Part shown: positions 1 through 64,000 of the stretch, one piece after another
Position numbering within the stretch: position 1 is the stretch's first letter
Layout of the letters: each line of letters begins with the position of its first letter
Source: Winogradskyella schleiferi
GTDB taxonomy: Bacteria; Bacteroidota; Bacteroidia; Flavobacteriales; Flavobacteriaceae
DNA length: 64,000 nt
Assembly: GCF_013394655.1 (NCBI RefSeq)
Contig: NZ_CP053351.1
Location: forward strand, 1,766,501 to 1,830,500
Reading direction: 5' to 3'
The notes under the pieces: generated by a model
What the model was told of the DNA's origin: nothing
The model's database searches: none
The model's input: the letters and a program-made list of their open reading frames with translations, nothing else
Program-made: the position numbers and the translations under genes

Positions 1-1
1 T

Positions 2-301
2 GACGTTTTAAAAAAAATGTCTCCTTTATATATACCGCCAAGTAATTTTATGGTGCATCCATATATCGGAATTTCGAAGGAATATTTAATTTTTACAAAA
101 CAAGATGAAGAGGTGGAAGCAGTTATAGAGGTAAAGCTTAGCGATTTTTTAAGCGATAGTAATACCTTAACCGCAAGAGTACCAACCTCTTTTGATGTAG
201 AAGTAGATGTTCCAGCTTTTAAATTTAATGGTCATATTGTTTGGGGAGCAACAGCAATGATGCTAGGCGAAATAAAAGACTTGCTAAAACAGGTTTTATA
301 A
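2..301 (+). CDS. CoA pyrophosphatase-like Nudix hydrolase, C-terminal part
   Basis: This is the last 99 codons of a gene that begins before the window; the frame stays open back to base 2, so the Met codon at 17 is probably internal. The visible part carries features of the C-terminal half of NudL/YeaB-type CoA pyrophosphatases: a proline-containing stretch PSNFMVHPYIG, a region like VxEVxxVxLxxLL (EVEAVIEVKLSDFL), and the ending GHIVWGATAMMLGEI, which matches the family's IWGATAxML signature. The Nudix box itself would lie upstream and cannot be checked. Family members hydrolyse CoA and its derivatives in the cytoplasm. The acyltransferase gene follows 44 bases later on the same strand. Confidence 0.72.
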   Translation, partial: DVLKKMSPLYIPPSNFMVHPYIGISKEYLIFTKQDEEVEAVIEVKLSDFLSDSNTLTARVPTSFDVEVDVPAFKFNGHIVWGATAMMLGEIKDLLKQVL

Positions 302-310
302 CTTTATGGT

Positions 311-318
311 TACATTTG
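311..318 (+). promoter_or_regulatory. Possible -7 promoter box for the acyltransferase gene
   Basis: The octamer TACATTTG matches the Bacteroidota -7 consensus TAnnTTTG and lies 28 bases before the start codon at 346. No TTG box is found at the usual 17-23 base spacing, so the call rests on one box. Confidence 0.35.
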
Positions 319-345
319 TAATCGACTAAAATTTGAAAATTAACT

Positions 346-1146
346 ATGGGATTATTCAAAAGAAATCCTTTCGGACATATACTTTGGATTAAAAAATGGC
401 TCATTAGAATCTTGGGCGCTCTAACACATCAGCGTTTTAGAGGTTTTAATGACTTACAGATTGAAGGTTCAGAAATTATTAAAGATTTGCCAGATACTAA
501 TGTGTTGTTCATTTCTAACCATCAGACGTATTTCGCAGATGTTATTGCGATGTTTCATGTGTTTAATGCAAGTTTAAGCGGGAGATTAGACAATATAAAA
601 AACGTCGGTTATCTTTGGAACCCGAAATTGAACATGTACTACGTAGCGGCAAAGGAAACCATGAAATCTGGTTTGCTTCCAAAGATATTCGCCTATACAG
701 GTTCAATCAGTATTGAACGTACTTGGCGTTCACAAGGTAAAGAGGTGAACCGACAAGTGAAGATGAGTGATATTACCATGATAAAAACAGCGTTAGATGA
801 TGGTTGGGTAATTACATTTCCACAAGGGACGACCACACCATTTAAACCTATTAGAAAAGGAACAGCTCATATTATCAAAACCTATAAACCCATTGTTGTA
901 CCTATTGTTATTGACGGTTTTAGACGTTCGTTTGATAAAAAAGGACTACGAATTAAAAAGAAGAATATTTTTCAATCCTTTGAGATCAAAGAACCTTTGG
1001 AAATAGACTACGAAAATGAATCTATTGCGGATATCGTTGAAAAAATTGAATATGCCATCGAGCAACATCCATCGTTCTTAAAAGTGATTCCGCAAGACGT
1101 ACTTGAAGAAAATGAGCGGTTAAATAGGGAGTTGCGGGATATGTAA
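346..1146 (+). CDS. plsC: Lysophospholipid (1-acylglycerol-3-phosphate) acyltransferase
   Basis: A 266-residue PlsC-family acyltransferase expected to move an acyl chain to a lysophospholipid during membrane lipid synthesis. A hydrophobic N-terminal stretch (about residues 12-28) fits membrane association. Motif I is present as NHQTYFAD (about residues 58-65), but five residues separate His and Asp instead of the usual four (HX4D). Motif III is FPQGTTTPF in place of FPEGTR, and a VPIVIDGF block follows, as in motif IV. The protein may therefore be a lineage-specific branch with a different acyl acceptor. It could form a unit with the upstream Nudix gene. The family assignment is firm; the exact substrate is not known. 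Confidence 0.83.
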   Translation: MGLFKRNPFGHILWIKKWLIRILGALTHQRFRGFNDLQIEGSEIIKDLPDTNVLFISNHQTYFADVIAMFHVFNASLSGRLDNIKNVGYLWNPKLNMYYVAAKETMKSGLLPKIFAYTGSISIERTWRSQGKEVNRQVKMSDITMIKTALDDGWVITFPQGTTTPFKPIRKGTAHIIKTYKPIVVPIVIDGFRRSFDKKGLRIKKKNIFQSFEIKEPLEIDYENESIADIVEKIEYAIEQHPSFLKVIPQDVLEENERLNRELRDM

Positions 1147-1426
1147 AAAAAAGCCCCTTTCTCTCAGCATAAGAATTACTTAGTATAGTTATCTTCTCCA
1201 TAGGGGAACAGAGAAGGTATTGGTCTTCAATTCTGGCATTTAGTGATATTTTTATTTGTTGAACGATTTTACATTTTCAGCCTTTCGTAATTTTCCAAAT
1301 CCACCTCTTTTTGTATCCATTTTCCATTCATATGTTGCCATTTGCTGAATTAAAAATCATATTTAAAAACATGTATGATGTTCATGTGCTCCTAAATGCT
1401 AAAACGAATTAATTTCGATATAAAAC
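1147..1426. other. Intergenic region between convergent genes
   Basis: This 280-base stretch separates the acyltransferase from the leftward membrane-protein gene. It holds a 6-bp stem (CTTCTC at 1193-1198, GAGAAG at 1211-1216) and, on the minus strand at 1252-1341, a 29-codon open frame beginning MATYEWKMDTKRGGFG. The frame has plausible amino-acid composition, but nothing supports its expression and it may be a gene remnant. No RNA gene was recognised. Confidence 0.4.
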
Positions 1427-2059
1427 TTAAACTTCCAACTTCTTCAATTCCTGATAATTTCTATTCAATCGCTTAATTAAAATGCCATAAATCAACTTAT
1501 AAAACAACCATATCAATCCTAAAAATAAGGCTGTAATTCCTATAGCAACGAAAGCCATAAAAACTAATTGTGTAGATGACGCAGCTTCTAGTTGTTCTGA
1601 AATTTCTGGATGTTCATTAATGGAAAAATAAAGCGAAACAGGAATACTAATTAAAGCAATGGATAAATTATAGATCACGTAATATTTAATGACCTTTCTT
1701 GTTTTTAGTATACTCTCCATTAATTTTTTCGCATTGTCGGTAACAGAAATTGCTTTGTGCGCTTTCCATAAAAGATATACAAATACAATAATAACTGCAT
1801 AGCTGAGAATATTCAATGCCATATAAATCCAGCTATGACTCATCTCTTCTAATTGGGCCTTCAATTTATCTGAAACCACAAAGGGTAAGAAATTCATCAA
1901 TATCCAAAACCCTAGTTCTGCAACACTTACGTAAAACAAAGTCTTTACAATAGAAGATGATTTTTTATGCAACATTGGGTAGATATCAGAATCGGAATAG
2001 TTTTTAAATTCAGCTGTATCTTTATTCCAATTTTTCTTTAATAATTCTAATTCATCCAT
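1427..2059 (-). CDS. Membrane protein partner of ECF sigma factor
   Basis: A 210-residue protein starting 4 bases after the sigma-factor gene and almost certainly co-transcribed with it. The first 35 residues are soluble (MDELELLKKNWNKD...). About four hydrophobic segments follow, at roughly 40-62, 80-100, 122-146 and 165-190. Bacteroidota often pair an ECF sigma gene with such a protein, whose short N-terminal part may sequester the sigma factor. An anti-sigma role is inferred from position and layout; no zinc-binding anti-sigma motif (HXXXCXXC) is visible. Its inducing signal is unknown. Confidence 0.6.
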   Translation of the reverse strand: MDELELLKKNWNKDTAEFKNYSDSDIYPMLHKKSSSIVKTLFYVSVAELGFWILMNFLPFVVSDKLKAQLEEMSHSWIYMALNILSYAVIIVFVYLLWKAHKAISVTDNAKKLMESILKTRKVIKYYVIYNLSIALISIPVSLYFSINEHPEISEQLEAASSTQLVFMAFVAIGITALFLGLIWLFYKLIYGILIKRLNRNYQELKKLEV

Positions 2060-2063
2060 AATC

Positions 2064-2558
2064 TTACGGATTTAGTATGGTTCTTAATTTCTTTTTCACA
2101 CGATTCATTTTTACGCGTGCATTGACTTCTGTTATACCTAGAGTCGCGCTAATTTCTCTGTAATCTTTGTCTTCTAGGTACAAGAAAACTAAGGCTTTTT
2201 CAATATCATTTAATTGATGTACGCCTTGGTATAAAAGTTTTAATTGTTGTTCTTCGGTATCGTCATATTCTTCAGCTTTTATTTTAAATTCTACAGCATC
2301 AAATGCTTGGGTGTTAATGCGTCTTTTCGATTTCCGGTATAGCGTAATTGCAGTATTCAATCCTACTCTGTACATCCATGTACTAAATTTTGCATCCCCT
2401 CTAAATTTTGGAAATGCTTTCCACAGTTGTATAGTGATTTCTTGAAACAGATCGTTGTGAGCATCGGCATTGTTGGTGTATAATCGGCACACCTTGTGTA
2501 CAATGTTTTGATGCTTTTGCAACTGTTCTACAAAGCTATGTTCTAGTTCTTTGTTCAA
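2064..2558 (-). CDS. ECF-type RNA polymerase sigma factor
   Basis: A 164-residue sigma-70 family protein with only regions 2 and 4, as in ECF sigma factors. Region 2 spans about residues 15-85 and includes DLFQEITIQLWKAFPKF and the promoter-melting segment FSTWMYRVGLNTAI. Region 4 spans about 110-162, with the helix-turn-helix YREISATLGITEVNARVKMNR for -35 recognition. The partner membrane protein follows at 4 bases. The gene is divergent from the NADH dehydrogenase. A possible -7 box (TAAATTTG, minus strand, 2611-2618) lies 53 bases upstream of the start. Which genes it controls cannot be told from this window. Confidence 0.9.
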   Translation of the reverse strand: MNKELEHSFVEQLQKHQNIVHKVCRLYTNNADAHNDLFQEITIQLWKAFPKFRGDAKFSTWMYRVGLNTAITLYRKSKRRINTQAFDAVEFKIKAEEYDDTEEQQLKLLYQGVHQLNDIEKALVFLYLEDKDYREISATLGITEVNARVKMNRVKKKLRTILNP

Positions 2559-2610
2559 TTGATGAAATTGGTTAGTTGTCTAATTAGTAGTATCAGTTTA
2601 GGTTTTGTTA

Positions 2611-2618
2611 CAAATTTA
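2611..2618 (-). promoter_or_regulatory. Possible -7 box of sigma-factor gene
   Basis: Read on the minus strand the octamer is TAAATTTG, an exact TAnnTTTG match 53 bases upstream of the ECF sigma start. A -33 box at normal spacing is not evident. Confidence 0.35.
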
Positions 2619-2661
2619 TTCAACTAATGTTTTAAAAGGGAATTTTTGCCTCGATAATTCG

Positions 2662-2669
2662 TATTTTTG
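2662..2669 (+). promoter_or_regulatory. Possible -7 box of ndh
   Basis: TATTTTTG matches TAnnTTTG and lies 23 bases before the ndh start at 2693. A TTTTG at 2644-2648 lies only 13 bases upstream, closer than the usual spacing. Confidence 0.45.
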
Positions 2670-2692
2670 CAAGTGAAATTTCAATCCTATAT

Positions 2693-3967
2693 GTGATGAA
2701 CATTCCTCAGTCCAACCTACCAAGAATCGTCATTGTAGGAGGTGGCTTTGCTGGAGTAAATTTAGCCAAAACTTTAGCAAATAAAAATGCACAAGTCGTT
2801 CTCATTGACAAGCACAACTATCACACATTTCAACCTTTATTGTACCAAGTTTCGAGTTCTGGATTAGAACCGGATTCCATAGCTTATCCTTTACGAAAAA
2901 TTATAAAAAAGCATAGAACTTCTTTTTTCCGTTTGGCAGAAGTGGAGCAAATTGTCCCTAAAAATAATGAAATCATTACCTCAATTGGACATTTGTCTTA
3001 CGATTATCTCGTACTTGCCACAGGAACAAAAACCAACTATTTTGGCAACAAAGCGATTCAATCCAACAGTATGCCAATGAAGTCTGTTCCTCAGGCATTA
3101 AATATAAGAAGTCTTATTTTACAGAATTTTGAAAAGGCAGCGGTTGCAGATACAAAAGAAGAACGGGAGGCCTATTTAAATTTTGTAATTGTTGGTGCGG
3201 GACCAACAGGTGTGGAGCTCGCAGGCGCTATAGCAGAACTTAAAAATAATATTTTGCCAAGGGATTATCATGATTTGGATCCTGACGATATGCATATTTA
3301 TTTATTGGAAGGAGCAGAGCGTGTATTGCCACCAATGAGTGAATATGCCTCAAAAAAAGCAGAAGAGTTTTTAACAAATTTAGGCGTGAAAGTGCGATGC
3401 AATACCGTCGTTAAACATTATGATGGATCTACGGTGACCACAAATTCTGACTTAAAAATGGAATCGGAGACCTTAATTTGGGCTGCAGGAGTTACAGGAG
3501 CTCCAGTACAGGGTTTAAAAGCTGAAGCTTTAATGGATAACACAAATCGTTATAAGGTGAACCAATTCAACCAAGTGGAAGACTATACTAATATTTTTGC
3601 CGTTGGCGATATTGCAATAATGACTTCTGAGGATTACCCAAAAGGTCATCCACAAGTGGCACAACCTGCTATTCAGCAAGGAAAATTATTAGGCAAGAAT
3701 TTATTGCGATTAATTGATAATAAACCACTACAACCATTTGTTTATAAAGATAGAGGCTCAATGGCGACTATTGGTAGAAATAAAGCCGTTGTGGATTTAA
3801 AACATTACAAATTCGGAGGCTTTTTTGCTTGGTTTGTTTGGATGTTTGTGCACTTAATGTCTTTAGTTGGTTTTAGAAATCGTGTGATTGTACTCTTCAA
3901 CTGGACCTACAATTATATCAATTTTGATAAGGCTGCACGATTAATTATTAGGCCTTTTAAAAAGTAA
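2693..3967 (+). CDS. ndh: Type II NADH:quinone oxidoreductase (NDH-2)
   Basis: A 424-residue flavoprotein that passes electrons from NADH to the quinone pool at the inner face of the membrane without pumping protons. The FAD-binding Rossmann motif VIVGGGFAGVNLAK is near residues 13-26. The NADH-binding motif FVIVGAGPTGVELAG is near 163-177. The second FAD motif NIFAVGDIA is near 302-310. A C-terminal amphipathic or hydrophobic segment (GGFFAWFVWMFVHLMSLVGF, about 370-389) fits monotopic membrane attachment. Length and motif order match the family. Two ATGs are adjacent at the start, so the start is uncertain by one codon. Menaquinone, made by genes later in the window, is its likely electron acceptor. 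Confidence 0.9.
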   Translation: MMNIPQSNLPRIVIVGGGFAGVNLAKTLANKNAQVVLIDKHNYHTFQPLLYQVSSSGLEPDSIAYPLRKIIKKHRTSFFRLAEVEQIVPKNNEIITSIGHLSYDYLVLATGTKTNYFGNKAIQSNSMPMKSVPQALNIRSLILQNFEKAAVADTKEEREAYLNFVIVGAGPTGVELAGAIAELKNNILPRDYHDLDPDDMHIYLLEGAERVLPPMSEYASKKAEEFLTNLGVKVRCNTVVKHYDGSTVTTNSDLKMESETLIWAAGVTGAPVQGLKAEALMDNTNRYKVNQFNQVEDYTNIFAVGDIAIMTSEDYPKGHPQVAQPAIQQGKLLGKNLLRLIDNKPLQPFVYKDRGSMATIGRNKAVVDLKHYKFGGFFAWFVWMFVHLMSLVGFRNRVIVLFNWTYNYINFDKAARLIIRPFKK

Positions 3968-3970
3968 GAT

Positions 3971-4645
3971 TTAAGAATCCTGAAGTTTTAAAATTCCAAT
4001 CACAATTAAATATTGGGCCAGAGCATATGTTACCATTATGCTAATATTTGAATATATTATAGGTTGATAAAACTTGTTAAGTGCCAGAATGCTATCGGAA
4101 ATCATAAATAGTAAAGCCCCTAAAAAAACAAGTCCATAACTTAGTATGTTTACGCTGCCTTTCCTTAAATAAGCAGAAGTTGCCATACTTAAAATAACGA
4201 GCATATATATAACAACCGGAATCAGCATCACACCCAAATTATCCTTTAGAAAATAGAATAAGCAAGATGCATAGAGGAGTAGCAAAGCAATAAAACCGAA
4301 TGGCGATTTTGACTTGTTGAGATGTTTTATAAACACTAAGACATACATGATATGTGCCGTTAAAAATGCGACTAAACCCAACGTAAAAAAGTGTTGGGAT
4401 GTATCTACAAACATTAATAGTATATCACCAAGCAAAGAAAAAAACAAAGCAAAAAGAGTTAAGTTTTTTATGGTTTTTGGAAGGGAATAAGAGGTTTTTA
4501 CAAACAAAAAAATAAGACTGATAACTATGGCAGGTTTGGCTATATAATGTGCATATTGTAAAGCTGCAGTACTTCCCGATAAGAGTTCAAATAGAACAAT
4601 AATAAAGAATAAAATGCTGAATTGTTTCTCAGTTTTAGTTAGCAT
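3971..4645 (-). CDS. YhhN/TMEM86-family lysoplasmalogenase-like membrane protein
   Basis: A 224-residue protein of about seven to eight hydrophobic helices. Its size and pattern match the YhhN family, whose animal member TMEM86B cleaves the vinyl-ether bond of lysoplasmalogens. Polar residues inside helices (LGDILLMF near residue 73, MISDSILALNKF near 182) correspond to the acidic motifs conserved in the family. The gene converges on ndh with a 3-base gap. A possible 51-residue hydrophobic protein is encoded 15 bases upstream on the same strand. In bacteria the substrate is largely unknown, so the enzyme name is by family only. Confidence 0.7.
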   Translation of the reverse strand: MLTKTEKQFSILFFIIVLFELLSGSTAALQYAHYIAKPAIVISLIFLFVKTSYSLPKTIKNLTLFALFFSLLGDILLMFVDTSQHFFTLGLVAFLTAHIMYVLVFIKHLNKSKSPFGFIALLLLYASCLFYFLKDNLGVMLIPVVIYMLVILSMATSAYLRKGSVNILSYGLVFLGALLFMISDSILALNKFYQPIIYSNISIMVTYALAQYLIVIGILKLQDS

Positions 4646-4660
4646 TAAATTAAGTTTGAA

Positions 4661-4816
4661 TTAAAATTTATTAGACATATAAGTGAACAAGGCAAACAAA
4701 ATGATAAAACTAAATATTAAGATTAAATTCTCAAAGCTCTCAAATTGCAGTGAAATCTGATAGGCTACAGCCATACTTATTATAAATCTGAATGCTAAAT
4801 TTTTAATTATACCCAC
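4661..4816 (-). CDS. Candidate small membrane protein upstream of the YhhN gene
   Basis: A 51-codon frame on the minus strand, starting at GTG (4814-4816) or at an internal ATG (4772-4774, giving 37 residues). The predicted protein is very hydrophobic, with one or two membrane segments (NLILIFSFIILFALFTYM near the end). It stops 15 bases before the YhhN gene start. A TATATTTG -7 box on the same strand (4821-4828) lies just upstream; if that box is used, the ATG is the more likely start. No family is recognised. It might instead be a leader or the tail of a decayed gene. Confidence 0.4.
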   Translation of the reverse strand: MGIIKNLAFRFIISMAVAYQISLQFESFENLILIFSFIILFALFTYMSNKF

Positions 4817-4820
4817 AGTC

Positions 4821-4828
4821 CAAATATA
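4821..4828 (-). promoter_or_regulatory. Possible -7 box for small ORF/YhhN transcript
   Basis: TATATTTG on the minus strand is an exact TAnnTTTG match. It would give a transcript covering the small hydrophobic frame and the YhhN gene. No good -33 box is visible. Confidence 0.38.
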
Positions 4829-4985
4829 TTCAATTCGTCATTGAAAATACACAGTTCGGTAAATTACAATTCTTTTATAGCGTAAAAATGTGGAAGTTTG
4901 TCTCATCAATTTATGTCGAACTTCATTGAGTATCATACTGAAGTAAATTCAGCACAAGAAAAACGAACTTTTAATCAATCAAACC

Positions 4986-7136
4986 ATGAACAAGCTAATC
5001 ACCATTCTAATTTTACTTTTTACCGGTTTAGCATATTCACAGACCACCATTTCAGGAAAAGTTACAGACACAAAAGACAAATCCATGAACGGTGTTAATA
5101 TCTATTTAGAAGGCACTTATGATGGTGCAACCACTGACGATCAAGGCAGCTTTACATTTACAACAGATGAAAAAGGGACACAAACTTTAGTCATTTCGTT
5201 TCTGTCTTATGAAACTAAGTCCATTATAAAAGAGGTTTCGGAGATGAATAATCTCATAATTAAATTAAGGGAAAGTGTAGAGTCTTTAGATGCAGTGGTT
5301 ATTAGCGCAGGAACTTTTGAAGCCAGCGATAACAGTAAAGTCTCTGTTTTAAAACCTTTGGATGTTGTCACTACAGCAAGTGCTTTAGGCGATTTTGTTG
5401 GTGCGTTACAAACGTTACCAGGAACGTCCAATGTGTCAGAAGATGGCCGTCTGTTTGTGAGAGGCGGAAATGCTGATGAAACGCAAATATTTATAGATGG
5501 CATACGTGTTTTTACGCCATATACACCAACAGCAAATAATATTCCGACGCGTGGACGATATTCCCCATTTTTATTTGATGGAATTACATTTTCAACTGGT
5601 GGTTATTCTTCAGAATTTGGACAAGCCTTATCAAGTGTTTTACTTTTAAATACTATTGACGAACCCGATCAAGAAAAAACGGATATTGGAATAATGACGG
5701 TTGGTGCTGCGCTAGGAAACACCCAAAAATGGGAAAAATCATCGCTGAGTTTCAACGCTTCTTATATAAATCTCGCACCATATCTAGAGCTTTTTGAAGA
5801 TAGAAACGATTGGCATAAACCTTATCAAGGCGCACAAGGCGAAACTGTTTTTAGACAAAAGTTGAATAATGGTTTATTGAAATTTTATGCCGCTTTTGAT
5901 ACGTCTAAATTCGAATTAACCCAAGACGATATTAACTTAAGTGAAGGGTTGGACTATAAGCTAAATAACAATAACTTCTATTTAAACACATCCTATAAAG
6001 GAAGTTTGGGAAATAGCTGGAGCATCCAAACCGGATTGAGTTATACGTTAGCAGATACAGACCTGGGAATTCAGTCGAGCGAAATTAGCGATATAGAGAA
6101 TTCGGCCCATTTAAAGTTAAAGTTAAGAAAACGCTTCAGCAGTCGATTCAAACTTAGTTTTGGTGCGGAACAATTTATAACGGATTTTGAAGAAAACTTC
6201 AAGGAAGGCACATTTGATGCGACTTATGGTTATAACAATAACATCACAGCCGCATTTGCAGAAGCAGATTTGATATTCTCTAAAAAACTGGCTTTAAAAG
6301 TGGGGTTGAGAGCGGATCATAGTTCAATTTTTAGTACAACAGATGTAGCGCCAAGAGCAGCTATAGCTTATAAAAGCTCAAAGAATGGTCAATTTTCTTT
6401 GGCTTATGGTAACTTTTTCCAAAACCCGAATAGCGCTATCTTAAAGTTTAATCAAGATTTAAAGGCTGAACAAACCTCGCATTATATTTTGAATTATCAG
6501 TATGTAAATAACGGCAAAATTTTTAGGGCTGAAGCGTACAGAAAAGATTACGATAATTTGGTAAAGTTCGATTCTGAATTTGAAAGTTTTGAGAGTAATT
6601 TTAAGTCTTCAGGAGATGGTTATGCCCAAGGAATCGATTTATTTTGGAGAGATAATACAGGTGTCAAAAACGTCGATTATTGGGTAAGTTATTCGTATTT
6701 GGATACCGAACGAGATTATCGAAACTATGAAACCGCGGCTCAACCGAGTTATGCCACCAAACATAACTTATCAATAGTAGGTAAATATTGGATAGACAGT
6801 TGGAAAAGTCAAGTTGGCGTTTCTTATGGTTTTTCTTCAGGTCGTCCGTACACCAATCCAAATACCAATGAGTTTTTAGCCGAACGTACAAAATCGTTTA
6901 ATAGTTTAAGTGTGAATTGGGCTTATTTACTCAGTCCACAAAAGATCTTGTATTTCTCGATAAATAATGTCTTAGGAATCAAAAACATAAATGGTTATCA
7001 ATATGCAGATTCTCCAGATTTTAACGGACAGTTTAATAGACGTGCCTTAACGCCTGCAGCAGACCAGTTCTTTTTTGTTGGTTTCTTTTGGACCATTAGT
7101 GAAGATGGTACAGATAATCAATTGGATAATTTGTAG
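4986..7136 (+). CDS. TonB-dependent outer-membrane receptor
   Basis: A 716-residue receptor for uptake of an unknown ligand across the outer membrane. A signal peptide (residues 1-18, ending AYSQ) precedes a carboxypeptidase-D regulatory-like domain (about 20-105, TISGKVTDTKDKSMNGVNIYL). A plug domain follows (about 120-220, with LFVRGGNADETQIFIDG), then a beta-barrel of roughly 480 residues. There is no SusD partner, so it is not a classical polysaccharide-utilisation pair. A TonB-like gene follows 245 bases later and may energise it. The protein ends in DGTDNQLDNL, not in an aromatic residue as many barrels do. Confidence 0.87.
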   Translation: MNKLITILILLFTGLAYSQTTISGKVTDTKDKSMNGVNIYLEGTYDGATTDDQGSFTFTTDEKGTQTLVISFLSYETKSIIKEVSEMNNLIIKLRESVESLDAVVISAGTFEASDNSKVSVLKPLDVVTTASALGDFVGALQTLPGTSNVSEDGRLFVRGGNADETQIFIDGIRVFTPYTPTANNIPTRGRYSPFLFDGITFSTGGYSSEFGQALSSVLLLNTIDEPDQEKTDIGIMTVGAALGNTQKWEKSSLSFNASYINLAPYLELFEDRNDWHKPYQGAQGETVFRQKLNNGLLKFYAAFDTSKFELTQDDINLSEGLDYKLNNNNFYLNTSYKGSLGNSWSIQTGLSYTLADTDLGIQSSEISDIENSAHLKLKLRKRFSSRFKLSFGAEQFITDFEENFKEGTFDATYGYNNNITAAFAEADLIFSKKLALKVGLRADHSSIFSTTDVAPRAAIAYKSSKNGQFSLAYGNFFQNPNSAILKFNQDLKAEQTSHYILNYQYVNNGKIFRAEAYRKDYDNLVKFDSEFESFESNFKSSGDGYAQGIDLFWRDNTGVKNVDYWVSYSYLDTERDYRNYETAAQPSYATKHNLSIVGKYWIDSWKSQVGVSYGFSSGRPYTNPNTNEFLAERTKSFNSLSVNWAYLLSPQKILYFSINNVLGIKNINGYQYADSPDFNGQFNRRALTPAADQFFFVGFFWTISEDGTDNQLDNL

Positions 7137-7381
7137 AATTCAGATTCCAGATTTTAGGGATTTTTTTAAAATTCTGTAGTTCTTGCTTAATTATAACAAC
7201 ATAATTTTTTGACGGATTTCGACCGTTAGTGATGTCTTTCTTCATAATAATTGAGTCGTATAATCTTGAAAAATCAATTATAATTTGAAATGTTAAAAAC
7301 AGTCAGAATCCATTTGATATGACTTTTATCATAATTTTTACGCTCAATGATATTTAACTTTATACTATTAAATTAAACGTC

Positions 7382-8116
7382 ATGGAACTCAAGAAAAACC
7401 CAAAAGCCAATGTAGGTCGAAACAGCAGTTTGTATTTTGCTGTTGGCTTAAACGTAATGTTACTCCTTACATATTTAGGACTAGAACATAAGACTTACGA
7501 GACAGAAGCAACAAAGATTGATATCTTAATGTTAGACGATCAGATCGATGAAGACATTCCGATAACCACAATAGATATTGTTCCGCCTCCTCCACCACCT
7601 GCTCAAAAACAAATTGTTACTGAGATTATAGAAGTTGTTGAAGATGTTGAAGATGTTGAAGAAAGCTTGATAGAAAGCACAGAGGTAGGGCAAGATGATA
7701 TTATTGACGATCGCGAAGTTGGAGTAGAGGATGTCGAAGTAACAGAAGTGGAAGAAGACATTGAAGTGCCTTTTGCAGTCATTGAAAAAGTACCACAATT
7801 TCCAGGTTGTACTGGTAATAATACAGAGTTAAGAGCTTGTTTTGAGCGAAAAATCCAAGAGCATTTACAGAAAAATTTTAGATATCCTAATGCCGCGGCG
7901 GAGCTTAATATACAAGGTAGAGTGTTCGTTTTCTTTTTAATTGATAAAAATGGAATGGTTACTAAAATTAAAAGTAGAGGACCAGATCAACTTTTAGAAA
8001 CTGAAGCAGAACGAATTATAAGTTTGTTGCCTAAAATGAAGCCTGGTAAACAACGGGATAGAAGTGTGAGCGTGCCTTACAGTATTCCTATAAACTTTAA
8101 ATTACAAACACAATAA
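7382..8116 (+). CDS. TonB family energy transducer
   Basis: A 244-residue protein with one N-terminal membrane helix (about residues 18-36), a proline run (IVPPPPPPAQK, about 62-72), an acidic Glu/Val/Asp-rich linker (about 80-130), and a C-terminal TonB-like domain (about 145-243: FRYPNAAAELNIQGRVFVFFLIDKNG and a PVSIPINFKL-like end). This is the usual layout of Flavobacteriaceae TonB proteins, which span the periplasm and pass proton-motive-force energy to outer-membrane receptors. Linker repeats EDVEDVEE and VEVTEVEE look like local duplications. It lies downstream of a receptor gene, with no ExbB or ExbD nearby. A bidirectional terminator follows. Confidence 0.85.
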   Translation: MELKKNPKANVGRNSSLYFAVGLNVMLLLTYLGLEHKTYETEATKIDILMLDDQIDEDIPITTIDIVPPPPPPAQKQIVTEIIEVVEDVEDVEESLIESTEVGQDDIIDDREVGVEDVEVTEVEEDIEVPFAVIEKVPQFPGCTGNNTELRACFERKIQEHLQKNFRYPNAAAELNIQGRVFVFFLIDKNGMVTKIKSRGPDQLLETEAERIISLLPKMKPGKQRDRSVSVPYSIPINFKLQTQ

Positions 8117-8137
8117 CTATTTATTTCCCTTACTAAG

Positions 8138-8169
8138 AAAACAAAATCCCTGAAAAGGGATTTTGTTTT
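8138..8169. terminator. Bidirectional rho-independent terminator
   Basis: A perfect 13-bp stem, AAAACAAAATCCC (8138-8150) and GGGATTTTGTTTT (8157-8169), with a 6-base loop. A-rich and T-rich flanks serve both strands. It lies between the convergent TonB-like and acetyltransferase genes and touches the latter's stop codon. Confidence 0.9.
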
Positions 8170-8694
8170 TTATAAATATGGATTTTTTAGTTTGTACCAA
8201 TTGCACAATTCATCATCATATACAAAAGTACCAGAAGGTTGCATACCAATTTTTTTAAGAATGCTGTTAGAGGCACTATGGTTGACATCAGCTGCTGCGC
8301 CAATTTCTTTTAATTTTAAATCTTTAAAGCCATAATCTAAAGAAGCAAATGATGCTTCTGTGGCATAACCTTTTCCCCAGAACTGTTCTTTAAGCCTGTA
8401 ACCTAAATCATAATAGTTAAATTCTTTTCTCAATTGGTCTTCGTATTTAAGTCCGGCCCAACCAATAAAAGCATTGGTAGATTTTTCTACCATGGCTAAA
8501 CGACCTAAGCCATTGTTTTTGTATTGTTCTAAAATATTAGCAATCATGGCTTCAGATTCTGAAATCGTTTTTACAGGTTGATTCCCTAGGAATACATGAA
8601 CTTTAGGGTTAGAATCTAACTCAAAAAAATCATTGGCATCAGCTTCTGTAACAGGTCTTAGAATAAGACGTTTGGTTTCTAGTTTAATAGTCAT
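8170..8694 (-). CDS. GNAT family N-acetyltransferase (RimJ/RimL-like)
   Basis: A 174-residue acetyltransferase. The N-terminal LETKRLILRPVTEADANDFFEL is typical of the RimJ/RimL branch, which acetylates protein N-termini or small amines. The acetyl-CoA motif is seen as LGYRLKEQFWGKGYATEASFASLDYGF (about residues 95-121), followed by VNHSASNSILKKIGMQPSG, the usual motif B end. The substrate cannot be predicted. The gene is monocistronic and ends at a shared terminator. Confidence 0.87.
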   Translation of the reverse strand: MTIKLETKRLILRPVTEADANDFFELDSNPKVHVFLGNQPVKTISESEAMIANILEQYKNNGLGRLAMVEKSTNAFIGWAGLKYEDQLRKEFNYYDLGYRLKEQFWGKGYATEASFASLDYGFKDLKLKEIGAAADVNHSASNSILKKIGMQPSGTFVYDDELCNWYKLKNPYL

Positions 8695-8901
8695 TCTTTT
8701 TTAAAATATACGGTTTCAATTTTTTCTTCACTAAACTTTTCAAATTCAAGACTAATTAGGTAAGAAAACCAAAGGTGCATCAATCCATTGTTCTAATTAT
8801 TTTCAACAAAATATAGCAAAAATTTAGTCATATAGAATTAAGTCTGTATCTTTTATCTCAAAATCGTATGACAACAAATTATTAACAAGTCTTAAAAGTA
8901 T

Positions 8902-9912
8902 ATGGAGAAGCAACAGATTATAACATTTGGTGAGGTGTTACTGCGTATTTCACCGAGAGGTAACAAAACATTTATGCAATCCAATAATGTTGAATTTTAT
9001 TTTGGAGGTACGGAATTAAATGTCAGCATTTCCATTGCTAATTTTGGTGGAAGCGTAAAGCATATTAGTGCTGTTTCTGAAGATTTTATTGGAGATACGG
9101 CTATTTCATATATTCGGAAGTTTGGTGTAAGCACTTCTTCCATAGTGCGTTCTAAACGACCTTTGGGTGTTTACTTTTTGGAAGTTGGAGCTGTAATGCG
9201 ACCAAGCAAAATTTCTTATAATAGATCCCATTCCTCATTTTCTGAAATTTTACCTGCTATGGTCGATTGGGAAAAGGCGTTAAGAAAAGGCAATTGGATG
9301 CATTGGACAGGTATAACGCCTGCATTGACCCAAGGTGCTTACGATACCTTAAAAGAAGGTCTAAAATTAGCCAGGGAAAAAGGGTTGACCGTTTCTGCAG
9401 ATCCGACCTATCGTAGTGGTCTATGGAAATATGGCCAAGATGCCAAGGGAGCATTAACTGAATTATTGCACTATTCCAATATTTTTATTGGTGGTATTAA
9501 TGAAATCAATGAAGTTTTGGGTACCAATTACAGTTATTCTAACGACGATTTCCTGAAAGCAAGTAAACAACTCATGGAAACTTTTCCAACAATCGAAAAA
9601 GTATTTGACAAAATTAGAACTTCCTTAAATTCATCATGGCATAAAATTAGAGCACGAATGTGGAACGGAAAAGAATTCCGTGAAACAGAAGATTTAGAAA
9701 TTACGCACATCGTAGATCGTATTGGAACTGGTGATGCCTTTGCCGCAGGATTAATTCATGGTTTACAACATTATGACGATTATAAAGCTATGCTTTTTGC
9801 AAGTGCTGCCTGCGCCTTAAAACATACCTACGAAGGCGACGTAAACCATAGTGATGTTAATGATGTGGTTAAAATTATTGAAGGGAATATTTCTGGGCGT
9901 TTTGAACGATAG
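8902..9912 (+). CDS. PfkB family sugar kinase, probably 2-keto-3-deoxygluconate kinase
   Basis: A 336-residue PfkB (ribokinase) family kinase. The N-terminal ITFGEVLLRISPRG and the glycine-rich FYFGGTELNVSISIANFGG (PfkB signature 1 region) are present. The C-terminal signature IVDRIGTGDAFAAGLIHG (about residues 270-287) holds the anion hole GTGD with the catalytic Asp. Sequence style and length match proteins annotated as KDG kinases, which phosphorylate 2-keto-3-deoxygluconate in uronate catabolism. No KDPG aldolase or other uronate gene flanks it, so the substrate stays open among PfkB sugars. Confidence 0.8.
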   Translation: MEKQQIITFGEVLLRISPRGNKTFMQSNNVEFYFGGTELNVSISIANFGGSVKHISAVSEDFIGDTAISYIRKFGVSTSSIVRSKRPLGVYFLEVGAVMRPSKISYNRSHSSFSEILPAMVDWEKALRKGNWMHWTGITPALTQGAYDTLKEGLKLAREKGLTVSADPTYRSGLWKYGQDAKGALTELLHYSNIFIGGINEINEVLGTNYSYSNDDFLKASKQLMETFPTIEKVFDKIRTSLNSSWHKIRARMWNGKEFRETEDLEITHIVDRIGTGDAFAAGLIHGLQHYDDYKAMLFASAACALKHTYEGDVNHSDVNDVVKIIEGNISGRFER

Positions 9913-9979
9913 ACATATAATTTTAAACAAAAGAATTAAATTTTAATAAAATCAGTTCTGTTTTTATTAAAGTCAATTC

Positions 9980-10074
9980 TGTCATTCCGAATGAGGTACG
10001 AAGAGGAATCTCACTGTTTTAAGATTTCTCCTCACTCTCCCAATTGCTATACGAATCACTCTATTGAAATGACA
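9980..10074. repeat. REP-like intergenic element with TGTCATT/AATGACA ends
   Basis: The element begins TGTCATTCCGAATGAGG and ends GAAATGACA, so its ends can pair, and it contains GAGGAATCTC and AGATTTCTCC. Such GTCATT...AATGACA elements with an 'aatctc' interior recur between genes in many Bacteroidota genomes. It lies between the convergent kinase and acr3 genes, where it may act as a transcript end. Confidence 0.55.
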
Positions 10075-10163
10075 AAATAATTGTAAAAGCTTATAAAAGC
10101 TAGAGTAAATGAAATGACATTATTGGGTTTTAAACTTTAAATTGATAATAAACAAAGAGTCGA

Positions 10164-11219
10164 CTACTTTCCAGCGATTTCAGGCTTATCATAATACTTC
10201 TTTTTCAACCAAAACGAAACACGAACCAATAAAATCAACGCTGGCACTTCAACCAAAGGCCCAATAACGCCTGCAAATGCCTGGCCTGAATTCAGTCCGA
10301 AAACAGCTATAGCAACGGCAATAGCCAATTCAAAATTGTTTCCTGCTGCAGTGAATGCAACTGCTGTAGTTTTATCATATTCCGCTCCTGTGGCTTTGGT
10401 AAAGAAAAAGCCAATGATAAACATTACGGTGAAATAGACCAATAATGGCACTGCAATGATTAAAACATCCAGTGGGATTTCAACAATTAATTCGCCTTTC
10501 AAAGAAAACATAATCACGATTGTAAATAACAATGCTATCAAAGTTAACGGTGAAATAGTCGGTATGAATTTCTCAGTGTACCACACTTCACCTTTAAGTT
10601 TTACCAAAATAAGCCGGCTCAAAATGCCCAAAGCAAAAGGAATACCTAAATATATGGCAACACTTTCGGCAATCGTGGCTATAGAAATATCTACGATGGC
10701 ACCTTCAAATCCAAAATAGGGTGGAAGTACTGTGATGAAAATCCAGGCGTAAAAGCTATAGGCGAATACTTGGAAAATACTGTTCAAAGCAACCAAGCCA
10801 GCGCCATATTCGCTACTGCCATCGGCTAAATCGTTCCAAACCAAAACCATGGCAATGCAACGTGCCAGACCAATTAATATCAGTCCGACCATATATTCCG
10901 GATAATCACGTAAAAATATAATCGCTAAAAAGAACATCAACACCGGACCAATAATCCAATTGAGGATTAATGAAATGGAAAGTATTTTTGTGTTTCTAAA
11001 TACTTTAGGCAATAAAGCAAAATTAACTTTGGCCAATGGTGGATACATCATGACGATCAACCCAATAGCAATGGGAATGTTGGTACTTCCGCTGCTATAA
11101 GAATTCACGATTTCTGGAAATGATGGAAAGAAATAGCCAATACCTACGCCAATAGCCATTGCGGCAAATATCCAAAGTGTTAAATAACTATCTAGGAAAC
11201 TGAGTTTTTTAGTGGCCAT
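10164..11219 (-). CDS. acr3: ACR3-type arsenite efflux transporter
   Basis: About ten membrane helices in 351 residues, matching the Acr3/bile-acid-symporter fold that exports arsenite across the inner membrane. The conserved helix-4 segment [20 protein letters not shown] contains the Cys that family members need for arsenite. The later [23 protein letters not shown] is the helix-9 signature with the conserved Glu. The frame is open a further 60 codons upstream, but that part would overlap the preceding gene and has no homologous look. The start at [18 protein letters not shown] (ATG at 11217-11219) is therefore chosen, 4 bases after the phosphatase stop. It is the last gene of the ars operon. 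Confidence 0.92.
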
Positions 11220-11223
11220 TTTT

Positions 11224-11856
11224 TTAGGAATTGATTTGAGAGAAAACGTAAAATAATTCAGTGGCGATTTGTAGACTTCTTTCCCTATATTTTTCAGCTT
11301 GTTGTGGTGTGTTATCGAAAGCCTTTGGATCTTCAAAAGTAATTGGAATTCGTTTTTCAGCTCCCAAAACAAGAGGACAAGCTTCGTTGGCAGAATCACA
11401 GGTCATAATGGCTGCAAACCTAGATTTTGGATTAAAGTCATCATCCAATTTTTTTGAAAATCCGATAACAGGATGTTCATTTTCGGCGTATTTAATACTG
11501 TAAACCGGATTTTCACCTTCGGAAAGTGTTTTAATTTCGAAACCGGAATTCTGTAAAGTTTCAGCCGCCATCGGAAAAAGTGCTGTGGCTTCCGTTCCTC
11601 CAGAATAACAGAACACATTTTTAATATTAAAGTAATGTGCCATGGTTTGTGCCCAAACTTGAGACAAATGACTGCGTCGCGAATTGTGCGTGCATATGAA
11701 ATTGAGACGGATTTCCGCATCATTTGAAACTTTGGACTGAATAAATTCAGTCAAATGTTGTAAAACTGCTTTTCGGTCTTCTGAAATAGTCTCAGGATTT
11801 AGTGCCTTAATTATAGATGCTATTCCTGAAAACAAGGTTGATGGTGTGGCTATCAT
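11224..11856 (-). CDS. arsC: Low-molecular-weight phosphatase-type arsenate reductase
   Basis: A 210-residue protein of the low-molecular-weight tyrosine phosphatase fold. The P-loop CTHNSRR (CX5R, about residues 50-56) carries the nucleophilic Cys. A second redox Cys is probably in [15 protein letters not shown] (about 151-165). The order P-loop, central strands and C-terminal WEDPKxFDxT-like region ([19 protein letters not shown]) fits the thioredoxin-coupled ArsC group. It reduces arsenate to arsenite for export by the Acr3 encoded next. It lies 18 bases after the DUF6428 gene in the same operon. About 40 N-terminal residues precede the usual fold, longer than in the shortest members. Confidence 0.88.
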
Positions 11857-11874
11857 TTTTTGAATGTTATAAGT

Positions 11875-12342
11875 TTAGCAGCAATTTCCGCTTGGTGAGC
11901 AACAAGGTTCATCGTTAAGTTCCGCTAATTTTACTTTTGGTTTTTCAACGGGAACACCGCATTGGTCTTTTGCCAAACAATCGGTTTGTTTATTGGTTAA
12001 TAGGAAATGTTTGCCGTCAAAGTCCAATCCGAACTTTCCAATGGTATCGCCTTGATATTCTACTTCGATTTCTAAATCTTCGATACCCAAAACCTTTTCT
12101 GATAACTCAATAATATCTACTAATTTTTCAGGATGTAATCGGTGGTCATAGTCGTTGGCATTCCATAGTTGAAAGTTCACGACTTCTTCGTTTCTTACCG
12201 TGCCACCACAATCAATGAAGTGTTTTGTGATTTTTCCAACTTCTGTCACGTGAAAATGGTTAGGGACTAATTCGCCATTTGGCAATTGAAACGAAATCGT
12301 TTCCAGTTGGTTCAGTTTGTTTTTTACTTCTGATAATTTCAT
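11875..12342 (-). CDS. DUF6428 family protein of the ars operon
   Basis: A 155-residue protein matching the DUF6428 pattern, often encoded between arsR and the arsenate reductase in Bacteroidota. It starts MKLSEVKNKLNQLETISFQLPNG and has conserved NHFHVTEVGKI and FIDCGGTVR stretches. Its C-terminus is Cys-rich (PCCSPSGNCC), with further Cys in TDCLAKDQCGVP. The Cys pairs could bind arsenite or another thiophilic metal, perhaps passing it to Acr3, but this is inference. No biochemical role is established to my knowledge. It lies between arsR (32 bases) and arsC (18 bases). Confidence 0.8.
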   Translation of the reverse strand: MKLSEVKNKLNQLETISFQLPNGELVPNHFHVTEVGKITKHFIDCGGTVRNEEVVNFQLWNANDYDHRLHPEKLVDIIELSEKVLGIEDLEIEVEYQGDTIGKFGLDFDGKHFLLTNKQTDCLAKDQCGVPVEKPKVKLAELNDEPCCSPSGNCC

Positions 12343-12374
12343 TTTTTATGTATTTAATATGTTTATGGTAATTT

Positions 12375-12707
12375 TTAACAGCAACTTCCTTTTTCAGAAA
12401 TATCCTGATCCAAAAACTGATGCATCACTGCTTTCATTTTGGTCCAATTTTCGGTATCGATGCAATAGCAAACACTTGTGCCTTCTACGTTACCTTTTAT
12501 GAGACCTAAATGCTTCAATTCTTTAAGATGTTGGGATATGGTTGGTTGTGCCAATCCGATTTCGTTTACTAAATCGCCACAAACACAAGTGTTAATTTTA
12601 AATAAATGTTGTAAAATAGAAACTCTCGCAGGATGCCCAAATACTTTGGCAAATAGTGCAATTTCGTTTTGTAAATCGGTAAACATTTCGGTTTTTGCTA
12701 ATCCCAT
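12375..12707 (-). CDS. arsR: ArsR family metalloregulator
   Basis: A 110-residue winged-helix repressor and the first gene of the ars operon. The metal-site segment INTCVCGDLVNEIG corresponds to the ELCVCDL motif of ArsR/SmtB proteins. The recognition helix is in LAQPTISQHLKELKHLGLI, and the wing carries VEGTSVCYCI. Further Cys residues (CYC and a final SCC) may add arsenite ligands. It probably represses its own operon and releases DNA on binding arsenite. A candidate operator lies 36-62 bases upstream. Confidence 0.92.
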   Translation of the reverse strand: MGLAKTEMFTDLQNEIALFAKVFGHPARVSILQHLFKINTCVCGDLVNEIGLAQPTISQHLKELKHLGLIKGNVEGTSVCYCIDTENWTKMKAVMHQFLDQDISEKGSCC

Positions 12708-12742
12708 GTTGCTTTTTATTTGTTCATTGCAATATTACGATT

Positions 12743-12769
12743 AATAATCCAATTTTTCATAAGATTATT
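12743..12769. promoter_or_regulatory. Candidate ArsR operator
   Basis: A perfect inverted repeat, AATAATC (12743-12749) and GATTATT (12763-12769), with a 13-base spacer, lies just upstream of arsR. On the minus strand a near-consensus -7 box (TAATATTG, 12730-12737) sits between it and the start. ArsR proteins bind dyads near their own promoters; this assignment comes from position and symmetry only. Confidence 0.5.
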
Positions 12770-12813
12770 GCTAAAAATTATACGAAATAAATATATGTGA
12801 ACGGTTCTAGAAT

Positions 12814-13164
12814 TTAATTAAACCAAACCGCATAGCCTTCACGTCTCAATTCCAATGCAATTTGTTCTTCAGCCGTCATGGCTTCGGCTCGTGTAAAAAA
12901 GGGATCAATATGATTGAAAAGACTTGGACGCAAATAGGTACCATATTTCTCAACAATATTCGATGATATTTTATGACCTTTTTTGTTACGATGGCCTGTT
13001 TTATGCTGGAGGAAGCGCTCTTTAGGTGTTTTACTGGTCATACCAACATATAAACATTCCAACACACCATTAAACTGTGGATTTGCATTTCTGAACTTTG
13101 TGTTTTCGGTATAAACACGTTTGGAAAGTTCTATGACGTAAATGGTGTAGAGGGTTTTGGGCAT
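12814..13164 (-). CDS. Small GIY-YIG-like domain protein
   Basis: A 116-residue protein. The segments YTIYVIEL near the start and CLYVGMTSKTPKERFLQHKTG (about residues 36-56) resemble the GIY-YIG nuclease core (YxVYVGxT...R..EH). It lacks a clear downstream catalytic Glu/Asn in the usual context, so it may be a binding protein or a degenerate nuclease. It ends LELRREGYAVWFN. It lies 6 bases downstream of an acetyltransferase gene on the same strand, probably co-transcribed. Homologues exist in marine Flavobacteria, but no role is known to me. Confidence 0.5.
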   Translation of the reverse strand: MPKTLYTIYVIELSKRVYTENTKFRNANPQFNGVLECLYVGMTSKTPKERFLQHKTGHRNKKGHKISSNIVEKYGTYLRPSLFNHIDPFFTRAEAMTAEEQIALELRREGYAVWFN

Positions 13165-13170
13165 ATTGGT

Positions 13171-13740
13171 TTATGGGTGCTGAATTGGTTTTTGCCTAAA
13201 AGTTGAACCTTTAAAATCAACATCTAAAGTTCGGTAGTAATGCAATAGCTCCTCATCATTGTTTGGAAGTGTGCCCTTTCCTATGATTTTAAAGCCTAAG
13301 CGTTCTAAAAGTTTTCTTGATGCCAAATTAGCTTCAAGTGTATAAGCGCTTAATTCTTTTAAACTATACTCGTTTTTTGCGGCCATCATTAATTCATTGG
13401 CAGCTTCAAACGCATAACCATTGCCTTCATAAGCGGGCAGAAATGCAAAACCTATATCAGGATCCGTTTTACCTTCTCGATGGTATAAACCACAAGTGCC
13501 AAGTTTTATTTGGTCTGCTTTTCTAATGATAACGTTGTTGCCATAACCATAAGTTTCGAGCTGAGGCAATGCTTTTTCTTTGACGTAGTTTGCTGCTTCC
13601 TCAACTGTTCTCACGTTTCTATCGCCAATGTTTTTAATCCATTTTGGTGTGTTCATTAACTCTAGGATAAATTTGGAATCTTTAGGAGCGACTGGTCTTA
13701 TGGTTAGTCTTTTGGTCTGTAATGGTTTGTGTTTTGGCAA
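13171..13740 (-). CDS. GNAT family N-acetyltransferase
   Basis: A 189-residue acetyltransferase of the RimJ/RimL branch. It starts with QTKRLTIRPVAPKDSKFILELMNTP. The acetyl-CoA binding part is IGFAFLPAYEGNGYAFEAANELM (about residues 96-118), followed by LEANLASRKLLERLGFKIIG (motif B). The substrate is unknown. It is first in a two-gene unit with the GIY-YIG-like gene. Confidence 0.85.
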   Translation of the reverse strand: MPKHKPLQTKRLTIRPVAPKDSKFILELMNTPKWIKNIGDRNVRTVEEAANYVKEKALPQLETYGYGNNVIIRKADQIKLGTCGLYHREGKTDPDIGFAFLPAYEGNGYAFEAANELMMAAKNEYSLKELSAYTLEANLASRKLLERLGFKIIGKGTLPNNDEELLHYYRTLDVDFKGSTFRQKPIQHP

Positions 13741-13937
13741 ATTTTAGATAATTAGGAATTCGATTGGTTTTTTGAGTTTAACAATAAATTATTTTTTAAA
13801 AGAGATTAGCACTTAGCTTAAAGTAACTAATTTAATAAATAAAATTAGAATTGAATTGAAATGAATTTTGGATCTTATAAAATTAAAACCACTGATGCGC
13901 TAAAAATTTCTTTTAATAAATTCAAATTATAGATTTT

Positions 13938-15026
13938 TTATTCTCGTCTGAGTTGCTGGAAACCACTAATTTCAGCAATTGCATTAAAAACATCATCTTG
14001 ATCTGACTTTTTATTCCAACCTTTTTGCGCTAATTCAGCTCTAACTTCACTTTCAAATTTGCCCATCTCGAAAAGATAAATGGCATATTCAAGAACTTCT
14101 CCTGGGATTTTATCGATAGTATATTTCGCAGTATTTATTGCAACCGTGCCAATCGCAATAAAATACGGGAAAACCATTTGAAAAATCCAACTTAGAGTCA
14201 AACCAATCCAGCCTGTGTTTAATTCCTTAATTGTTAACCCATGTTCAAATCGTATTTTCATAAATTCAAAAAATCCAAGATCGAAAATATTATTTTCTGC
14301 AATTATAAATTGATATTGAGTAAAATGATTAGTTATAAACATAACAAGCATTATTCCTACAATCATAAACTGAGTTGTTCTAAGTTCTAGAAAATTAGCA
14401 GTCTTTAAAACTTGACTAAATAAATAGCCAATTCCAATTCCAATTCCTAGTTCATAAAGCCCAATGAAATAGATAAAATTGTGAGTTAGGAAGGCAATTA
14501 ATAACCCAAATAATATTGCAATGACCAATCCGCCAACAATTGAGAGTATTAAATTAGGTTTGGCAGTTTTCTTTGGTTGTGGTAATTCAGTTGGAATAAC
14601 ATAATCTGCCCAACTGTTTTGTTTTTCATATTCAGTTTCTAATTCAACGAGTTTTCCACTTTCTTTATATTCAGATTCTAACTTTTTGAAAAGAGCAATA
14701 AATAAACCGGTTCGTTTTGAGTTTTTTCCAAAATCTATAAAATTTCCTTCGATTGTTTTGCTATGAACGTTTATCTTACCTGTTGCTTCTTTTGTAATCG
14801 TTAGTTTCTCGGTTAGCTTGTTCCAAGACCCTTTACGTTTTGCCTCTACAGAATTTTTATTTGTAAAAACAATTGGCCATTCCAATTTTTCAAAAACCGC
14901 TATAGTTAATGGTATTATTTGACTTTCTTTAATATCTGTTTTAAAAGATTCAGAGAATTCGGGTTTGTATTTAAAACTGTATTTTCTTTTTATTTCAAAT
15001 TCTAGGTTTTCTAATTCTATGTCCAT
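13938..15026 (-). CDS. Unknown protein: soluble N-domain plus membrane domain
   Basis: A 362-residue protein. Residues 1-130 are soluble, rich in Lys and Glu, and resemble a beta-rich domain (WPIVFTNKNSVEAKRKGSWNK, then LTITKEATGKINVHSKTI). Five or six hydrophobic segments follow from about residue 153 to 300, including a glycine-rich helix (LYELGIGIGIGYLF). A short helical cytoplasmic tail ends the protein (ALAQKGWNKKSDQDDVFNAI). I recognise no catalytic motif. The gene stands alone, with a probable gene remnant upstream at 15087-15224. Codon use looks like its neighbours. Confidence 0.55.
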   Translation of the reverse strand: MDIELENLEFEIKRKYSFKYKPEFSESFKTDIKESQIIPLTIAVFEKLEWPIVFTNKNSVEAKRKGSWNKLTEKLTITKEATGKINVHSKTIEGNFIDFGKNSKRTGLFIALFKKLESEYKESGKLVELETEYEKQNSWADYVIPTELPQPKKTAKPNLILSIVGGLVIAILFGLLIAFLTHNFIYFIGLYELGIGIGIGYLFSQVLKTANFLELRTTQFMIVGIMLVMFITNHFTQYQFIIAENNIFDLGFFEFMKIRFEHGLTIKELNTGWIGLTLSWIFQMVFPYFIAIGTVAINTAKYTIDKIPGEVLEYAIYLFEMGKFESEVRAELAQKGWNKKSDQDDVFNAIAEISGFQQLRRE

Positions 15027-15086
15027 TTTAGGAATATTGGTAGAGCTTTTTTTTATGGTTTTTACTTTAAGTTTCTTACTTCGTTG

Positions 15087-15224
15087 TTAGAATTGTGTTG
15101 GCCATTCAGAATTTAAGCTCTCAATCCATTTTAACATTACGATTCCAATACTACTTTTTATAGTTTCATCGGAATTTTCGTCAATGCACTCTGTCAAATT
15201 TTGATATTCTTGAGAATTGCTAAT
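15087..15224 (-). pseudogene. Probable gene remnant (3' end)
   Basis: A 45-codon frame on the minus strand, closed upstream by a stop at 15225-15227 and with no start codon except an internal Met. Its translation (…YQNLTECIDENSDETIK and then MLKWIESLNSEWPTQF at the end) has the composition of a real soluble protein, not a random AT-rich frame. The rest of the 15027-15335 gap shows no gene. It is best read as the surviving tail of a lost gene. Confidence 0.4.
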
Positions 15225-15335
15225 TTATTGGCATGTGTGAGTAATGTTCAATAAATATTTATAGGTCAAGTAATTTTAAGATTTACACAATTATTTTAAA
15301 GGATAAATCAAGATTACTAATAAAAAAAATAAAAC

Positions 15336-16625
15336 TTACTTCAACAAAAAACCCTTCAATTCCTCATAAGTACCAATCTTTGTTGCCACTTTTTCCTTAT
15401 CCATAACCGCTTCAATTTGAGGAGGTAAATCTATATTCTCTTTAATAACGTCTTCTACCACATCCAAAAATTTTGTTGGATGTGCCGTTTCTAAAAACAC
15501 CACATGAGCTTCGTTGTTCTTTAAATAGTCTTTTGCGCCTAAATAACCAACGGCTCCATGCGGATCTGCCACATAATTGAAGTCGCTATAGAGCTCCAAT
15601 AGTGCTTCCCTGGTTTCATTGTCTGTATAACTAAACGATGATAAATTCGATTTTAAAGTCTCAAAATCATTATTGTGCAATTCCTGGATTCTAATAAAAT
15701 TACTTGGATTTCCAACATCCATCGCATTACTAATGGTTTGGATGGATGGTTTAGGACTGTAGGTTTGGGAAAGCATATAATTAACCACAGTAGCATTGGC
15801 ATTGTTGGAAGCAATAAAATGCTTAACAGGCAAACCTAATTTTTGAGCGACCATACCAGCACAAATGTTGCCGAAGTTACCACTTGGCACCGAAAACGCA
15901 ATGTCTTTATACTTAGATTTTAGTTGCTTGTAGGTAAAAATAAAATAAAAAAGCTGTGGCAGCCAACGTGCAATATTTATGGAATTCGCAGAGGTTAATT
16001 GCATTTTGCTCGTCAATTCTTTATCCATAAAAGCTTGTTTTACCATGTCTTGGCAATCGTCAAAAACACCATCAACTTCCAGAGCAGTAATGTTTTGTCC
16101 TAAGGTGGTCAATTGCTTTTCTTGGATGTCACTCACTTTTCCACTAGGATAGAGGATAACCACATTCACACCTTTTACACCTAAAAACCCATTAGCGACT
16201 GCACCTCCTGTATCGCCAGAAGTGGCCACTAAAACTGTAATATCATTGGTATTTGTTTTGTTGAAATAGCCTAAACATCTTGCCATAAAACGCGCACCAA
16301 CATCTTTGAATGCCATGGTTGGACCGTGAAATAATTCGAGCGTAGAAATGTTCTTATTTATTTCTACCACAGGAAAATCGAAACTTAAGGTTCCTTCAAC
16401 AATAGTTTTTAGAATGTCCTCTGGAATTTCTGGAACAATGAATTGTCTGATGGCTTCCAATGCAATTTCTGCATTCGATTTATCTTCGATATTTTCAAAA
16501 AACGAAGCCTCTAAAGGTGTTATCGATTCAGGAAAATATAAACCTTTGTCTGGAGCCAATCCTCTGACAACGGCTTCTTCAAAGGTTGTATTAGGTGCTT
16601 TTTTGTTTAAACTGTAGTATTTCAT
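15336..16625 (-). CDS. thrC: Threonine synthase
   Basis: A 429-residue pyridoxal-phosphate enzyme converting O-phosphohomoserine to threonine, the last step of the pathway. The PLP lysine lies in HGPTMAFKDVGARFMAR (about residues 94-110). The phosphate-binding loop is seen in VATSGDTGGAVANGF, and SVPSGNFGNICAGMVA gives a second family signature. The N-terminal MKYYSLNKKAPNTTFEEAVVRGLAPDKGLYFPE is typical of the long bacterial class. It is the distal gene of a thrA-thrB-thrC set but is separated from thrB by an inserted four-helix-bundle gene. Confidence 0.95.
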   Translation of the reverse strand: MKYYSLNKKAPNTTFEEAVVRGLAPDKGLYFPESITPLEASFFENIEDKSNAEIALEAIRQFIVPEIPEDILKTIVEGTLSFDFPVVEINKNISTLELFHGPTMAFKDVGARFMARCLGYFNKTNTNDITVLVATSGDTGGAVANGFLGVKGVNVVILYPSGKVSDIQEKQLTTLGQNITALEVDGVFDDCQDMVKQAFMDKELTSKMQLTSANSINIARWLPQLFYFIFTYKQLKSKYKDIAFSVPSGNFGNICAGMVAQKLGLPVKHFIASNNANATVVNYMLSQTYSPKPSIQTISNAMDVGNPSNFIRIQELHNNDFETLKSNLSSFSYTDNETREALLELYSDFNYVADPHGAVGYLGAKDYLKNNEAHVVFLETAHPTKFLDVVEDVIKENIDLPPQIEAVMDKEKVATKIGTYEELKGFLLK

Positions 16626-16641
16626 GGTTATTTTGGACAGA

Positions 16642-16661
16642 AGACGGAAGACGGATGACCG
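16642..16661 (+). repeat. Left inverted repeat flanking the four-helix-bundle gene
   Basis: AGACGGAAGACGGATGACCG. Its inverted partner is at 17071-17090, with 17 of 20 bases matching. The pair brackets the four-helix-bundle gene between thrB and thrC. Confidence 0.65.
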
Positions 16662-16678
16662 AATGCCGATGTTTGTAT

Positions 16679-17035
16679 TTAGTGAATATTTCTTTTAAAT
16701 GCCGCCATTTTATTCATTAAATGGAAAGCTGAATTGTATAATTCTATGAAAGTTTCTTCTGGAATATAATTTCGTCTTTTTGCTTTAAACAAGCAGGTTA
16801 CGACCTCTGCTAATGAACGAATTGAATATCCAATAAATTTGCGTTGTTCAGGATTGGATTGACCAATTGACCCTTCGGAAATATTAAGAGCAACAGAATC
16901 CACAGCTCTCATAATTTGTGACGTTAAATTAAATTTTTCTTTATCTGGAAATCGTTGAGAAACGTCATTTATAACTTCGCCGTAATCCATAGCGTCTTGC
17001 CAGATAATCAACTTTTCAAATTTAAATTTATTCAT
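16679..17035 (-). CDS. Four-helix-bundle protein (S23/IVP family)
   Basis: A 118-residue protein of the family found in 23S rRNA intervening sequences and related to the Avd accessory protein of diversity-generating retroelements. Signatures are FEKLIIWQDAMDYGEVINDV, FNLTSQIMRAVDSVALNISEGS, and RSLAEVVTCLFKAKRRNYI. These proteins form pentameric helical barrels that bind nucleic acid; the cellular role of stand-alone copies is unknown. Here it is inserted between thrB and thrC in the operon's orientation and bracketed by inverted repeats (16642-16661, 17071-17090), which suggests a transferable unit. Confidence 0.88.
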   Translation of the reverse strand: MNKFKFEKLIIWQDAMDYGEVINDVSQRFPDKEKFNLTSQIMRAVDSVALNISEGSIGQSNPEQRKFIGYSIRSLAEVVTCLFKAKRRNYIPEETFIELYNSAFHLMNKMAAFKRNIH

Positions 17036-17070
17036 AATTTCTATTTTTTACTCGCTGCCATTTTCATCTT

Positions 17071-17090
17071 CCGTCATCAGTCTTCCGTCA
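17071..17090 (-). repeat. Right inverted repeat, overlapping the thrB 3' end
   Basis: On the minus strand TGACGGAAGACTGATGACGG, matching 17 of 20 bases of the left repeat. The thrB stop codon (17077-17079) lies inside it, and the last residues of ThrB (MTED) are encoded mostly by the repeat. Confidence 0.65.
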
Positions 17091-18006
17091 TTTTTTTAAT
17101 CCCTTCAGTATTAATCTTAGAAACATAAGTCTCGAACGCTATATCTGTTTTTGAATACACCTCTCTAATTACTTCTTCAACAGCTTTAGCAGTTTTCTCC
17201 CCTTTGCTCAACATAAAAATCGAAGGTCCAGAACCAGAAATAGCACAACCCAAAGCTCCCGCATTTAATGCAGCAGACTTTACGTCATCAAAATGCGGAA
17301 TCAATTGTTTTCTATGTGGTTCGATAACGACATCATTAAGTGCATCTTTCATCAAATCATAATCGGAAGTATGTAGTGCATGCACCAAACTCCCAACATT
17401 TGCCCATTGTGTAATTGCATTTTGTAAGGGAATTTCTTTTGGTAAAATTGCTCTAGATTCTGAGGTTTTAATTTCAATTTGTGGATGTATCAATGTTGCA
17501 TATAAATCCGAAGGTGTAGGCAATTCTAAAACTTGCAATGGACAAGCACTTTTCACCAAGGTAAAACCGCCAAAAATGGCAGGTGCCAAGTTATCCGCGT
17601 GCTCACATTTACTTGCCAAGGCTTCGCCTTTCATGGCAAAATAGGTTAGTTTGGTTTTGTTTAAAGGTCTTCCCAATAGTTCATTCATACCAAAAACACT
17701 TCCTGCTGCACTTGCCGAACTACTACCAATACCGCTTCCAGGTTTTATATTCTTATAGATTTCAATTTCAAATCCACAATCGGGTTGTAGGTCATTGTAC
17801 ATCGCTAAAGCTGAAACACCAGCTACATTTTTTTCAGCTTCCAAGGGTAAGTCGTAACCTTCAATCTTGGTGATTCGGATGCCTTTTTCTTTGGTTTTTC
17901 TAATGACCATTTCATCTCCAATAGTATCCAAGCAGAAGCCGAGGACATCAAATCCACAAGCGACATTGGCTACGGTTGCAGGTGAAAATATTTTGATTTC
18001 ATTCAT
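17077..18006 (-). CDS. thrB: Homoserine kinase
   Basis: A 309-residue GHMP kinase that phosphorylates homoserine with ATP. The N-terminal IKIFSPATVANVACGFDVLG and the ATP-loop IKPGSGIGSSSASAAGSVFGMNELL (about residues 86-110) are the family signatures. The C-terminal GALGCAISGSGPSIFML is motif 3. The last four residues (MTED) come from a repeat bordering the inserted gene downstream. The start codon is preceded by a REP-like leader almost identical to that of ychF. A 77-base gap separates it from thrA. Confidence 0.94.
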   Translation of the reverse strand: MNEIKIFSPATVANVACGFDVLGFCLDTIGDEMVIRKTKEKGIRITKIEGYDLPLEAEKNVAGVSALAMYNDLQPDCGFEIEIYKNIKPGSGIGSSSASAAGSVFGMNELLGRPLNKTKLTYFAMKGEALASKCEHADNLAPAIFGGFTLVKSACPLQVLELPTPSDLYATLIHPQIEIKTSESRAILPKEIPLQNAITQWANVGSLVHALHTSDYDLMKDALNDVVIEPHRKQLIPHFDDVKSAALNAGALGCAISGSGPSIFMLSKGEKTAKAVEEVIREVYSKTDIAFETYVSKINTEGIKKMTED

Positions 18007-18022
18007 ATGTATTTCCCGCGAA
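18002..18022 (-). repeat. REP-like leader at the thrB start
   Basis: On the minus strand the sequence TTCGCGGGAAATACATATG runs into the thrB start codon. The ychF start (56721-56741) has the same sequence with one difference over 21 bases. Here the left half of the hairpin is degenerate (CCCCTTTCGCGGG). Confidence 0.6.
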
Positions 18023-18083
18023 AGGGGTTAATCTTATATTATTGAGTTATTCAGAGCATATAAATAATACAATAACTTTTATA

Positions 18084-20555
18084 TTAGTTATTAGCAATTC
18101 GTATAATATCGGCAAACAAACCAGAGGCCGTAACATCAGCACCAGCTCCAGCACCTTTAATGATCATTGGCTGTTCAGGATAACGTTGCGTATAAAACAT
18201 AACGATATTGTCTTTCCCTTTAAGATTGTAAAACGGATGTCCTTCTGGAATTTCTTGGAGTCCGACTTTGGCTTTTCCCTTATCAAACTCGGCAACAAAT
18301 TTTAACTGGCAATTCTTTTCTTCAGCCGATTTGAACAAATCTTGATAATAACCTTCATCATTTTTTAAGGTATCGAAAAAATCATCAACGGTATCAGCTT
18401 TCATGGCAGCTTCCGTTAAGAAGTTATCGCTTTCTAAATCCGATAATTCTATGGAATGACCACTTTCCCTTGCTAGAATCAAAACTTTTCTGGCGACATC
18501 TATGCCGCTCAAATCGATTCTTGGATCTGGTTCGGTATATCCTTCTTCTTGTGCTTGTTTTACGACATCGTGAAAAGTCGTTTCAGCATTAAAATTATTA
18601 AATATGAAATTAAGACTTCCCGATAAAACCGCTTGAATCGTATTCACTTTATCTCCCGAAGTAATTAAATGGCTGAGTGTGTCGATAACCGGTAATCCAG
18701 CACCAACATTAGTTTCAAACAAAAATGAGGCGTTGTATTGTCGTGATAAAGCTTTAAGTTCATTATAGTATTCAATATTTCCTGAACAGGCAATTTTATT
18801 ACAAGCAACTACAGAAATACTCTGCTTTAGATAGTCGCCATAAATATTTGAAACGGCTTCGTTAGCCGTGATATCCACAAAAACGGAATTTCTTAAATTC
18901 AGGTGTTTTGCATGTTCAAAGAAACCTTCTAAACTTGCTTTTTCTCCAGCCTCTAATTGTTGTTTCCAGTCTTTTAAATTAATGCCTTCATCATTAACGA
19001 TCATGTGTCGTGAGTTGGATAAACCGGCAACTCTCAAACTAATTTTGAAGTTCTCCTTAACATAAGCTTTCTGTTGTTTGATTTGCTCAATCAATCGTTC
19101 GCCTACATTTCCAACACCAGTAATAAACAAGTTGATTTGTTTGGTTTTGATTTCAAAAAACTGCTCATGCAAACTGTTTAAAGCCTTTTTTACATCATTT
19201 TTATGAATTACTGCAGAAATATTACGTTCCGAAGCGCCTTGCGCAATCGCTCTTATATTCACATTATTTTTGCCCAATGTACTAAACATTTTACCACTTA
19301 TACCTTGGTGGCTTTTCATTTTATCGCCTATAACGGCTATAATCGATAAATCCGTTTCTACAACTAATGGGTCAATTTTTTGAAGTGCAATTTCATACTC
19401 AAAAACGATATCTATAACTTCCTTGGCACGTGCCGCATCGTTATCCGAAATCCCGAAACAGATGGAATGTTCCGAGGATGATTGTGTAATTAAAATAATA
19501 TTGATTTTTTCCTGTGCGAGCGTTTCAAACAGACGTTTACTAAAACCTGGCACGCCCACCATACCATTGCCTTGTAAGGTTAATAGGGCAATATTATCAA
19601 TATTACTAAGTCCTTTTACTGGTGAGCCATTTGAGGTCACTTCTTGACTAATTGTAGTACCAACGGCTTCTGGATCCATGGTGTTTTTTATGACAATAGG
19701 AATCTTCTTTTTGAGGACAGGCATTACTGTTGGCGGATATAATACTTTCGCACCAAAATGCGATAATTCCACAGCTTCTTGATACGATAACTGGACAATT
19801 GGAGCTGCTTGCTTTACCAATTTAGGATTAGTGGTAAACATGCCGCTAACGTCTGTCCAGATTTGTAATTCTTTGGCATCTAAAGCCGCAGCAACAATGG
19901 CTGCTGTATAATCTGAACCTCCACGACCTAAGGTGGTGATTTCTCCACTTGCAGATTTTGATACAAATCCTGGTAACAAAACTATGGCGTGTGCATCTGA
20001 TTGAAAAAATGACTGAATATTAGTATTGGTCAAGTCAAAATTTACGGCGGCATTGTTATAATTTAAATCTGTCACAATTAATTCTTGTGAGTTTTTTAAT
20101 GACGCATCTAAATTTCTAGATTTGAGCGTATGATAAATTATTATAGAAGACAAGGCCTCTCCAAAACTCAACAGTTTGTCTTTTGTTTTTGGCGATAATT
20201 CGTTAATTAGATATATGCCATCTAAAAGACTTCTTAGGTCATTTAATTTTTCCGATACCAAATCATGTAACTTTTCATGATATTTCTGAAGACTTTGGTC
20301 GTTTTCAGAATTTTCAAAAAGGCCTTCAACTACTTTATTATGTCTTGACCAAATAGCATTATAGACCTGTTTGTATTCCAAATCTTTTTGGCAGGCCAAA
20401 TTTGCAGCTTCTAATAATTTATCTGTAATTCCGCCTACTGCAGAAACGACAACGGCGATTTTAGAATTTTTAGATTGTTGGTCTAAAATTGAAATCACTT
20501 TATTTATATTTTCGGCTGAACCTACTGATGTTCCACCAAATTTGAGAACTTTCAT
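18084..20555 (-). CDS. thrA: Bifunctional aspartate kinase / homoserine dehydrogenase
   Basis: An 823-residue fused enzyme catalysing the first and third steps of the aspartate-to-threonine route. The kinase domain (about residues 1-300) starts MKVLKFGGTSVGSAENI and has LGRGGSDYTAAIVAAAL. Two ACT-type regulatory segments (about 315-460) include NVNIRAIAQGASERNISAVI. The homoserine dehydrogenase domain (about 465-823) has the NAD-binding INLFITGVGNVGERLIEQI, then LSGSLNFIFNNF and YTEPDPRIDLSGIDVARKVLIL. Length and order match the E. coli ThrA type. A Thr/Ile-rich leader peptide and hairpins upstream suggest attenuation. Confidence 0.95.
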   Translation of the reverse strand: MKVLKFGGTSVGSAENINKVISILDQQSKNSKIAVVVSAVGGITDKLLEAANLACQKDLEYKQVYNAIWSRHNKVVEGLFENSENDQSLQKYHEKLHDLVSEKLNDLRSLLDGIYLINELSPKTKDKLLSFGEALSSIIIYHTLKSRNLDASLKNSQELIVTDLNYNNAAVNFDLTNTNIQSFFQSDAHAIVLLPGFVSKSASGEITTLGRGGSDYTAAIVAAALDAKELQIWTDVSGMFTTNPKLVKQAAPIVQLSYQEAVELSHFGAKVLYPPTVMPVLKKKIPIVIKNTMDPEAVGTTISQEVTSNGSPVKGLSNIDNIALLTLQGNGMVGVPGFSKRLFETLAQEKINIILITQSSSEHSICFGISDNDAARAKEVIDIVFEYEIALQKIDPLVVETDLSIIAVIGDKMKSHQGISGKMFSTLGKNNVNIRAIAQGASERNISAVIHKNDVKKALNSLHEQFFEIKTKQINLFITGVGNVGERLIEQIKQQKAYVKENFKISLRVAGLSNSRHMIVNDEGINLKDWKQQLEAGEKASLEGFFEHAKHLNLRNSVFVDITANEAVSNIYGDYLKQSISVVACNKIACSGNIEYYNELKALSRQYNASFLFETNVGAGLPVIDTLSHLITSGDKVNTIQAVLSGSLNFIFNNFNAETTFHDVVKQAQEEGYTEPDPRIDLSGIDVARKVLILARESGHSIELSDLESDNFLTEAAMKADTVDDFFDTLKNDEGYYQDLFKSAEEKNCQLKFVAEFDKGKAKVGLQEIPEGHPFYNLKGKDNIVMFYTQRYPEQPMIIKGAGAGADVTASGLFADIIRIANN

Positions 20556-20573
20556 ATATTAATTAATTTTAAA

Positions 20574-20596
20574 GGAATAAAAATGTCTAAATAGAC
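20574..20596 (-). terminator. Candidate thr attenuator hairpin
   Basis: On the minus strand GTCTATTTAGAC (20585-20596) can form a short stem and is followed by ATTTTTATT, between the leader peptide and thrA. The stem is weak, so a terminator role is uncertain. Confidence 0.35.
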
Positions 20597-20615
20597 TAAA
20601 GGGACGGAGAACATA

Positions 20616-20672
20616 TTAAAGATTACCCAAACGGGTAATAATAGTTGAAATGAAAAACATAGAAATCGTCAT
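20616..20672 (-). CDS. Candidate thr operon leader peptide
   Basis: An 18-residue frame, MTISMFFISTIITRLGNL, in the thrA leader, 61 bases before the thrA start. It contains three Thr and four Ile codons, with TIIT together. Stalling of ribosomes at scarce Thr or Ile tRNA is how the E. coli thrL attenuator works. A 7-bp hairpin (20622-20639) overlaps its last codons, and a TACTTTTG -7 box lies upstream (20731-20738). An internal ATG at codon 5 is an alternative start. Translation and function are inferred. Confidence 0.6.
   Translation of the reverse strand: MTISMFFISTIITRLGNL
20622..20639 (-). promoter_or_regulatory. Leader hairpin in thr transcript
   Basis: A perfect 7-bp stem, ATTACCC and GGGTAAT with loop GTTT (minus strand), covers the last codons of the leader peptide. 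Its position fits an attenuator pause hairpin or an element that competes with downstream pairing. Confidence 0.55.
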
Positions 20673-20730
20673 GTGGTTAGCGTTACCTATTTGATGTGAT
20701 GATATTTTGATTTTTTTCTTCATTACATAC

Positions 20731-20738
20731 CAAAAGTA
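20731..20738 (-). promoter_or_regulatory. Possible -7 box of the thr operon
   Basis: TACTTTTG on the minus strand matches TAnnTTTG and lies 58 bases upstream of the leader peptide start, so the transcript would include the whole leader. Confidence 0.5.
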
Positions 20739-20948
20739 TTATTTTTATAACAATGAAAAAAACTAATCTGACCTTTTTAGGGAATTAGTAAAAAAGGGCG
20801 AATCTTTATAAAAAAAATGAAAGATAACTAACAAATTGCATCAGGCATTAAATTATTCACAGGAGCATTATTTTAGAATAGTTCATATTAAATGGGAATC
20901 ATTTAAAAGTGTATCAAATTTGCTAGCGATTAAAACTATTAAGATAAA

Positions 20949-22550
20949 ATGAAATTATTTTCAAAAGAACAGATTTACGAAGGTGATAAACTAACAACTG
21001 AACGTCAAAATATATCCTCAACTGAATTGATGGAGCGTGCTGGTACCCAAATTTTTAATTGGATGCACGCACGTATGCAAGGTGCTCAAGTACCAATTCA
21101 TGTGTTTTGTGGTATTGGTAATAATGGTGGAGACGGTTTGGTTTTAGCAAGACATTTAATTACGCATGGCTATAATGTAGCAACCTATATTGTGAATTGT
21201 AGTGACAAACGTTCCAAGGATTTCTTAATTAACTACGACCATATCAAAACTGTGACAAAAAAATGGCCGATAATGTTGAGCTGTAAAGGCGATTTTGAAG
21301 AGATTGATATTGGCGTGGATGATATTATTGTAGATGCCGTCTTTGGCATCGGCCTGAACCGTCCGCCAAATGATTGGGTACAAGCCTTATTTCAAAAATT
21401 TAAAGCATCAAAAGCGTTTACATTGTCTATAGATATTCCTTCTGGATTATATACAGATAAAGCTGTTGAAGATGAAAACAACGTGGTTCACGCCAATTAC
21501 ACCTTGAGTTTTCAAACGCCAAAATTGGTGTTCTTTTTACCCGAAACTGTAAAATATACCACACAATGGGAAGCTTTGGATATTGGTATTGACCGCGAAT
21601 ACTTAATGCAAACCGAAACTGAAGTCGAACTCATTTCTAAAAATGAAGTTTTACCACTTTATAAACCAAGGCAAAAATTTTCACACAAAGGCGATTTTGG
21701 TCACGTGTTGATTATTGGTGGAAGTTATGGAAAAATTGGTGCTGCTAATTTAGCGAGTAGAGCAGCGTTGGGTTCTGGTGCAGGTTTGGTCACAGCCTAT
21801 GTGCCTAAATGTGGTTATCAAAGTTTGCAAATTGCTATTCCTGAAGTCATGGTCATTACCGATAGCGATGAAACCCATATTACCAATATTGATTTTGAAA
21901 TAGAGCCCACAGTTATTGGAATTGGAGTAGGTTTAGGAACTTCAGCACGAACCGCAAAAACTTTTGAAGCTTTTCTAAAAACTAACAAAACACCATTAGT
22001 CATTGATGCTGATGGTTTAAATTTATTGTCGAAAAAGAAAGTCTTGCTAAAATTGTTACCAGATTTTACCATTTTAACACCACACCCTAAAGAGCTGGAA
22101 CGATTAATAGGGAAGTGGTCTGACGATTTTGAAAAGTTAGACAAAGCAAAAGCGTTTTCAAAAAAGTATAATCTAATAGTTGTAGTTAAAGGCGCCAAAA
22201 CGATTACCGTTTACCAAGATAAACTCTATATAAATACCACTGGAAATCCTGGCATGGCAACAGGAGGAACTGGTGATGTTTTAACCGGCATTATTTCTGG
22301 ATTGGTAGCTCAGGGTTATGAAGCTCTATCAGCTGCCATTTTTGGAATTTATCTTCATGGAAAATCTGCAGATATTGCTTTAGAAGATTATGGATATCAA
22401 AGTTTAATTGCCAGTCATATTATTGAAACTTTGGGAGACGCCTATATTGATTTGTTTAAAAAACCAGAACAACCACAGAAAGAAGAACAGCAACCAGAAC
22501 CAAAACATCAAAAAAGTAAGCGGCGAAAAGATGGTCAAGGAAAGAAATAA
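20949..22550 (+). CDS. nnr: Bifunctional NAD(P)HX epimerase / ADP-dependent NAD(P)HX dehydratase
   Basis: A 533-residue metabolite-repair enzyme restoring hydrated NADH and NADPH. The N-terminal epimerase domain (about residues 1-215) has FCGIGNNGGDGLVLARHL. The C-terminal ribokinase-like dehydratase (about 225-495) has GHVLIIGGSYGKIGAANLAS, VIDADGLNLLS, LTPHPKELERL, and GNPGMATGGTGDVLTGIISG. A charged low-complexity tail (about 500-533, Gln/Pro/Glu then Lys/Arg) is unusual and probably disordered. The gene is divergent from the thr operon and ends at a strong shared terminator. Confidence 0.93.
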   Translation: MKLFSKEQIYEGDKLTTERQNISSTELMERAGTQIFNWMHARMQGAQVPIHVFCGIGNNGGDGLVLARHLITHGYNVATYIVNCSDKRSKDFLINYDHIKTVTKKWPIMLSCKGDFEEIDIGVDDIIVDAVFGIGLNRPPNDWVQALFQKFKASKAFTLSIDIPSGLYTDKAVEDENNVVHANYTLSFQTPKLVFFLPETVKYTTQWEALDIGIDREYLMQTETEVELISKNEVLPLYKPRQKFSHKGDFGHVLIIGGSYGKIGAANLASRAALGSGAGLVTAYVPKCGYQSLQIAIPEVMVITDSDETHITNIDFEIEPTVIGIGVGLGTSARTAKTFEAFLKTNKTPLVIDADGLNLLSKKKVLLKLLPDFTILTPHPKELERLIGKWSDDFEKLDKAKAFSKKYNLIVVVKGAKTITVYQDKLYINTTGNPGMATGGTGDVLTGIISGLVAQGYEALSAAIFGIYLHGKSADIALEDYGYQSLIASHIIETLGDAYIDLFKKPEQPQKEEQQPEPKHQKSKRRKDGQGKK

Positions 22551-22581
22551 AACATTATAATGTTTAATTAACTTAATAAAA

Positions 22582-22616
22582 AAAAGCCTGTTTAAATCTA
22601 GTTTAAACAGGCTTTT
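22582..22616. terminator. Bidirectional rho-independent terminator
   Basis: A perfect 15-bp stem, AAAAGCCTGTTTAAA (22582-22596) and TTTAAACAGGCTTTT (22602-22616), with a 5-base loop, between convergent nnr and the TlpA-like gene. Confidence 0.93.
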
Positions 22617-22636
22617 AAAGTTAATCTTATTTAAGA

Positions 22637-23674
22637 TTATATTCCTAATTCATCAAATAATTCCACTAAAGCAGAACTTGATGGTCGTGGTGCATCTGCA
22701 TTCACAATATTGCCTTCTGGATCTACCAATATAAATCTTGGGATACCATTAATTTGGTAGTTTTTAACAAATTCAGATTGAAATCCATTATCTGCTATGA
22801 GTTGTATGCCACCTAAATCTTTGTCGGCAACCATTTTTTTCCAGCCTGCGTGAGCTGCCGCTTTGTCTCCTTTATAACCTCTTCCTTCATCTACGGAAAT
22901 GCTTACAAACGCAATATTTTTACCTTCATATTGTTCTTCTACTTTTTTAAGTGAAGGGATTTCCTTTATACAAGGACCACACCAAGTTGCCCAGATATCA
23001 AAATAGACATATTTTCCTTTTAGGTCTGAAAGTGACAGTTCTCCACCTGCAAAATTTTCATAATTTTCAAAAGATGGTGATGGTGACCCTTTTGGTAGCG
23101 CTTCTCTTGTGGCTAATTTAGCCGCCATAAATCTATTGATTTGCTGAACTGTATTTTCAACACTCTGATTCATCCTTGCTATATGTGTAGAATCGACATC
23201 AGCATATTTGTTCTTAATATCTTCATAGGCTGCTTTGTACGATTCCAATGCTTTTTCAACCTCTTCTTTAGTACCAGATGAAATAAGGTCTTCACTAAAA
23301 TGATTTTTAGCAACTAAAAAAGATTGAACGGAAAAGTTATTGATATCGGACGCATCACCTTTAAATACCATTGAATCCGCAAATGAATTATTGTCAGTTT
23401 CAAAAGAAGACTCATTATCGTTCTTTAAATAAATCTGACCATATTCCTTTCCATGCTGAAAGTTATAATCACCGGCTTCAACTTTTAAAGTATCTTTAAA
23501 TGTCCCGTCATCATTAAGCGTTATGGTTTTTTCGTAATTTCTACCTTGAAAAATCTTTAAGGTTTTACTCTCATCAGGGTTTTCAATCTTACCAGAAATT
23601 GTTGCGTAATCTTTAGGCTCTTCTTTACAAGCTAATATACTGATTGCTAGGCAAAGTATTAATAATTGTTTCAT
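22637..23674 (-). CDS. TlpA-family thiol-disulfide oxidoreductase lipoprotein
   Basis: A 345-residue lipoprotein. Its signal peptide ends ISILAC, with the lipidated Cys at about residue 16. An N-terminal beta domain (about 22-110) resembles the DUF4369-type domain common in Bacteroidota thioredoxin-like proteins. A helical segment follows (about 115-200). The C-terminal thioredoxin fold (about 200-345) has the redox motif WATWCGPCIKEIPSL and the cis-Pro in GIPRFILVD. It probably reduces or repairs disulfides on the periplasmic side. No partner gene adjoins it. Confidence 0.88.
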   Translation of the reverse strand: MKQLLILCLAISILACKEEPKDYATISGKIENPDESKTLKIFQGRNYEKTITLNDDGTFKDTLKVEAGDYNFQHGKEYGQIYLKNDNESSFETDNNSFADSMVFKGDASDINNFSVQSFLVAKNHFSEDLISSGTKEEVEKALESYKAAYEDIKNKYADVDSTHIARMNQSVENTVQQINRFMAAKLATREALPKGSPSPSFENYENFAGGELSLSDLKGKYVYFDIWATWCGPCIKEIPSLKKVEEQYEGKNIAFVSISVDEGRGYKGDKAAAHAGWKKMVADKDLGGIQLIADNGFQSEFVKNYQINGIPRFILVDPEGNIVNADAPRPSSSALVELFDELGI

Positions 23675-23697
23675 GTGTCATTTATTTTTTTCGATTG

Positions 23698-23705
23698 CAA
23701 ACATA
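23698..23705 (-). promoter_or_regulatory. Possible -7 box of the TlpA-like gene
   Basis: TATGTTTG on the minus strand matches TAnnTTTG, 24 bases upstream of the start codon. Confidence 0.4.
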
Positions 23706-23806
23706 GGCATTATATCGCAATGCATATTTTAAAATTTTTATAAAACTTTGTTAGTTTCAAGAATTGCCTAATCTATTCTTTAAATATGTTCTATTTTAAA
23801 AATAGA

Positions 23807-23837
23807 TTGAATATAACTTCTAGATTGCATATTTTTG
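23807..23837 (+). promoter_or_regulatory. Promoter of the RlmI-like gene
   Basis: TTG (23807-23809) and TATTTTTG (23830-23837) are separated by 20 bases, matching the Flavobacterium TTG-N17-23-TAnnTTTG promoter. The TTG start codon lies 34 bases downstream. Confidence 0.62.
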
Positions 23838-23871
23838 AAGCCTTGGCATCTCTAATGATGACTTATATAAT

Positions 23872-25083
23872 TTGAAGCAAAATCTTAAACCTAAAAATCT
23901 CGCTGTAAAGCTCAATGCCAAAGGCGAACAATTCGTTGTCAAAGGTCATCCGTGGGTGTTTTCTAAAAGTATTGTAAAAATTAATGACGATGCTGAAACA
24001 GGCGATTTAGCCATTATTTTTAGTAAAAACAAAAACAAAGTCATTGGTTTAGGTTTATATGATGCTAATTCTCCAATCCGAATTAAAATTATTCACAACG
24101 CTGAAACCAAAGTGAAAGTTGATGCTGATTTCTTTCATCATAAAATTAAATTGGCTTTTGTAAAACGTTCAGAATTATTAAAAACCCATACCAATAGTTA
24201 CCGATTATTGTTTGGCGAGAATGATGGTTTTCCGGGTTTGATTGCCGATGTATATGATAAGGTGTTGGTCGTAAAATTATATTCTGAAATATGGTTGCCC
24301 TATTTAGATTCCATTTTAGAAAGTTTACAGCAAATTTCAAAGGCTGAAAGTGTTGTGATGCGCTTAAGTAGAAGTTTAAAAAACAGTAAAAATCATAACT
24401 ATACAGATGGTGAGGTGATTTTCGGAACGCTTGAAAATGAAGTGGTAGCGTTTGTTGAACATGGGGTAAAATTTTCGGCAAACGTCATCAAAGGCCATAA
24501 AACAGGTTATTTTTTAGACCATAGAGCGAATAGAAAACGGGTAGGGGAATTGAGTCAAGGAAAAACCGTTTTGGACGTGTTTTCTTATGCCGGTGGTTTC
24601 TCAGTACACGCTTTAGCCAATGGTGCAACCGAAGTCACAAGTTTAGATATAAGCAAACAGGCTTTGGATATGGCTAGGGAAAATGGAAAATTAAATGCGT
24701 ATTCTGGCAAGCACAAAACCATTTCTGGCGATGCTTTTGTTGAAATGAAGGCTTTAATACAAAAAGGTAAAACCTATGATGTTGTGGTTATCGATCCACC
24801 GAGTTTTGCCAAGCAACAATCTGAAATTGAATTAGCCAAAAAGAAATATGCGCAATTAGCAGAACTAGGAGAGAAGTTGACTGCAAAAAACGGTATTTTG
24901 GTTTTAGCTTCGTGCTCATCGCGTGTAATAGCACAATCTTTTTTTGACTTGAATGATAGCGTTTTGAACGCCCAAGCCAGACTTTTTGAAACTGAACTTA
25001 AAACAAAACACGATATTGACCATCCTATTGCATTTCCCGAAGGCGCTTATCTGAAATGTGGCTATTATCGGTTTTTAGAATAA
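23872..25083 (+). CDS. rlmI: RlmI-like class I SAM-dependent rRNA (cytosine-C5) methyltransferase
   Basis: A 403-residue enzyme. An N-terminal PUA domain (about residues 1-80, with GHPWVFSKSIVKI) binds RNA. A middle EEHxxC-like domain follows, then a Rossmann methyltransferase domain with VLDVFSYAGGFSVHALANGA (SAM site, about 225-244) and VVIDPPSFAK (about 304-313). Order and length match RlmI/YccW, which methylates C5 of a 23S rRNA cytosine. The frame has no ATG near its 5' end; the TTG at 23872 is the best start and sits correctly behind a two-box promoter. Confidence 0.87.
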   Translation: MKQNLKPKNLAVKLNAKGEQFVVKGHPWVFSKSIVKINDDAETGDLAIIFSKNKNKVIGLGLYDANSPIRIKIIHNAETKVKVDADFFHHKIKLAFVKRSELLKTHTNSYRLLFGENDGFPGLIADVYDKVLVVKLYSEIWLPYLDSILESLQQISKAESVVMRLSRSLKNSKNHNYTDGEVIFGTLENEVVAFVEHGVKFSANVIKGHKTGYFLDHRANRKRVGELSQGKTVLDVFSYAGGFSVHALANGATEVTSLDISKQALDMARENGKLNAYSGKHKTISGDAFVEMKALIQKGKTYDVVVIDPPSFAKQQSEIELAKKKYAQLAELGEKLTAKNGILVLASCSSRVIAQSFFDLNDSVLNAQARLFETELKTKHDIDHPIAFPEGAYLKCGYYRFLE

Positions 25084-25112
25084 AGGTATTATGCGTGCAT
25101 AATAAAAAAAGG

Positions 25113-25120
25113 TATATTTG
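25113..25120 (+). promoter_or_regulatory. Possible -7 box of the flavin oxidoreductase gene
   Basis: TATATTTG matches TAnnTTTG and lies 50 bases before the ATG at 25171. No -33 box is evident. Confidence 0.4.
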
Positions 25121-25170
25121 CAATTCCAATTGAAACCTAATTAATAAGATGCCCTTATGTGGGAAGTGAT

Positions 25171-26118
25171 ATGCAAACCAAACTAATACAACTCCTCAAG
25201 ATAAAATACCCAATTATTCAAGCACCTATGTTTTTGGTCTCTAACGTTGCCATGGTAACAGAAGCCATGAAAGCAGGCATTGCAGGTTGTATTCCAGCAT
25301 TAAACTACAGAACTATTGAAGAATTAAGAGCAGCCATAAAAGAATTAAAGGCGAATAAAGTTGAAGGCGGTTCATTTGGATTCAATTTAATTGTGAATAA
25401 ATCCAATGTTAAATACAAAGGACAATTGGAGGCGATATGCGAAGAAGGCTGCGATTTCATCATTACATCTTTGGGAAGTCCTGAGGAAACTATAAGACAA
25501 GCACATGCTGTTGGTATAAAAGTGTTTTGTGATGTGACCGATTTAAGGTTTGCCAAAAAAGTAGAAGATTTGGGAGCAGATGCAGCGATCGCCGTAAATA
25601 ATGAAGCTGGTGGCCACAGGGGAAAATTGTCGCCAGAAGAATTCACGAATCTTTTAAATAAGGAATTGGATATTCCTGTAATCTCTGCTGGAGGCGTAGG
25701 TTGCAAAGCAGACATTGATAAGATGTTGAGTTATGGAGCAGCTGGAGTTTCGGTCGGAAGTCCTTTTATTGCTTCGATTGAAGCTGGAGTGACCGATGAG
25801 TATAAACAAGCTTGTGTCGATTATGGCGAAAAAGATATCATAATGACCGAACGTATTTCAGGAACGCCATGTACGGTGATCAATACACCTTATGTTCAAA
25901 AAATAGGTACTAAAGCGACTTGGATCGAAAACCTTTTGAACAAAAATAAAACCTTAAAAAAATGGGTAAAAATGATCCGTTTTTCAATAGGAATGAAAGC
26001 TACGGAAAATGCTGCCAAAAAAGCAACTTACAAAACCGTTTGGGTTGCAGGTCCGAGTATTGAGCATACCACAGAAATCCTTCCAGTCAAAGCGATTGTA
26101 GATAAATTAACACATTAG
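25171..26118 (+). CDS. NAD(P)H-dependent flavin oxidoreductase / nitronate monooxygenase family
   Basis: A 315-residue TIM-barrel FMN protein of the 2-nitropropane dioxygenase family. It begins with IKYPIIQAPMFLVSNVAMVTEAMKAG and has the phosphate-binding GGVGCKADIDKMLSYGAAGVSVGSPF (about residues 175-200). NNEAGGHRG gives the catalytic His loop. The ATG at 25171 is preferred over the in-frame GTG four codons earlier, since homologues begin near QTKLIQLL. Family members oxidise alkyl nitronates or act as quinone or enoyl reductases; the real substrate is not known. The small lipoprotein gene follows 3 bases later. Confidence 0.82.
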   Translation: MQTKLIQLLKIKYPIIQAPMFLVSNVAMVTEAMKAGIAGCIPALNYRTIEELRAAIKELKANKVEGGSFGFNLIVNKSNVKYKGQLEAICEEGCDFIITSLGSPEETIRQAHAVGIKVFCDVTDLRFAKKVEDLGADAAIAVNNEAGGHRGKLSPEEFTNLLNKELDIPVISAGGVGCKADIDKMLSYGAAGVSVGSPFIASIEAGVTDEYKQACVDYGEKDIIMTERISGTPCTVINTPYVQKIGTKATWIENLLNKNKTLKKWVKMIRFSIGMKATENAAKKATYKTVWVAGPSIEHTTEILPVKAIVDKLTH

Positions 26119-26121
26119 TTC

Positions 26122-26742
26122 TTGAAGTCAGTTTCGTTTTTTCTGATCTTAATTCTATCTGTTTCTTGTGCAAACACATTAGATATTAAATCTGGTGATA
26201 TTGTATTTAGAGGCGCACTTAATAGTGAGCTATCTGAAGCTATAAATGAGGTCACTCAAACTTCGAAGTCAACAAGTTATACACACATGGGAATTTGTGA
26301 TGTTGAAGACGGGACTGTTTTTGTATATCATTCAGATTTGGGGAAAGGGGTTGTAAAAGAACCGTTAGATTCGTTCATTGGAGCTGAAGATTCTGTAAGT
26401 CAAAGTGTAGATTTATATCGTATCAAAAACATGGCTCCAAAACAAATAGAAGAAGTAATTTCTAAAGCGAAATTGCTAGTTGGTAACCCATATAATACCA
26501 CATATATTTTAGAAGATGAAGGGTATTATTGCTCTGAATACATCTATGAAATTATTAAGAAGGATTCGGTGTTTGAGTTAGAACCAATGACGTTTAAAGA
26601 TGCAGAAACAAATAGCTTTCATAAGGGATGGATTGAACATTACGAAAACTTAGGAATTGCGATTCCAGAAGGTAAACCAGGATGTAATCCAAATGGTATG
26701 GCGAATAGTAAAACCATAGAATTTATAAAAAATTTAAATTAA
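26122..26742 (+). CDS. YiiX/YebB-like NlpC/P60-fold lipoprotein
   Basis: A 206-residue lipoprotein. The TTG start at 26122 gives a signal peptide ending LSVSC. The catalytic His is likely in TSYTHMGIC (about residues 51-59) and the catalytic Cys in EGYYCSEYIYEI (about 132-143), the permuted His-then-Cys order of the YiiX branch of NlpC/P60-like hydrolases. GDIVFRGAL near the start is typical of the group. The role may be amidase or acyltransferase action on cell-envelope substrates. It follows the flavin oxidoreductase by 3 bases and is probably co-transcribed. Confidence 0.75.
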   Translation: MKSVSFFLILILSVSCANTLDIKSGDIVFRGALNSELSEAINEVTQTSKSTSYTHMGICDVEDGTVFVYHSDLGKGVVKEPLDSFIGAEDSVSQSVDLYRIKNMAPKQIEEVISKAKLLVGNPYNTTYILEDEGYYCSEYIYEIIKKDSVFELEPMTFKDAETNSFHKGWIEHYENLGIAIPEGKPGCNPNGMANSKTIEFIKNLN

Positions 26743-26767
26743 TCAATAATACTCTCCAAATCCATTT

Positions 26768-27151
26768 TCAGTAAGAAACCAAAACAATTTCTTCTTCCTC
26801 TATTTTCTTTTTTATTTTTCGTTTCTTTCTTTTTTGCTTTCCAGTGAATATGTTCAGCGTGTAACTTGCTACAAAGCCGCCTGCAGCTGTGGCTATAGCT
26901 TCGCCAGTATCAAAACGTGCTTTTATAATGTAGCCATCGTAAATTTCTTTAGAAAGTCCAGCCAAAGCCGAAAGTCCTAAACTATACCAAAACGCTTTTT
27001 TTGAATTTTTGGTCTTAGCATAAATCAGTGTATAACTTGTAGCAGAAATTCCGGCACCTATTGTGGCATGCAACATATCGTCTTCAGATACAAACTGCGC
27101 ATTACTGACAGTCATTATTGAAATAGTTAGTAAGGTTAATAAAGTTTTCAT
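26768..27151 (-). CDS. Exported YfiM-like small protein behind a tetranucleotide repeat
   Basis: A 127-residue protein. The signal peptide [19 protein letters not shown] supports the ATG at 27149-27151. The mature part has [20 protein letters not shown], then a glycine-rich helix pair ([17 protein letters not shown] and [18 protein letters not shown]), like small YfiM-type lipoproteins or membrane proteins. The tail is strongly basic then acidic. A run of TTGG repeats begins 2 bases upstream of the start. A TTG codon at 27217 would put that run in frame as Pro-Thr-Asn-Gln repeats. Function is unknown. Confidence 0.68.
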
Positions 27152-27153
27152 GA

Positions 27154-27211
27154 TTGGTTGGTTGGTTGGTTGGTTGGTTGGTTGGTTGGTTGGTTGGTTG
27201 GTTGGTTGGTT
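27154..27211. repeat. TTGG tetranucleotide tandem repeat (about 14.5 copies)
   Basis: An uninterrupted 58-base run of TTGG (CCAA on the gene strand) lies directly before the start codon of the exported small protein. Tetranucleotide runs of this length change copy number by slippage in phase-variable genes of other bacteria. Confidence 0.95.
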
Positions 27212-27217
27212 CTGCAA

Positions 27218-27754
27218 AATATTATTTTAAAGACTTAAAAATCAATTATATCTGTCTGGATAGTCATTTTTACGATGAAATGTTAAAATGCTCGTTTTTA
27301 ATCGTTAAGCTGCGTTTTATATTAAAACTCTAAACACTTAAAATCCATAGTCAAAATGAGTTCACAACATAAATAGTTGCGTGCTTTACCATAAAGAATT
27401 TTTTTCGGAAGAATTGTCCCCTTTTACTATTTGACATACATCTCAGAGGTATTAAAAATTAAATTTTAGAACTTATAAAACAATTTATGATGATTTTTAC
27501 GGGAGCTGACTAAACTGATTTAAGATTTTTGGTGTTTTAGATTTATGATACCTAATTTCATTGATGAGTATAAAAAGGAAAAAATGATTCTCCTATTGTT
27601 TCTAAAATATACACAGTATTTAAGCTAAATCTTTGATAGTAGCAGAAAGGTTCCATATCAGTTCCAAATTCCTCTATTTCAGTTAAAATTCCTCGTTTGT
27701 ATATCTTATTTTCGTAACTCTAATAGTCAACTCTTAAATTTTCGTAACCAATCT
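27218..27754. other. Long intergenic region without a recognised gene
   Basis: This is 537 bases of AT-rich sequence between divergent genes. The only structure seen is an 11-base direct repeat, ATTTTCGTAAC, at 27708-27718 and 27738-27748, 30 bases apart, ending just before the next start codon. No convincing coding frame, RNA gene or terminator was found. Confidence 0.6.
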
Positions 27755-29032
27755 ATGTCAAAGCGCAGCTTAATTATCTCAGTTTTTTTAATTCTATTGG
27801 TAGTAGTGTTCTCCATTTATTGGTCTGTCAGCAGTACCGATAAAATCACTTCCAAATCCATTCTATATAACATAGACAATATAGAAACAGCCAATTTTAG
27901 AGTTTATGATTCTGTTGAGTTATCGCCAAGTGATTTATATAAGGCGGACGACATGAAAAAAATGATTCAAGGAGAGCAGTATCGTGCTGCTTGGTCTGCA
28001 AAGGTTAAGGTACCGATTGTTTTTTTAGATACATTAAAAGGCGGTATGACTATGGTGGAAGAAGGAGGAGGCAAACAAACTCATTCCTTAGAGATGCTTG
28101 GCGAAGATGGAATCTCTTATACCTTACGAAGTGTTAATAAAGATCCGAAAAAATTGATTCCTGAATTTCTAAAAACCTTAAACCTAGAAAATATTGTGGT
28201 CGATGGGATTTCTGCCCAACATCCATTTGCTGCAATTTTGACGGCAGAACTGGCCGAAAAAGCCAATGTGTTGCACACCAACCCGCAATTGTTTTTTATT
28301 CCGAAACAAAAACGTTTGGGAAACTATAATGCGGCTTTCGGTAATCGATTATATCTTCTGGAATACGAAACTAAAAGTGATGTCAATTATACGCAGCACA
28401 AAAACGTCAAAGAGATTATTGATACTGATAATTTACAGGAATTAAAACTTGAAATGAAAGATTCCTTACATATCGATGTTCGTGCTTTGGTCAGAAGCAG
28501 ACTATTTGATTTGCTCATTGGTGATTGGGACAGACATACCAAACAATGGGGTTGGGCCATTCAAAAAACGAGTAAGGGTTATAATGCAATTCCGATTGCT
28601 GGCGATCGAGATAATGCTTTTTTTAAGACCGATGGTTTAATTCCAACCTTAATTGCCAATCGACATGTGGTTAAAGAATTACAATCTTTTGAAAAAGATA
28701 TCGATTTTATGGAAGGCTTGGTATATCCTTTTGATAAGTATTTTTTATCGCAAACATCAAAAAATGTATTCATCGAAGAAGCTGAAAATTTACAAGCACT
28801 CCTCACAGATTCGGTTATAGAAGCCTCATTGCAGGTTTGGCCAAAAAACATTAGGGATATAGATGGCGGCGACATCATTAGAAAAATCAAAGAACGTCGA
28901 GAGGATTTAAAAGCCTATGCGCTCCAATTTTATACTATCATTCAAGAAAGAGGGAAAGTTAAGGAGCCCCTAAAAGGCTCGGAAGATCTCGAAATAAGTT
29001 CTAAATTTATGGGTTGTTTTGAATGTGGTTGA
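27755..29032 (+). CDS. Membrane-anchored protein with HipA/Fam20-like kinase-type motifs
   Basis: A 425-residue protein with a single N-terminal membrane helix (residues 5-24), so the rest is probably periplasmic. Residues 256-265 read GDWDRHTKQW and 283-290 GDRDNAFF. This pair resembles the catalytic loop (D-R-H-x-x-N) and metal-binding Asp of HipA/Fam20-type kinases. A similar pair (DWDRHxDQWRW...RDRDQxF) occurs in Bacteroidota BamA-like fusion proteins. The expected Asn is Gln here. The C-terminus is MGCFECG. Kinase activity is an inference. It stands alone, followed by a VOC-family gene. Confidence 0.5.
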   Translation: MSKRSLIISVFLILLVVVFSIYWSVSSTDKITSKSILYNIDNIETANFRVYDSVELSPSDLYKADDMKKMIQGEQYRAAWSAKVKVPIVFLDTLKGGMTMVEEGGGKQTHSLEMLGEDGISYTLRSVNKDPKKLIPEFLKTLNLENIVVDGISAQHPFAAILTAELAEKANVLHTNPQLFFIPKQKRLGNYNAAFGNRLYLLEYETKSDVNYTQHKNVKEIIDTDNLQELKLEMKDSLHIDVRALVRSRLFDLLIGDWDRHTKQWGWAIQKTSKGYNAIPIAGDRDNAFFKTDGLIPTLIANRHVVKELQSFEKDIDFMEGLVYPFDKYFLSQTSKNVFIEEAENLQALLTDSVIEASLQVWPKNIRDIDGGDIIRKIKERREDLKAYALQFYTIIQERGKVKEPLKGSEDLEISSKFMGCFECG

Positions 29033-29114
29033 GTTTGAATTCTGTTTAATTTTTAGTAATAAAAACTCTAACTTCACTCATTTATAATTTAAATTATTTC
29101 CTAAAGACTAATTT

Positions 29115-29489
29115 ATGAAACTAAAACCAAAATCCATCCGGCCATTTATAGGTGCAAAAGACTATGCAATTTCAAGACAATTCTATAAAGACCTAGGATT
29201 TGAGGAATTTATTATTTCCCATAATATGTCTGTATTCAGAACTGGAGAATTCACCTTCTATTTACAGAATGCTTACGTAAAAGATTGGGTCGATAATACC
29301 ATGGTTTTTCTTGAAGTGGTAAATGTTGAAAACCATTTAGAAAATCTAAAGCAAAGTGGCATAATCCAAAAGTATGACCATGTGAGATGTTCAGAGGTTG
29401 TTTACAATGATTGGGGAAATGAGTTTTTTCTGCACGATCCGTCTGGAATCCTTTGGCATATTGGAGAATTTAACATTGTAGCTGAATAA
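29115..29489 (+). CDS. VOC/glyoxalase superfamily protein
   Basis: A 124-residue protein with two beta-alpha-beta-beta-beta units typical of the glyoxalase/bleomycin-resistance fold: IRPFIGAKDYAISRQFYKDLGFEE at the start, and EVVYNDWGNEFFLHDPSGILWHIGEF at the end with the usual DPxGxxWxI and a metal-ligand-like Glu/His. The substrate is not predictable; it could be a binding protein, an antibiotic-resistance protein or a small lyase. Confidence 0.8.
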   Translation: MKLKPKSIRPFIGAKDYAISRQFYKDLGFEEFIISHNMSVFRTGEFTFYLQNAYVKDWVDNTMVFLEVVNVENHLENLKQSGIIQKYDHVRCSEVVYNDWGNEFFLHDPSGILWHIGEFNIVAE

Positions 29490-29611
29490 CGAATCAAAGA
29501 GATAAAATAATCACATATTTCTTCGTCTATAACAAAAATCATTTATTTCTCAATATTCGTTCCGCTAGGGACTTTCTATAGGTAAGAACATGTAATGTCC
29601 ATTTTCAAGTG

Positions 29612-29647
29612 TGCCTTTAGGTACACCAGATTCAATACCTAAAGGCA
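29612..29647. repeat. Perfect 12-bp inverted repeat (stem-loop)
   Basis: TGCCTTTAGGTA (29612-29623) and TACCTAAAGGCA (29636-29647) enclose 12 bases. It could terminate the VOC gene transcript weakly or belong to a decayed repeat; no T-run follows. Confidence 0.65.
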
Positions 29648-29680
29648 TTGTTGGCAAAAATTTAAGCTTTTACCCATATT

Positions 29681-29698
29681 TTGTCCATAAATGGACAA
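29681..29698. repeat. Dyad TTGTCCAT-AA-ATGGACAA
   Basis: A perfect 8-bp dyad with a 2-base centre, a size and spacing common for dimeric regulator binding. It lies about 105 bases upstream of the ytxH promoter box. Confidence 0.45.
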
Positions 29699-29802
29699 TT
29701 TGCAATTAGAAGAAAGGTTGAGAAGTACACCATTTATTTGTTGTCAGGATTAAGCTATCTGTTTTTATATTCCTATGATATTTTTATCTAAAGACTTGGC
29801 AC

Positions 29803-29810
29803 TAAATTTG
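29803..29810 (+). promoter_or_regulatory. Possible -7 box of the YtxH gene
   Basis: TAAATTTG matches TAnnTTTG, 69 bases before the YtxH start codon; no -33 box at normal spacing. Confidence 0.42.
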
Positions 29811-29879
29811 TTTGTAACAAAACGGTAAGTTCTACGACGTATTAGTAGAACACAAATTTAATTTAAAATAGAAAAAGTT

Positions 29880-30200
29880 ATGATTCATAAAGGAACATTA
29901 GTATTAGGCGCATTAATAGGCGCAGCCGCAGGCGTATTGTTAGCAACAGACAAAGGAAGCGTTACGAGAGCTAAGCTTAAGAAAGAAGGTAAAGACATCA
30001 AAGATCAATTAACTTCAGATTTTGCAGAAGTAAAAGAGGATTTATCTAAAGCAGCAACTTCTGGTAAAGAAAAGTTTAAGCAAGATTTGGAAGACTTTAC
30101 GTCAAAATCAAGTCACAAAACAGAACAAGCGATTACGTTTATTGAAAAACAACTGGCGATACTTAAAGAGAAGAATAAAACACTTCAAAAAACGAGTTAA
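29880..30200 (+). CDS. YtxH domain protein
   Basis: A 106-residue protein. A glycine- and alanine-rich membrane helix (GTLVLGALIGAAAGVLLAT, residues 5-23) is followed by a long Lys/Glu-rich amphipathic helix. This is the YtxH layout; such proteins are often induced by general stress, but no biochemical function is known. The C-terminal two thirds are likely a coiled coil facing the cytoplasm or periplasm. It is a single gene ending at a stem-loop at 30225-30285. Confidence 0.85.
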   Translation: MIHKGTLVLGALIGAAAGVLLATDKGSVTRAKLKKEGKDIKDQLTSDFAEVKEDLSKAATSGKEKFKQDLEDFTSKSSHKTEQAITFIEKQLAILKEKNKTLQKTS

Positions 30201-30224
30201 GACGTTTAAATAAACTGTCATTAC

Positions 30225-30285
30225 AAGCTTAACGTGCAATTTTTTAAATGTTCAAATGGCATTATAGAGATTGCACGTTTTGCTT
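30225..30285. terminator. Long interrupted stem-loop between convergent genes
   Basis: AAGC-tt-AACGTGCAAT pairs with ATTGCACGTT-tt-GCTT, leaving a 29-base loop. It lies between the convergent YtxH and acetyltransferase genes, so it probably ends transcription or blocks read-through. Confidence 0.55.
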
Positions 30286-30314
30286 CACTATTTTAAAAAT
30301 CAGTCGCTTTTACG

Positions 30315-30890
30315 TTAAAGGCAATCTTCGAAAATCGTAGTTTTAAGGTCGGCCCATTCTGTTCTCAAAATACCATAACAGCAGGTGCTTCGTCTAAAAC
30401 CATCTTTCATGAGTACATCTTGTCTCAGAATTCCTTCAAGTTTGGCTCCCAATTTTTCAATTGCTTTTCGCGATTTGTGATTACGTTCATCTATTCTAAA
30501 CTCTACCTTTTCAAACTCTAGTGTTTCAAAAGCATATTGAAGCATTAAAAATTTCATATTAGCATTTAGACCTGAACCTTGAAATTGGTGTCCAATCCAC
30601 GTCCAACCAATATGCAGGACTTTATTTTTCCAGTTGATTAAGCCAAAACGTGTTGAGCCAGCATAGACTTGTTTTTGTTTATCATAAATTATAAATGGAA
30701 CCGTGACTTTATAATTAAGCCCTTCAACGGCGACTTGTACATAGTTTTTCAATTTTTCAGGAGCCGAAATATCGGAAGGCGAGTAGGCCAAAAGATTCTT
30801 TTCTTGGGCTATTGACTCTAAGAATTCGTAATTATTGAGGTTTAATGGCTCAAGTTTTACTCTCTTGTTTTCTAGGATTGGTACGTTCAT
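30315..30890 (-). CDS. GNAT family N-acetyltransferase
   Basis: A 191-residue acetyltransferase of the RimJ/RimL-type branch. It starts LENKRVKLEPLNLNNYEFL. The CoA-binding stretch is LHIGWTWIGHQFQGSGLNANMKFLMLQYAFE (about residues 90-120), and RNHKSRKAIEKLGAKLEGILRQD gives motif B. The acceptor is unknown; this subgroup often acetylates protein N-termini. It lies 20 bases after a hydrolase gene on the same strand and is probably co-transcribed. Confidence 0.86.
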   Translation of the reverse strand: MNVPILENKRVKLEPLNLNNYEFLESIAQEKNLLAYSPSDISAPEKLKNYVQVAVEGLNYKVTVPFIIYDKQKQVYAGSTRFGLINWKNKVLHIGWTWIGHQFQGSGLNANMKFLMLQYAFETLEFEKVEFRIDERNHKSRKAIEKLGAKLEGILRQDVLMKDGFRRSTCCYGILRTEWADLKTTIFEDCL

Positions 30891-30910
30891 AATAAGTTGT
30901 GTTTTTTACA

Positions 30911-31549
30911 CTAAACCAAATCATTTATAAAATCCACATTGACCACATGTTTTCCTTCAAATGGCATCACAATCAATCGTTTACCAAAAAGCGATTCAGC
31001 CTTTTCAGATTCTAATTGAATTCTATTCTCGTCCAAATACTCATCTTGAGTACCATAAATCATTTTTACTTGGGTAGTTTCAGGTAAATACTCAAAATCC
31101 TTCGCAGTTAATTCTTTCGGAATACCACCAGAATGCAGCACCAACTGACCGCATTGTAATTGACGTTTCGCCAAATAGCGCATGGCAACGCTCACACCCT
31201 GGGAATAGCCAAAAACGATAAGATTGATGTTATCGGGAATCTTTTCAGCTTCTAAAACAGCGTCAAAATAATTCTGGATGTTTTCCATTCCAGTTTCGGT
31301 ATTATCACGTGTCAACCAATTAGCACCGACATGCATTTTTGGTTGAATGTAATATTTACTCGGAGCTTGTGGTGCTATGATATAGTTTACTTCAGCATTC
31401 AAACCCTTAAAATATCTCATAAAATAGCGACTTAAATAACCCATACCATGAAAAACCATCCAAACGGTTTTGGTGCGTTCCGTTAGTGTATTTAAAGTAG
31501 AGTAGGAGTTGCTCGTTGTATATGTGATTTCTTTCTCTTCTGAATTCAT
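30911..31549 (-). CDS. Alpha/beta hydrolase (phospholipase/carboxylesterase type)
   Basis: A 212-residue hydrolase. The nucleophile elbow is GYSQG (about residues 117-121), the acid probably lies in YGTQDEYLD (about 172-180), and the His in FEGKHVVN (about 200-207). The segment LIVFGYSQGVSVAMRYLAKR is typical of the phospholipase/carboxylesterase branch. The gene is divergent from the menaquinone thioesterase with a 62-base gap. The usual alpha/beta-fold MenH is missing from this men region, so a MenH-like role is possible, but the sequence favours an esterase. Confidence 0.75.
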   Translation of the reverse strand: MNSEEKEITYTTSNSYSTLNTLTERTKTVWMVFHGMGYLSRYFMRYFKGLNAEVNYIIAPQAPSKYYIQPKMHVGANWLTRDNTETGMENIQNYFDAVLEAEKIPDNINLIVFGYSQGVSVAMRYLAKRQLQCGQLVLHSGGIPKELTAKDFEYLPETTQVKMIYGTQDEYLDENRIQLESEKAESLFGKRLIVMPFEGKHVVNVDFINDLV

Positions 31550-31567
31550 TTTTCTAGGTAGTTTCAG

Positions 31568-31575
31568 TATTTTTG
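31568..31575 (+). promoter_or_regulatory. Possible -7 box of the thioesterase-menF unit
   Basis: TATTTTTG, an exact TAnnTTTG match 36 bases before the thioesterase start. Confidence 0.45.
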
Positions 31576-31611
31576 TGTCGTTTCAATTAAACATTAAAAA
31601 TAACGTTTTCT

Positions 31612-32037
31612 ATGCAATTATCTAAGGATGCCGTTTTGGCAAAGGCCAATGCCGCAAGCAAAAATACATTAATGGAAACCTTAAGTATTGATTTTATGGA
31701 CTTTGGCGATGATTTCTTAATTGCAAGAATGCCTGTAACCTCAAAAGTACACCAACCAGATGGCGTTTTGCATGGCGGAGCAACAGCAGCATTAGCCGAA
31801 AGTGTTGGTAGTTTTGCTTCCCACGTTTTTATAGACACGGAAAAGTTTTTTGTCCGTGGATTGGAAATTACAGCGAACCATTTAAAGAGTATTAGTGAAG
31901 GTTACGTATATGCAAAAGCCACATTTTTGCACAAAGGAAGAACGACACAACTTCTGGATATTAGAGTAACGGACGAAGCTGATAATTTGATTTCAATTTG
32001 TCGTTTATCTACCATTTCACTTCCCAAAAAATCATAG
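31612..32037 (+). CDS. menI: Hotdog thioesterase, probably 1,4-dihydroxy-2-naphthoyl-CoA hydrolase
   Basis: A 141-residue hotdog-fold thioesterase. The active-site region HQPDGVLHGGATAALAESVGS (about residues 46-66) carries the catalytic Glu and the HGG motif of the PaaI/YdiI group. GLEITANHLKSISEGYVYAKA is the strand that follows. It is 3 bases upstream of menF and on the same transcript. In E. coli YdiI performs the DHNA-CoA hydrolysis step of menaquinone synthesis, so context makes this role likely. Other short acyl-CoA substrates remain possible. Confidence 0.78.
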   Translation: MQLSKDAVLAKANAASKNTLMETLSIDFMDFGDDFLIARMPVTSKVHQPDGVLHGGATAALAESVGSFASHVFIDTEKFFVRGLEITANHLKSISEGYVYAKATFLHKGRTTQLLDIRVTDEADNLISICRLSTISLPKKS

Positions 32038-32040
32038 CGA

Positions 32041-33159
32041 ATGCACGAAGATTCATTTTTTGAAGCTTTAGAAACCCACTACGCCAATCAATTGCCTTTT
32101 GTAGTTTATAGTAGACCTATAAATTCTAAAATCCAATGCTGGTTGCAGAAAGACGATGACTTACACAAAACGGAAACTTTTACCGAAAGTGGTTTTGTAT
32201 TTGCACCATTTAATCTCAACGAAAAAAGCATTCTATTCCCGAAAGAAGCTTGTTTGTATTCTGAAATTGATATTGAAATTTTAGGCACTGAAGTTGTTGA
32301 ACCTACCAAGATTTTTCAGAATGAAACCGAAAGATTTCAACATATTAATTTAGTTTCCGAAGGTATAAAGCGCATCAAAAATAGCAATTTGGAAAAAGTA
32401 GTGCTATCAAGATGTGAATCAAAGCCCATTCAAAATATTGATCCGATTACTATTTTTAAACGTCTATTCAACACCTATAAAAATGCGATGGTTTATTGTT
32501 GGTACCATCCTAAAGTAGGACTTTGGATTGGAGCCACACCAGAATTATTATTTAAAGTGGAAGGCAAACAATTGACCACCATCTCTTTGGCAGGAACACA
32601 ACCGTATAGACAAATCTCGAAACCAACTTGGACAAATAAAGAGTTTGAAGAACAACAAATTGTAACGAATTATATTACTGAGCAGATAAAACCGTACACG
32701 AAACAAATTAACGTCTCTGACGTTGAAACGGTTAGAGCAGGTAATCTTTTACATCTTAAAACCAGAGTAATTAGCTTAATTAAGGATAACTCAGAATTAA
32801 AATCAATCATTGAAGCCTTACACCCAACTCCAGCTGTTTGTGGGTTTCCTAAAGCTGAAGCTACAGAATTCATTCTTCAACATGAAAACTATAATCGCGA
32901 GTATTACACCGGTTTTTTAGGAGAATTGAATCTCACTCAGGTCAAAACTAGAAATAACAACAGACGCAATGTGGAAAACAATGCCTACTCGGTTGTAAAA
33001 ACGCAGTCTAACTTTTATGTGAATTTGCGTTGTATGCAACTACAAGCTTCAAAAGCCTTAATCTATGTTGGTGGCGGAGTAACTAAAGATTCCAACCCAG
33101 AAAGAGAATGGGAGGAAACTGTTAATAAATCTGCAACTATAACCGCCGTACTTAGTTAA
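32041..33159 (+). CDS. menF: Isochorismate synthase
   Basis: A 372-residue chorismate-binding enzyme making isochorismate, the entry step to menaquinone. Family signatures in the C-terminal half are LEKVVLSRCES, IGATPELLFKVEG, TISLAGTQPY, LHPTPAVCGFPKAEA, YTGFLGELN and YVGGGVTKDSNPEREWEE, with the metal-binding Glu residues. The N-terminal 110 residues are divergent, as is usual. It is linked to the thioesterase gene and overlaps the convergent tricorn protease gene by 8 bases. Confidence 0.9.
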   Translation: MHEDSFFEALETHYANQLPFVVYSRPINSKIQCWLQKDDDLHKTETFTESGFVFAPFNLNEKSILFPKEACLYSEIDIEILGTEVVEPTKIFQNETERFQHINLVSEGIKRIKNSNLEKVVLSRCESKPIQNIDPITIFKRLFNTYKNAMVYCWYHPKVGLWIGATPELLFKVEGKQLTTISLAGTQPYRQISKPTWTNKEFEEQQIVTNYITEQIKPYTKQINVSDVETVRAGNLLHLKTRVISLIKDNSELKSIIEALHPTPAVCGFPKAEATEFILQHENYNREYYTGFLGELNLTQVKTRNNNRRNVENNAYSVVKTQSNFYVNLRCMQLQASKALIYVGGGVTKDSNPEREWEETVNKSATITAVLS

Positions 33160-36100
33160 TTTGCTTTAATAGTTCAGTAACAGCGGCTTCAATTTGTTCG
33201 TCTTTACCGTTAGTAATATTGTCAAAATCATTTTTAACCTTAATGTCTGGTTCTAGTTGTTTGTTTTCTAAAACATCTCCAGCGATATCAGTTACTTGCA
33301 TATTAGGAATTCCGAAAACAATACCATTCTGGATTTGTTCCCACCAAACAAAACTGCAAGTTCCAGGCACTGGCATGCCAACTAATTTTCCGATATTTAA
33401 ATCCTTATAGGCAGCAGGCGTACAATGCGCATCTGAGTAATTGGATTCTCCAATAAGCATAATACTTGGCTTGGTCCAACGACGTTGCGATTCGGTACCA
33501 ACCACCTTGCCGCCAGATCTAAATTCCATATACTTTTTACCACTTAAAAAAGTGGTTAAATCATCTACTAAATCACCTCCACCATTAAATCGCGTATCTA
33601 CAACTAAGGCTTTTTTGTTGACTTCTTCGCCCATTACCTCTTCTAAAAATTCGCGATAACTACCATCATTCATATTCCTGACGTGCATATAACCCAATTT
33701 GCCATCCGATAATTTATGCACTATTTTTCTATTGGTTTCTATCCAACGCTGATAATACAATTCTTCTTCAGCTCGTAATGAAATTGGCTTTACGCGTTCT
33801 TTCCATCTGGTTTTGGTTTCAGGGTTGAAGTAAGAAATAATGGTTGAATTACCAGCTTTGCGATTTAAGGCGCTGTAAAAGTTCATGTTCTCCGTTATTT
33901 CGATTCCATCAATCGCTTCGATAATAGTGCCCGAAACCACTTTCTTATCGCCTTGAATCAATGGACTACCATTCATAATTTCTAAAATTTTTAGTCCTTT
34001 TCCTTTATGACTAGTATCGTAGAATACGCCTAATGATGCGGTTTGGTCTCCTTTTTTATCTTCATTTTTAAAACGTGCTCCTGTATGCGATGCGTTTAAT
34101 TCACCCAAAAGTTCGCCTAAAATATCTTTAAAGTCAAAGTCGTTATTTAGGTAGGGCACAAACTTTTTGTAATTGGTGGTTAGCGAATCCCATGGTGCGC
34201 CGTGCAGATTTGGATCTAAGAATTTCTTTTTCACTTGTCGAGATACGTGGTCCATTAAGTATGCGCGCTCAGCAGACAAATCGAATGCCATTTCAGAATC
34301 AATATCAACGGCCTCCTTCTTACCTGTTTTAATTTCTACTTTGGAAATTGTTCCGCCACTTAAAACAAAGAGATTTTCCTGCTCATCATCAAAAGCTACT
34401 CGTCCTCCATTTCCGAATTTACCAAGAGATTTTATTTCTTTGGTTCTTAAATCCAGATTCCATAAATCGGCTTTACGGTCTGAACTGCCCAAATAGTAAA
34501 GCTGTTTAAGATCTTTGGATAAAAGGGCAGAAGATAAACGTGTAGAGAATAAGGTAAGCTTTTCTTTTCGCTTACTAAGATTATCAAAGTCAATCGTAAT
34601 CGGTTGTATTACTTTTTCTTCTTTTCTTTCTTTCTCCTCTTTTTTCTTCTTTTTTGAATTATCATCTTTCTCTTCGTTTTCTTCTTCGTCGTCATTTAAT
34701 AATTCAAATTCATCTTTCTTAAGCTTGAATTTATCATAGGCGTTTTGCGTTAAAAATACGCCGTAGATATCACTTTCCGAAGGACCCGTTTTTGCGACAC
34801 TATGCATGCCATTTCGGTCTGAAGCCCAATATAAAATACTGCCATCTTTAGACCATTTTGGGTTGAAATCACTAAAACCGCTTTTAGAGACATTCACTAA
34901 CTTTTGGTCGCCATTGGCACTAATAATACCTATTTCGCCTACCCAATAACGATTTGGATAAAAGGTGACGGCAAACCATTTTCCATCAGGACTCCATTCA
35001 AAATCTTGGTCACCATCGGCATAGGAAAAATGCTTTTCGCCATTGTGAATAGTTGTAATTTCTTTTGATTTTAAATTTATGGTTTTAAGCTTAGTACGGT
35101 CTTCTAGGTAACCAACAACTTCACCGTCTGGAGAAAATTTAGGTTGGAAGGTTTCGGCTTCATTTTCTAGTAAAATCTCTTCTTTGAGCTCTAAGGCTAT
35201 GGTAAAATATTTTTCATCTTTATTAGGAAGGGTTTGTGTGTAAAGGTTCCAACTATTGTTGCGTTCGCCAGCATAAACAATGGTGCGACCATCTGAGCTG
35301 ATATCGATATGGCGTTCTTGTTCAGGAGTGCTGGTTATTCTCCGGGTTAAACTACCATCTACAGAAGTTGCAAAAATATCGCCTCGATATATAAAGAGCA
35401 ATTCTTTTCCGTTTGGAGAGGGCACCATTTCCTCCACATCGTCGTTCACAAAAAGCAATTCGTTTTTTAATAGCGATGTGTCTCCAGAAACATCAACGCT
35501 AATTAATTTTGGTGAGGCGTTTGGTTTTTGTGTATAAATCTGACCGTTAAAATTATAACAAAGGATATCTGTGTTTGAAACCGATAAATGACGCACAGGA
35601 TGCATTGTAAAGTCAGAAATTTGAGTCGTTTCATCAGGACTGGAAAGCGATGATTGAATGACATTCATAGTTCCGTATTTTTCAGACAAATAATAAATGA
35701 TTTCATCAGGACCAAAAACAGGATTTCTATCTTCACCATTAAAGCTGGATAGTTTTTCGAATGTTCCAGTTTCTTTTTTAATCCATATATCCCGTGTTAC
35801 AGAAGAGTTGTGATGTTTTCGCCATTGATCTTCGTAGCCTTTTATTTCTTCGAACAGAATATCTCCATTAGCATTATTTCTAGCTTTGTAAGCAGGAATG
35901 CTTAATAATTGTATTGGCATTTCAGCATTTAAAGACACACTGTACAATTCCCCTAAATCATGAAAAAGGAGCGACTTAGCGTCATCTAAACGTATAGAAT
36001 TGAACCAAACTGCATTGTCGTTTTGTGAAAAATCTGAGGCCCAATCATCTGCAGAATGGTAGGTTAATCGCTTTAAATTCCCAACATTTATGTTCATTAC

Positions 36101-36382
36101 AAAAATGTCAAAATTGCCGTGTCTGTTAGATGAAAATGCAATGTTGGATCCATCGTGTGACCACACAGGTTTGGTGTCGTAAGCACTGTGGGATGTTAGT
36201 CGTCTAGCTTTTCCACCTGTAACAGAAACCACATATATATCTGCATTATAGGTAAATGCAATCTGTTGACCGTTTGGAGAAATGGCTGTGTTTCTAAACC
36301 ATAAATTGTCGTTGTCTTGTGCATACGTTAATTGAAAAGTAAAGCATGTAAAGATGGTAACGAGAAGAGCGAAAATTTTCAT
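33152..36382 (-). CDS. Exported tricorn-type S41 peptidase
   Basis: A 1076-residue peptidase. A signal peptide (1-21, ending LTYAQ) directs it out of the cytoplasm. Two beta-propellers follow: about 25-310 and 320-690, with PD40-type repeats such as SPNGQQIAFTYNADIYVVSV and SPDGKWFAVTFYPNRYW. An acidic-then-basic insertion of Glu/Lys (about 555-590) interrupts the second. PDZ (about 760-850) and S41 catalytic domains (about 870-1060) complete it, with the core RFNGGGDLVDDLTTF and the nucleophile region GESNYSDAHCTPAAYK. It degrades peptides, probably in the periplasm. It lies between menF and menD without functional connection. Confidence 0.88.
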   Translation of the reverse strand: MKIFALLVTIFTCFTFQLTYAQDNDNLWFRNTAISPNGQQIAFTYNADIYVVSVTGGKARRLTSHSAYDTKPVWSHDGSNIAFSSNRHGNFDIFVMNINVGNLKRLTYHSADDWASDFSQNDNAVWFNSIRLDDAKSLLFHDLGELYSVSLNAEMPIQLLSIPAYKARNNANGDILFEEIKGYEDQWRKHHNSSVTRDIWIKKETGTFEKLSSFNGEDRNPVFGPDEIIYYLSEKYGTMNVIQSSLSSPDETTQISDFTMHPVRHLSVSNTDILCYNFNGQIYTQKPNASPKLISVDVSGDTSLLKNELLFVNDDVEEMVPSPNGKELLFIYRGDIFATSVDGSLTRRITSTPEQERHIDISSDGRTIVYAGERNNSWNLYTQTLPNKDEKYFTIALELKEEILLENEAETFQPKFSPDGEVVGYLEDRTKLKTINLKSKEITTIHNGEKHFSYADGDQDFEWSPDGKWFAVTFYPNRYWVGEIGIISANGDQKLVNVSKSGFSDFNPKWSKDGSILYWASDRNGMHSVAKTGPSESDIYGVFLTQNAYDKFKLKKDEFELLNDDEEENEEKDDNSKKKKKEEKERKEEKVIQPITIDFDNLSKRKEKLTLFSTRLSSALLSKDLKQLYYLGSSDRKADLWNLDLRTKEIKSLGKFGNGGRVAFDDEQENLFVLSGGTISKVEIKTGKKEAVDIDSEMAFDLSAERAYLMDHVSRQVKKKFLDPNLHGAPWDSLTTNYKKFVPYLNNDFDFKDILGELLGELNASHTGARFKNEDKKGDQTASLGVFYDTSHKGKGLKILEIMNGSPLIQGDKKVVSGTIIEAIDGIEITENMNFYSALNRKAGNSTIISYFNPETKTRWKERVKPISLRAEEELYYQRWIETNRKIVHKLSDGKLGYMHVRNMNDGSYREFLEEVMGEEVNKKALVVDTRFNGGGDLVDDLTTFLSGKKYMEFRSGGKVVGTESQRRWTKPSIMLIGESNYSDAHCTPAAYKDLNIGKLVGMPVPGTCSFVWWEQIQNGIVFGIPNMQVTDIAGDVLENKQLEPDIKVKNDFDNITNGKDEQIEAAVTELLKQIN

Positions 36383-36498
36383 TTTAAAATGGATTAATTA
36401 TAGGTCTTGAAAGTTAGTTAAAATAATTAGATGGAAAAGCAATTTTAAGGGACTCAATTTTTGATATAATCATATTTTTTTTAGCCCAATTTATTAGG

Positions 36499-36506
36499 TA
36501 GTTTTG
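36499..36506 (+). promoter_or_regulatory. Possible -7 box of menD
   Basis: TAGTTTTG matches TAnnTTTG, 7 bases before the menD start, implying a very short or absent leader if used. Confidence 0.38.
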
Positions 36507-36513
36507 TACTTAT

Positions 36514-38274
36514 ATGAAGCACTCAAAAATACCTTTGTCACAAACTGTAGTTACGCTATGTAAAACGCATAATGTAAAGCACATTGTTATATCGCCTGGA
36601 AGCAGAAACGCACCATTGACCATTGGTTTTACTCATGATGATTTTTTTAATTGTTACAGTATTGTAGATGAACGTTGTGCTGCATTTTTCGCTTTAGGAA
36701 TAGCCCAACAACTCCAAGAACCAGTTGCTGTAGTTTGTACGTCTGGTAGCGCATTATTGAATTATTATCCTGCAATAGCGGAAGCTTATTATAGTCATAT
36801 TCCAGTAGTGGTTTTGTCTGCAGATAGACCAAAACATTTAATAGAAATTGGCGATGGACAAACCATTAAACAAAAGAATGTTTATGGCGAACATGTGCTG
36901 TACAGCACCAATTTAAAACTCGATTTAAAGGAAACCGAAAGTGCACATTTAGCAAGCGAATTACCGATTATTAAAAGTATTGAAAATAAATTGGAACGGT
37001 TTTTAGGGCTTCAAAAGGATATTCAAACTTATAATGAATCTGAAATTCATGATGCACTTACCATTGCAAAATTAAATTTAGGACCGGTTCATATTAATTG
37101 CCCATTTGATGAACCCTTGTATGAAACCGTAGAAGAGTTGGCCATAAACCCGAAACCGTACAAAATTCAAACACGGCAAGAAAAAGTGGATGAATTTGAA
37201 ATAAAGAGTTTAATCGATGTTTGGCATAGTGCTAAGCGAAAACTGATTTTGGTCGGTGTGTTACAGCCCAATACTATTGAAAAAAAATGGATACAAGAAA
37301 TAGCGGATGATGACAGCATTATTGTTTTTACTGAAACAACATCAAATCTGCACCACAAAGATTTTTTTCCTGGCATTGATGAAATTATCGCACCTTTAGA
37401 TGAAGCTGGTTTTAAAGCGCTTCAACCAGAGGTTCTACTCACTTTTGGTGGTATGGTTGTTTCAAAAAAAATCAAAGCATTTCTAAGAACTTATAAACCT
37501 GAACATCATTGGCATGTTGGTTTGTCTAAAGCAAACGACACTTTTTTCTGTTTGGACAAACATATAAAATTGCGTCCTAACACATTTTTGGGTGCTTTTT
37601 TACCACAAGTCACCCATCATACAAAAAGTAATTATAAAGCGACCTGGTTGACGGTTCGACAAAAAAGAAGAAAGCTACAAGCCGAATATATAGAATCACT
37701 TCCATTTTCGGATTTTATGGTATTTCATATGGTTTTAAAATATATTCCGAAACAAAGCCAATTGCAAGTTGGAAATAGTTCTACGATACGCTACACACAG
37801 CTATTTAAAATACCAAAAAGTATCGAAGTCTTTTGCAATAGAGGAACAAGCGGTATCGATGGAAGTACAAGCACAGCCATTGGAGCTGCGGTTGCCAATG
37901 AAAAGCAAACCACATTTATTACAGGTGATTTAAGTTTCTTTTACGATAGTAATGCCCTTTGGAATAATTATATCCCAAATTCATTTAGAATTGTAGTGGT
38001 CAACAATGAAGGTGGTGGTATTTTCCGAATTCTTCCAGGACACAAAAACACGGAAAATTTTGATACTTTTTTTGAGACTAAACATGAATTGACTGCTAAG
38101 CAATTATGTGACATGTATGGTTTTGAGTATTCAGTAGCCAAAGACCAAAAAGAATTAGAACAGCAATTAGATCCATTTTATAAACTATCAGAAAGGCCAA
38201 AATTATTAGAGATTTTTACACCATCTCGCAGCAACGACCAAATTCTGTTGGATTATTTTAAATATATTAAATAA
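36514..38274 (+). CDS. menD: 2-succinyl-5-enolpyruvyl-6-hydroxy-3-cyclohexene-1-carboxylate synthase
   Basis: A 586-residue thiamine-diphosphate enzyme joining isochorismate and 2-oxoglutarate. The N-terminal signature HIVISPGSRNAPLTIGF and the catalytic-loop context IVDERCAAFFALGIAQQ (Glu activating ThDP) are present. The C-terminal ThDP-metal motif is seen as FITGDLSFFYDSNALWNN, followed by VVNNEGGGIFRILPG. The length matches the family. Its position after menF, separated by the convergent tricorn gene, keeps the men set together. Confidence 0.95.
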   Translation: MKHSKIPLSQTVVTLCKTHNVKHIVISPGSRNAPLTIGFTHDDFFNCYSIVDERCAAFFALGIAQQLQEPVAVVCTSGSALLNYYPAIAEAYYSHIPVVVLSADRPKHLIEIGDGQTIKQKNVYGEHVLYSTNLKLDLKETESAHLASELPIIKSIENKLERFLGLQKDIQTYNESEIHDALTIAKLNLGPVHINCPFDEPLYETVEELAINPKPYKIQTRQEKVDEFEIKSLIDVWHSAKRKLILVGVLQPNTIEKKWIQEIADDDSIIVFTETTSNLHHKDFFPGIDEIIAPLDEAGFKALQPEVLLTFGGMVVSKKIKAFLRTYKPEHHWHVGLSKANDTFFCLDKHIKLRPNTFLGAFLPQVTHHTKSNYKATWLTVRQKRRKLQAEYIESLPFSDFMVFHMVLKYIPKQSQLQVGNSSTIRYTQLFKIPKSIEVFCNRGTSGIDGSTSTAIGAAVANEKQTTFITGDLSFFYDSNALWNNYIPNSFRIVVVNNEGGGIFRILPGHKNTENFDTFFETKHELTAKQLCDMYGFEYSVAKDQKELEQQLDPFYKLSERPKLLEIFTPSRSNDQILLDYFKYIK

Positions 38275-38402
38275 ATATAGTTGAGTTTAAATCTCTTTTT
38301 AGCAATAATTCTTGCAAATATGTGACTTTTTCGTTTTTAGTGTTTCTAAAAATTACATACCTTTAAGGAAACAAATATATTAACTTAAAAATAATAATAA
38401 AC

Positions 38403-38744
38403 ATGAGTAAAAGAGACGATTTAATAGCCAAGTATGCAGCAGATTTAGAAGAGAAATGTGGTGTAACTGCAGATATGGATTTATTGACTAAAGTAGCGAT
38501 TGGTTTAGGACCTTCCATTTACAATGCAGATTCTGCTACAGTTTCTGGTTCAGATGAGAAAGAATTAGCGACCGTAAAAAATAATTTTTTAATTAAGAAA
38601 TTAGGCTTAAAAGAGGGTGCTGATTTAGACAAAGCCATTGATGCGGTTATAGAAAAATATGGCAGATCTAACAGAACTAAATATAGAGTCGTAGTATATT
38701 ACTTGTTGACAAAGCACTTCAATAAAGAATCTGTTTACTCATAG
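38403..38744 (+). CDS. DUF2853 family protein
   Basis: A 113-residue cytoplasmic helical protein matching DUF2853 (MSKRDDLIAKYAADLEEKCG; IGLGPSIYNADSATVSGSDEKEL; KYRVVVYYLLTKHF near the end). No function is known. A clear terminator follows. Confidence 0.85.
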   Translation: MSKRDDLIAKYAADLEEKCGVTADMDLLTKVAIGLGPSIYNADSATVSGSDEKELATVKNNFLIKKLGLKEGADLDKAIDAVIEKYGRSNRTKYRVVVYYLLTKHFNKESVYS

Positions 38745-38770
38745 AGGCATATTTAATTCAATAAAAAGAC

Positions 38771-38802
38771 AAGGCCCTTTCTAATTACGAAGGGTCTTTT
38801 TT
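38771..38802 (+). terminator. Rho-independent terminator
   Basis: AAGGCCCTT (38771-38779) pairs with AAGGGTCTT (38790-38798, one G-U pair) and is followed by a T run, right after the DUF2853 gene. Confidence 0.85.
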
Positions 38803-38835
38803 AATGAATCTAACTTACAACTTATAACTTATTCC

Positions 38836-38843
38836 TACCTTTG
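38836..38843 (+). promoter_or_regulatory. Possible -7 box of the CvfB-like gene
   Basis: TACCTTTG matches TAnnTTTG but ends only 4 bases before the ATG at 38848, so the mRNA would be nearly leaderless. Confidence 0.4.
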
Positions 38844-38847
38844 CAAC

Positions 38848-39678
38848 ATGATAAACTTAGGCGAATATAATACACTGGAAATTTTAAGAGATACAGAACC
38901 TGGCTTGTTTTTAGGTGACGGCAACGAAGGAGAAGTGCTTTTGCCTAATCGTTATGTGCCAAAGGTCTTTGAAATTGGCGATAAAATTGAGGTTTTTGTG
39001 TATTTGGATAATGAAGAACGTCCTGTAGCAACTACTGACCAGCCCTATATTAAAAAAGGTGATTTTGCTTTATTACGCTGTAACCAAGTTACGGATTATG
39101 GTGCATTTTTAGATTGGGGTTTGGTAAAGGAGTTGTTCTGTCCTTTTAAGGAACAGGCGTTTAAAATGAAAGCAGGAGGATGGTATTTGGTCTATTGCTA
39201 TTTGGATGAAGAAACTGAACGTTTAGTGGCGTCGAGTAAAACCAATCAGTTTTTGGATAATAAGGAATTAACCGTTGCCCAATTTGACGAAGTTGATTTA
39301 ATTGTGTCGCATCCATCAGAATTGGGAATGAATGTGATTGTCAACAAAACACATTTGGGCCTCGTTTTTAACGATGATATTTATAAAGATATTAGTGTTG
39401 GAGACCGACTTAAGGGCATCGTTAAAAAAGTACGACCAGATAATAAATTGGATATTTCTCTCAATCAAATCGGTTACAGAAATATTGAACCGAATGCAGA
39501 ACATATCTTAAATGAATTGCATGATAATGGTGGCTTTATTCCGCTTCATGATAAATCTAATCCTGACGATATAAAGAATCAACTTCAAATGAGTAAAAAA
39601 AGTTTCAAAAAAGCAATTGGCACCCTTTATAAAGAGCGCCAAATCACAATTGAAGCGGATGGTATTCGTTTGGTTTAA
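38848..39678 (+). CDS. S1-like RNA-binding protein of the CvfB family
   Basis: A 276-residue protein. Three S1-like OB-fold domains lie at about residues 1-65 (FLGDGNEGEVLLPNRYVP), 68-135 (VTDYGAFLDWGLVKELFCPF) and 145-215 (DISVGDRLKGIVKKVRPDNKLDISL), followed by a C-terminal winged-helix-like part (about 220-276, KSFKKAIGTLYKERQI). This is the CvfB layout; the Staphylococcus protein binds RNA and affects virulence gene expression. A role in RNA metabolism here is by family only. Confidence 0.86.
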   Translation: MINLGEYNTLEILRDTEPGLFLGDGNEGEVLLPNRYVPKVFEIGDKIEVFVYLDNEERPVATTDQPYIKKGDFALLRCNQVTDYGAFLDWGLVKELFCPFKEQAFKMKAGGWYLVYCYLDEETERLVASSKTNQFLDNKELTVAQFDEVDLIVSHPSELGMNVIVNKTHLGLVFNDDIYKDISVGDRLKGIVKKVRPDNKLDISLNQIGYRNIEPNAEHILNELHDNGGFIPLHDKSNPDDIKNQLQMSKKSFKKAIGTLYKERQITIEADGIRLV

Positions 39679-39813
39679 AGATACAAATAATTTTTACTCT
39701 ATGATAAATCGTATTTGTATCTAGACCTTCACAAATTTTTTAAGTATAACGTGTTTAACGGAGCTGGTAACGCCAATTTCCGATTTGCTTTGTTTAATGA
39801 TGTGTGGTTTAGA

Positions 39814-40221
39814 TTACTTATTCACCTGTAGGTTTTCTTCCACCCAACATATAGCATGACCAATATCTTTAAATGCTTTTCTATTGTACGTGAAGAAATG
39901 ATTTTCTATCTCAAATACTCTTTCAGTCAATGAGTTATAAACAACTATAGCGTAGGCCTTCAAGTTTGGAAATGCCTTATTAAATGATCTTGCATCAGTT
40001 AAATTAATTGAATATGAATGGCTTCTGTTAGCAATAAAACCAAATGGTTTTTCTTTAAAATGGCGTTTTATAAGACCTTCAACTTCATCAAAGTTTTCAT
40101 AGTCTATATCAACACCTTCATCAAAGTTTGTGATGACGTAGTTTTCGAAAAAATAGATTTTACCGATATTAGTTTGATATGAATGGTACGCATTATTTAA
40201 TGAGTCAATGAAATTAGTCAT
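39814..40221 (-). CDS. Unknown small protein, STAS/SpoIIAA-like
   Basis: A 135-residue soluble protein. The alternation of strands and helices (IGKIYFFENYVITNFDEGVDI; AIVVYNSLTERVFEIENHFF; AICWVEENL at the end) resembles the SpoIIAA/STAS-like proteins common in marine Flavobacteria, but there is no conserved phosphorylatable Ser in a clear motif. It has one of the best promoters in the window (40249-40279). It is divergent from menB and shows no operon partner. Confidence 0.5.
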   Translation of the reverse strand: MTNFIDSLNNAYHSYQTNIGKIYFFENYVITNFDEGVDIDYENFDEVEGLIKRHFKEKPFGFIANRSHSYSINLTDARSFNKAFPNLKAYAIVVYNSLTERVFEIENHFFTYNRKAFKDIGHAICWVEENLQVNK

Positions 40222-40248
40222 TTTAATTTAGGGCTTAAAATAAGAGGG

Positions 40249-40279
40249 CAAATATAGACTTTCATATAAGATAATCAAA
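40249..40279 (-). promoter_or_regulatory. Two-box promoter of the STAS-like gene
   Basis: On the minus strand TTTG (40276-40279), 19 bases, and TATATTTG (40249-40256) match the Bacteroidota -33/-7 promoter exactly. The start codon lies 27 bases downstream. Confidence 0.75.
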
Positions 40280-40291
40280 CAAAAAATTACG

Positions 40292-40323
40292 TTTAGGGCA
40301 TTACTATTAATTCCTTATTTTTG
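40292..40323 (+). promoter_or_regulatory. Promoter of menB
   Basis: TTTA (40292-40295), 20 bases, and TATTTTTG (40316-40323) form a near-consensus pair 18 bases before menB. It is arranged back to back with the leftward promoter at 40249-40279. Confidence 0.6.
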
Positions 40324-40341
40324 TGCTCAAAATATTAAAGA

Positions 40342-41181
40342 ATGAGCTCTATAGATTGGAAGGTTGCTAAATCTTATGAAGATATAACATACCAAAAATG
40401 CAATGGCGTTGCTAGAATTGCATTTAATAGACCAGAAATAAGAAATGCATTTAGGCCAAAAACAACATCAGAACTTTATGATGCGTTTTATGATGCAGGT
40501 GAAGATGTGAATATTGGCGTGGTGCTTTTAAGTGCTGAAGGTCCTTCGACCAAAGATGGTATTTGGAGCTTTTGTTCTGGAGGTGATCAAAAGGCGAGAG
40601 GACACCAAGGGTATGTTGGAGAAGATGGTTACCATCGCTTAAATATTTTAGAAGTACAACGCCTCATCCGATTTATGCCAAAAGCAGTGATTGCTGTGGT
40701 TCCAGGTTGGGCAGTTGGTGGAGGCCATAGTTTACATGTGGTTTGCGATCTTACCTTAGCCAGTAAGGAACATGCGATTTTTAAGCAAACAGATGCCGAT
40801 GTTACCAGTTTTGATGGTGGTTACGGATCTGCTTATTTGGCAAAAATGGTGGGACAGAAAAAAGCAAGGGAAATATTTTTCTTGGGAAGAAACTATTCGG
40901 CTCAAGAAGCTTTTGATATGGGAATGGTCAATGCTGTGGTTCCTCATGCGGAATTAGAAGATACTGCTTATGAATGGGCTCAAGAAATATTGGCAAAATC
41001 ACCGACCTCTATAAAAATGCTGAAATTTGCTATGAATCTTACCGATGATGGTATGGTCGGGCAACAAGTATTTGCAGGTGAAGCCACGCGTTTAGCATAC
41101 ATGACAGATGAAGCTAAAGAAGGTAGAGATGCTTTTCTAGAAAAAAGAAAGCCTAATTTTCCTAAAAAATGGATTCCATAA
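40342..41181 (+). CDS. menB: 1,4-dihydroxy-2-naphthoyl-CoA synthase
   Basis: A 279-residue crotonase-fold enzyme closing the second ring of the naphthoquinone. Signatures: FCSGGDQKARGHQGYVGEDG (substrate loop), VPGWAVGGGHSLHVVCDLTLAS (oxyanion hole), and TDADVTSFDGGYGSAYLAKM with the catalytic Asp of bicarbonate-independent or -dependent MenB. AREIFFLGRNYSAQEAFDMG follows. The C-terminus KKWIP is usual. It is followed by menA after 15 bases. Confidence 0.95.
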   Translation: MSSIDWKVAKSYEDITYQKCNGVARIAFNRPEIRNAFRPKTTSELYDAFYDAGEDVNIGVVLLSAEGPSTKDGIWSFCSGGDQKARGHQGYVGEDGYHRLNILEVQRLIRFMPKAVIAVVPGWAVGGGHSLHVVCDLTLASKEHAIFKQTDADVTSFDGGYGSAYLAKMVGQKKAREIFFLGRNYSAQEAFDMGMVNAVVPHAELEDTAYEWAQEILAKSPTSIKMLKFAMNLTDDGMVGQQVFAGEATRLAYMTDEAKEGRDAFLEKRKPNFPKKWIP

Positions 41182-41196
41182 TTTAAAGGCATTTAA

Positions 41197-42102
41197 ATGA
41201 AGAAAATTAAACCGTGGCTATCTGCCATGCGCTTAAGAACGCTGCCGCTTTCTGTTTCCGGAATCATTCTTGGTAGTTGTTTCGCTTATTATAATGGTCG
41301 CTTTAATCCTTGGGTTTTGGTTTTGGCTATATTAACTACCATAAGTTTACAGGTGTTGTCTAATTTAGCCAATGATTATGGTGACGGCATAAAGGGGACG
41401 GACAATGACGAACGGGTCGGTCCACAACGAGCGATACAAAGTGGTGAGATTACACCAGATGAGATGTTTAACGCCATAAGGCATAATATTCTTATTGTAA
41501 TCGTATTGACTTTAGCACTTCTTTGGGCAGCCTTTGGCACAGGTAACTTTCTTTATATTTTACTATTCATGATTCTTGGAGGGTTTTCTATTTATGCCGC
41601 TTTAAATTATACGATGGGAGATTCGCCCTATGGCTATCGCGCACTTGGCGATGTATTTGTATTCATCTTTTTTGGGTTGCTAAGTACTGTGGGAAGTTAC
41701 TTTCTATATATGCACACTTTAGATCATGTGGTTATTCTTCCAGCCATAGCTTTGGGATTGTTGAGTGTTGGTGTGTTGAATTTAAATAACATGAGAGACA
41801 TCCAATCCGACACTAATGCTGGTAAAATAACATTAGCCGTAAAGTTAGGCATGGCAAGAGCGAAGAACTATCACTTTACTCTTATATTAGGAGCCATGGT
41901 ATTTACGGTTGTATTTTCAATATTATATTATGTTGAACCGTACAATTTTATGTATGTATTGGCATTTGTCCCTTTAATTATTCATATTAAAAAGATAAAA
42001 GCAGCTGTTCAGCCCAATGATTTTGACAGTCAACTAAAGGTTTTAGCACTTTCCACATTTCTGTTTTCAATCCTATTAGGTATTGGTTATATTTTGTATT
42101 AA
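41197..42102 (+). CDS. menA: 1,4-dihydroxy-2-naphthoate polyprenyltransferase
   Basis: A 301-residue membrane enzyme of the UbiA fold with about nine helices, attaching the isoprenoid chain to DHNA. The first Asp-rich motif is NLANDYGDGIKGTDNDERVG (about residues 61-80). The second lies in LNLNNMRDIQSDTNAGKITLAV (about 194-215). It follows menB at 15 bases and is followed after 36 bases by a metal-dependent hydrolase gene, so a four-gene transcript is possible. Confidence 0.94.
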   Translation: MKKIKPWLSAMRLRTLPLSVSGIILGSCFAYYNGRFNPWVLVLAILTTISLQVLSNLANDYGDGIKGTDNDERVGPQRAIQSGEITPDEMFNAIRHNILIVIVLTLALLWAAFGTGNFLYILLFMILGGFSIYAALNYTMGDSPYGYRALGDVFVFIFFGLLSTVGSYFLYMHTLDHVVILPAIALGLLSVGVLNLNNMRDIQSDTNAGKITLAVKLGMARAKNYHFTLILGAMVFTVVFSILYYVEPYNFMYVLAFVPLIIHIKKIKAAVQPNDFDSQLKVLALSTFLFSILLGIGYILY

Positions 42103-42138
42103 TTTTAAAAGGTATTAACGTTTTAAAATTAATTCAAT

Positions 42139-42816
42139 ATGAAAATCACATTCTATGGCCATGCCACATTTGGTATTCAAATCAAGGATATCAATATTTT
42201 AGTAGATCCGTTTATCACAGGAAACGAAAAAGCGTCAGAAATAGACATTGAGACTTTAAAAGCTGATTATATTTTGGTAACGCATGCCCATCAAGATCAT
42301 ATTCTCGATGTGGAGGCCATTGCTAAACGTACAGGAGCTGTTATTGTTTCTAATTATGAAATCGTAACCCATTTTCAAAATAAAGATTTGGAAGGTCATC
42401 CGATGAATCATGGCGGTTCTTGGGATTTCGAATTTGGCAATGTGAAATACGTTAATGCGATTCACACGTCTTCATTTCCAGATGGCAGTTATGGTGGACA
42501 ACCAGGCGGCTTCATTATTGAAGGCGAGCACAAAACGATCTATATTGCTGGCGATACGGCTTTGACTATGGATATGAAACTGATTCCCATGCAAACCAAA
42601 CTCGATTTAGCGATCTTACCAATTGGCGATAATTTTACCATGGGAATAGACGATGCTATTATAGCAAGCGATTTTATAGATTGCGATAAAATATTGGGTT
42701 GTCATTATGATACTTTTGGCTATATTGAAATCGACCATGAAGAAGCCAAGCGAAAATTCTATGATAAAGGCAAGGACCTGATGTTATTGGAGATTGGTGC
42801 GAATATGGAATTATAA
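42139..42816 (+). CDS. Metal-dependent hydrolase, UPF0173/UlaG-like MBL fold
   Basis: A 225-residue metallo-beta-lactamase-fold protein. It starts MKITFYGHATFGIQIKD and has LVDPFITGN, the metal-binding THAHQDHILD (about residues 49-58), IHTSSFPDG, YIAGDTALTMDMKLI and a late CHYDTFGYIEID. This is the UPF0173 group, whose natural substrates are mostly unknown. Its location behind menA is probably a shared transcript and not pathway membership. Confidence 0.88.
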   Translation: MKITFYGHATFGIQIKDINILVDPFITGNEKASEIDIETLKADYILVTHAHQDHILDVEAIAKRTGAVIVSNYEIVTHFQNKDLEGHPMNHGGSWDFEFGNVKYVNAIHTSSFPDGSYGGQPGGFIIEGEHKTIYIAGDTALTMDMKLIPMQTKLDLAILPIGDNFTMGIDDAIIASDFIDCDKILGCHYDTFGYIEIDHEEAKRKFYDKGKDLMLLEIGANMEL

Positions 42817-42846
42817 ATCAATCACTAAATTTTTAAAACAAATAAC

Positions 42847-43668
42847 ATGCAAAAAGCACTTGGTTTTATAATATTGTTTCTTTGTTTGCTAAGCTGCAAA
42901 ACCACTCCACAATACAATGATCCAGTCCCACCACACGACGATTTTACAATAGATTCAAAAATAGTAAATGAAACAAGGGTCATTAATGTTTGGACACCAC
43001 CAAATTATAAATCCAGTAATGATGCCTTTCCGGTTTTGTATATGCCAGATGGAGGTATTGTGCAAGAGGATTTTCCGCACATTGCCAATACAGTTGCTAA
43101 ATTGGTCGAAAATAAAAGTATTCCACCAATAATCTTAGTTGGTATCGAGAATACAGATCGAAGAAAAGATTTATCAGGACCGTCTGAGGTCAAGGAAGAT
43201 GAACAATATTGTCCTTTAACCGATGGCGCAAAAAATTTCCGTGCTTTTATTACTGATGAATTAATGGCTGAAATCAATGAAAAATATAGAACCACCAATG
43301 AAAAAGGTATTATTGGCGAATCCTTAGCGGGTTTATTCGTTATGGAAACCTTTTTTCTAAAACCAGATACATTCGATTTTTACGTCGCTATGGATCCATC
43401 GTTATGGTGGAATAATCATTATTTAGAACGCAATGCGAAGCGTTATTTGGAAAATTTTCCGGATAAAAAAATCAAGCTTTGGTTTGCCGGTTCTGGGGTT
43501 GAGGATATTTCTGTGCACACCAATAATCTCGCAAAAACTTTAGAAAACGAAGCGGCACAGGAATTAATCTGGAAATACTCGGACGAACCCAAAGAAAAAC
43601 ACAACGCCATTTTTAGAGCTACTAAGGAAAAAGCCCTAACTTGGATATTGAATGTTGAAAAAAATTAA
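42847..43668 (+). CDS. Esterase-D-like alpha/beta hydrolase lipoprotein
   Basis: A 273-residue lipoprotein; the signal peptide ends CLLSC (lipid Cys at about residue 17). The esterase fold is shown by RVINVWTPPNYKSSNDAFPVLYMPDGG, the nucleophile motif GESLAGLF (about 156-163), YVAMDPSLWWNN, and a late His in EKHNAIF. It resembles the IroE/Fes-like and esterase-D families that cleave esters, including siderophore esters, in the envelope. It follows the MBL-fold gene by 30 bases. A heptanucleotide repeat starts 37 bases after its stop. Confidence 0.82.
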   Translation: MQKALGFIILFLCLLSCKTTPQYNDPVPPHDDFTIDSKIVNETRVINVWTPPNYKSSNDAFPVLYMPDGGIVQEDFPHIANTVAKLVENKSIPPIILVGIENTDRRKDLSGPSEVKEDEQYCPLTDGAKNFRAFITDELMAEINEKYRTTNEKGIIGESLAGLFVMETFFLKPDTFDFYVAMDPSLWWNNHYLERNAKRYLENFPDKKIKLWFAGSGVEDISVHTNNLAKTLENEAAQELIWKYSDEPKEKHNAIFRATKEKALTWILNVEKN

Positions 43669-43705
43669 AATTTCATCAAGAGTTTTTAAAAAAGATTTTT
43701 AGCTT

Positions 43706-43761
43706 TTCTTAATTCTTAATTCTTAATTCTTAATTCTTAATTCTTAATTCTTAATTCTTAA
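43706..43761. repeat. Eight perfect copies of TTCTTAA
   Basis: A 56-base run of eight identical 7-base units ending 17 bases before the start of the DUF2914 protein gene. Copy-number change would alter promoter spacing of that gene. Confidence 0.97.
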
Positions 43762-43778
43762 GCCCTACACAACCTTAT

Positions 43779-44894
43779 ATGAAAAGGACCTTAGTTAAAT
43801 TTAGGAATAGTGCATTCCGGAGATTCATTCGAAAACATGAAAAATATGCACCAGTTTTGTTCTTTATTAGTGGGTTTATTTTCGATACCTTAACGCTTGG
43901 TCGTGTAGATCGCTTATATGATATGGTTGTTCTGTGTTCTCATATGACACTAATGACCATCACACTTTATCTCTACAATATAGCCGATGATGCAAAATTC
44001 AGAATAGGATTTATAGATCGCTATAAAATTTATTTTCCTTTAGCCATCCAGTTTTTCTTTGGTGCATTGTCTAGTGCTTATGTCATTTATTTTTCAAGAA
44101 GTGTTTCCCTATCAAAAACGATGTCCTTTTTTATCATCTTGTTGGTCTTACTTTTTGCCAATGAGTTGCTCAAAAAAAGAATATCTAATAAGTACTTACA
44201 ATTTAGCGTATACTTTTTCATCAGCTTTACGTTCTTTTCATTCATGATTCCTGTCATTATTAAACAAATGAGTACTCGAGTATTTATTTTATCAGGTATT
44301 GTAAGTTTGGTTTTAACCTTATTATTAATAATAGTCGTTTATGTTAAAAGTCCAAGTACAAGAGCCGAAGTAAAATTTGGTAAAATTATCGGAATCGTCC
44401 TTGGATTGTACGTGATCATTAATTTGTTTTATATTTTTAATCTTATTCCACCTGTACCGCTTGCACTTCAAAATGGTATTGTAGCACATCATGTAACAGT
44501 TGAAAACAATACCTATGTTGTTAGTTATGAAAAAAACGAATGGTATATGTTTTGGAGAGAACATGAACTAAAGTTTAATGCCAAACCAAACGAAGCCGTA
44601 TATATTTTCACATCCATTTTTGCGCCAACAGAAATAGAAAAATCAATCCTTCATCGCTGGAATTGGTATAATGTTGATTTAAAGGAATGGGAAGTTGTGG
44701 AGGATATAGGTTATGAAATCGCTGGAGGGCGAGATGATGGTTATCGTGGTTACACTTATAAAAGCAATGTGAAGAATGGCTTATGGAAAGTAGAAGTGAT
44801 TACCGAGGAGGAATTGATAATTGGTGTTATTGATTTCGAAATTATAATCAGTGATTCAAGCCATTCTTCAAATTTGGTTAACAAGAGATTCTAA
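43779..44894 (+). CDS. Membrane protein with C-terminal DUF2914 domain
   Basis: A 371-residue protein. About seven membrane helices occupy residues 25-225. The C-terminal soluble domain (about 255-365) matches DUF2914: WREHELKFNAKPNEAVYIFTSIFAP, LHRWNWYNVDLKEWEVVEDIGYEI and NGLWKVEVITEEELIIGVIDFEI. The domain is thought to be extracytoplasmic and carbohydrate- or ligand-binding, but no function is established. The heptanucleotide repeat just upstream suggests variable expression. Confidence 0.8.
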   Translation: MKRTLVKFRNSAFRRFIRKHEKYAPVLFFISGFIFDTLTLGRVDRLYDMVVLCSHMTLMTITLYLYNIADDAKFRIGFIDRYKIYFPLAIQFFFGALSSAYVIYFSRSVSLSKTMSFFIILLVLLFANELLKKRISNKYLQFSVYFFISFTFFSFMIPVIIKQMSTRVFILSGIVSLVLTLLLIIVVYVKSPSTRAEVKFGKIIGIVLGLYVIINLFYIFNLIPPVPLALQNGIVAHHVTVENNTYVVSYEKNEWYMFWREHELKFNAKPNEAVYIFTSIFAPTEIEKSILHRWNWYNVDLKEWEVVEDIGYEIAGGRDDGYRGYTYKSNVKNGLWKVEVITEEELIIGVIDFEIIISDSSHSSNLVNKRF

Positions 44895-44929
44895 TAACGG
44901 ATAATAAAAGCTTTCTAGGAATCTTAAAG

Positions 44930-44948
44930 TTTGTACGCATTGTACAAA
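44930..44948. terminator. Short stem-loop between convergent genes
   Basis: TTTGTAC (44930-44936) and GTACAAA (44942-44948) form a 7-bp stem with a 5-base loop between the DUF2914 and sterol desaturase genes. Low GC and a short T run make it a weak terminator. Confidence 0.4.
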
Positions 44949-44958
44949 TGTTTTAGTA

Positions 44959-45858
44959 TTACTTTTTACGATTCTTAATTTTCATCCATTCATTTCTTAA
45001 ATCATCACTTACCTTACCGCTGCCATCATGTTTCCAACCAGGAGGTTTAAAGAGATAAAGAATTCTGCTTTTCAAGGATTTGCGTCCTGTAAAAGCATCC
45101 GTAATCATATGCCACCATTCAATAAAGGCAATCTTAATGGGATTGTAGGTTTTAATATTGGTAACCAAGCCGTATTTCACTTTTTCGTCGTCTAATTCGG
45201 GTTGAAATGTGCCAAATAGTTTATCCCAAATAATTAAAATTCCAGCATGATTTCGATCTAAATAAATAGGATTACTACCATGATGCACTCTGTGATGGGA
45301 AGGTGTATTGAAAACAGCTTCAAACCATTTGGGCATTTTATTTATAGCTTCGGTATGAATCCAAAATTGATATAGCAAACTAATAGACATTTGCAATAAA
45401 ATCATGGCAGGATGAAAGCCAAGAATCGGGAGCCACAGCCAAAAAATAAAGGTGTAAAAACCACCAGACCAAGTCTGCCGAAGCGCTGTACTCAAATTAT
45501 AGTGCTGAGAAGAATGATGTACCACGTGCGATGCCCAAAACAAACGACATTCGTGCGACACTCTATGAAACCAATAATAAGAAAAGTCATCTAAAAAAAA
45601 CAGAATTACAAATGACCACCAAGCTATAGGAATTGTAAACAGCCTAAAATTATCATAAAGCCAAAAAAAGATTAATAGGACTAAAGCTTTGCTCGCAAAA
45701 CCTAAAAATACATTACCCAAACCCATAGCAATAGAAGAGAACGCATCTTTAGTTTCGTAAGTTTTAATGTGCTGTTTTGCTGTAACATACAATTCTAACA
45801 ACATGGCCAGTATAAAAAATGGTATCGCATAAAGAATAATATTAGGGAAATCTGGCAT
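44959..45858 (-). CDS. Sterol desaturase / fatty acid hydroxylase family protein
   Basis: A 299-residue membrane enzyme with about four or five helices and the three His clusters that bind a di-iron centre: HRVSHE (about residues 98-103), HVVHHSSQH (about 111-119) and HRVHHGSNP (about 193-201). Family members hydroxylate or desaturate sterols, fatty acids or carotenoids; the substrate is unknown here. It is divergent from menC with back-to-back -7 boxes. Confidence 0.9.
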   Translation of the reverse strand: MPDFPNIILYAIPFFILAMLLELYVTAKQHIKTYETKDAFSSIAMGLGNVFLGFASKALVLLIFFWLYDNFRLFTIPIAWWSFVILFFLDDFSYYWFHRVSHECRLFWASHVVHHSSQHYNLSTALRQTWSGGFYTFIFWLWLPILGFHPAMILLQMSISLLYQFWIHTEAINKMPKWFEAVFNTPSHHRVHHGSNPIYLDRNHAGILIIWDKLFGTFQPELDDEKVKYGLVTNIKTYNPIKIAFIEWWHMITDAFTGRKSLKSRILYLFKPPGWKHDGSGKVSDDLRNEWMKIKNRKK

Positions 45859-45886
45859 TATGAGTTGTTGTTTGGGCTCTAATTTA

Positions 45887-45894
45887 CAAAAATA
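45887..45894 (-). promoter_or_regulatory. Possible -7 box of the desaturase gene
   Basis: TATTTTTG on the minus strand, 28 bases upstream of the start; only 6 bases from an identical box facing menC. Confidence 0.45.
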
Positions 45895-45900
45895 AATGAC

Positions 45901-45908
45901 TATTTTTG
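45901..45908 (+). promoter_or_regulatory. Possible -7 box of menC
   Basis: TATTTTTG, 9 bases before the ATG at 45918, which would give a near-leaderless mRNA and argues against the TTG at 45906 as start. Confidence 0.45.
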
Positions 45909-45917
45909 GTTGAAATT

Positions 45918-46952
45918 ATGAAAGCAACTTACCAAAAATATATTTTAGACTTTAAGCGACCAAGTGGCACATCGAGAGGTGTAATGACGATAAAGGAAAC
46001 ATGGTTTATAAAGCTGAATAACGATGATAAAGTTGGTGTAGGCGAATGTGGTATTTTAAGAGGATTGTCCATTGATGACAGACCAGATTACGAAGCGAAA
46101 TTGAAGTGGGTATGCGAAAATATAGATTCTGGTCTAGATCATCTTTTAAATGCATTGATAGAATTTCCAAGTATTCAATTTGGATTGGAAACAGCCTTTA
46201 AATCTCTAGAAAATGAAGATCAATTTCAATTATTCCCTTCAGATTTCACCAAAGGAAAAGGCTCCATTCCTATTAATGGACTGGTTTGGATGGGAAATGA
46301 AGATTTTATGCGAATTCAAATCAAAGAAAAGATTGAAGCCGGATTCGATTGCATCAAATTAAAAATTGGAGCTATTGATTTTCAAACGGAATTAAATATT
46401 TTAAAATCAATACGTAAGGAGTTTTCAGTTTCAGATATAGAATTACGCGTAGATGCCAATGGTGCATTTTCGCCGGAAGATGCTTTGGAAAAATTAAAAC
46501 TACTGTCAGATTACCAATTACATTCCATAGAACAACCCATTAAGCCAAAGCAATTTGAGGAAATGGCAAAACTTTGTGACATCACACCGCTTCCAATTGC
46601 GTTAGACGAAGAATTGATTGGTGTGTTTTCTAAAAGTGATAGACAAGATGTACTTCAATCTATTAAACCACATTATATTATTTTAAAACCAAGTTTAGTT
46701 GGTGGGTTTTTTGGAAGTCAGCAATGGATAGAGATTGCGGAAAACTTTAATATCAACTGGTGGATAACAAGTGCATTAGAAAGTAACGTGGGCTTAAATG
46801 CTATTTCACAATGGACATACACCTTAAAGAACAAAATGCCACAAGGTTTAGGCACAGGAAGTTTATATACTAATAATTTTCCTTCGCCATTAAAAGTAAA
46901 AAATGGTACTTTGCGATACGATTTAAAACAACCCTGGAAATTTAATTTATAA
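45918..46952 (+). CDS. menC: o-succinylbenzoate synthase
   Basis: A 344-residue enolase-superfamily enzyme dehydrating SHCHC to o-succinylbenzoate. The catalytic base pair is in FDCIKLKIGAIDF (KxK). Metal ligands lie in LRVDANGAF, HSIEQPI and IALDEELIG; the second lysine is in ILKPSLVGGFFGSQQW. The ATG at 45918 is chosen over an in-frame TTG four codons earlier because the likely promoter box overlaps that codon. The CPBP gene begins directly after its stop, and menE follows, giving a three-gene operon. Confidence 0.93.
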   Translation: MKATYQKYILDFKRPSGTSRGVMTIKETWFIKLNNDDKVGVGECGILRGLSIDDRPDYEAKLKWVCENIDSGLDHLLNALIEFPSIQFGLETAFKSLENEDQFQLFPSDFTKGKGSIPINGLVWMGNEDFMRIQIKEKIEAGFDCIKLKIGAIDFQTELNILKSIRKEFSVSDIELRVDANGAFSPEDALEKLKLLSDYQLHSIEQPIKPKQFEEMAKLCDITPLPIALDEELIGVFSKSDRQDVLQSIKPHYIILKPSLVGGFFGSQQWIEIAENFNINWWITSALESNVGLNAISQWTYTLKNKMPQGLGTGSLYTNNFPSPLKVKNGTLRYDLKQPWKFNL

Positions 46953-47888
46953 ATGAATTACATACAACAAGCCTACAAAGGACAGCGCGAACTTTGGATG
47001 TTTATCTTAACCACAATTCTGGTTGCAGGTATTTTTATTGGCAATTTTATTTACTTTTTATTTGCGGATCCTGCAGATTTGGAAATGGCTTATGATTTAA
47101 TGAAACAGATTCCGCCAAATCTATCTTTAATAATGAATCTCTTGCCTTTTGCCTTCTTATTAGGGCTTTTATTCATTTTAGTAAAGTTTGTGCATCAAAG
47201 GAGCATATTGTCACTAACAACAACACGACCTAAAGTCGATTTTGGACGGATTTTGTTTTCGTTTTTAATGATAACCATATATACTATTGCTACATTTTTC
47301 ATTATGTATGCCATTGATTCATCGAATCTTGTATTTCAATTTGATGCTGTTAAATTTGCGGTGCTTTTTGTGATTAGTATTATTCTATTTCCATTTCAAA
47401 TAGGTTTGGAAGAATACTTATTTAGAGGTTATTTAATGCAAAATGTAGGTATATTGGTGAAAAATAAATGGTTTCCGCTAATTTTAACTTCTGTTCTATT
47501 TGGTATAGCACACAGTGCAAATCCAGAAGTTGGAGCCATTGGCTTCTGGCAAATGATGACTTTTTATGTAGGAACTGGTTTGTTATTGGGTATTATGACT
47601 TTGATGGATGAAGGTTTAGAGTTAGCCTTGGGCTTTCACTTAGGGAATAATCTTATTGCGTCGTTATTGGTCACTGCAGATTGGACAGCCTTGCAAACTG
47701 ATGCAATTTTTAAAGATACGTCTGAACCTGAATTAGGAGCAATTTCAGATATCATAGTGCCAATATTGGTCGTTTATCCAATCATGCTACTCATACTATC
47801 AAAAAAATACGGCTGGACTAATTGGAAAGAAAAATTAGTAGGAAAAGTCACCGAACCACCAAAAGAAGATTATAAAATAATAGGATAA
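46953..47888 (+). CDS. CPBP-family intramembrane glutamic endopeptidase
   Basis: A 311-residue protein with about seven to eight helices. The CPBP motifs are EEYLFRGYLMQ (motif 1, Glu-Glu and Arg, about residues 155-165), FGIAHSAN (motif 2), and FHLGNNLIAS (motif 3). Bacterial members process or protect membrane proteins. It sits between menC and menE with 0 and 2 bases of spacing, so it is translated with them; a role in menaquinone synthesis is not implied. Confidence 0.88.
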   Translation: MNYIQQAYKGQRELWMFILTTILVAGIFIGNFIYFLFADPADLEMAYDLMKQIPPNLSLIMNLLPFAFLLGLLFILVKFVHQRSILSLTTTRPKVDFGRILFSFLMITIYTIATFFIMYAIDSSNLVFQFDAVKFAVLFVISIILFPFQIGLEEYLFRGYLMQNVGILVKNKWFPLILTSVLFGIAHSANPEVGAIGFWQMMTFYVGTGLLLGIMTLMDEGLELALGFHLGNNLIASLLVTADWTALQTDAIFKDTSEPELGAISDIIVPILVVYPIMLLILSKKYGWTNWKEKLVGKVTEPPKEDYKIIG

Positions 47889-47890
47889 TT

Positions 47891-48976
47891 ATGACACCAA
47901 CTTACGACAAAGTACATAACAAGTTTAAATTTAATGGACTTCATTTTAGCCATGAAGAATTAAAAGAAGTAGCGTATAGTCTTATAAAAGAAGGAAAACC
48001 TTATGAAAAAGTAACGGGTGATTTCTTAATAGATTGGTTAAACAGCAAAGATTTTTTAATCGTAAACACTTCTGGTTCTACAGGTTATCCTAAGCAAGTT
48101 AAACTTAAGAAACAAGCGATGGTGAATTCTGCCATTGCCACTGGTAATTTCTTTGGACTGGAACCAGGTGATAAAGCCTTGCATTGTTTACCAAGTCATT
48201 TTATTGCTGGTAAGATGATGTTTGTCCGTGCGTTGGTCTTAGGTTTGGAAATCGATTTTGTAGAGCCAGACGCACAACCTGCTTTCGATTACGAGAAAAC
48301 GTACGACTTCTGTGCGATGATTCCGTTGCAATTAAAACATACCATTAATTATATTCAGAATATAAAAACCATCATTGTTGGTGGTTCTAAGGTCACCAAA
48401 CCTTTAATAGAAAAAATAAAAGGCTGTGAGTCTAAATTCTATGAAACCTACGGCATGACGGAAACCGTAACACATGTGGCCATAAGGCGGTTAGAATCCA
48501 AATCTGGAGAACGAGAGCCGTATTTTAGTGCATTGCAGAATATTAAATTTGAGAAAGACGACAGAAATTGCTTAGTCATACATGCCCCAAAATTGGTCAA
48601 GCAAGCATTGATTACTAACGATATCGTCGATTTAAAGTCAGAAACTAGCTTTAAACTTTTAGGGCGTTTTGATAACGTTGTAAATTCTGGTGGTGTAAAA
48701 TTATTCCCAGAACAAATAGAGGATAAGCTACAGCCAGCCATTAAGCAACGCTTTATTGTTGCTGGCGAAGACGATGCTACTTTAGGCGAAAAATTAATTC
48801 TTATTGTTGAAAAACCAACAGGTTCTACCGATGATATTCTAAAAGCTATTCAAGACTTAAAGACGTTAGACAAGTTTGAAGTGCCTAAGAAAATCTATAG
48901 CGTGGATAAATTCTCTGAAACCGTAAACGGAAAAATTCAACGTAAAAAAACGATAAAGGCGGTTTTGGGTAGTTAA
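47891..48976 (+). CDS. menE: o-succinylbenzoate-CoA ligase
   Basis: A 361-residue acyl-adenylate enzyme, shorter than the 450-500 residue proteobacterial and Bacillus enzymes, as is usual in Flavobacteria. The phosphate loop is NTSGSTGYPKQVKLKK (about residues 59-74). The adenine motif is FYETYGMTETVTHVA (about 179-193), then LLGRFDNVVNSGGVKLFP. The C-terminal NGKIQRKK holds the catalytic Lys. It activates o-succinylbenzoate for MenB. It is the last gene of the menC operon. Confidence 0.92.
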   Translation: MTPTYDKVHNKFKFNGLHFSHEELKEVAYSLIKEGKPYEKVTGDFLIDWLNSKDFLIVNTSGSTGYPKQVKLKKQAMVNSAIATGNFFGLEPGDKALHCLPSHFIAGKMMFVRALVLGLEIDFVEPDAQPAFDYEKTYDFCAMIPLQLKHTINYIQNIKTIIVGGSKVTKPLIEKIKGCESKFYETYGMTETVTHVAIRRLESKSGEREPYFSALQNIKFEKDDRNCLVIHAPKLVKQALITNDIVDLKSETSFKLLGRFDNVVNSGGVKLFPEQIEDKLQPAIKQRFIVAGEDDATLGEKLILIVEKPTGSTDDILKAIQDLKTLDKFEVPKKIYSVDKFSETVNGKIQRKKTIKAVLGS

Positions 48977-49030
48977 CTCATTCAAACAGACACTTCACTC
49001 ATTGTGGGTTTTACATTACGGTAGTTGTTT

Positions 49031-49050
49031 ATAGGTTTACGTAAACTTAT
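49031..49050. promoter_or_regulatory. Palindrome before the VWA fusion gene
   Basis: ATAGGTTTACGTAAACTTAT is a palindrome apart from one G-T position, with a perfect 12-bp core (49035-49046), 12 bases before the start codon. It could be an operator or an mRNA leader hairpin. Confidence 0.5.
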
Positions 49051-49062
49051 AAATCAACTATT

Positions 49063-51159
49063 ATGAAAAATCTAGTACTTATTTTAGCTCTTGTTTTGTC
49101 CTCATGGCAGATACAAGCCCAAGAAAAAACAATCTCAGGAATTGTAACAACAGCAGATGATGCCTTGCCATTACCAGGCGTAAATGTTATTATCAAAGGG
49201 AATTCCAAAGGAACTCAAACGGATTTTGATGGCAAATACAGCATTCAGGTAAATTCGGGAGATATTCTGGTTTTTAGTTATATAGGCTATATAACCACAG
49301 AGGTTAAAGTTGGAAGCGTTTCAAGAATTAATGTGGCTTTGGAAAGTGATAGCAATAGTCTGGATGAAGTTGTTGTTACGGCATATTCTGTAAGCAAAAA
49401 AAGAGCTTTTACAGGTGCAGTTTCTGTGGTCAGTGTGGAATCCCATCAAACCAGTAAATCACAATTAAGAAATCAAGCGCGAAAACGAGTCCACAATAAA
49501 ATCACTAATCAACTTGCTGGTCAGGTTGCTGGTATTAAAATTAAAGGCACTACCAAGTCTAACATTTCAAACTTATTATATATTGTAGATGGAATCCCAG
49601 TTCAGAAAAGTTATAATACCTTAATAGAGCAATTAGATCCTGATACCATTGATAGTGTCAATATTTATAAGTCTTCTGAAGCCATTAACAAATTTGGAAA
49701 CTCAGCGAAATATGGTTGTATTGTTATTACCACCAAAAGCGGAAATTATCGTATTCAGAATGATGAAGATTATGCGAATATTACTGAAAATAATTTTGAA
49801 AGCACAGCGATGTCGCCGTTATCAACCTTCTCAATTGACGTAGATAAAGCAGGTTACTCAAATGTAAGACGCATGATTAACAATGGCGAAACCATTCCGC
49901 CAGATGCCGTTAAACTTGAAGAAATGGTAAATTATTTTAACTATAAGTATCCGCAACCTACCGACCAACATCCTTTTTCCATTCATACAGAAGTAGTTGA
50001 AACACCATGGCACAAAGACACGCAGTTGGTTAGAATCGGACTACAAGGCAAAAGCTATGAAAACGATCAGTTGCCAGCATCTAACTTAACCTTCTTAATT
50101 GATGTGTCGGGCTCTATGGGTTCGCAAAATAAATTGCCGTTGTTAAAAAGTGCTTTTAAACTTTTGGTAAATCAATTACGGGAAAAGGACAAGGTGTCTA
50201 TTGTGGTGTATGCTGGAGCAGCAGGCGTGGTTTTAGAACCAACCTCTGGAAACGAAAAAGAAAGCATCTTGTCAGCTTTGGATCATTTAAATTCTGGCGG
50301 TTCTACAGCTGGAGGTGCAGGCATTGAGTTGGCTTATAAACTAGCGGAAAAGAATTTTAAAAAGAACGGCAACAATCGTGTGGTTTTGGCCACAGATGGC
50401 GATTTTAATGTTGGCGCTTCGAGTGATAAAGCGATGCAAACCTTAATTGAAGAGAAACGTAAATCTGGCGTATTTTTATCGGTTTTAGGTTTCGGCTATG
50501 GGAACTATAAAGATTCGAAACTAGAAACGCTTGCTGATAAAGGCAACGGAAATCATGCCTATATCGATAATATGCAAGAAGCACAAAAGGTATTTGGAAA
50601 GGAATTTGGCGGTACACTTTTTACAATTGCTAAAGATGTAAAGATTCAAGTGGAATTCAATCCTAAAAAAGTGCAAGCTTATCGTTTAATAGGCTATGAA
50701 AACAGATTGCTAGCTGATGAAGATTTTATAGATGACTCCAAAGATGCTGGTGAATTGGGTAGTGGACATACGGTTACGGCATTGTATGAAGTCATTCCAG
50801 TCGGCATAAAAAGTGACTATCTTAACGCCATTCCAGATTTAAAATATACCCAATCAAAAGTGTCCGCAAATTACGAAGATGAATTGTTCACGGTAAAATT
50901 CAGATATAAAAAGCCGAATGAAGATACCAGTATTGAAATGGTTCATATTCAAAATACACAACTCACAGAAGCTTCTGAGGACATGAATTTCGCTTCAGCT
51001 GTGGCCTTATTCGGTATGCAATTACGAAATTCAAAATATGTCAACAACGCTTCAACCTCTAAAGTGATTGAATTGGCCGAAAGTGGGAGAGGAGCTGATT
51101 CAGACGGTTATAGAGCTGAATTTATGAGATTGGTGAAATCTTATGATAGTTTGAAGTAG
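49063..51159 (+). CDS. TonB-plug-like / von Willebrand factor A fusion protein
   Basis: A 698-residue exported protein. Signal peptide (1-19, ending IQAQ), a carboxypeptidase-D regulatory-like domain (about 22-100, GIVTTADDALPLPGVNVIIKG), and a receptor-plug-like segment (about 105-230, LDEVVVTAYS and LLYIVDGIPVQKSYN). No barrel follows. Instead a VWA_N-type segment (about 250-330) leads into a VWA domain (about 340-510) with MIDAS residues FLIDVSGSMGSQNK and ATDGDFNVG. A YfbK-type C-terminal domain (DUF3520-like) ends it. It probably lies in the periplasm or at the cell surface and binds proteins through the MIDAS metal. Confidence 0.87.
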   Translation: MKNLVLILALVLSSWQIQAQEKTISGIVTTADDALPLPGVNVIIKGNSKGTQTDFDGKYSIQVNSGDILVFSYIGYITTEVKVGSVSRINVALESDSNSLDEVVVTAYSVSKKRAFTGAVSVVSVESHQTSKSQLRNQARKRVHNKITNQLAGQVAGIKIKGTTKSNISNLLYIVDGIPVQKSYNTLIEQLDPDTIDSVNIYKSSEAINKFGNSAKYGCIVITTKSGNYRIQNDEDYANITENNFESTAMSPLSTFSIDVDKAGYSNVRRMINNGETIPPDAVKLEEMVNYFNYKYPQPTDQHPFSIHTEVVETPWHKDTQLVRIGLQGKSYENDQLPASNLTFLIDVSGSMGSQNKLPLLKSAFKLLVNQLREKDKVSIVVYAGAAGVVLEPTSGNEKESILSALDHLNSGGSTAGGAGIELAYKLAEKNFKKNGNNRVVLATDGDFNVGASSDKAMQTLIEEKRKSGVFLSVLGFGYGNYKDSKLETLADKGNGNHAYIDNMQEAQKVFGKEFGGTLFTIAKDVKIQVEFNPKKVQAYRLIGYENRLLADEDFIDDSKDAGELGSGHTVTALYEVIPVGIKSDYLNAIPDLKYTQSKVSANYEDELFTVKFRYKKPNEDTSIEMVHIQNTQLTEASEDMNFASAVALFGMQLRNSKYVNNASTSKVIELAESGRGADSDGYRAEFMRLVKSYDSLK

Positions 51160-51568
51160 GATAGAAATATACGTAAAGTTACGTATAGATAGTACTGTTT
51201 TTAATACTAACTTCGCTCAACTGTGCTGAAATTTTTTAAGTAACAACAGATAGAGGCTATTTGAAGGTAAACAGCACATTGATTTTAGTAATAAGGCAAA
51301 GAAACAAAATCCAAAGTGCGGCATGCCAAGCTTAAGACCATACGAATCTGTATGAAAACCAATAAAGTCAAGATTAAAAACGGGCAGGCCATTTGTGAAG
51401 TTGCTAAATATAAATACCTTTACTACTGACAACCGATTGATAGACTTAAGCGAAATAACGTTACTTTTATGGCTTTGGTAACGTTATACGGGTGTTGTAG
51501 CACATTACGCGCAAAAACAGTGAATGCCTCTAGATTAGTCATTCACTGTTAAAATAAAAGAAATACAA
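51160..51568. other. Non-coding boundary region with cassette-type repeats
   Basis: These 409 bases contain the palindrome TATACGTAA-AG-TTACGTATA (51168-51187), the 10-bp inverted repeat ATAACGTTAC/GTAACGTTAT (51455-51464, 51478-51487), and the module-boundary motif (51479-51506). An open frame at 51217-51432 (minus strand) looks like translated spacer and not a gene. No RNA gene was recognised. Confidence 0.6.
51479..51506 (-). repeat. Module-boundary motif, copy 1
   Basis: On the minus strand it reads AATGTGCTACAACACCCGTA, continuing TAACGTTA, 63 bases after the beta-lactamase-like stop codon. It aligns with the copies at 54543-54562 and 56441-56460. The three share AAyGTnnTACAACA. Confidence 0.7.
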
Positions 51569-52657
51569 TTAGTTACTTCCATGCCATTGAGCCCAATCTT
51601 TCATACTTCCAAATAAGACATTCCTTCCATTAGAGCCATTGGTAAGTATAATAATACCAGATTTTGATTTAAAATCGAGCATGAAACCAGAATGCCAACC
51701 TTCGTTAGAACCTCCATGACCGTTCAATGTGAAATCTCCAAAACGATTCATCTCCATATAACCCATTCCGTAATTTCTTTTTGATATTTCAGTTGGTGCA
51801 GTTAAAAGTGAAATACTTTTTTTAGACAATACAGGATTTCTTGAAAATGATGCTTTTGCAAAGAGAATAAGATCATCTATGGTTGTATGCAAACCCGCTG
51901 CTGCTTGAGCATTAAAAAGACGCAACGGTATTTCCTTTGCTTCTTCATCATACGCTTTAGCAGAGTTTTTTAATATCTTTTTATTGATATCGAAACTCGT
52001 ATGCTTCATTTTTAAAGGTTTAAATATGTTTTTTTGCATATAGTCTGCAAACGATTTACCACTCACCTCTTCTATGACAAGTTGCAATATAGAATAACCT
52101 CCACCAGAATATTGCCATTTACTTTCAGGCTCCATAATAAGCTTTACGGCTTCATCTGGATTGGAAGTTCCAGATAGCGATTGCCTAATTGATGTTAATT
52201 CATTTTTAGATTCATACCCATTATAACCATGTACAGATAAACCTGCTGTATGCTGTAATAAATTTCTAATGGTTACTTTATTAGCATCAAACTCACTAGT
52301 AGGCAAGTTCCATCCTGAAATATAATTTGAAGCAGGAGTGTCTAAATTAAGTGTTCCTTCTTCTACTAATTTCATAATTCCCCAAGCGGTAAACATTTTT
52401 GATATAGATCCAATATTAAATCCTGTTGTACTGTTAACTGCTTCTCCGCTTTTTATATCAGAAAATCCATATCCTTTTTTAATAATCACTTGATCATTTT
52501 TAATAATTGCGATTGCCATACCAGGAACATTATGTTCTTTCAAAGCAATAGCTGTAGATTCATCTAAAGTTTTTTGTAGCTCCTTTTCAGCTGTCATTTG
52601 TGCATTTACGAATAAGGTCGATAATGCCATTGTAATAATTGTAATTAAAGTTTTCAT
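51569..52657 (-). CDS. Exported serine beta-lactamase-like hydrolase
   Basis: A 362-residue class C beta-lactamase/DD-peptidase family protein. The signal peptide ends LFVNAQ (about residue 19). The SxxK motif is GSISKMFT (about 77-84). The second motif is YSGGGYS (Y-S-G where many have Y-x-N), and the third is HGGSNEGWHSGF. It may act on D-amino acid peptides, esters or beta-lactams; resistance cannot be claimed. Direct repeats with 21-bp spacing overlap its promoter, and the divergent neighbour is a LytTR two-component pair, so regulation by that pair is likely. Confidence 0.85.
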   Translation of the reverse strand: MKTLITIITMALSTLFVNAQMTAEKELQKTLDESTAIALKEHNVPGMAIAIIKNDQVIIKKGYGFSDIKSGEAVNSTTGFNIGSISKMFTAWGIMKLVEEGTLNLDTPASNYISGWNLPTSEFDANKVTIRNLLQHTAGLSVHGYNGYESKNELTSIRQSLSGTSNPDEAVKLIMEPESKWQYSGGGYSILQLVIEEVSGKSFADYMQKNIFKPLKMKHTSFDINKKILKNSAKAYDEEAKEIPLRLFNAQAAAGLHTTIDDLILFAKASFSRNPVLSKKSISLLTAPTEISKRNYGMGYMEMNRFGDFTLNGHGGSNEGWHSGFMLDFKSKSGIIILTNGSNGRNVLFGSMKDWAQWHGSN

Positions 52658-52681
52658 ATGTTTTATGTTTTAAATTTGATG

Positions 52682-52715
52682 CAAACCTAGAACTGAATAT
52701 TTGTGATTTAGAACT
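52682..52715 (-). promoter_or_regulatory. LytTR-type promoter of the beta-lactamase-like gene
   Basis: Two direct repeats TAGAACT (52688-52694 and 52709-52715; AGTTCTA on the gene strand) are spaced exactly 21 bp apart, two helical turns, as in LytTR binding sites. The proximal one abuts a TAGGTTTG -7 box (52682-52689). No -33 box is present, as expected for an activator-dependent promoter. Confidence 0.6.
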
Positions 52716-52852
52716 ATTTTGATGAAGTACAAGTACTAAATGTTATACGTCTCTTTCTGATATTTAAAGTACCTTTATCATCTAACATGATCCGTTTGCA
52801 ATATGAAAAGAGCCGTTCATAAAATAAAAGCTGTACCCTTGAATTCGCAACA

Positions 52853-52860
52853 TAGATTTG
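52853..52860 (+). promoter_or_regulatory. Possible -7 box of the two-component operon
   Basis: TAGATTTG, an exact TAnnTTTG match 25 bases before the histidine kinase start. Confidence 0.45.
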
Positions 52861-52885
52861 TGTCAAAATCATAAATAAATATATC

Positions 52886-53833
52886 ATGACACACAAAAAA
52901 CTATTTAAAACATCGGCAATTGTATCAGGGATCATCCTTGTATTGATGCTGATCTTAAGAAACGCGCAAAGCGAAATTTTTACAGTACTTTCAGGATCAT
53001 TAGGCTTAGTGATCTTTTATACACTTTTATATTACCTTTTTCAAACTGAAAAAATAAAATTTGGAGCGACTAATCCAACCCTAAAATATCTTTTCTTCGG
53101 AATTAGCATTCCCTTATTAGTTTACGGCGTACAAGTAACTACAGGAACGGATGGGTTTTTTAAAAACATCATTAAAATTGCCTTATTTATTGAAATTGCA
53201 TATTTAATTTTCTATTGGGTTTATAAATATCGAAGAGGTATTCAGCAATTAAAAAGTGATAAACTAGAAGCAGAATTAATGCTCTTAAAAAATCAAATAA
53301 ATCCTCATTTTTTCTTTAACACCTTAAATAATTTATATTCCCTAATAAAGAAAGATGCTGATGCAGCACAAGACTACGTTTTAAAGCTATCTGATTTAAT
53401 GCGATTTACTATTTACGATAGTGGTAAAGAAAGCGTAATGTTAAAAGATGAAGTTAGTTATTTAATTAATTTTATTGACTTACAAACGGCTAGATACCAT
53501 AAAGAAATTGATCTTAACTTTGAAAAAACGATTAAGAATTCAGATGCTAGTGTAGCTCCTTTATTATTTATCAATTTATTAGAAAATGCTTTTAAACACG
53601 GAGTTGAAAAAGCAACTGATAATGTATTTGTTCATATAAAACTTATTGAAGATGATGCTAAAATAAGTTTTACTGTCAAAAATAATTATGATGCTGAAGA
53701 TACTTCAGAAAATGAAGGCATTGGACTGAAAAACTTAAAAGATCGCTTAAATTTATTATATCCAAATAGTCATAAACTGTGTAATAGTATGGAAGAAAAC
53801 ATCTATACAACAACATTAGAAATAATTAAGTAA
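52886..53833 (+). CDS. LytS/YehU-type sensor histidine kinase
   Basis: A 315-residue kinase. Four hydrophobic helices (about residues 8-28, 33-52, 66-84, 92-112) are followed by a coiled linker and the His_kinase domain, with the phospho-acceptor in KNQINPHFFFNTLNNLYSL (about 134-152). The HATPase region contains NLLENAFKHGVEK and the G-box EGIGLKNLKDRLNLLYP. There is no separate sensor domain, so the membrane part probably senses the signal. It overlaps the response regulator gene by one base (TAATG). Confidence 0.92.
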   Translation: MTHKKLFKTSAIVSGIILVLMLILRNAQSEIFTVLSGSLGLVIFYTLLYYLFQTEKIKFGATNPTLKYLFFGISIPLLVYGVQVTTGTDGFFKNIIKIALFIEIAYLIFYWVYKYRRGIQQLKSDKLEAELMLLKNQINPHFFFNTLNNLYSLIKKDADAAQDYVLKLSDLMRFTIYDSGKESVMLKDEVSYLINFIDLQTARYHKEIDLNFEKTIKNSDASVAPLLFINLLENAFKHGVEKATDNVFVHIKLIEDDAKISFTVKNNYDAEDTSENEGIGLKNLKDRLNLLYPNSHKLCNSMEENIYTTTLEIIK

Positions 53834-54531
53834 TGATAAAATATATAATTGTAGACGATGAGACAGCCTCACATGATAATATTAAAGATTATGCAAGTAA
53901 TCTGTCGTATTTATCCTTTCAAAAAAGTTGTTATAATGCTTTTGAAGCTCTTGACTATTTAAATAAACATTCTATTGACCTTATCTTTTTAGATATTAAT
54001 ATGCCTAAACTTTCTGGTTTAGAGTTTTTAAAAACACTTTCTAATCAGCCAAAGATAATCATTACCACAGCCTATGAAGAATTTGCTTTAGAAGGTTATG
54101 AGTTGAATATTGACGATTATTTATTAAAGCCATTTAATTTTAGCCGTTTTGTAAAATCTGTTAGTAAAATTTCTGATGCATTGGCTAATAAATCCATATC
54201 AATACAAAATTCTGAAAATAATGAAGACGCTAAAATATTTATAAAAGAAGATAAAAAATACTATCAGATTAAGCTTAATGACATTCTATTTATAGAAGCC
54301 TATGGAAATTATGTGAAAATTAATATGGTTGACAGAATAATCGTTTCACATCAAACCTTAACATCCTTTACTCATAATTTGCCTGTAAATCAATTTATAA
54401 GAGTACATAAATCTTTTATTATTTCAATAGATAAAATTGAATTGATTGAAGGCAATAGAATACTTATTCAGGATCATAAAATTCCAATAGGTAAAATGTA
54501 TAAGCTTAATGTAAATCGATTAATAAAATAA
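53833..54531 (+). CDS. LytTR-type response regulator
   Basis: A 232-residue regulator. The receiver domain (about 1-115) has the phospho-acceptor Asp in LIFLDINMPKLSGLEFL and the conserved Lys in DYLLKPFNF. The C-terminal LytTR DNA-binding domain (about 135-230) has ILFIEAYGNYVKINM, FIRVHKSFIISIDKIELIEGN and IPIGKMYKLNV. It is translated with the kinase gene. LytTR proteins bind direct repeats about 21 bp apart, which are found at the divergent beta-lactamase-like promoter. The module-boundary motif begins 12 bases after its stop. Confidence 0.93.
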   Translation: MIKYIIVDDETASHDNIKDYASNLSYLSFQKSCYNAFEALDYLNKHSIDLIFLDINMPKLSGLEFLKTLSNQPKIIITTAYEEFALEGYELNIDDYLLKPFNFSRFVKSVSKISDALANKSISIQNSENNEDAKIFIKEDKKYYQIKLNDILFIEAYGNYVKINMVDRIIVSHQTLTSFTHNLPVNQFIRVHKSFIISIDKIELIEGNRILIQDHKIPIGKMYKLNVNRLIK

Positions 54532-54542
54532 AATTATTTAAA

Positions 54543-54562
54543 AACGTGCTACAACAAAGTAC
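54543..54562 (+). repeat. Module-boundary motif, copy 2
   Basis: AACGTGCTACAACAAAGTAC, 12 bases after the response regulator stop, matching 15 of 20 bases of copy 3. The expected rest of the element is found on the far side of the IS110 insertion (from 55790). Confidence 0.68.
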
Positions 54563-54588
54563 TGTGGTAAAAAACAAGTAAAATCTCA

Positions 54589-55560
54589 TTAATTTTTCAC
54601 TAAAGTACTTTTATATTCTGCATCATATATCAAGCCTGATTTTGCGATTGCAAAGGCCTGTTTTAGTAATTTATTACACACTGCGATTAATGCTAATTTT
54701 TTGCTCTTTCCTTTGGCCACAATTCGCTCGTAAAGATCTCGGCAAGCCTTGTTGTATTTACATGCATTAAAACTGCACATAAATAATAAATTTCTCAGTT
54801 TCTGGTTTCCTATTTTACTTATCCTCGGTCGGCCTTTTACACTACTTCCGCTTTGGCTAATTACTGGAGTCAGACCTGCGTAACTGCACAGCTCACTTGC
54901 GCTTGTAAAACGATCAAAACCTCCTGTTAAAAACACCAACATAATAGCTGTTTTTGGCCCAATACCTGGAATGGTCTTTAAACGTGTAAACAGATCCTGA
55001 TGCGATTGTTTTACTAAAACCAAAAGCATTTCCTCTAAGGTTTTTATCTCTTTTGTCAGTTGCCTTAAGCTACGTTTTAAAGACGTTACAACAATCTTAC
55101 TTGGATTGCCCAAAACAGCTTCACCGTGTATTTTGTTTTTTAGCATAGTACTTTGTTTTGTATACACAGAAAGGGTTCTGACGATTTGGAGACATTCTAT
55201 CTCATTCTTGGAATTGCCTTTCCGAAGCTTTAATTCTACTTGCTCAGCATAAGCACATATAAGTTTGGAATCGCTCTTGTCCGTTTTGATCTTGGACAGC
55301 CTCATCTGGATAAATCGTTTTACAGACAATGGATTTTCTACAGATACATTTATACCATTTTCGAGTAAATAGTATGCTAACTGATAATGGTTATAACCTG
55401 TAGCTTCCTTCACACAATGGCTGTTCGAATTCAAGAGTTTTGCAAACTTCTTAAAGCCCGATAATTTGTTCTTGAACTGATGATAATTACCATCAGAGTC
55501 TGTAACATCAAAAACCAAATGACTGATGTCAATCCCAAAATATTTAATATCTTTATTCAT
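54589..55560 (-). CDS. IS110 family transposase
   Basis: A 323-residue recombinase. The N-terminal DEDD-type RuvC-like domain shows FGIDISHLVFDVTD (first Asp), VKEATGYNHY (Glu), and KIKTDKSDSKLICAYA (late Asp pair). The C-terminal Tnp_IS110_IS116 domain has LKTIPGIGPKTAIMLVFLTGG and the serine-containing LCSYAGLTPVISQSGSSVKG. Length and layout are complete, so the enzyme may be active. IS110 enzymes use a bridge RNA from the element's non-coding end to choose targets. Confidence 0.93.
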   Translation of the reverse strand: MNKDIKYFGIDISHLVFDVTDSDGNYHQFKNKLSGFKKFAKLLNSNSHCVKEATGYNHYQLAYYLLENGINVSVENPLSVKRFIQMRLSKIKTDKSDSKLICAYAEQVELKLRKGNSKNEIECLQIVRTLSVYTKQSTMLKNKIHGEAVLGNPSKIVVTSLKRSLRQLTKEIKTLEEMLLVLVKQSHQDLFTRLKTIPGIGPKTAIMLVFLTGGFDRFTSASELCSYAGLTPVISQSGSSVKGRPRISKIGNQKLRNLLFMCSFNACKYNKACRDLYERIVAKGKSKKLALIAVCNKLLKQAFAIAKSGLIYDAEYKSTLVKN

Positions 55561-55760
55561 AAGAAAATGTTTTTATGAAAGGACAATCTACGCGAGTTTC
55601 AACGACTTGAAATCGAGGTCCAAAAGGCCTCATAGTCCCGATAGTTATCGGGATGTACGAAATCTGTGTAGAAAAGAGAGGGGATTTTCAATGTTGACGA
55701 GATCTAAAGTCTCTGCGTGTATATTAACCTTATTCCTCTCTTTTGTCTTTTCTGATTTAT
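55561..55760 (-). ncRNA. Candidate IS110 bridge RNA region
   Basis: The non-coding stretch upstream of the transposase start is where IS110-group elements encode the bridge RNA. It contains hairpins at 55615-55631 (GAGGTCC/GGCCTC, one G-U pair) and 55636-55653 (TCCCGATAGTTATCGGGA). The ends and loop assignments are not determined here. Confidence 0.45.
55636..55653. repeat. Palindrome TCCCGATAGTTATCGGGA
   Basis: An 18-base near-palindrome (central GT only mismatch) that occurs again at 56495-56512 with one base changed. CCCGATAGCTATCGGG palindromes recur in Flavobacteria genomes. Confidence 0.75.
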
Positions 55761-55789
55761 GCTCTAATTTAATGAATTGTAAACTTAAG

Positions 55790-55918
55790 CCGTGTATAAT
55801 TAATTGCTTTGGCAAGTGCTTATTTGGAAAATTCCTTCGGAATTTTCTCGCGTTCGTTTTTGTTTACTAAATTAGTTGCTTAAACACGCAACTAACCACA
55901 CAAAACCGTTGTACAACA
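55790..55918 (+). repeat. Inter-module element A
   Basis: Begins CCGTGTATAATTAATTGCT, has the hairpin AAAATTCC-TTC-GGAATTTT (55828-55846) followed by CTCGCG, then CTAAATTAGTTGCTTAAACA, CGCAAC, and ends with CGTTGTACAACA (55907-55918), 17 bases before the lipoprotein start. It aligns in order with element B at 56441-56592, with a different hairpin. Confidence 0.68.
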
Positions 55919-55935
55919 TTAAAAAACGCTTCAAA

Positions 55936-56439
55936 TTGAAAATTAAACTCTTGAATATAATACTGATTTCATCCATTGTGATGCTTAATTGTAAATCGCA
56001 TAAAGAAATTAATAAACTCGCTTCTACATTAGAATGCACTAAACCTATTGAATTCATTTTTGACAAACAAAGTAATGCTGTTAAAATCGAAAAAGTAGGT
56101 CCAAGTATTGGCGAATCAAAAATTCCTAACTACGAACTTACATTTATTAGAGCTGTAAATGAATTGAATGAAAATATGAATACGGAATTAAAAGCGACTC
56201 AAACTCTTGGTTTCCCATCTGATTCTGTTCTTAAAGTAGAAGTTAGAATTGAGAAAATAATATGGGATTTTAGAACTACAGATGCGATAATGACTACTGA
56301 GCTGAATTTTAAATTTGAAGATAAAGAGATTAAAACAACTGGAACAAATACGACTTATGTTCACGGTACTAAAAAAGGGAATCTTCGTAAAAGTCTTAAA
56401 AGTGGAATTTATGAATTCTTGAATATATATTGTGATTAA
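55936..56439 (+). CDS. Small lipoprotein of unknown function (single-gene module)
   Basis: A 167-residue lipoprotein. The TTG at 55936 gives a signal peptide of about 18 residues ending IVMLNC; the frame is open 20 codons farther upstream, but that part lies within element A. The mature part is beta-rich (LKVEVRIEKIIWDFRTTDAIM; TELNFKFEDKEIKTTGTNTTY) and has a C-terminal helix. No domain is recognised. It lies between CGTTGTACAACA copies at 55907-55918 and 56443-56454, like a one-gene cassette. Confidence 0.7.
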   Translation: MKIKLLNIILISSIVMLNCKSHKEINKLASTLECTKPIEFIFDKQSNAVKIEKVGPSIGESKIPNYELTFIRAVNELNENMNTELKATQTLGFPSDSVLKVEVRIEKIIWDFRTTDAIMTTELNFKFEDKEIKTTGTNTTYVHGTKKGNLRKSLKSGIYEFLNIYCD

Positions 56440-56440
56440 T

Positions 56441-56592
56441 AACGTTGTACAACACCGTATAAAATTATTTGCTAGTTTCTAGCCTACTTACGAATCCCGA
56501 TAGCTATCGGGACTCGCGGATTTTGAACTGCACCCAAAAAGTTAGACACTATTCGGTTTGTATTTGCTAAATTAGGTGCTTACACGCAAAAA
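56441..56592 (+). repeat. Inter-module element B with boundary motif copy 3
   Basis: Starts at the lipoprotein stop with AACGTTGTACAACACCGTAT, continues AAAATTATTTGCT, has the palindrome TCCCGATAGCTATCGGGA (56495-56512) followed by CTCGCG, then CTAAATTAGGTGCTTACACG and CAAAAAC. Order and spacing parallel element A. Confidence 0.7.
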
Positions 56593-56663
56593 CACTATGA
56601 GCGTCACAATGTATGGTATTGATTATTCCAAAAAAATATAATTCAACTATTCCACTAATTCCC

Positions 56664-56671
56664 TACATTTG
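56664..56671 (+). promoter_or_regulatory. Possible -7 box of ychF
   Basis: TACATTTG matches TAnnTTTG, 65 bases before the ychF start, so the mRNA leader would include the REP-like hairpin. Confidence 0.45.
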
Positions 56672-56712
56672 CACTCTCTTAAAAAAAGAGGAATTAAGTT
56701 TAATTAAAAAGA

Positions 56713-56730
56713 TTCCCGCGTTCGCGGGAA
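56713..56730 (+). repeat. REP-like hairpin in the ychF leader
   Basis: TTCCCGCGTTCGCGGGAA is a perfect 8-bp stem with a TT centre, ending 6 bases before the ychF start. Its right half plus the start-codon context is shared with thrB (18002-18022). It could limit ribosome access. Confidence 0.75.
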
Positions 56731-56736
56731 ATAGAT

Positions 56737-57831
56737 ATGAAAGCAGGAATCGTAGGATTACCAAACGTAGGAAAGTCAACCTTATTTAACTGTTTATCCA
56801 ATGCTAAAGCGCAAAGTGCCAACTTTCCGTTTTGTACTATAGAACCTAATATTGGAGTGGTCAATGTACCAGATCCAAGATTGCAGAAATTAGAGGAATT
56901 GGTAAAACCAGAACGTGTGATGCCAGCAACGGTAGAGATTGTGGATATTGCAGGTTTGGTAAAAGGCGCTTCTAAAGGTGAAGGTTTAGGAAATCAATTC
57001 TTGGCTAATATTAGGGAAACCGATGCTATTTTGCATGTGTTGCGTTGTTTTGATAATGAGAACATTGTACATGTTGATGGTTCTATAAACCCTATTAGAG
57101 ATAAGGAAACTATTGATATGGAATTGCAGCTTAAAGATTTGGAAACGACTGAAAAGAAGTTAGACAAAGTTAAGCGTGCTGCCAAAACCGGTAATAAGGA
57201 AGCACAGAAAGAGGAAGCCATTCTTTTAAAAATAAAAGAAAACTTAGAGGCAGGGATTTCGGTAAGAGCTTTGGAATTTTCAGAAGAAGATTATGAAGAT
57301 TATGTAAAACCATCGCAGTTTATTACGGACAAACCAGTTATGTATGTTTGTAATGTCGATGAAGGTGCGGCAACAACTGGAAATGACTATGTAGAAAAAG
57401 TGCGTGACGCTGTTAAAGACGAAAACGCAGAAGTGTTGGTTTTGGCAGTTGGTACAGAAGCCGATATCAATGAATTGGATGATTACGAAGAGCGCCAAAT
57501 GTTCTTGGCAGATATTGGATTGGAGGAACCAGGCTCGGCAAAATTAATCAGATCAGCTTATAAGTTATTAAACCAACAAACCTATTTTACCGCAGGCGTT
57601 AAAGAAGTAAGAGCATGGACAGTAAATGTTGGTGCCACAGGACCTCAAGCGGCAGGCGTAATTCATACTGATTTTGAAAAAGGATTTATTAGAGCAGAGG
57701 TTATTGCTTACGATGATTACGTGCAATATGGAAGCGAAGCCAAAGTAAAAGAAGCTGGAAAAATGCGAGTAGAAGGGAAGAACTATGTAGTTAAGGATGG
57801 TGATGTGATGCATTTCTTGTTTAATGTGTAA
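56737..57831 (+). CDS. ychF: Ribosome-associated ATPase YchF
   Basis: A 364-residue Obg-type P-loop protein that prefers ATP. G1 is [12 protein letters not shown] (about residues 5-16), switch region G3 is [21 protein letters not shown], and a coiled-coil domain lies at about 125-195. The C-terminal TGS domain (about 278-362) has [26 protein letters not shown] and [14 protein letters not shown]. It binds ribosomes and affects oxidative-stress resistance and leaderless mRNA translation in E. coli. It is conserved core DNA right beside the accessory region, so the module array ends here. Confidence 0.96.
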
Positions 57832-57901
57832 ATAGAATCAATACCGCGTTGCAAATAGAATCAAGAATCAAGAATAAAGACACACGCTTTAATTGCGAGT
57901 T

Positions 57902-57927
57902 GTCACACTGAGCGCTGTCGAAGTGAC
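57902..57927. repeat. Intergenic repeat of the CACTGAGCGCTGTCGAAGTG type
   Basis: GTCACACTGAGCGCTGTCGA continuing AGTGAC, with GTCAC/GTGAC ends. Very similar elements (cactgagcgcagtcgaagtg) are scattered between genes in Flavobacteriaceae. Nothing else is seen between ychF and the SRPBCC gene. Confidence 0.6.
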
Positions 57928-57959
57928 GAAGGAGGTGGCAATCTCATATTTAAAATAAA

Positions 57960-58436
57960 ATGCCAAAAATCGTAATCAAAACCCTAATCAAGGCAGATAT
58001 AAAAACCTGTTTTGATTTAGCACGTAATATCGATTTCCACCAAGCGTCTTTAATTCATTCTAAAGAAAAAGCTATTGCAGGTAAAACGTCAGGATTAATA
58101 GGACTGAATGAAACGGTGACTTGGGAAGCGACTCATTTTGGTATTAAGCAAAAACTTACCTCAAAGATTACTGAATTTGAATCTCCAACTTATTTTGTTG
58201 ACGAAATGGTATCAGGTGCGTTCAAGTCATTTAAGCATGAACATATTTTTAAGAATCAGAATGATCAAACCTTAATGGTTGATATATTTCATTTTCAGTC
58301 GCCTTTTGGAATTTTGGGACGATTCGTAAATTTTCTTTTTCTTGAACGGTACATGAAAAAGTTACTGACCGTAAGAAACGACTACTTACGACTTAAAGCT
58401 GAGGAAATCACCACACTTGAACATCGTAATTCCTAA
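57960..58436 (+). CDS. SRPBCC-fold protein
   Basis: A 158-residue START/Bet v1-like ligand-binding domain protein. It has KTLIKADIKTCFDLARNIDFH near the start, GLNETVTWEATHFGIKQKLTS in the middle, and FHFQSPFGILGRFVNFLFLERYM near the end, a pattern shared with proteins labelled cell-division inhibitors or polyketide cyclase-like. The ligand is unknown. It is followed by a drug/metabolite transporter gene 43 bases later. Confidence 0.8.
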   Translation: MPKIVIKTLIKADIKTCFDLARNIDFHQASLIHSKEKAIAGKTSGLIGLNETVTWEATHFGIKQKLTSKITEFESPTYFVDEMVSGAFKSFKHEHIFKNQNDQTLMVDIFHFQSPFGILGRFVNFLFLERYMKKLLTVRNDYLRLKAEEITTLEHRNS

Positions 58437-58479
58437 AAATTTCAATCTATTTTAAAACGAATCTGCTTATTTTCACAAC

Positions 58480-59376
58480 ATGAAATCGAAGCCAACGTTC
58501 GTTTACGGGATTTTAATAGGCATTTTAGGCATTGTCTTATTTTCTTCAAAAGCCGTAATGGTAAAATTAGCGTATCGCTACGAAATTGATGCAATTAGTA
58601 TTTTGTTGTTAAGAATGTTGTTTGCGTTTCCATTTTATATAGCCATAGCTTATTTCTACAGAAACGAAGAGAAAGACACAACGCAACCTAAGGATTATCT
58701 ATGGTTGGTGTTTTTTGGGTTCGTTGGTTATTATTTGGCGAGCTATTTTGATTTTGTGGGTTTAACATTTATCAAAGCGAGTTTAGAACGCATTATTCTT
58801 TTTATTTATCCAACCATTGTGTTAGTGTTCAATAAATGGTTTCTTAAAAAACCGATAACTGCCGTACAGAAATTAGCTATATTGATAACCTACATTGGAA
58901 TTCTTATCACATTTGGTAGTGAAGTGTCAATCTCTGGTAATAAAGCATTTTTAGGCGGCTTTTTTGTGTTGCTTAGTGCTATAACTTATGCCTCGTACTT
59001 AGTGGGAAGCGGCTGGTTAATTCCTAAATTCGGCGTCATGCGATTTACAGCTTATGCCATGTTGGTATCTTGTGTCTGCGTATTTATTCATTTCGGAATG
59101 GTTGCAAAAAACGATATTTTCAATTTTCCTTGGCAGGTTTATATGTTAGGCTTGGCCATTGCGGTTTTTGCTACTGTAATTCCTTCATTTTTGGTGTCAA
59201 TGTCCATCAAATTAATCAATTCTTCAAATTTCGCCGTTATAGCAGGTATTGGTCCGATTTCTACCATTGTTCTGGCAGTAATTTTTTTAAATGAAAGTCT
59301 TACGATGCTTCAGGTTTTAGGAACTTTAATTGTTATTTCAGGAATTCTATTGGTTTCAAAAAGTAAGAAACAATAG
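58480..59376 (+). CDS. EamA (DMT) family transporter
   Basis: A 298-residue protein with ten membrane helices in two EamA repeats (about residues 8-145 and 158-294). Typical segments are SKAVMVKLAYRYEIDAISILLLR in repeat 1 and IAGIGPISTIVLAVIFLNESLTMLQVLG in repeat 2. It probably exports or imports a small metabolite across the inner membrane; the substrate is not predictable. Confidence 0.9.
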   Translation: MKSKPTFVYGILIGILGIVLFSSKAVMVKLAYRYEIDAISILLLRMLFAFPFYIAIAYFYRNEEKDTTQPKDYLWLVFFGFVGYYLASYFDFVGLTFIKASLERIILFIYPTIVLVFNKWFLKKPITAVQKLAILITYIGILITFGSEVSISGNKAFLGGFFVLLSAITYASYLVGSGWLIPKFGVMRFTAYAMLVSCVCVFIHFGMVAKNDIFNFPWQVYMLGLAIAVFATVIPSFLVSMSIKLINSSNFAVIAGIGPISTIVLAVIFLNESLTMLQVLGTLIVISGILLVSKSKKQ

Positions 59377-59623
59377 TCTTAAAACACGTAGTGTCCTGTT
59401 GAAATTTTCAATATTTCTTTAAGATTTTGTTTTGTTGGGTTTTAAGTATATTGAACTTAAGATGCTTTAATATTTTTACAATTCATGAAGAACAAAAATT
59501 GAATAATGATTTTAATCCTGTTTTTCAGCCAGTTAAAACTTGGTCTATGCTCTTGATTCTATAAGCGACTTGTGCTGAACTTGTTTCAGTAAGCGATTTA
59601 TCGTCTTTTATAAAACAACATTG

Positions 59624-60451
59624 TTAAAACGTATAATTCAAACTTAGCGCTTGGTAAGTGTCTCCAAAACGTGTTCTGCCCATAACAGGAGTCAGTCCTA
59701 AATTCATCTCATCTTTTCGCTTATGTAATTCAGGAATGTAATAACCAGCCAGAGCACCTAACCCATAGCCCAAGAGTACATCAGTTAAAAAGTGTTCTCC
59801 AGCTTGTAGTCTTAAATAACCAACGGCTGCTGGCAAAATAGCAGCGCCTGCCCAAACATAAGGAATGCCAGCAGAATCCGGATTAAAATCTTGAAATGCC
59901 TTCGCCGAAAAAAATGTTGCTGTTGCCGTTGCAGCCACATGACCTGAATAAAAAGAACGTTGCCCATTTTTGGAAAGTCTCCTAAAGTCTGAGTTTTCAG
60001 TATTATAAACATAAGGTCTGGATCTATTGGCCAATCCTGCTGTTATAGTATACAATGCACCAGTTGTCGCCATACTTTCTAGATAAATGCCGAGAACTTG
60101 AGCCGTATGGTCATTCACTTCATCATCGAATAAAAGTGCAAAAGGGGCTGCAAAAGATAGTGCAAAAGGAATATCACTTATGCTTCTTGCATTGTCTGAA
60201 TTATTTCCTGCGACCCAACGGTCTATAAAATTAATATCATCTTGTTTTTCCATCACGCTTTGCAATTCGGCTGGAGTAAGATCGTCTTTGTTTCTAATAA
60301 GGGATAGTCCATAGTAACTGGCTCCTAATCCAGCTGCTGTCCAAATACCATCGCGTTTCCATTTCCACTCGTATGGCGATGTGGATTTTTGCTGTGCTAA
60401 ACTCGGTAGGTTCAATAAAGTTATAAAAAGAGAGGCAATTATAATTTTCAT
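59624..60451 (-). CDS. Exported PAP2-family phosphatase
   Basis: A 275-residue protein with a signal peptide (1-19, ending SLAQ) and about five hydrophobic segments. The three PAP2 motifs are present in reduced form: RSRPYVY (about residues 143-149), SFYSGHVA (about 166-173) with the catalytic His, and RLQAGEHFLTDVLLG (about 213-227). The extra N-terminal region and the beta-like end (YQALSLNYTF) fit the Bacteroidota exported subgroup. The substrate may be undecaprenyl pyrophosphate or a phospholipid phosphate. Confidence 0.85.
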   Translation of the reverse strand: MKIIIASLFITLLNLPSLAQQKSTSPYEWKWKRDGIWTAAGLGASYYGLSLIRNKDDLTPAELQSVMEKQDDINFIDRWVAGNNSDNARSISDIPFALSFAAPFALLFDDEVNDHTAQVLGIYLESMATTGALYTITAGLANRSRPYVYNTENSDFRRLSKNGQRSFYSGHVAATATATFFSAKAFQDFNPDSAGIPYVWAGAAILPAAVGYLRLQAGEHFLTDVLLGYGLGALAGYYIPELHKRKDEMNLGLTPVMGRTRFGDTYQALSLNYTF

Positions 60452-60646
60452 GTATATTTTTTTGGCAAAATTATCGATTAGGTAGAATAATAAGTGTCCA
60501 AAAGCGATAGATATTAACGCTTTTACACTGTTTAGGGTTTTAAGGCAGTTATTAAGTGCTATTGTTAATTACTTTGTTCAAAGCATATTTCATTTTTTAA
60601 GCTATAGTCTTATATTAGCCTTTCAGCAATAATCTCATCTATTTTT

Positions 60647-62506
60647 ATGTCAGAACAGTCTAACTATACCGAAGATAATATACGTTCACTCGATTGGAAA
60701 GAACACATCCGAATGCGACCAGGAATGTATATCGGGAAATTAGGTGATGGATCTTCTCCAGATGATGGCATTTATATTCTTTTAAAAGAAGTTCTGGATA
60801 ACTCTATTGATGAATACGTCATGGGAGCTGGCAAGACCATTGAAATCTCTGTACATGGCGAACGGGTTATTGTTCGGGATTACGGTCGTGGAATTCCTCT
60901 GGGAAAAGTGGTCGATGTCGTATCCAAGATGAATACAGGCGGAAAGTACGACTCCAAAGCCTTTAAAAAATCGGTAGGTTTAAATGGTGTGGGTACAAAG
61001 GCAGTCAATGCCTTGTCCTCGTATTTTAGAGTGGAATCTACAAGAGATAATAAATCGGCTTCAGCTGAATTTGAACAAGGAAATCTTACCAATGAAGAGT
61101 TATTGGATGACACATCTCGACGAAAAGGAACCAAGGTGTCTTTTGTTCCAGATGAAGTCATTTTCAAAAATTATAAGTATAGAAACGAATACATCGTTAA
61201 AATGCTTAAAAATTATGTCTATTTAAATCCAGGATTAACCATAGTTTTTAATGGCGAAAAATATTTTAGTGAAAATGGTTTAAAGGATTTATTATCTGAA
61301 AATATCAATGAATCCGATATGCTGTATCCCATTATACATCTTAAAGGTGATGATATTGAAGTTGCCATTACGCATAGTAAAACACAATATAGCGAAGAAT
61401 ACCATTCCTTTGTCAATGGTCAAAACACCACTCAGGGCGGAACGCATTTAGCCGCTTTCAGGGAATCTTTGGTTAAGACGATTCGGGAATTTTATGGTAA
61501 AAACTATGATGCTTCTGATGTAAGAAAATCGGTCGTTTCTGCCATTGCCATCAAAGTTATGGAACCTGTCTTTGAAAGTCAGACCAAAACCAAATTAGGT
61601 TCAACGGATATGGGAGGCGATTTGCCGACGGTAAGAACTTATATTAATGATTTTGTAAAAAAATATCTTGACAATTTTTTACATAAAAATCCAGATACAG
61701 CAGAAAAAATCCAACGGAAAATTCTTCAAGCCGAACGTGAACGTAAAGAATTATCAGGCATACGAAAATTAGCAAAAGACAGAGCCAAGAAAGCCAGTCT
61801 TCACAATAAGAAACTGCGCGACTGCCGAGTGCATTTTGGCGATACTAAAAATGAACGTTACTTAGATACTACTTTGTTTATTACTGAGGGAGATTCAGCT
61901 TCCGGTAGTATCACAAAGTCTCGGGATGTCAATACACAAGCTGTTTTTAGTTTAAAAGGAAAGCCTTTGAATTGTTATGGTTTAAGTAAAAAGATTGTTT
62001 ATGAAAATGAAGAATTCAATCTGCTTCAAGCCGCTTTAAATATTGAAGAATCCCTTGAAGATTTACGATATAACAATGTCGTTATTGCCACAGATGCTGA
62101 TGTTGATGGTATGCATATTCGATTATTGTTGATTACATTTTTTCTACAATTCTTTCCGGAGGTGATTAAAGAAGGGCATTTATATATTCTGCAGACACCT
62201 TTATTTAGGGTCCGAAATAAAAAGGAGACCATTTATTGTTATTCTGAAGAGGAACGCAGAGAGGCTTTGGAAAAACTAAAGCCAAAACCCGAAATTACCC
62301 GATTCAAAGGTTTAGGTGAGATTTCGCCTGATGAATTTGTGCATTTTATTGGGGAAGATATGCGTTTGGATCCTGTGATGTTAGATAAGGACATGTCCAT
62401 TGAGGAGTTATTGTCTTTCTATATGGGAAAAAATACACCGACACGTCAAGAGTTTATTATTGACAATCTTAAAGTTGAATTAGATGTGGTTGAAGAATCC
62501 ATATGA
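60647..62506 (+). CDS. parE: DNA topoisomerase IV subunit B
   Basis: A 619-residue type IIA topoisomerase ATPase subunit. The GHKL ATPase shows [27 protein letters not shown] and [14 protein letters not shown] (about residues 45-125). The transducer domain follows. The Toprim domain has [11 protein letters not shown] (about 412-422) and [14 protein letters not shown] (about 482-495), and [12 protein letters not shown] ends the core. Assigned to ParE because parC lies two genes downstream and no gyrA is near. It overlaps the next gene by 4 bases (ATGA). Confidence 0.93.
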
Positions 62507-62961
62507 GAACAGATAACAGAAATATCAAGAGCACCATAATTTCTATTTATTTTTTATTGGTGGTAGCGGCTATTTTGTTGACAACGGTATTCAAATCGTT
62601 TCGAATTTTCGAGGGGAGTTCATTGTATGTAATTATTGGCTTGGCACTTGCAGTTGTTGCTGTTCATTTTGTGGCCAGATATTTTGAATATGATAGTGAT
62701 GGTTCAAAACTGGTGATAACCAATAGTGGTTTAATACTGACGGATTATCTCAATTATAGAGAAGAAAAAGTTGAAATAGATAAACATAATTTAGTCGGTT
62801 TTAAAATCCGCAAATTATTGGTATATAAAATTTTGATCGTTACCATTAAAAACAGCGAGGGAAAACTTTCCAAAAAGCGATTTAATATCACCCTTTTAAA
62901 GCGGAAAAAATTAAGGTACGTCAAGCAATCTTTAAGAAAGATTATAAAAGAAAATAAATAA
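62503..62961 (+). CDS. Small membrane protein between parE and parC
   Basis: A 152-residue protein with two membrane helices (about residues 13-32 and 42-60). A basic soluble part follows ([47 protein letters not shown]), resembling a PH-like domain of bacterial membrane proteins. Start overlaps parE by ATGA, and parC begins 6 bases after its stop, so all three are translated together. No function is known; its fixed place suggests tolerance or co-expression with topoisomerase IV. Confidence 0.65.
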
Positions 62962-62967
62962 GCATAC

Positions 62968-64000
62968 ATGGCAGAAGAACATGAGGAGTTGTTAAATGAA
63001 GATAGTGGTAATCAGGAAACGATAACCAAGGTTACCGGAATGTACAAAGAATGGTTCTTGGATTACGCCTCTTATGTAATCTTGGAACGTGCTGTACCAG
63101 CCATTGAAGACGGTTTTAAACCTGTGCAACGTCGGATTATGCATTCCATAAAAGATTTGGATGATGGACGCTACAATAAAGTAGCAAACATTGTTGGTCA
63201 CACTATGCAATATCATCCGCATGGTGATGCAAGTATTGCAGATGCGATGGTTCAAATCGGTCAGAAAGATTTGTTGATAGATACCCAAGGAAACTGGGGA
63301 AATATATTAACAGGCGATCGTGCTGCTGCATCGCGTTATATTGAAGCACGACTTTCAAAATTTGCTTTAGATGTTGTTTATAATCCAAAAATTACGGAAT
63401 GGCAAGCATCTTATGATGGCAGGCGAAAAGAACCTATAAATTTACCAGTGATGTTTCCTTTGCTTTTGGCACAAGGCGGCGAAGGAATTGCTGTTGGTTT
63501 ATCCACAAAAATATTACCTCATAATTTTATTGAACTAATTGACGCTTCCGTAAAACACCTTAAAGGGAAGCGTTTTACAATTTTACCGGATTTCCCAACC
63601 GCTGGAATAGCAGACTTTACCAACTATAATGATGGCATGCGCGGCGGAAAGGTTAGGGTTCGTGCAAAAATTGCGCAACAAGATAAAAACACCTTGGCAA
63701 TTACTGAAATTCCTTTTGGAACAACGACGTCTTCACTTATAGATTCGATCTTAAAGGCAAATGATAAAGGTAAAATTAAGATCAAGAAAATTGAAGATAA
63801 TACAGCTGCTGAAGTTGAGATTTTAATTCATTTACCTTCAGGATTATCGCCAGACAAAACCATTGATGCACTTTACGCATTTACCAATTGTGAAACCTCC
63901 ATTTCGCCACTAGGTTGTGTTATTGAAGACAACAAGCCATATTTTGTTGGTGTTACAGAGATGTTACGTCGTTCCACCGATAATACAGTTCAGCTTTTAA
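62968..64000 (+). CDS. parC: DNA topoisomerase IV subunit A, N-terminal part
   Basis: An open frame of 344 codons from the ATG at 62968, running off the window end. The DNA cleavage core is clear: MYKEWFLDYASYVILERAVP, GFKPVQRRIMHSI, QYHPHGDASIADAMVQIGQ, and RAAASRYIEARLS with the catalytic Tyr. At the quinolone-region position equivalent to E. coli ParC Ser80 the residue is Ala (HPHGDA), and Asp stands at the Glu84 position. This seems typical of the lineage and not a mutation. LAQGGEGIAVGLSTKILPHN follows as in ParC/GyrA proteins. It is the third gene of the parE transcript. Confidence 0.93.
   Translation, partial: MAEEHEELLNEDSGNQETITKVTGMYKEWFLDYASYVILERAVPAIEDGFKPVQRRIMHSIKDLDDGRYNKVANIVGHTMQYHPHGDASIADAMVQIGQKDLLIDTQGNWGNILTGDRAAASRYIEARLSKFALDVVYNPKITEWQASYDGRRKEPINLPVMFPLLLAQGGEGIAVGLSTKILPHNFIELIDASVKHLKGKRFTILPDFPTAGIADFTNYNDGMRGGKVRVRAKIAQQDKNTLAITEIPFGTTTSSLIDSILKANDKGKIKIKKIEDNTAAEVEILIHLPSGLSPDKTIDALYAFTNCETSISPLGCVIEDNKPYFVGVTEMLRRSTDNTVQLL

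Follow-up and report, generated by a model that had tools for sequence, protein, structure and literature searches.

Results

In the window, i.e. the whole 64-kb stretch of Winogradskyella schleiferi DNA analysed here, a reverse beta-lactamase-family gene, a histidine kinase gene, a response regulator gene and a lipoprotein gene are distributed over two predicted cassettes (n = 2), in both of which the boxes at start and end are exactly complementary (Table 1). In cassette 1 this complementarity spans 7 nt, and in cassette 2 GTTGTAC (55908-55914) pairs with GTACAAC (56447-56453). The site between the two cassettes is split by an IS110 element inserted between the R''-type box and the CCGTRTA of the sites; IS110 copies elsewhere occupy the same position in such sites.

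Table 1 Predicted cassettes, sites and genes in the window.
Feature	Position	Strand	Basis and remarks
Cassette 1	51494..54556	+	G^TTGTAG start; end box CTACAAC plus one A; three genes
R'-type core site GTTGTAG, start of cassette 1	51494..51500	+	Likeness to second copy starts at 51494
Beta-lactamase family protein (PF00144), reverse gene within cassette 1	51569..52657	-	ORF, domain match
Histidine kinase (PF06580), cassette 1	52886..53833	+	ORF, domain match
Response regulator with LytTR domain (PF00072, PF04397), cassette 1	53833..54531	+	ORF, domain match
R''-type box CTACAAC, 5' edge of attC-like site 1	54549..54555	+	Exact complement of 51494-51500
IS110 element within attC-like site 1	54557..55789 (ends approximate)	-	PF02371, PF01548; transposase 54589-55560
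attC-like site 1, 3' remainder	55790..55914	+	Last part G^TTGTAC (55908-55914); model R1 match 55783-55914, 114 bits
Cassette 2, lipoprotein gene	55909..56453	+	ORF to 56439; likely start TTG 55936, uncertain
attC-like site 2, degenerate	56447..56609	+	Model R1, 25.8 bits, E 0.001

A sequence-only reading of this DNA had proposed a possible cassette array on the basis of a motif shared by the 3' ends of three genes. The motif AAYGTNNTACAACA was found at all three places, with exact copies at 51493-51506 (minus strand), 54543-54556 (plus) and 56441-56454 (plus), which lie 63, 11 and 1 nt from a stop codon and hence within the claimed 1-63 bases. A further copy before the lipoprotein gene was also recovered with one mismatch (55905-55918). 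The proposal that each copy faces the same way as its gene had to be revised: GTTGTAC/GTACAAC is a palindrome, so that the copy found on the minus strand (51493-51506) is better taken as plus-strand G^TTGTAG (51494-51500), with which the cassette that terminates at 54556 opens, and the copy at 55907-55918 likewise as G^TTGTAC (55908-55914), the opening of the lipoprotein cassette. The genes for the beta-lactamase-family protein, the kinase and the regulator together make up one cassette. With up to one mismatch, the motif has 6 matches in the window compared to 1.15 expected, a number reached by 0 of 100 shuffles. Genome-wide, the 14-mer occurs in 8 exact copies, and its count at one mismatch is close to that of a reversed control pattern (98 versus 87); on its own, the 14-mer thus carries almost no information at genome scale and was rejected as the repeat unit. 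Its bases form the variable first part of a longer element to which another ~115 nt belong, and a search with the full element gave 49 matches in the genome. The copies do bound cassettes as suggested; the motif itself is an edge box of a hairpin and not the whole element.

This element is an imperfect hairpin of ~130 nt (128-137 nt in most sites) whose core boxes, NNNYAAC ... G^TTRNNN, are of the integron type. Integrons are defined by the boxes RYYYAAC (inverse) and GTTRRRY (core) around a palindrome of 57-141 bp (PMC3053210), and both boxes are present here in the relaxed forms NNNYAAC and GTTRNNN. In alignments fitted to the model, and thus biased towards the structure, 96.1% of the cells in the stem are paired and both partners vary in 23 of 29 pairs, a result equalled by no shuffle and compared to 34-54% for slid structures; in a second, separate alignment of 46 diverse sites the respective values are 95.0% and 14 of 20. 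Extrahelical bases are not regular, as 40 of these 46 sites have no bulge base at the sole bulge column, and the sites carry a loop that is asymmetric (4-6/3 nt) together with G.T wobbles at fixed bottom-strand positions. A general excess of bottom-strand wobbles was rejected, since outside the three fixed positions 9 G.T face 6 A.C. The bottom strand gave the better fold in 108 of 117 sites, and when the top strand of six sites was compared with shuffled sequences, one folded no better (63 of 200 shuffles). Searching Rfam yielded one match, far below its gathering score.

Sites were detected in all 37 genomes of the genus searched. In the genome under study, the main array consists of 33 co-oriented sites within 37 kb (3292960-3329823; R1, E <= 1e-4), and a tyrosine recombinase gene lies 3.8 kb upstream on the same strand. 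The array proposed for the window holds two cassettes and is only a small outlier; as claimed, the window itself contributed no integrase to the matches found in this genome, the candidate being located ~1.47 Mb away. Genes are co-oriented in 27 of 29 intervals, with the stop codon 7-10 nt before the box in 15 of the 27, which fits the definition of integron cassettes (single genes or a few, most of them pointing the same way, with a stop near attC). When start and end boxes of the same cassette are compared, all four variable bases match in 87 of 102 pairs (shuffled box pairs: mean 7.9, maximum 17 in 2000 shuffles), while the two ends of one site are complementary in only 9 of 145. Cassette 1 occurs a second time 1.2 Mb away (G000:C1:3026515-3029577) as a single block of 3,063 bp with 96.0% identity and unrelated flanks. 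As the block begins at the predicted crossover, the mobile-cassette interpretation put forward earlier was right in substance.

Among the 37 genomes of the genus, 7 carry the beta-lactamase-family gene. The sequence adjoining it differs in loci L330-L333 and L337, a G^TT start was found only at the two copies in the own genome, and model R1 detected no site within the 1.5-kb reach of the search in nine loci of this gene. The YfbK-like gene of the window was absent from the 1.0-1.5 kb upstream of ychF in all 30 loci compared (36 genomes have ychF), the own locus included, because the insert there is longer; no empty site is therefore demonstrated. With model R1, 3 of the 30 loci (L299, the own one, L308 and L304) show a site ahead of ychF, and, judging from the ORFs, the genes adjoining these sites appear to differ between loci. 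What adjoins ychF thus varies between relatives, in line with the variable gene content that the array proposal had implied.

Behind the recombinase gene, a conserved, T-poor attI-like palindrome followed by G^TT was found in 64 of 80 loci, compared to 37 matches of the pattern in 400 control windows. Across 51 locus pairs, identity is 82% over the 35 nt before G^TT and 36% over the 60 nt after it, so that the DNA behind this attI-like boundary, as compared in sequence, turns over between species. In the own genome, no complementarity exists between the attI start and the first site detected.

Across 34 recombinase proteins, the catalytic positions R, K, H, R, H and Y are invariant or nearly so. 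The motif spacing is 91-92 in 49 array-linked recombinases compared to 133 in 22 canonical IntI proteins, whose ~42-residue insert (the additional domain) they lack. The closest named family is NF040815, entitled 'site-specific tyrosine recombinase/integron integrase' in NCBIfam, whose cut-off of 220 bits is passed at 242 bits, and the closest solved structures are 4a8e and 5hxy. TIGR02249 reaches 193 bits against a cut-off of 265 with the alignment in two pieces, and the XerD and XerC profiles also match below their cut-offs. A canonical IntI elsewhere in the own genome was rejected as a candidate, as none of 11 TIGR02249 matches is over the cut-off and sub-threshold matches likewise occur in all 14 control genomes; the genome does have two separate Xer-type genes. 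In the phylogenetic tree, canonical IntI proteins form one clade (support 100/100). The tree does not settle how the recombinase relates to IntI, and a clade uniting all insert-less recombinases is neither supported nor rejected (p-AU 0.485).

The recombinase gene expected to co-occur with a cassette array proved to be this tyrosine recombinase gene, which is linked to the sites in the same genome, in relatives and in a phylum sample. Relatives were found in 136 loci from many genera, of which 80 were kept; 124 of 131 sites, in 39 loci, lie downstream and co-oriented, the 7 exceptions being in L186 and L119. Among 395 genomes of the phylum, 118 have sites, 111 the recombinase and 69 both (Fisher p 2e-17), so that 49 of the 118 lack a recombinase match and 42 of the 111 lack sites. 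In the class, this recombinase type occurs in 33 of 43 site-bearing genomes and a canonical IntI in 1; 10 of the 43 lack a recombinase match and 18 of 51 recombinase genomes lack sites. Within the genus, 6 of 37 genomes (G007, G021, G023, G024, G034, G035) carry sites, at least 56 of them in G034, with no recombinase match better than 6e-56, and two more (G009, G025) carry broken copies.

Discussion

Very probably, the elements described here serve as attC-like recombination sites in a cassette system that is integron-like and has a Xer-like integrase. Judged from sequence, this system of marine Bacteroidota is built like an integron and apparently run by a recombinase without the hallmark domain of IntI. 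A cassette would extend from the core site G^TTRNNN to a complementary NNNYAAC box shortly after its last stop codon, and this end box would open the imperfect palindrome of ~130 nt. The tyrosine recombinase whose gene precedes the main array is XerA-like, and most likely it takes up the palindrome's bottom strand folded into a hairpin; exchange at G^TT between two sites would excise a cassette as a circle, and exchange with the attI-like palindrome behind the recombinase's own gene would insert it. We infer that the recombinase acts on the sites, that a single bottom strand is its substrate and that circles form. The window would represent two cassettes lying away from the array, one site of which was split by a later entry of IS110.

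An ordinary chromosomal integron, with a divergent IntI that has lost the additional domain or never had it and with standard attC sites that escape current models, appears unlikely. Layout, core boxes and palindrome length fit the integron definitions (PMC3053210), the recombinase passes a profile whose title names an integron integrase, and the tree does not settle its relation to IntI; against this stand the shorter motif spacing, the separate, fully supported clade of canonical IntI, the TIGR02249 score below its cut-off and the lack of regular extrahelical bases. It is still less probable that the host XerC/XerD work the sites, as in dif-like modules, and that the array recombinase is incidental. 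Some site-rich genomes such as G034 show only Xer-level recombinase matches and two further Xer-type genes exist in the genome under study, but a conserved recombinase heads arrays in many genera, and the sites are ~130-nt hairpins unlike dif sites, which are ~28 bp long. We give next to no credence to a reading as MITE, REP or terminator-like hairpin repeats that are dispersed, follow genes by chance and have no cassette role. Palindromes of this length do recur after stop codons within genomes, and a T-poor one lies behind the recombinase gene too. Such copies should be independent of their neighbours, whereas here neighbouring ends are complementary across the gene and rarely across one site; moreover, all 33 array sites share a single orientation, conservation stops at G^TT and one recombinase family is linked.

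The integron-like system favoured here shares with sedentary chromosomal integrons (IntI, attI, attC) one recombinase gene, an adjoining attI-like site, a co-oriented array in which identical cassettes can occur more than once, relaxed core boxes, a palindrome within 57-141 bp and the bottom-strand fold bias. The canonical integrase carries an IntI-specific additional domain (PMC7784347, PMC9668308), whereas the recombinase described here lacks it, has ~105 extra N-terminal residues and stays below the cut-off of IntI profiles; its array lies, for the long type, downstream and co-oriented instead of divergent, and the sites have fixed G.T wobbles instead of regular extrahelical bases. With archaeal XerA and other Xer recombinases it shares the tyrosine recombinase fold, the catalytic residues, the closest family and structures, the missing insert and, in plan, a palindromic double-strand partner site; in contrast to them it is linked to cassette arrays and hairpin sites, in a genome with two further Xer-type genes. 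CTXphi integration by XerCD likewise employs a folded single strand without extrahelical bases and a recombinase without an I2-like domain (PMC4792948), but CTXphi has no cassette array and no recombinase of its own and uses host XerCD. IS1111-attC insertion sequences (ISKpn4, ISPst6) are described as targeting one end of cassette sites with a transposase of the IS110/IS1111 kind (PMC11187229), whereas the IS described here interrupts the new sites between their R''-type box and CCGTRTA.

Whether the system represents a distinct Bacteroidia class of integrons, with a Xer-like integrase without the I2 insert and an attC strand marked by fixed G.T wobbles and an asymmetric loop rather than by extrahelical bases, is a question on which we are evenly divided; such a class might have invented cassette capture independently, or it might survive as a relative of the proposed Xer-like ancestor of IntI. 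In a speculation of Escudero et al., the I2 domain was acquired by an ancestor of the Xer type (PMC4792948). This open question becomes testable, and a working cassette system without I2, if true, would show what I2 is and is not needed for. The IntegronFinder 2.0 paper reports Bacteroidetes integrons as In0 only and then one complete integron in Salinibacter. As its integrase search needs an IntI-specific profile (PMC9668308), a system of the present type would at best be classed as integrase-less by such searches. The open papers searched, a scope outside which preprints and most subscription papers fall, contained no earlier report of such a system and none joining 'integron' with 'Winogradskyella'. 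Sites in all 37 genus genomes searched and recombinase relatives in many genera would amount to a large pool of mobile genes; those beside attI and in the own array include a cytosine methylase with HpaII-type nuclease and an OLD-like AAA/TOPRIM protein.

A longer site behind the boundary motif

The motif AAyGTnnTACAACA, which the sequence-only reading had described after three gene 3' ends as the possible boundary of mobile cassettes, occurs in the window just as reported. By itself it is weak, with 98 one-mismatch matches genome-wide versus 87 for the reversed control; its exact copies led to the recognition of a longer element, which in stretches L001 and L008 continues for about 115 nt after the motif and ends in ..ATACACAAA..CG^TTR. 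When six full-length copies of the own genome were aligned, a 16-pair stem with compensatory changes emerged on the bottom strand, and a covariance model built from them (R1) was used to search 200 kb of this genome in 11 stretches. It found a main array of 33 distinct matches (E <= 1e-4) in a single orientation, a few of them with a damaged end. Three further matches lie outside this array: two in the window, scoring 114 and 25.8 bits, and one at 1605436. At all these positions the opposite strand gave weak matches (E 0.025 or more). The own genome holds 49 site matches. Among 60 relatives including it (56 candidates scored), sites were present in all 37 genomes of the genus, with 2 to at least 56 matches each, and in 4 of 23 genomes from other families of the same order.

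Cassettes between sites

Within the array, the terminal GTTRNNN of each site is complementary to the start of the next. The own array and 80 recombinase loci yielded 112 consecutive pairs with gaps of 150-4500 nt, 102 of them with clean GTT and AAC ends; start and end boxes agreed at all four variable bases in 87 of these clean pairs (2000 shuffles: mean 7.9, maximum 17), and the two ends of a single site in 9 of 145. Since the boxes agree across intervals and not across one site, the inter-site DNA is a unit with its own matched ends, as are integron cassettes. We examined 29 of the 32 intervals of the own array; one longer than 2.2 kb and two short intervals that had no ORF were dropped. The longest ORF was co-directional with the array in 27, and 15 of these ORFs stop 7-10 nt before the box.

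One aldo/keto reductase cassette is found twice in the array, with equal ORF length and identical first 50 residues. A C-5 cytosine methylase and an HpaII-type nuclease are encoded directly behind the attI-like site, and the array contains genes for an OLD-like AAA/TOPRIM protein and a TIR-like protein identified by eye; these are possible defence cargo.

A recombinase without the IntI insert

In the own genome, the protein that scores highest with the integron integrase profile, though below the cut-off, is encoded 3.8 kb ahead of the first site and on the same strand as the array. This recombinase comprises Phage_integrase and SAM-like domains, and no Pfam family matches the approximately 105 residues at its N terminus. 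Its nearest NCBIfam family is NF040815 (242 bits, cut-off 220), while TIGR02249 matched in two stretches with 193 bits, short of its cut-off of 265. The closest solved structures are XerA-like (4a8e, 5hxy); the alignment with IntI4 (2a3v) falls into two pieces and skips residues 179-248 of IntI4. Catalytic motif spacing was 91-92 in all measured array-linked recombinases (34 long, 11 medium, 4 short), 133 in 22 canonical integron integrases (IntI; 5 of 27 could not be read) and 96-97 in two Xer proteins. In a 42-row tree, canonical IntI (100/100) and the long-type recombinases (100/99) each formed one clade; a single clade of all insert-less recombinases was neither established nor rejected (p-AU 0.485), and the tree does not settle how the long-type clade relates to that of canonical IntI.

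A recombinase scan found 136 relatives, of which 80 loci were kept, among them Winogradskyella, Hanstruepera, Maribacter, Arenibacter, Algibacter, Brumimicrobium and Marivirga. R1 (E <= 0.1) placed 131 sites in 39 of these loci, and 124 lay downstream of the recombinase and co-oriented with it (exceptions: five in L186, two in L119). Contigs often end on the downstream side, an effect that repeats would have: less than 3 kb of DNA was available downstream in 46 of the 80 loci and upstream in 5. Across an even phylum sample of 395 genomes (sites by model R2 at E <= 1e-4, from eight scored candidates in each genome; recombinase E <= 1e-60), 118 had sites, 111 the recombinase and 69 both (Fisher p 2e-17). 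From these matches, 25 recombinases were chosen because sites of the same genome were also among the matches listed: for 15 the listed sites lay downstream and co-oriented, and for one (G423) upstream but still co-oriented. Five short recombinases (G239, G104, G096, G232, G112) had them upstream and divergent; the remaining four had none of the listed sites within 60 kb. The classical integron layout, array upstream and divergent, is shared by short recombinases of 272-306 aa (L283-L287, from G104, G096, G239 and G112), which come from another family and one Flavobacteriaceae genome.

Canonical IntI exceeded the cut-off in 105 of the 395 genomes; it was frequent in other classes and in the window's class occurred in G095 only. 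Among 43 site-bearing genomes of this class or closer, 33 carried the new-type recombinase and one canonical IntI; conversely, 33 of 51 recombinase-bearing genomes had sites. Of the 37 genomes of the genus, 31 had a recombinase match (E <= 6e-56), two of them broken, and the six without a match at this threshold all had sites.

Behind the recombinase gene, in most loci 42-78 nt past the match end, lies a palindrome followed by an AATTG^TTR-like sequence. This attI-like pattern (four mismatches) was found in 64 of 80 loci and in 37 of 400 control windows, so that a few of the 64 probably arose by chance. After dropping two doubtful loci (L155, L167), at least 8 of 9 arm bases were complementary in 53 of 62, where shuffles predict about 2.7. 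Fifty-one pairs whose recombinase 3' ends are 78-97% identical were compared ungapped: mean identity was 82% over the 35 nt before G^TT and 36% (highest 47%) over the 60 nt after it; setting the cut by the pattern favours the similarity before, not the drop after. The three pairs at 95-97% recombinase identity had 28-43% after G^TT. In the own genome, the attI-like start is not complementary to the first detected site, so that a site there was missed or has decayed.

Site structure and relation to integrons

Over the 131 sites, in an alignment fitted to the model, pairing reached 96.1% of stem cells, and both sides vary in 23 of 29 pairs; no shuffle scored as high, and slid structures gave 34-54%. 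When 46 diverse sites were aligned separately with MAFFT and given the structure of the former alignment, the values were 95.0% and 14 of 20. At two stem pairs G.T predominates on the bottom strand (126 and 108 of 131), where the top strand would have A.C; the G.T excess is limited to three positions. The fold was more stable on the bottom strand in 108 of 117 sites and on the top strand in 8.

IntI reads extrahelical bases of attC partly with its extra helix, according to the relevant part of PMC3053210. Here the recombinase lacks this reader and the sites lack regular extrahelical bases; the two would suit each other. We call the system integron-like, a new variant, and place it outside the canonical family because neither the IntI domain nor regular extrahelical bases were found. 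Excerpts from the literature credit Bacteroidetes proper with one complete integron, that of Salinibacter (IntegronFinder 2.0), name Bacteroidota among integron-bearing phyla (PMC8618304, PMC9668308) and describe integrase searches with a profile of the IntI-specific domain (PMC9668308); the literature searched yielded no naming of such a cassette system.

Cassettes and an IS110 element in the window

Features of the window and the main array
Feature	Position	Strand	Remarks
Cassette 1	51494 (G^TTGTAG) to 54556 (CTACAAC-A)	+	matched boxes, second copy
IS110	54557-55789		splits site between cassettes 1 and 2
Cassette 2 (lipoprotein)	boxes GTTGTAC 55908-55914, GTACAAC 56447-56453		exact complements
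5' side of ychF	56610-56736
Main array	3292960-3329823		genome numbering
Aldo/keto reductase cassettes	G000:C1:3311563-3312455, 3322900-3323792
Possible defence cargo, first stretch	L049:9454-11795
Possible defence cargo, second stretch	L049:17572-19383

Cassette 1 contains a reverse beta-lactamase-family gene and a kinase-regulator pair. Its second copy occurs once, in stretch L031, as one block of 3,063 bp with 96.0% identity; similarity runs from the predicted G to one base past the R''-type box, and the flanks are unrelated.

The IS110 element has seven near-full genome copies (the window's, L340-L342 and L344-L346). The left end could be placed in six, all after NNNYAACA, and five of these precede CCGTRTA, with which the site continues; among eight shorter pieces inspected, six were placeable and five of those follow CAACA. 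Judging from these insertion points, the element appears to target attC-like sites, resembling some IS1111 elements, for which part of PMC11187229 describes integron attC as target.

Of 30 relative loci, 3 (own, L308, L304) have an attC-like site on the 5' side of ychF, which is a possible recurrent landing place. In a window protein at 49063-51159, a carboxypeptidase-regulatory-like domain is combined with TonB plug, VWA and YfbK C-terminal domains.
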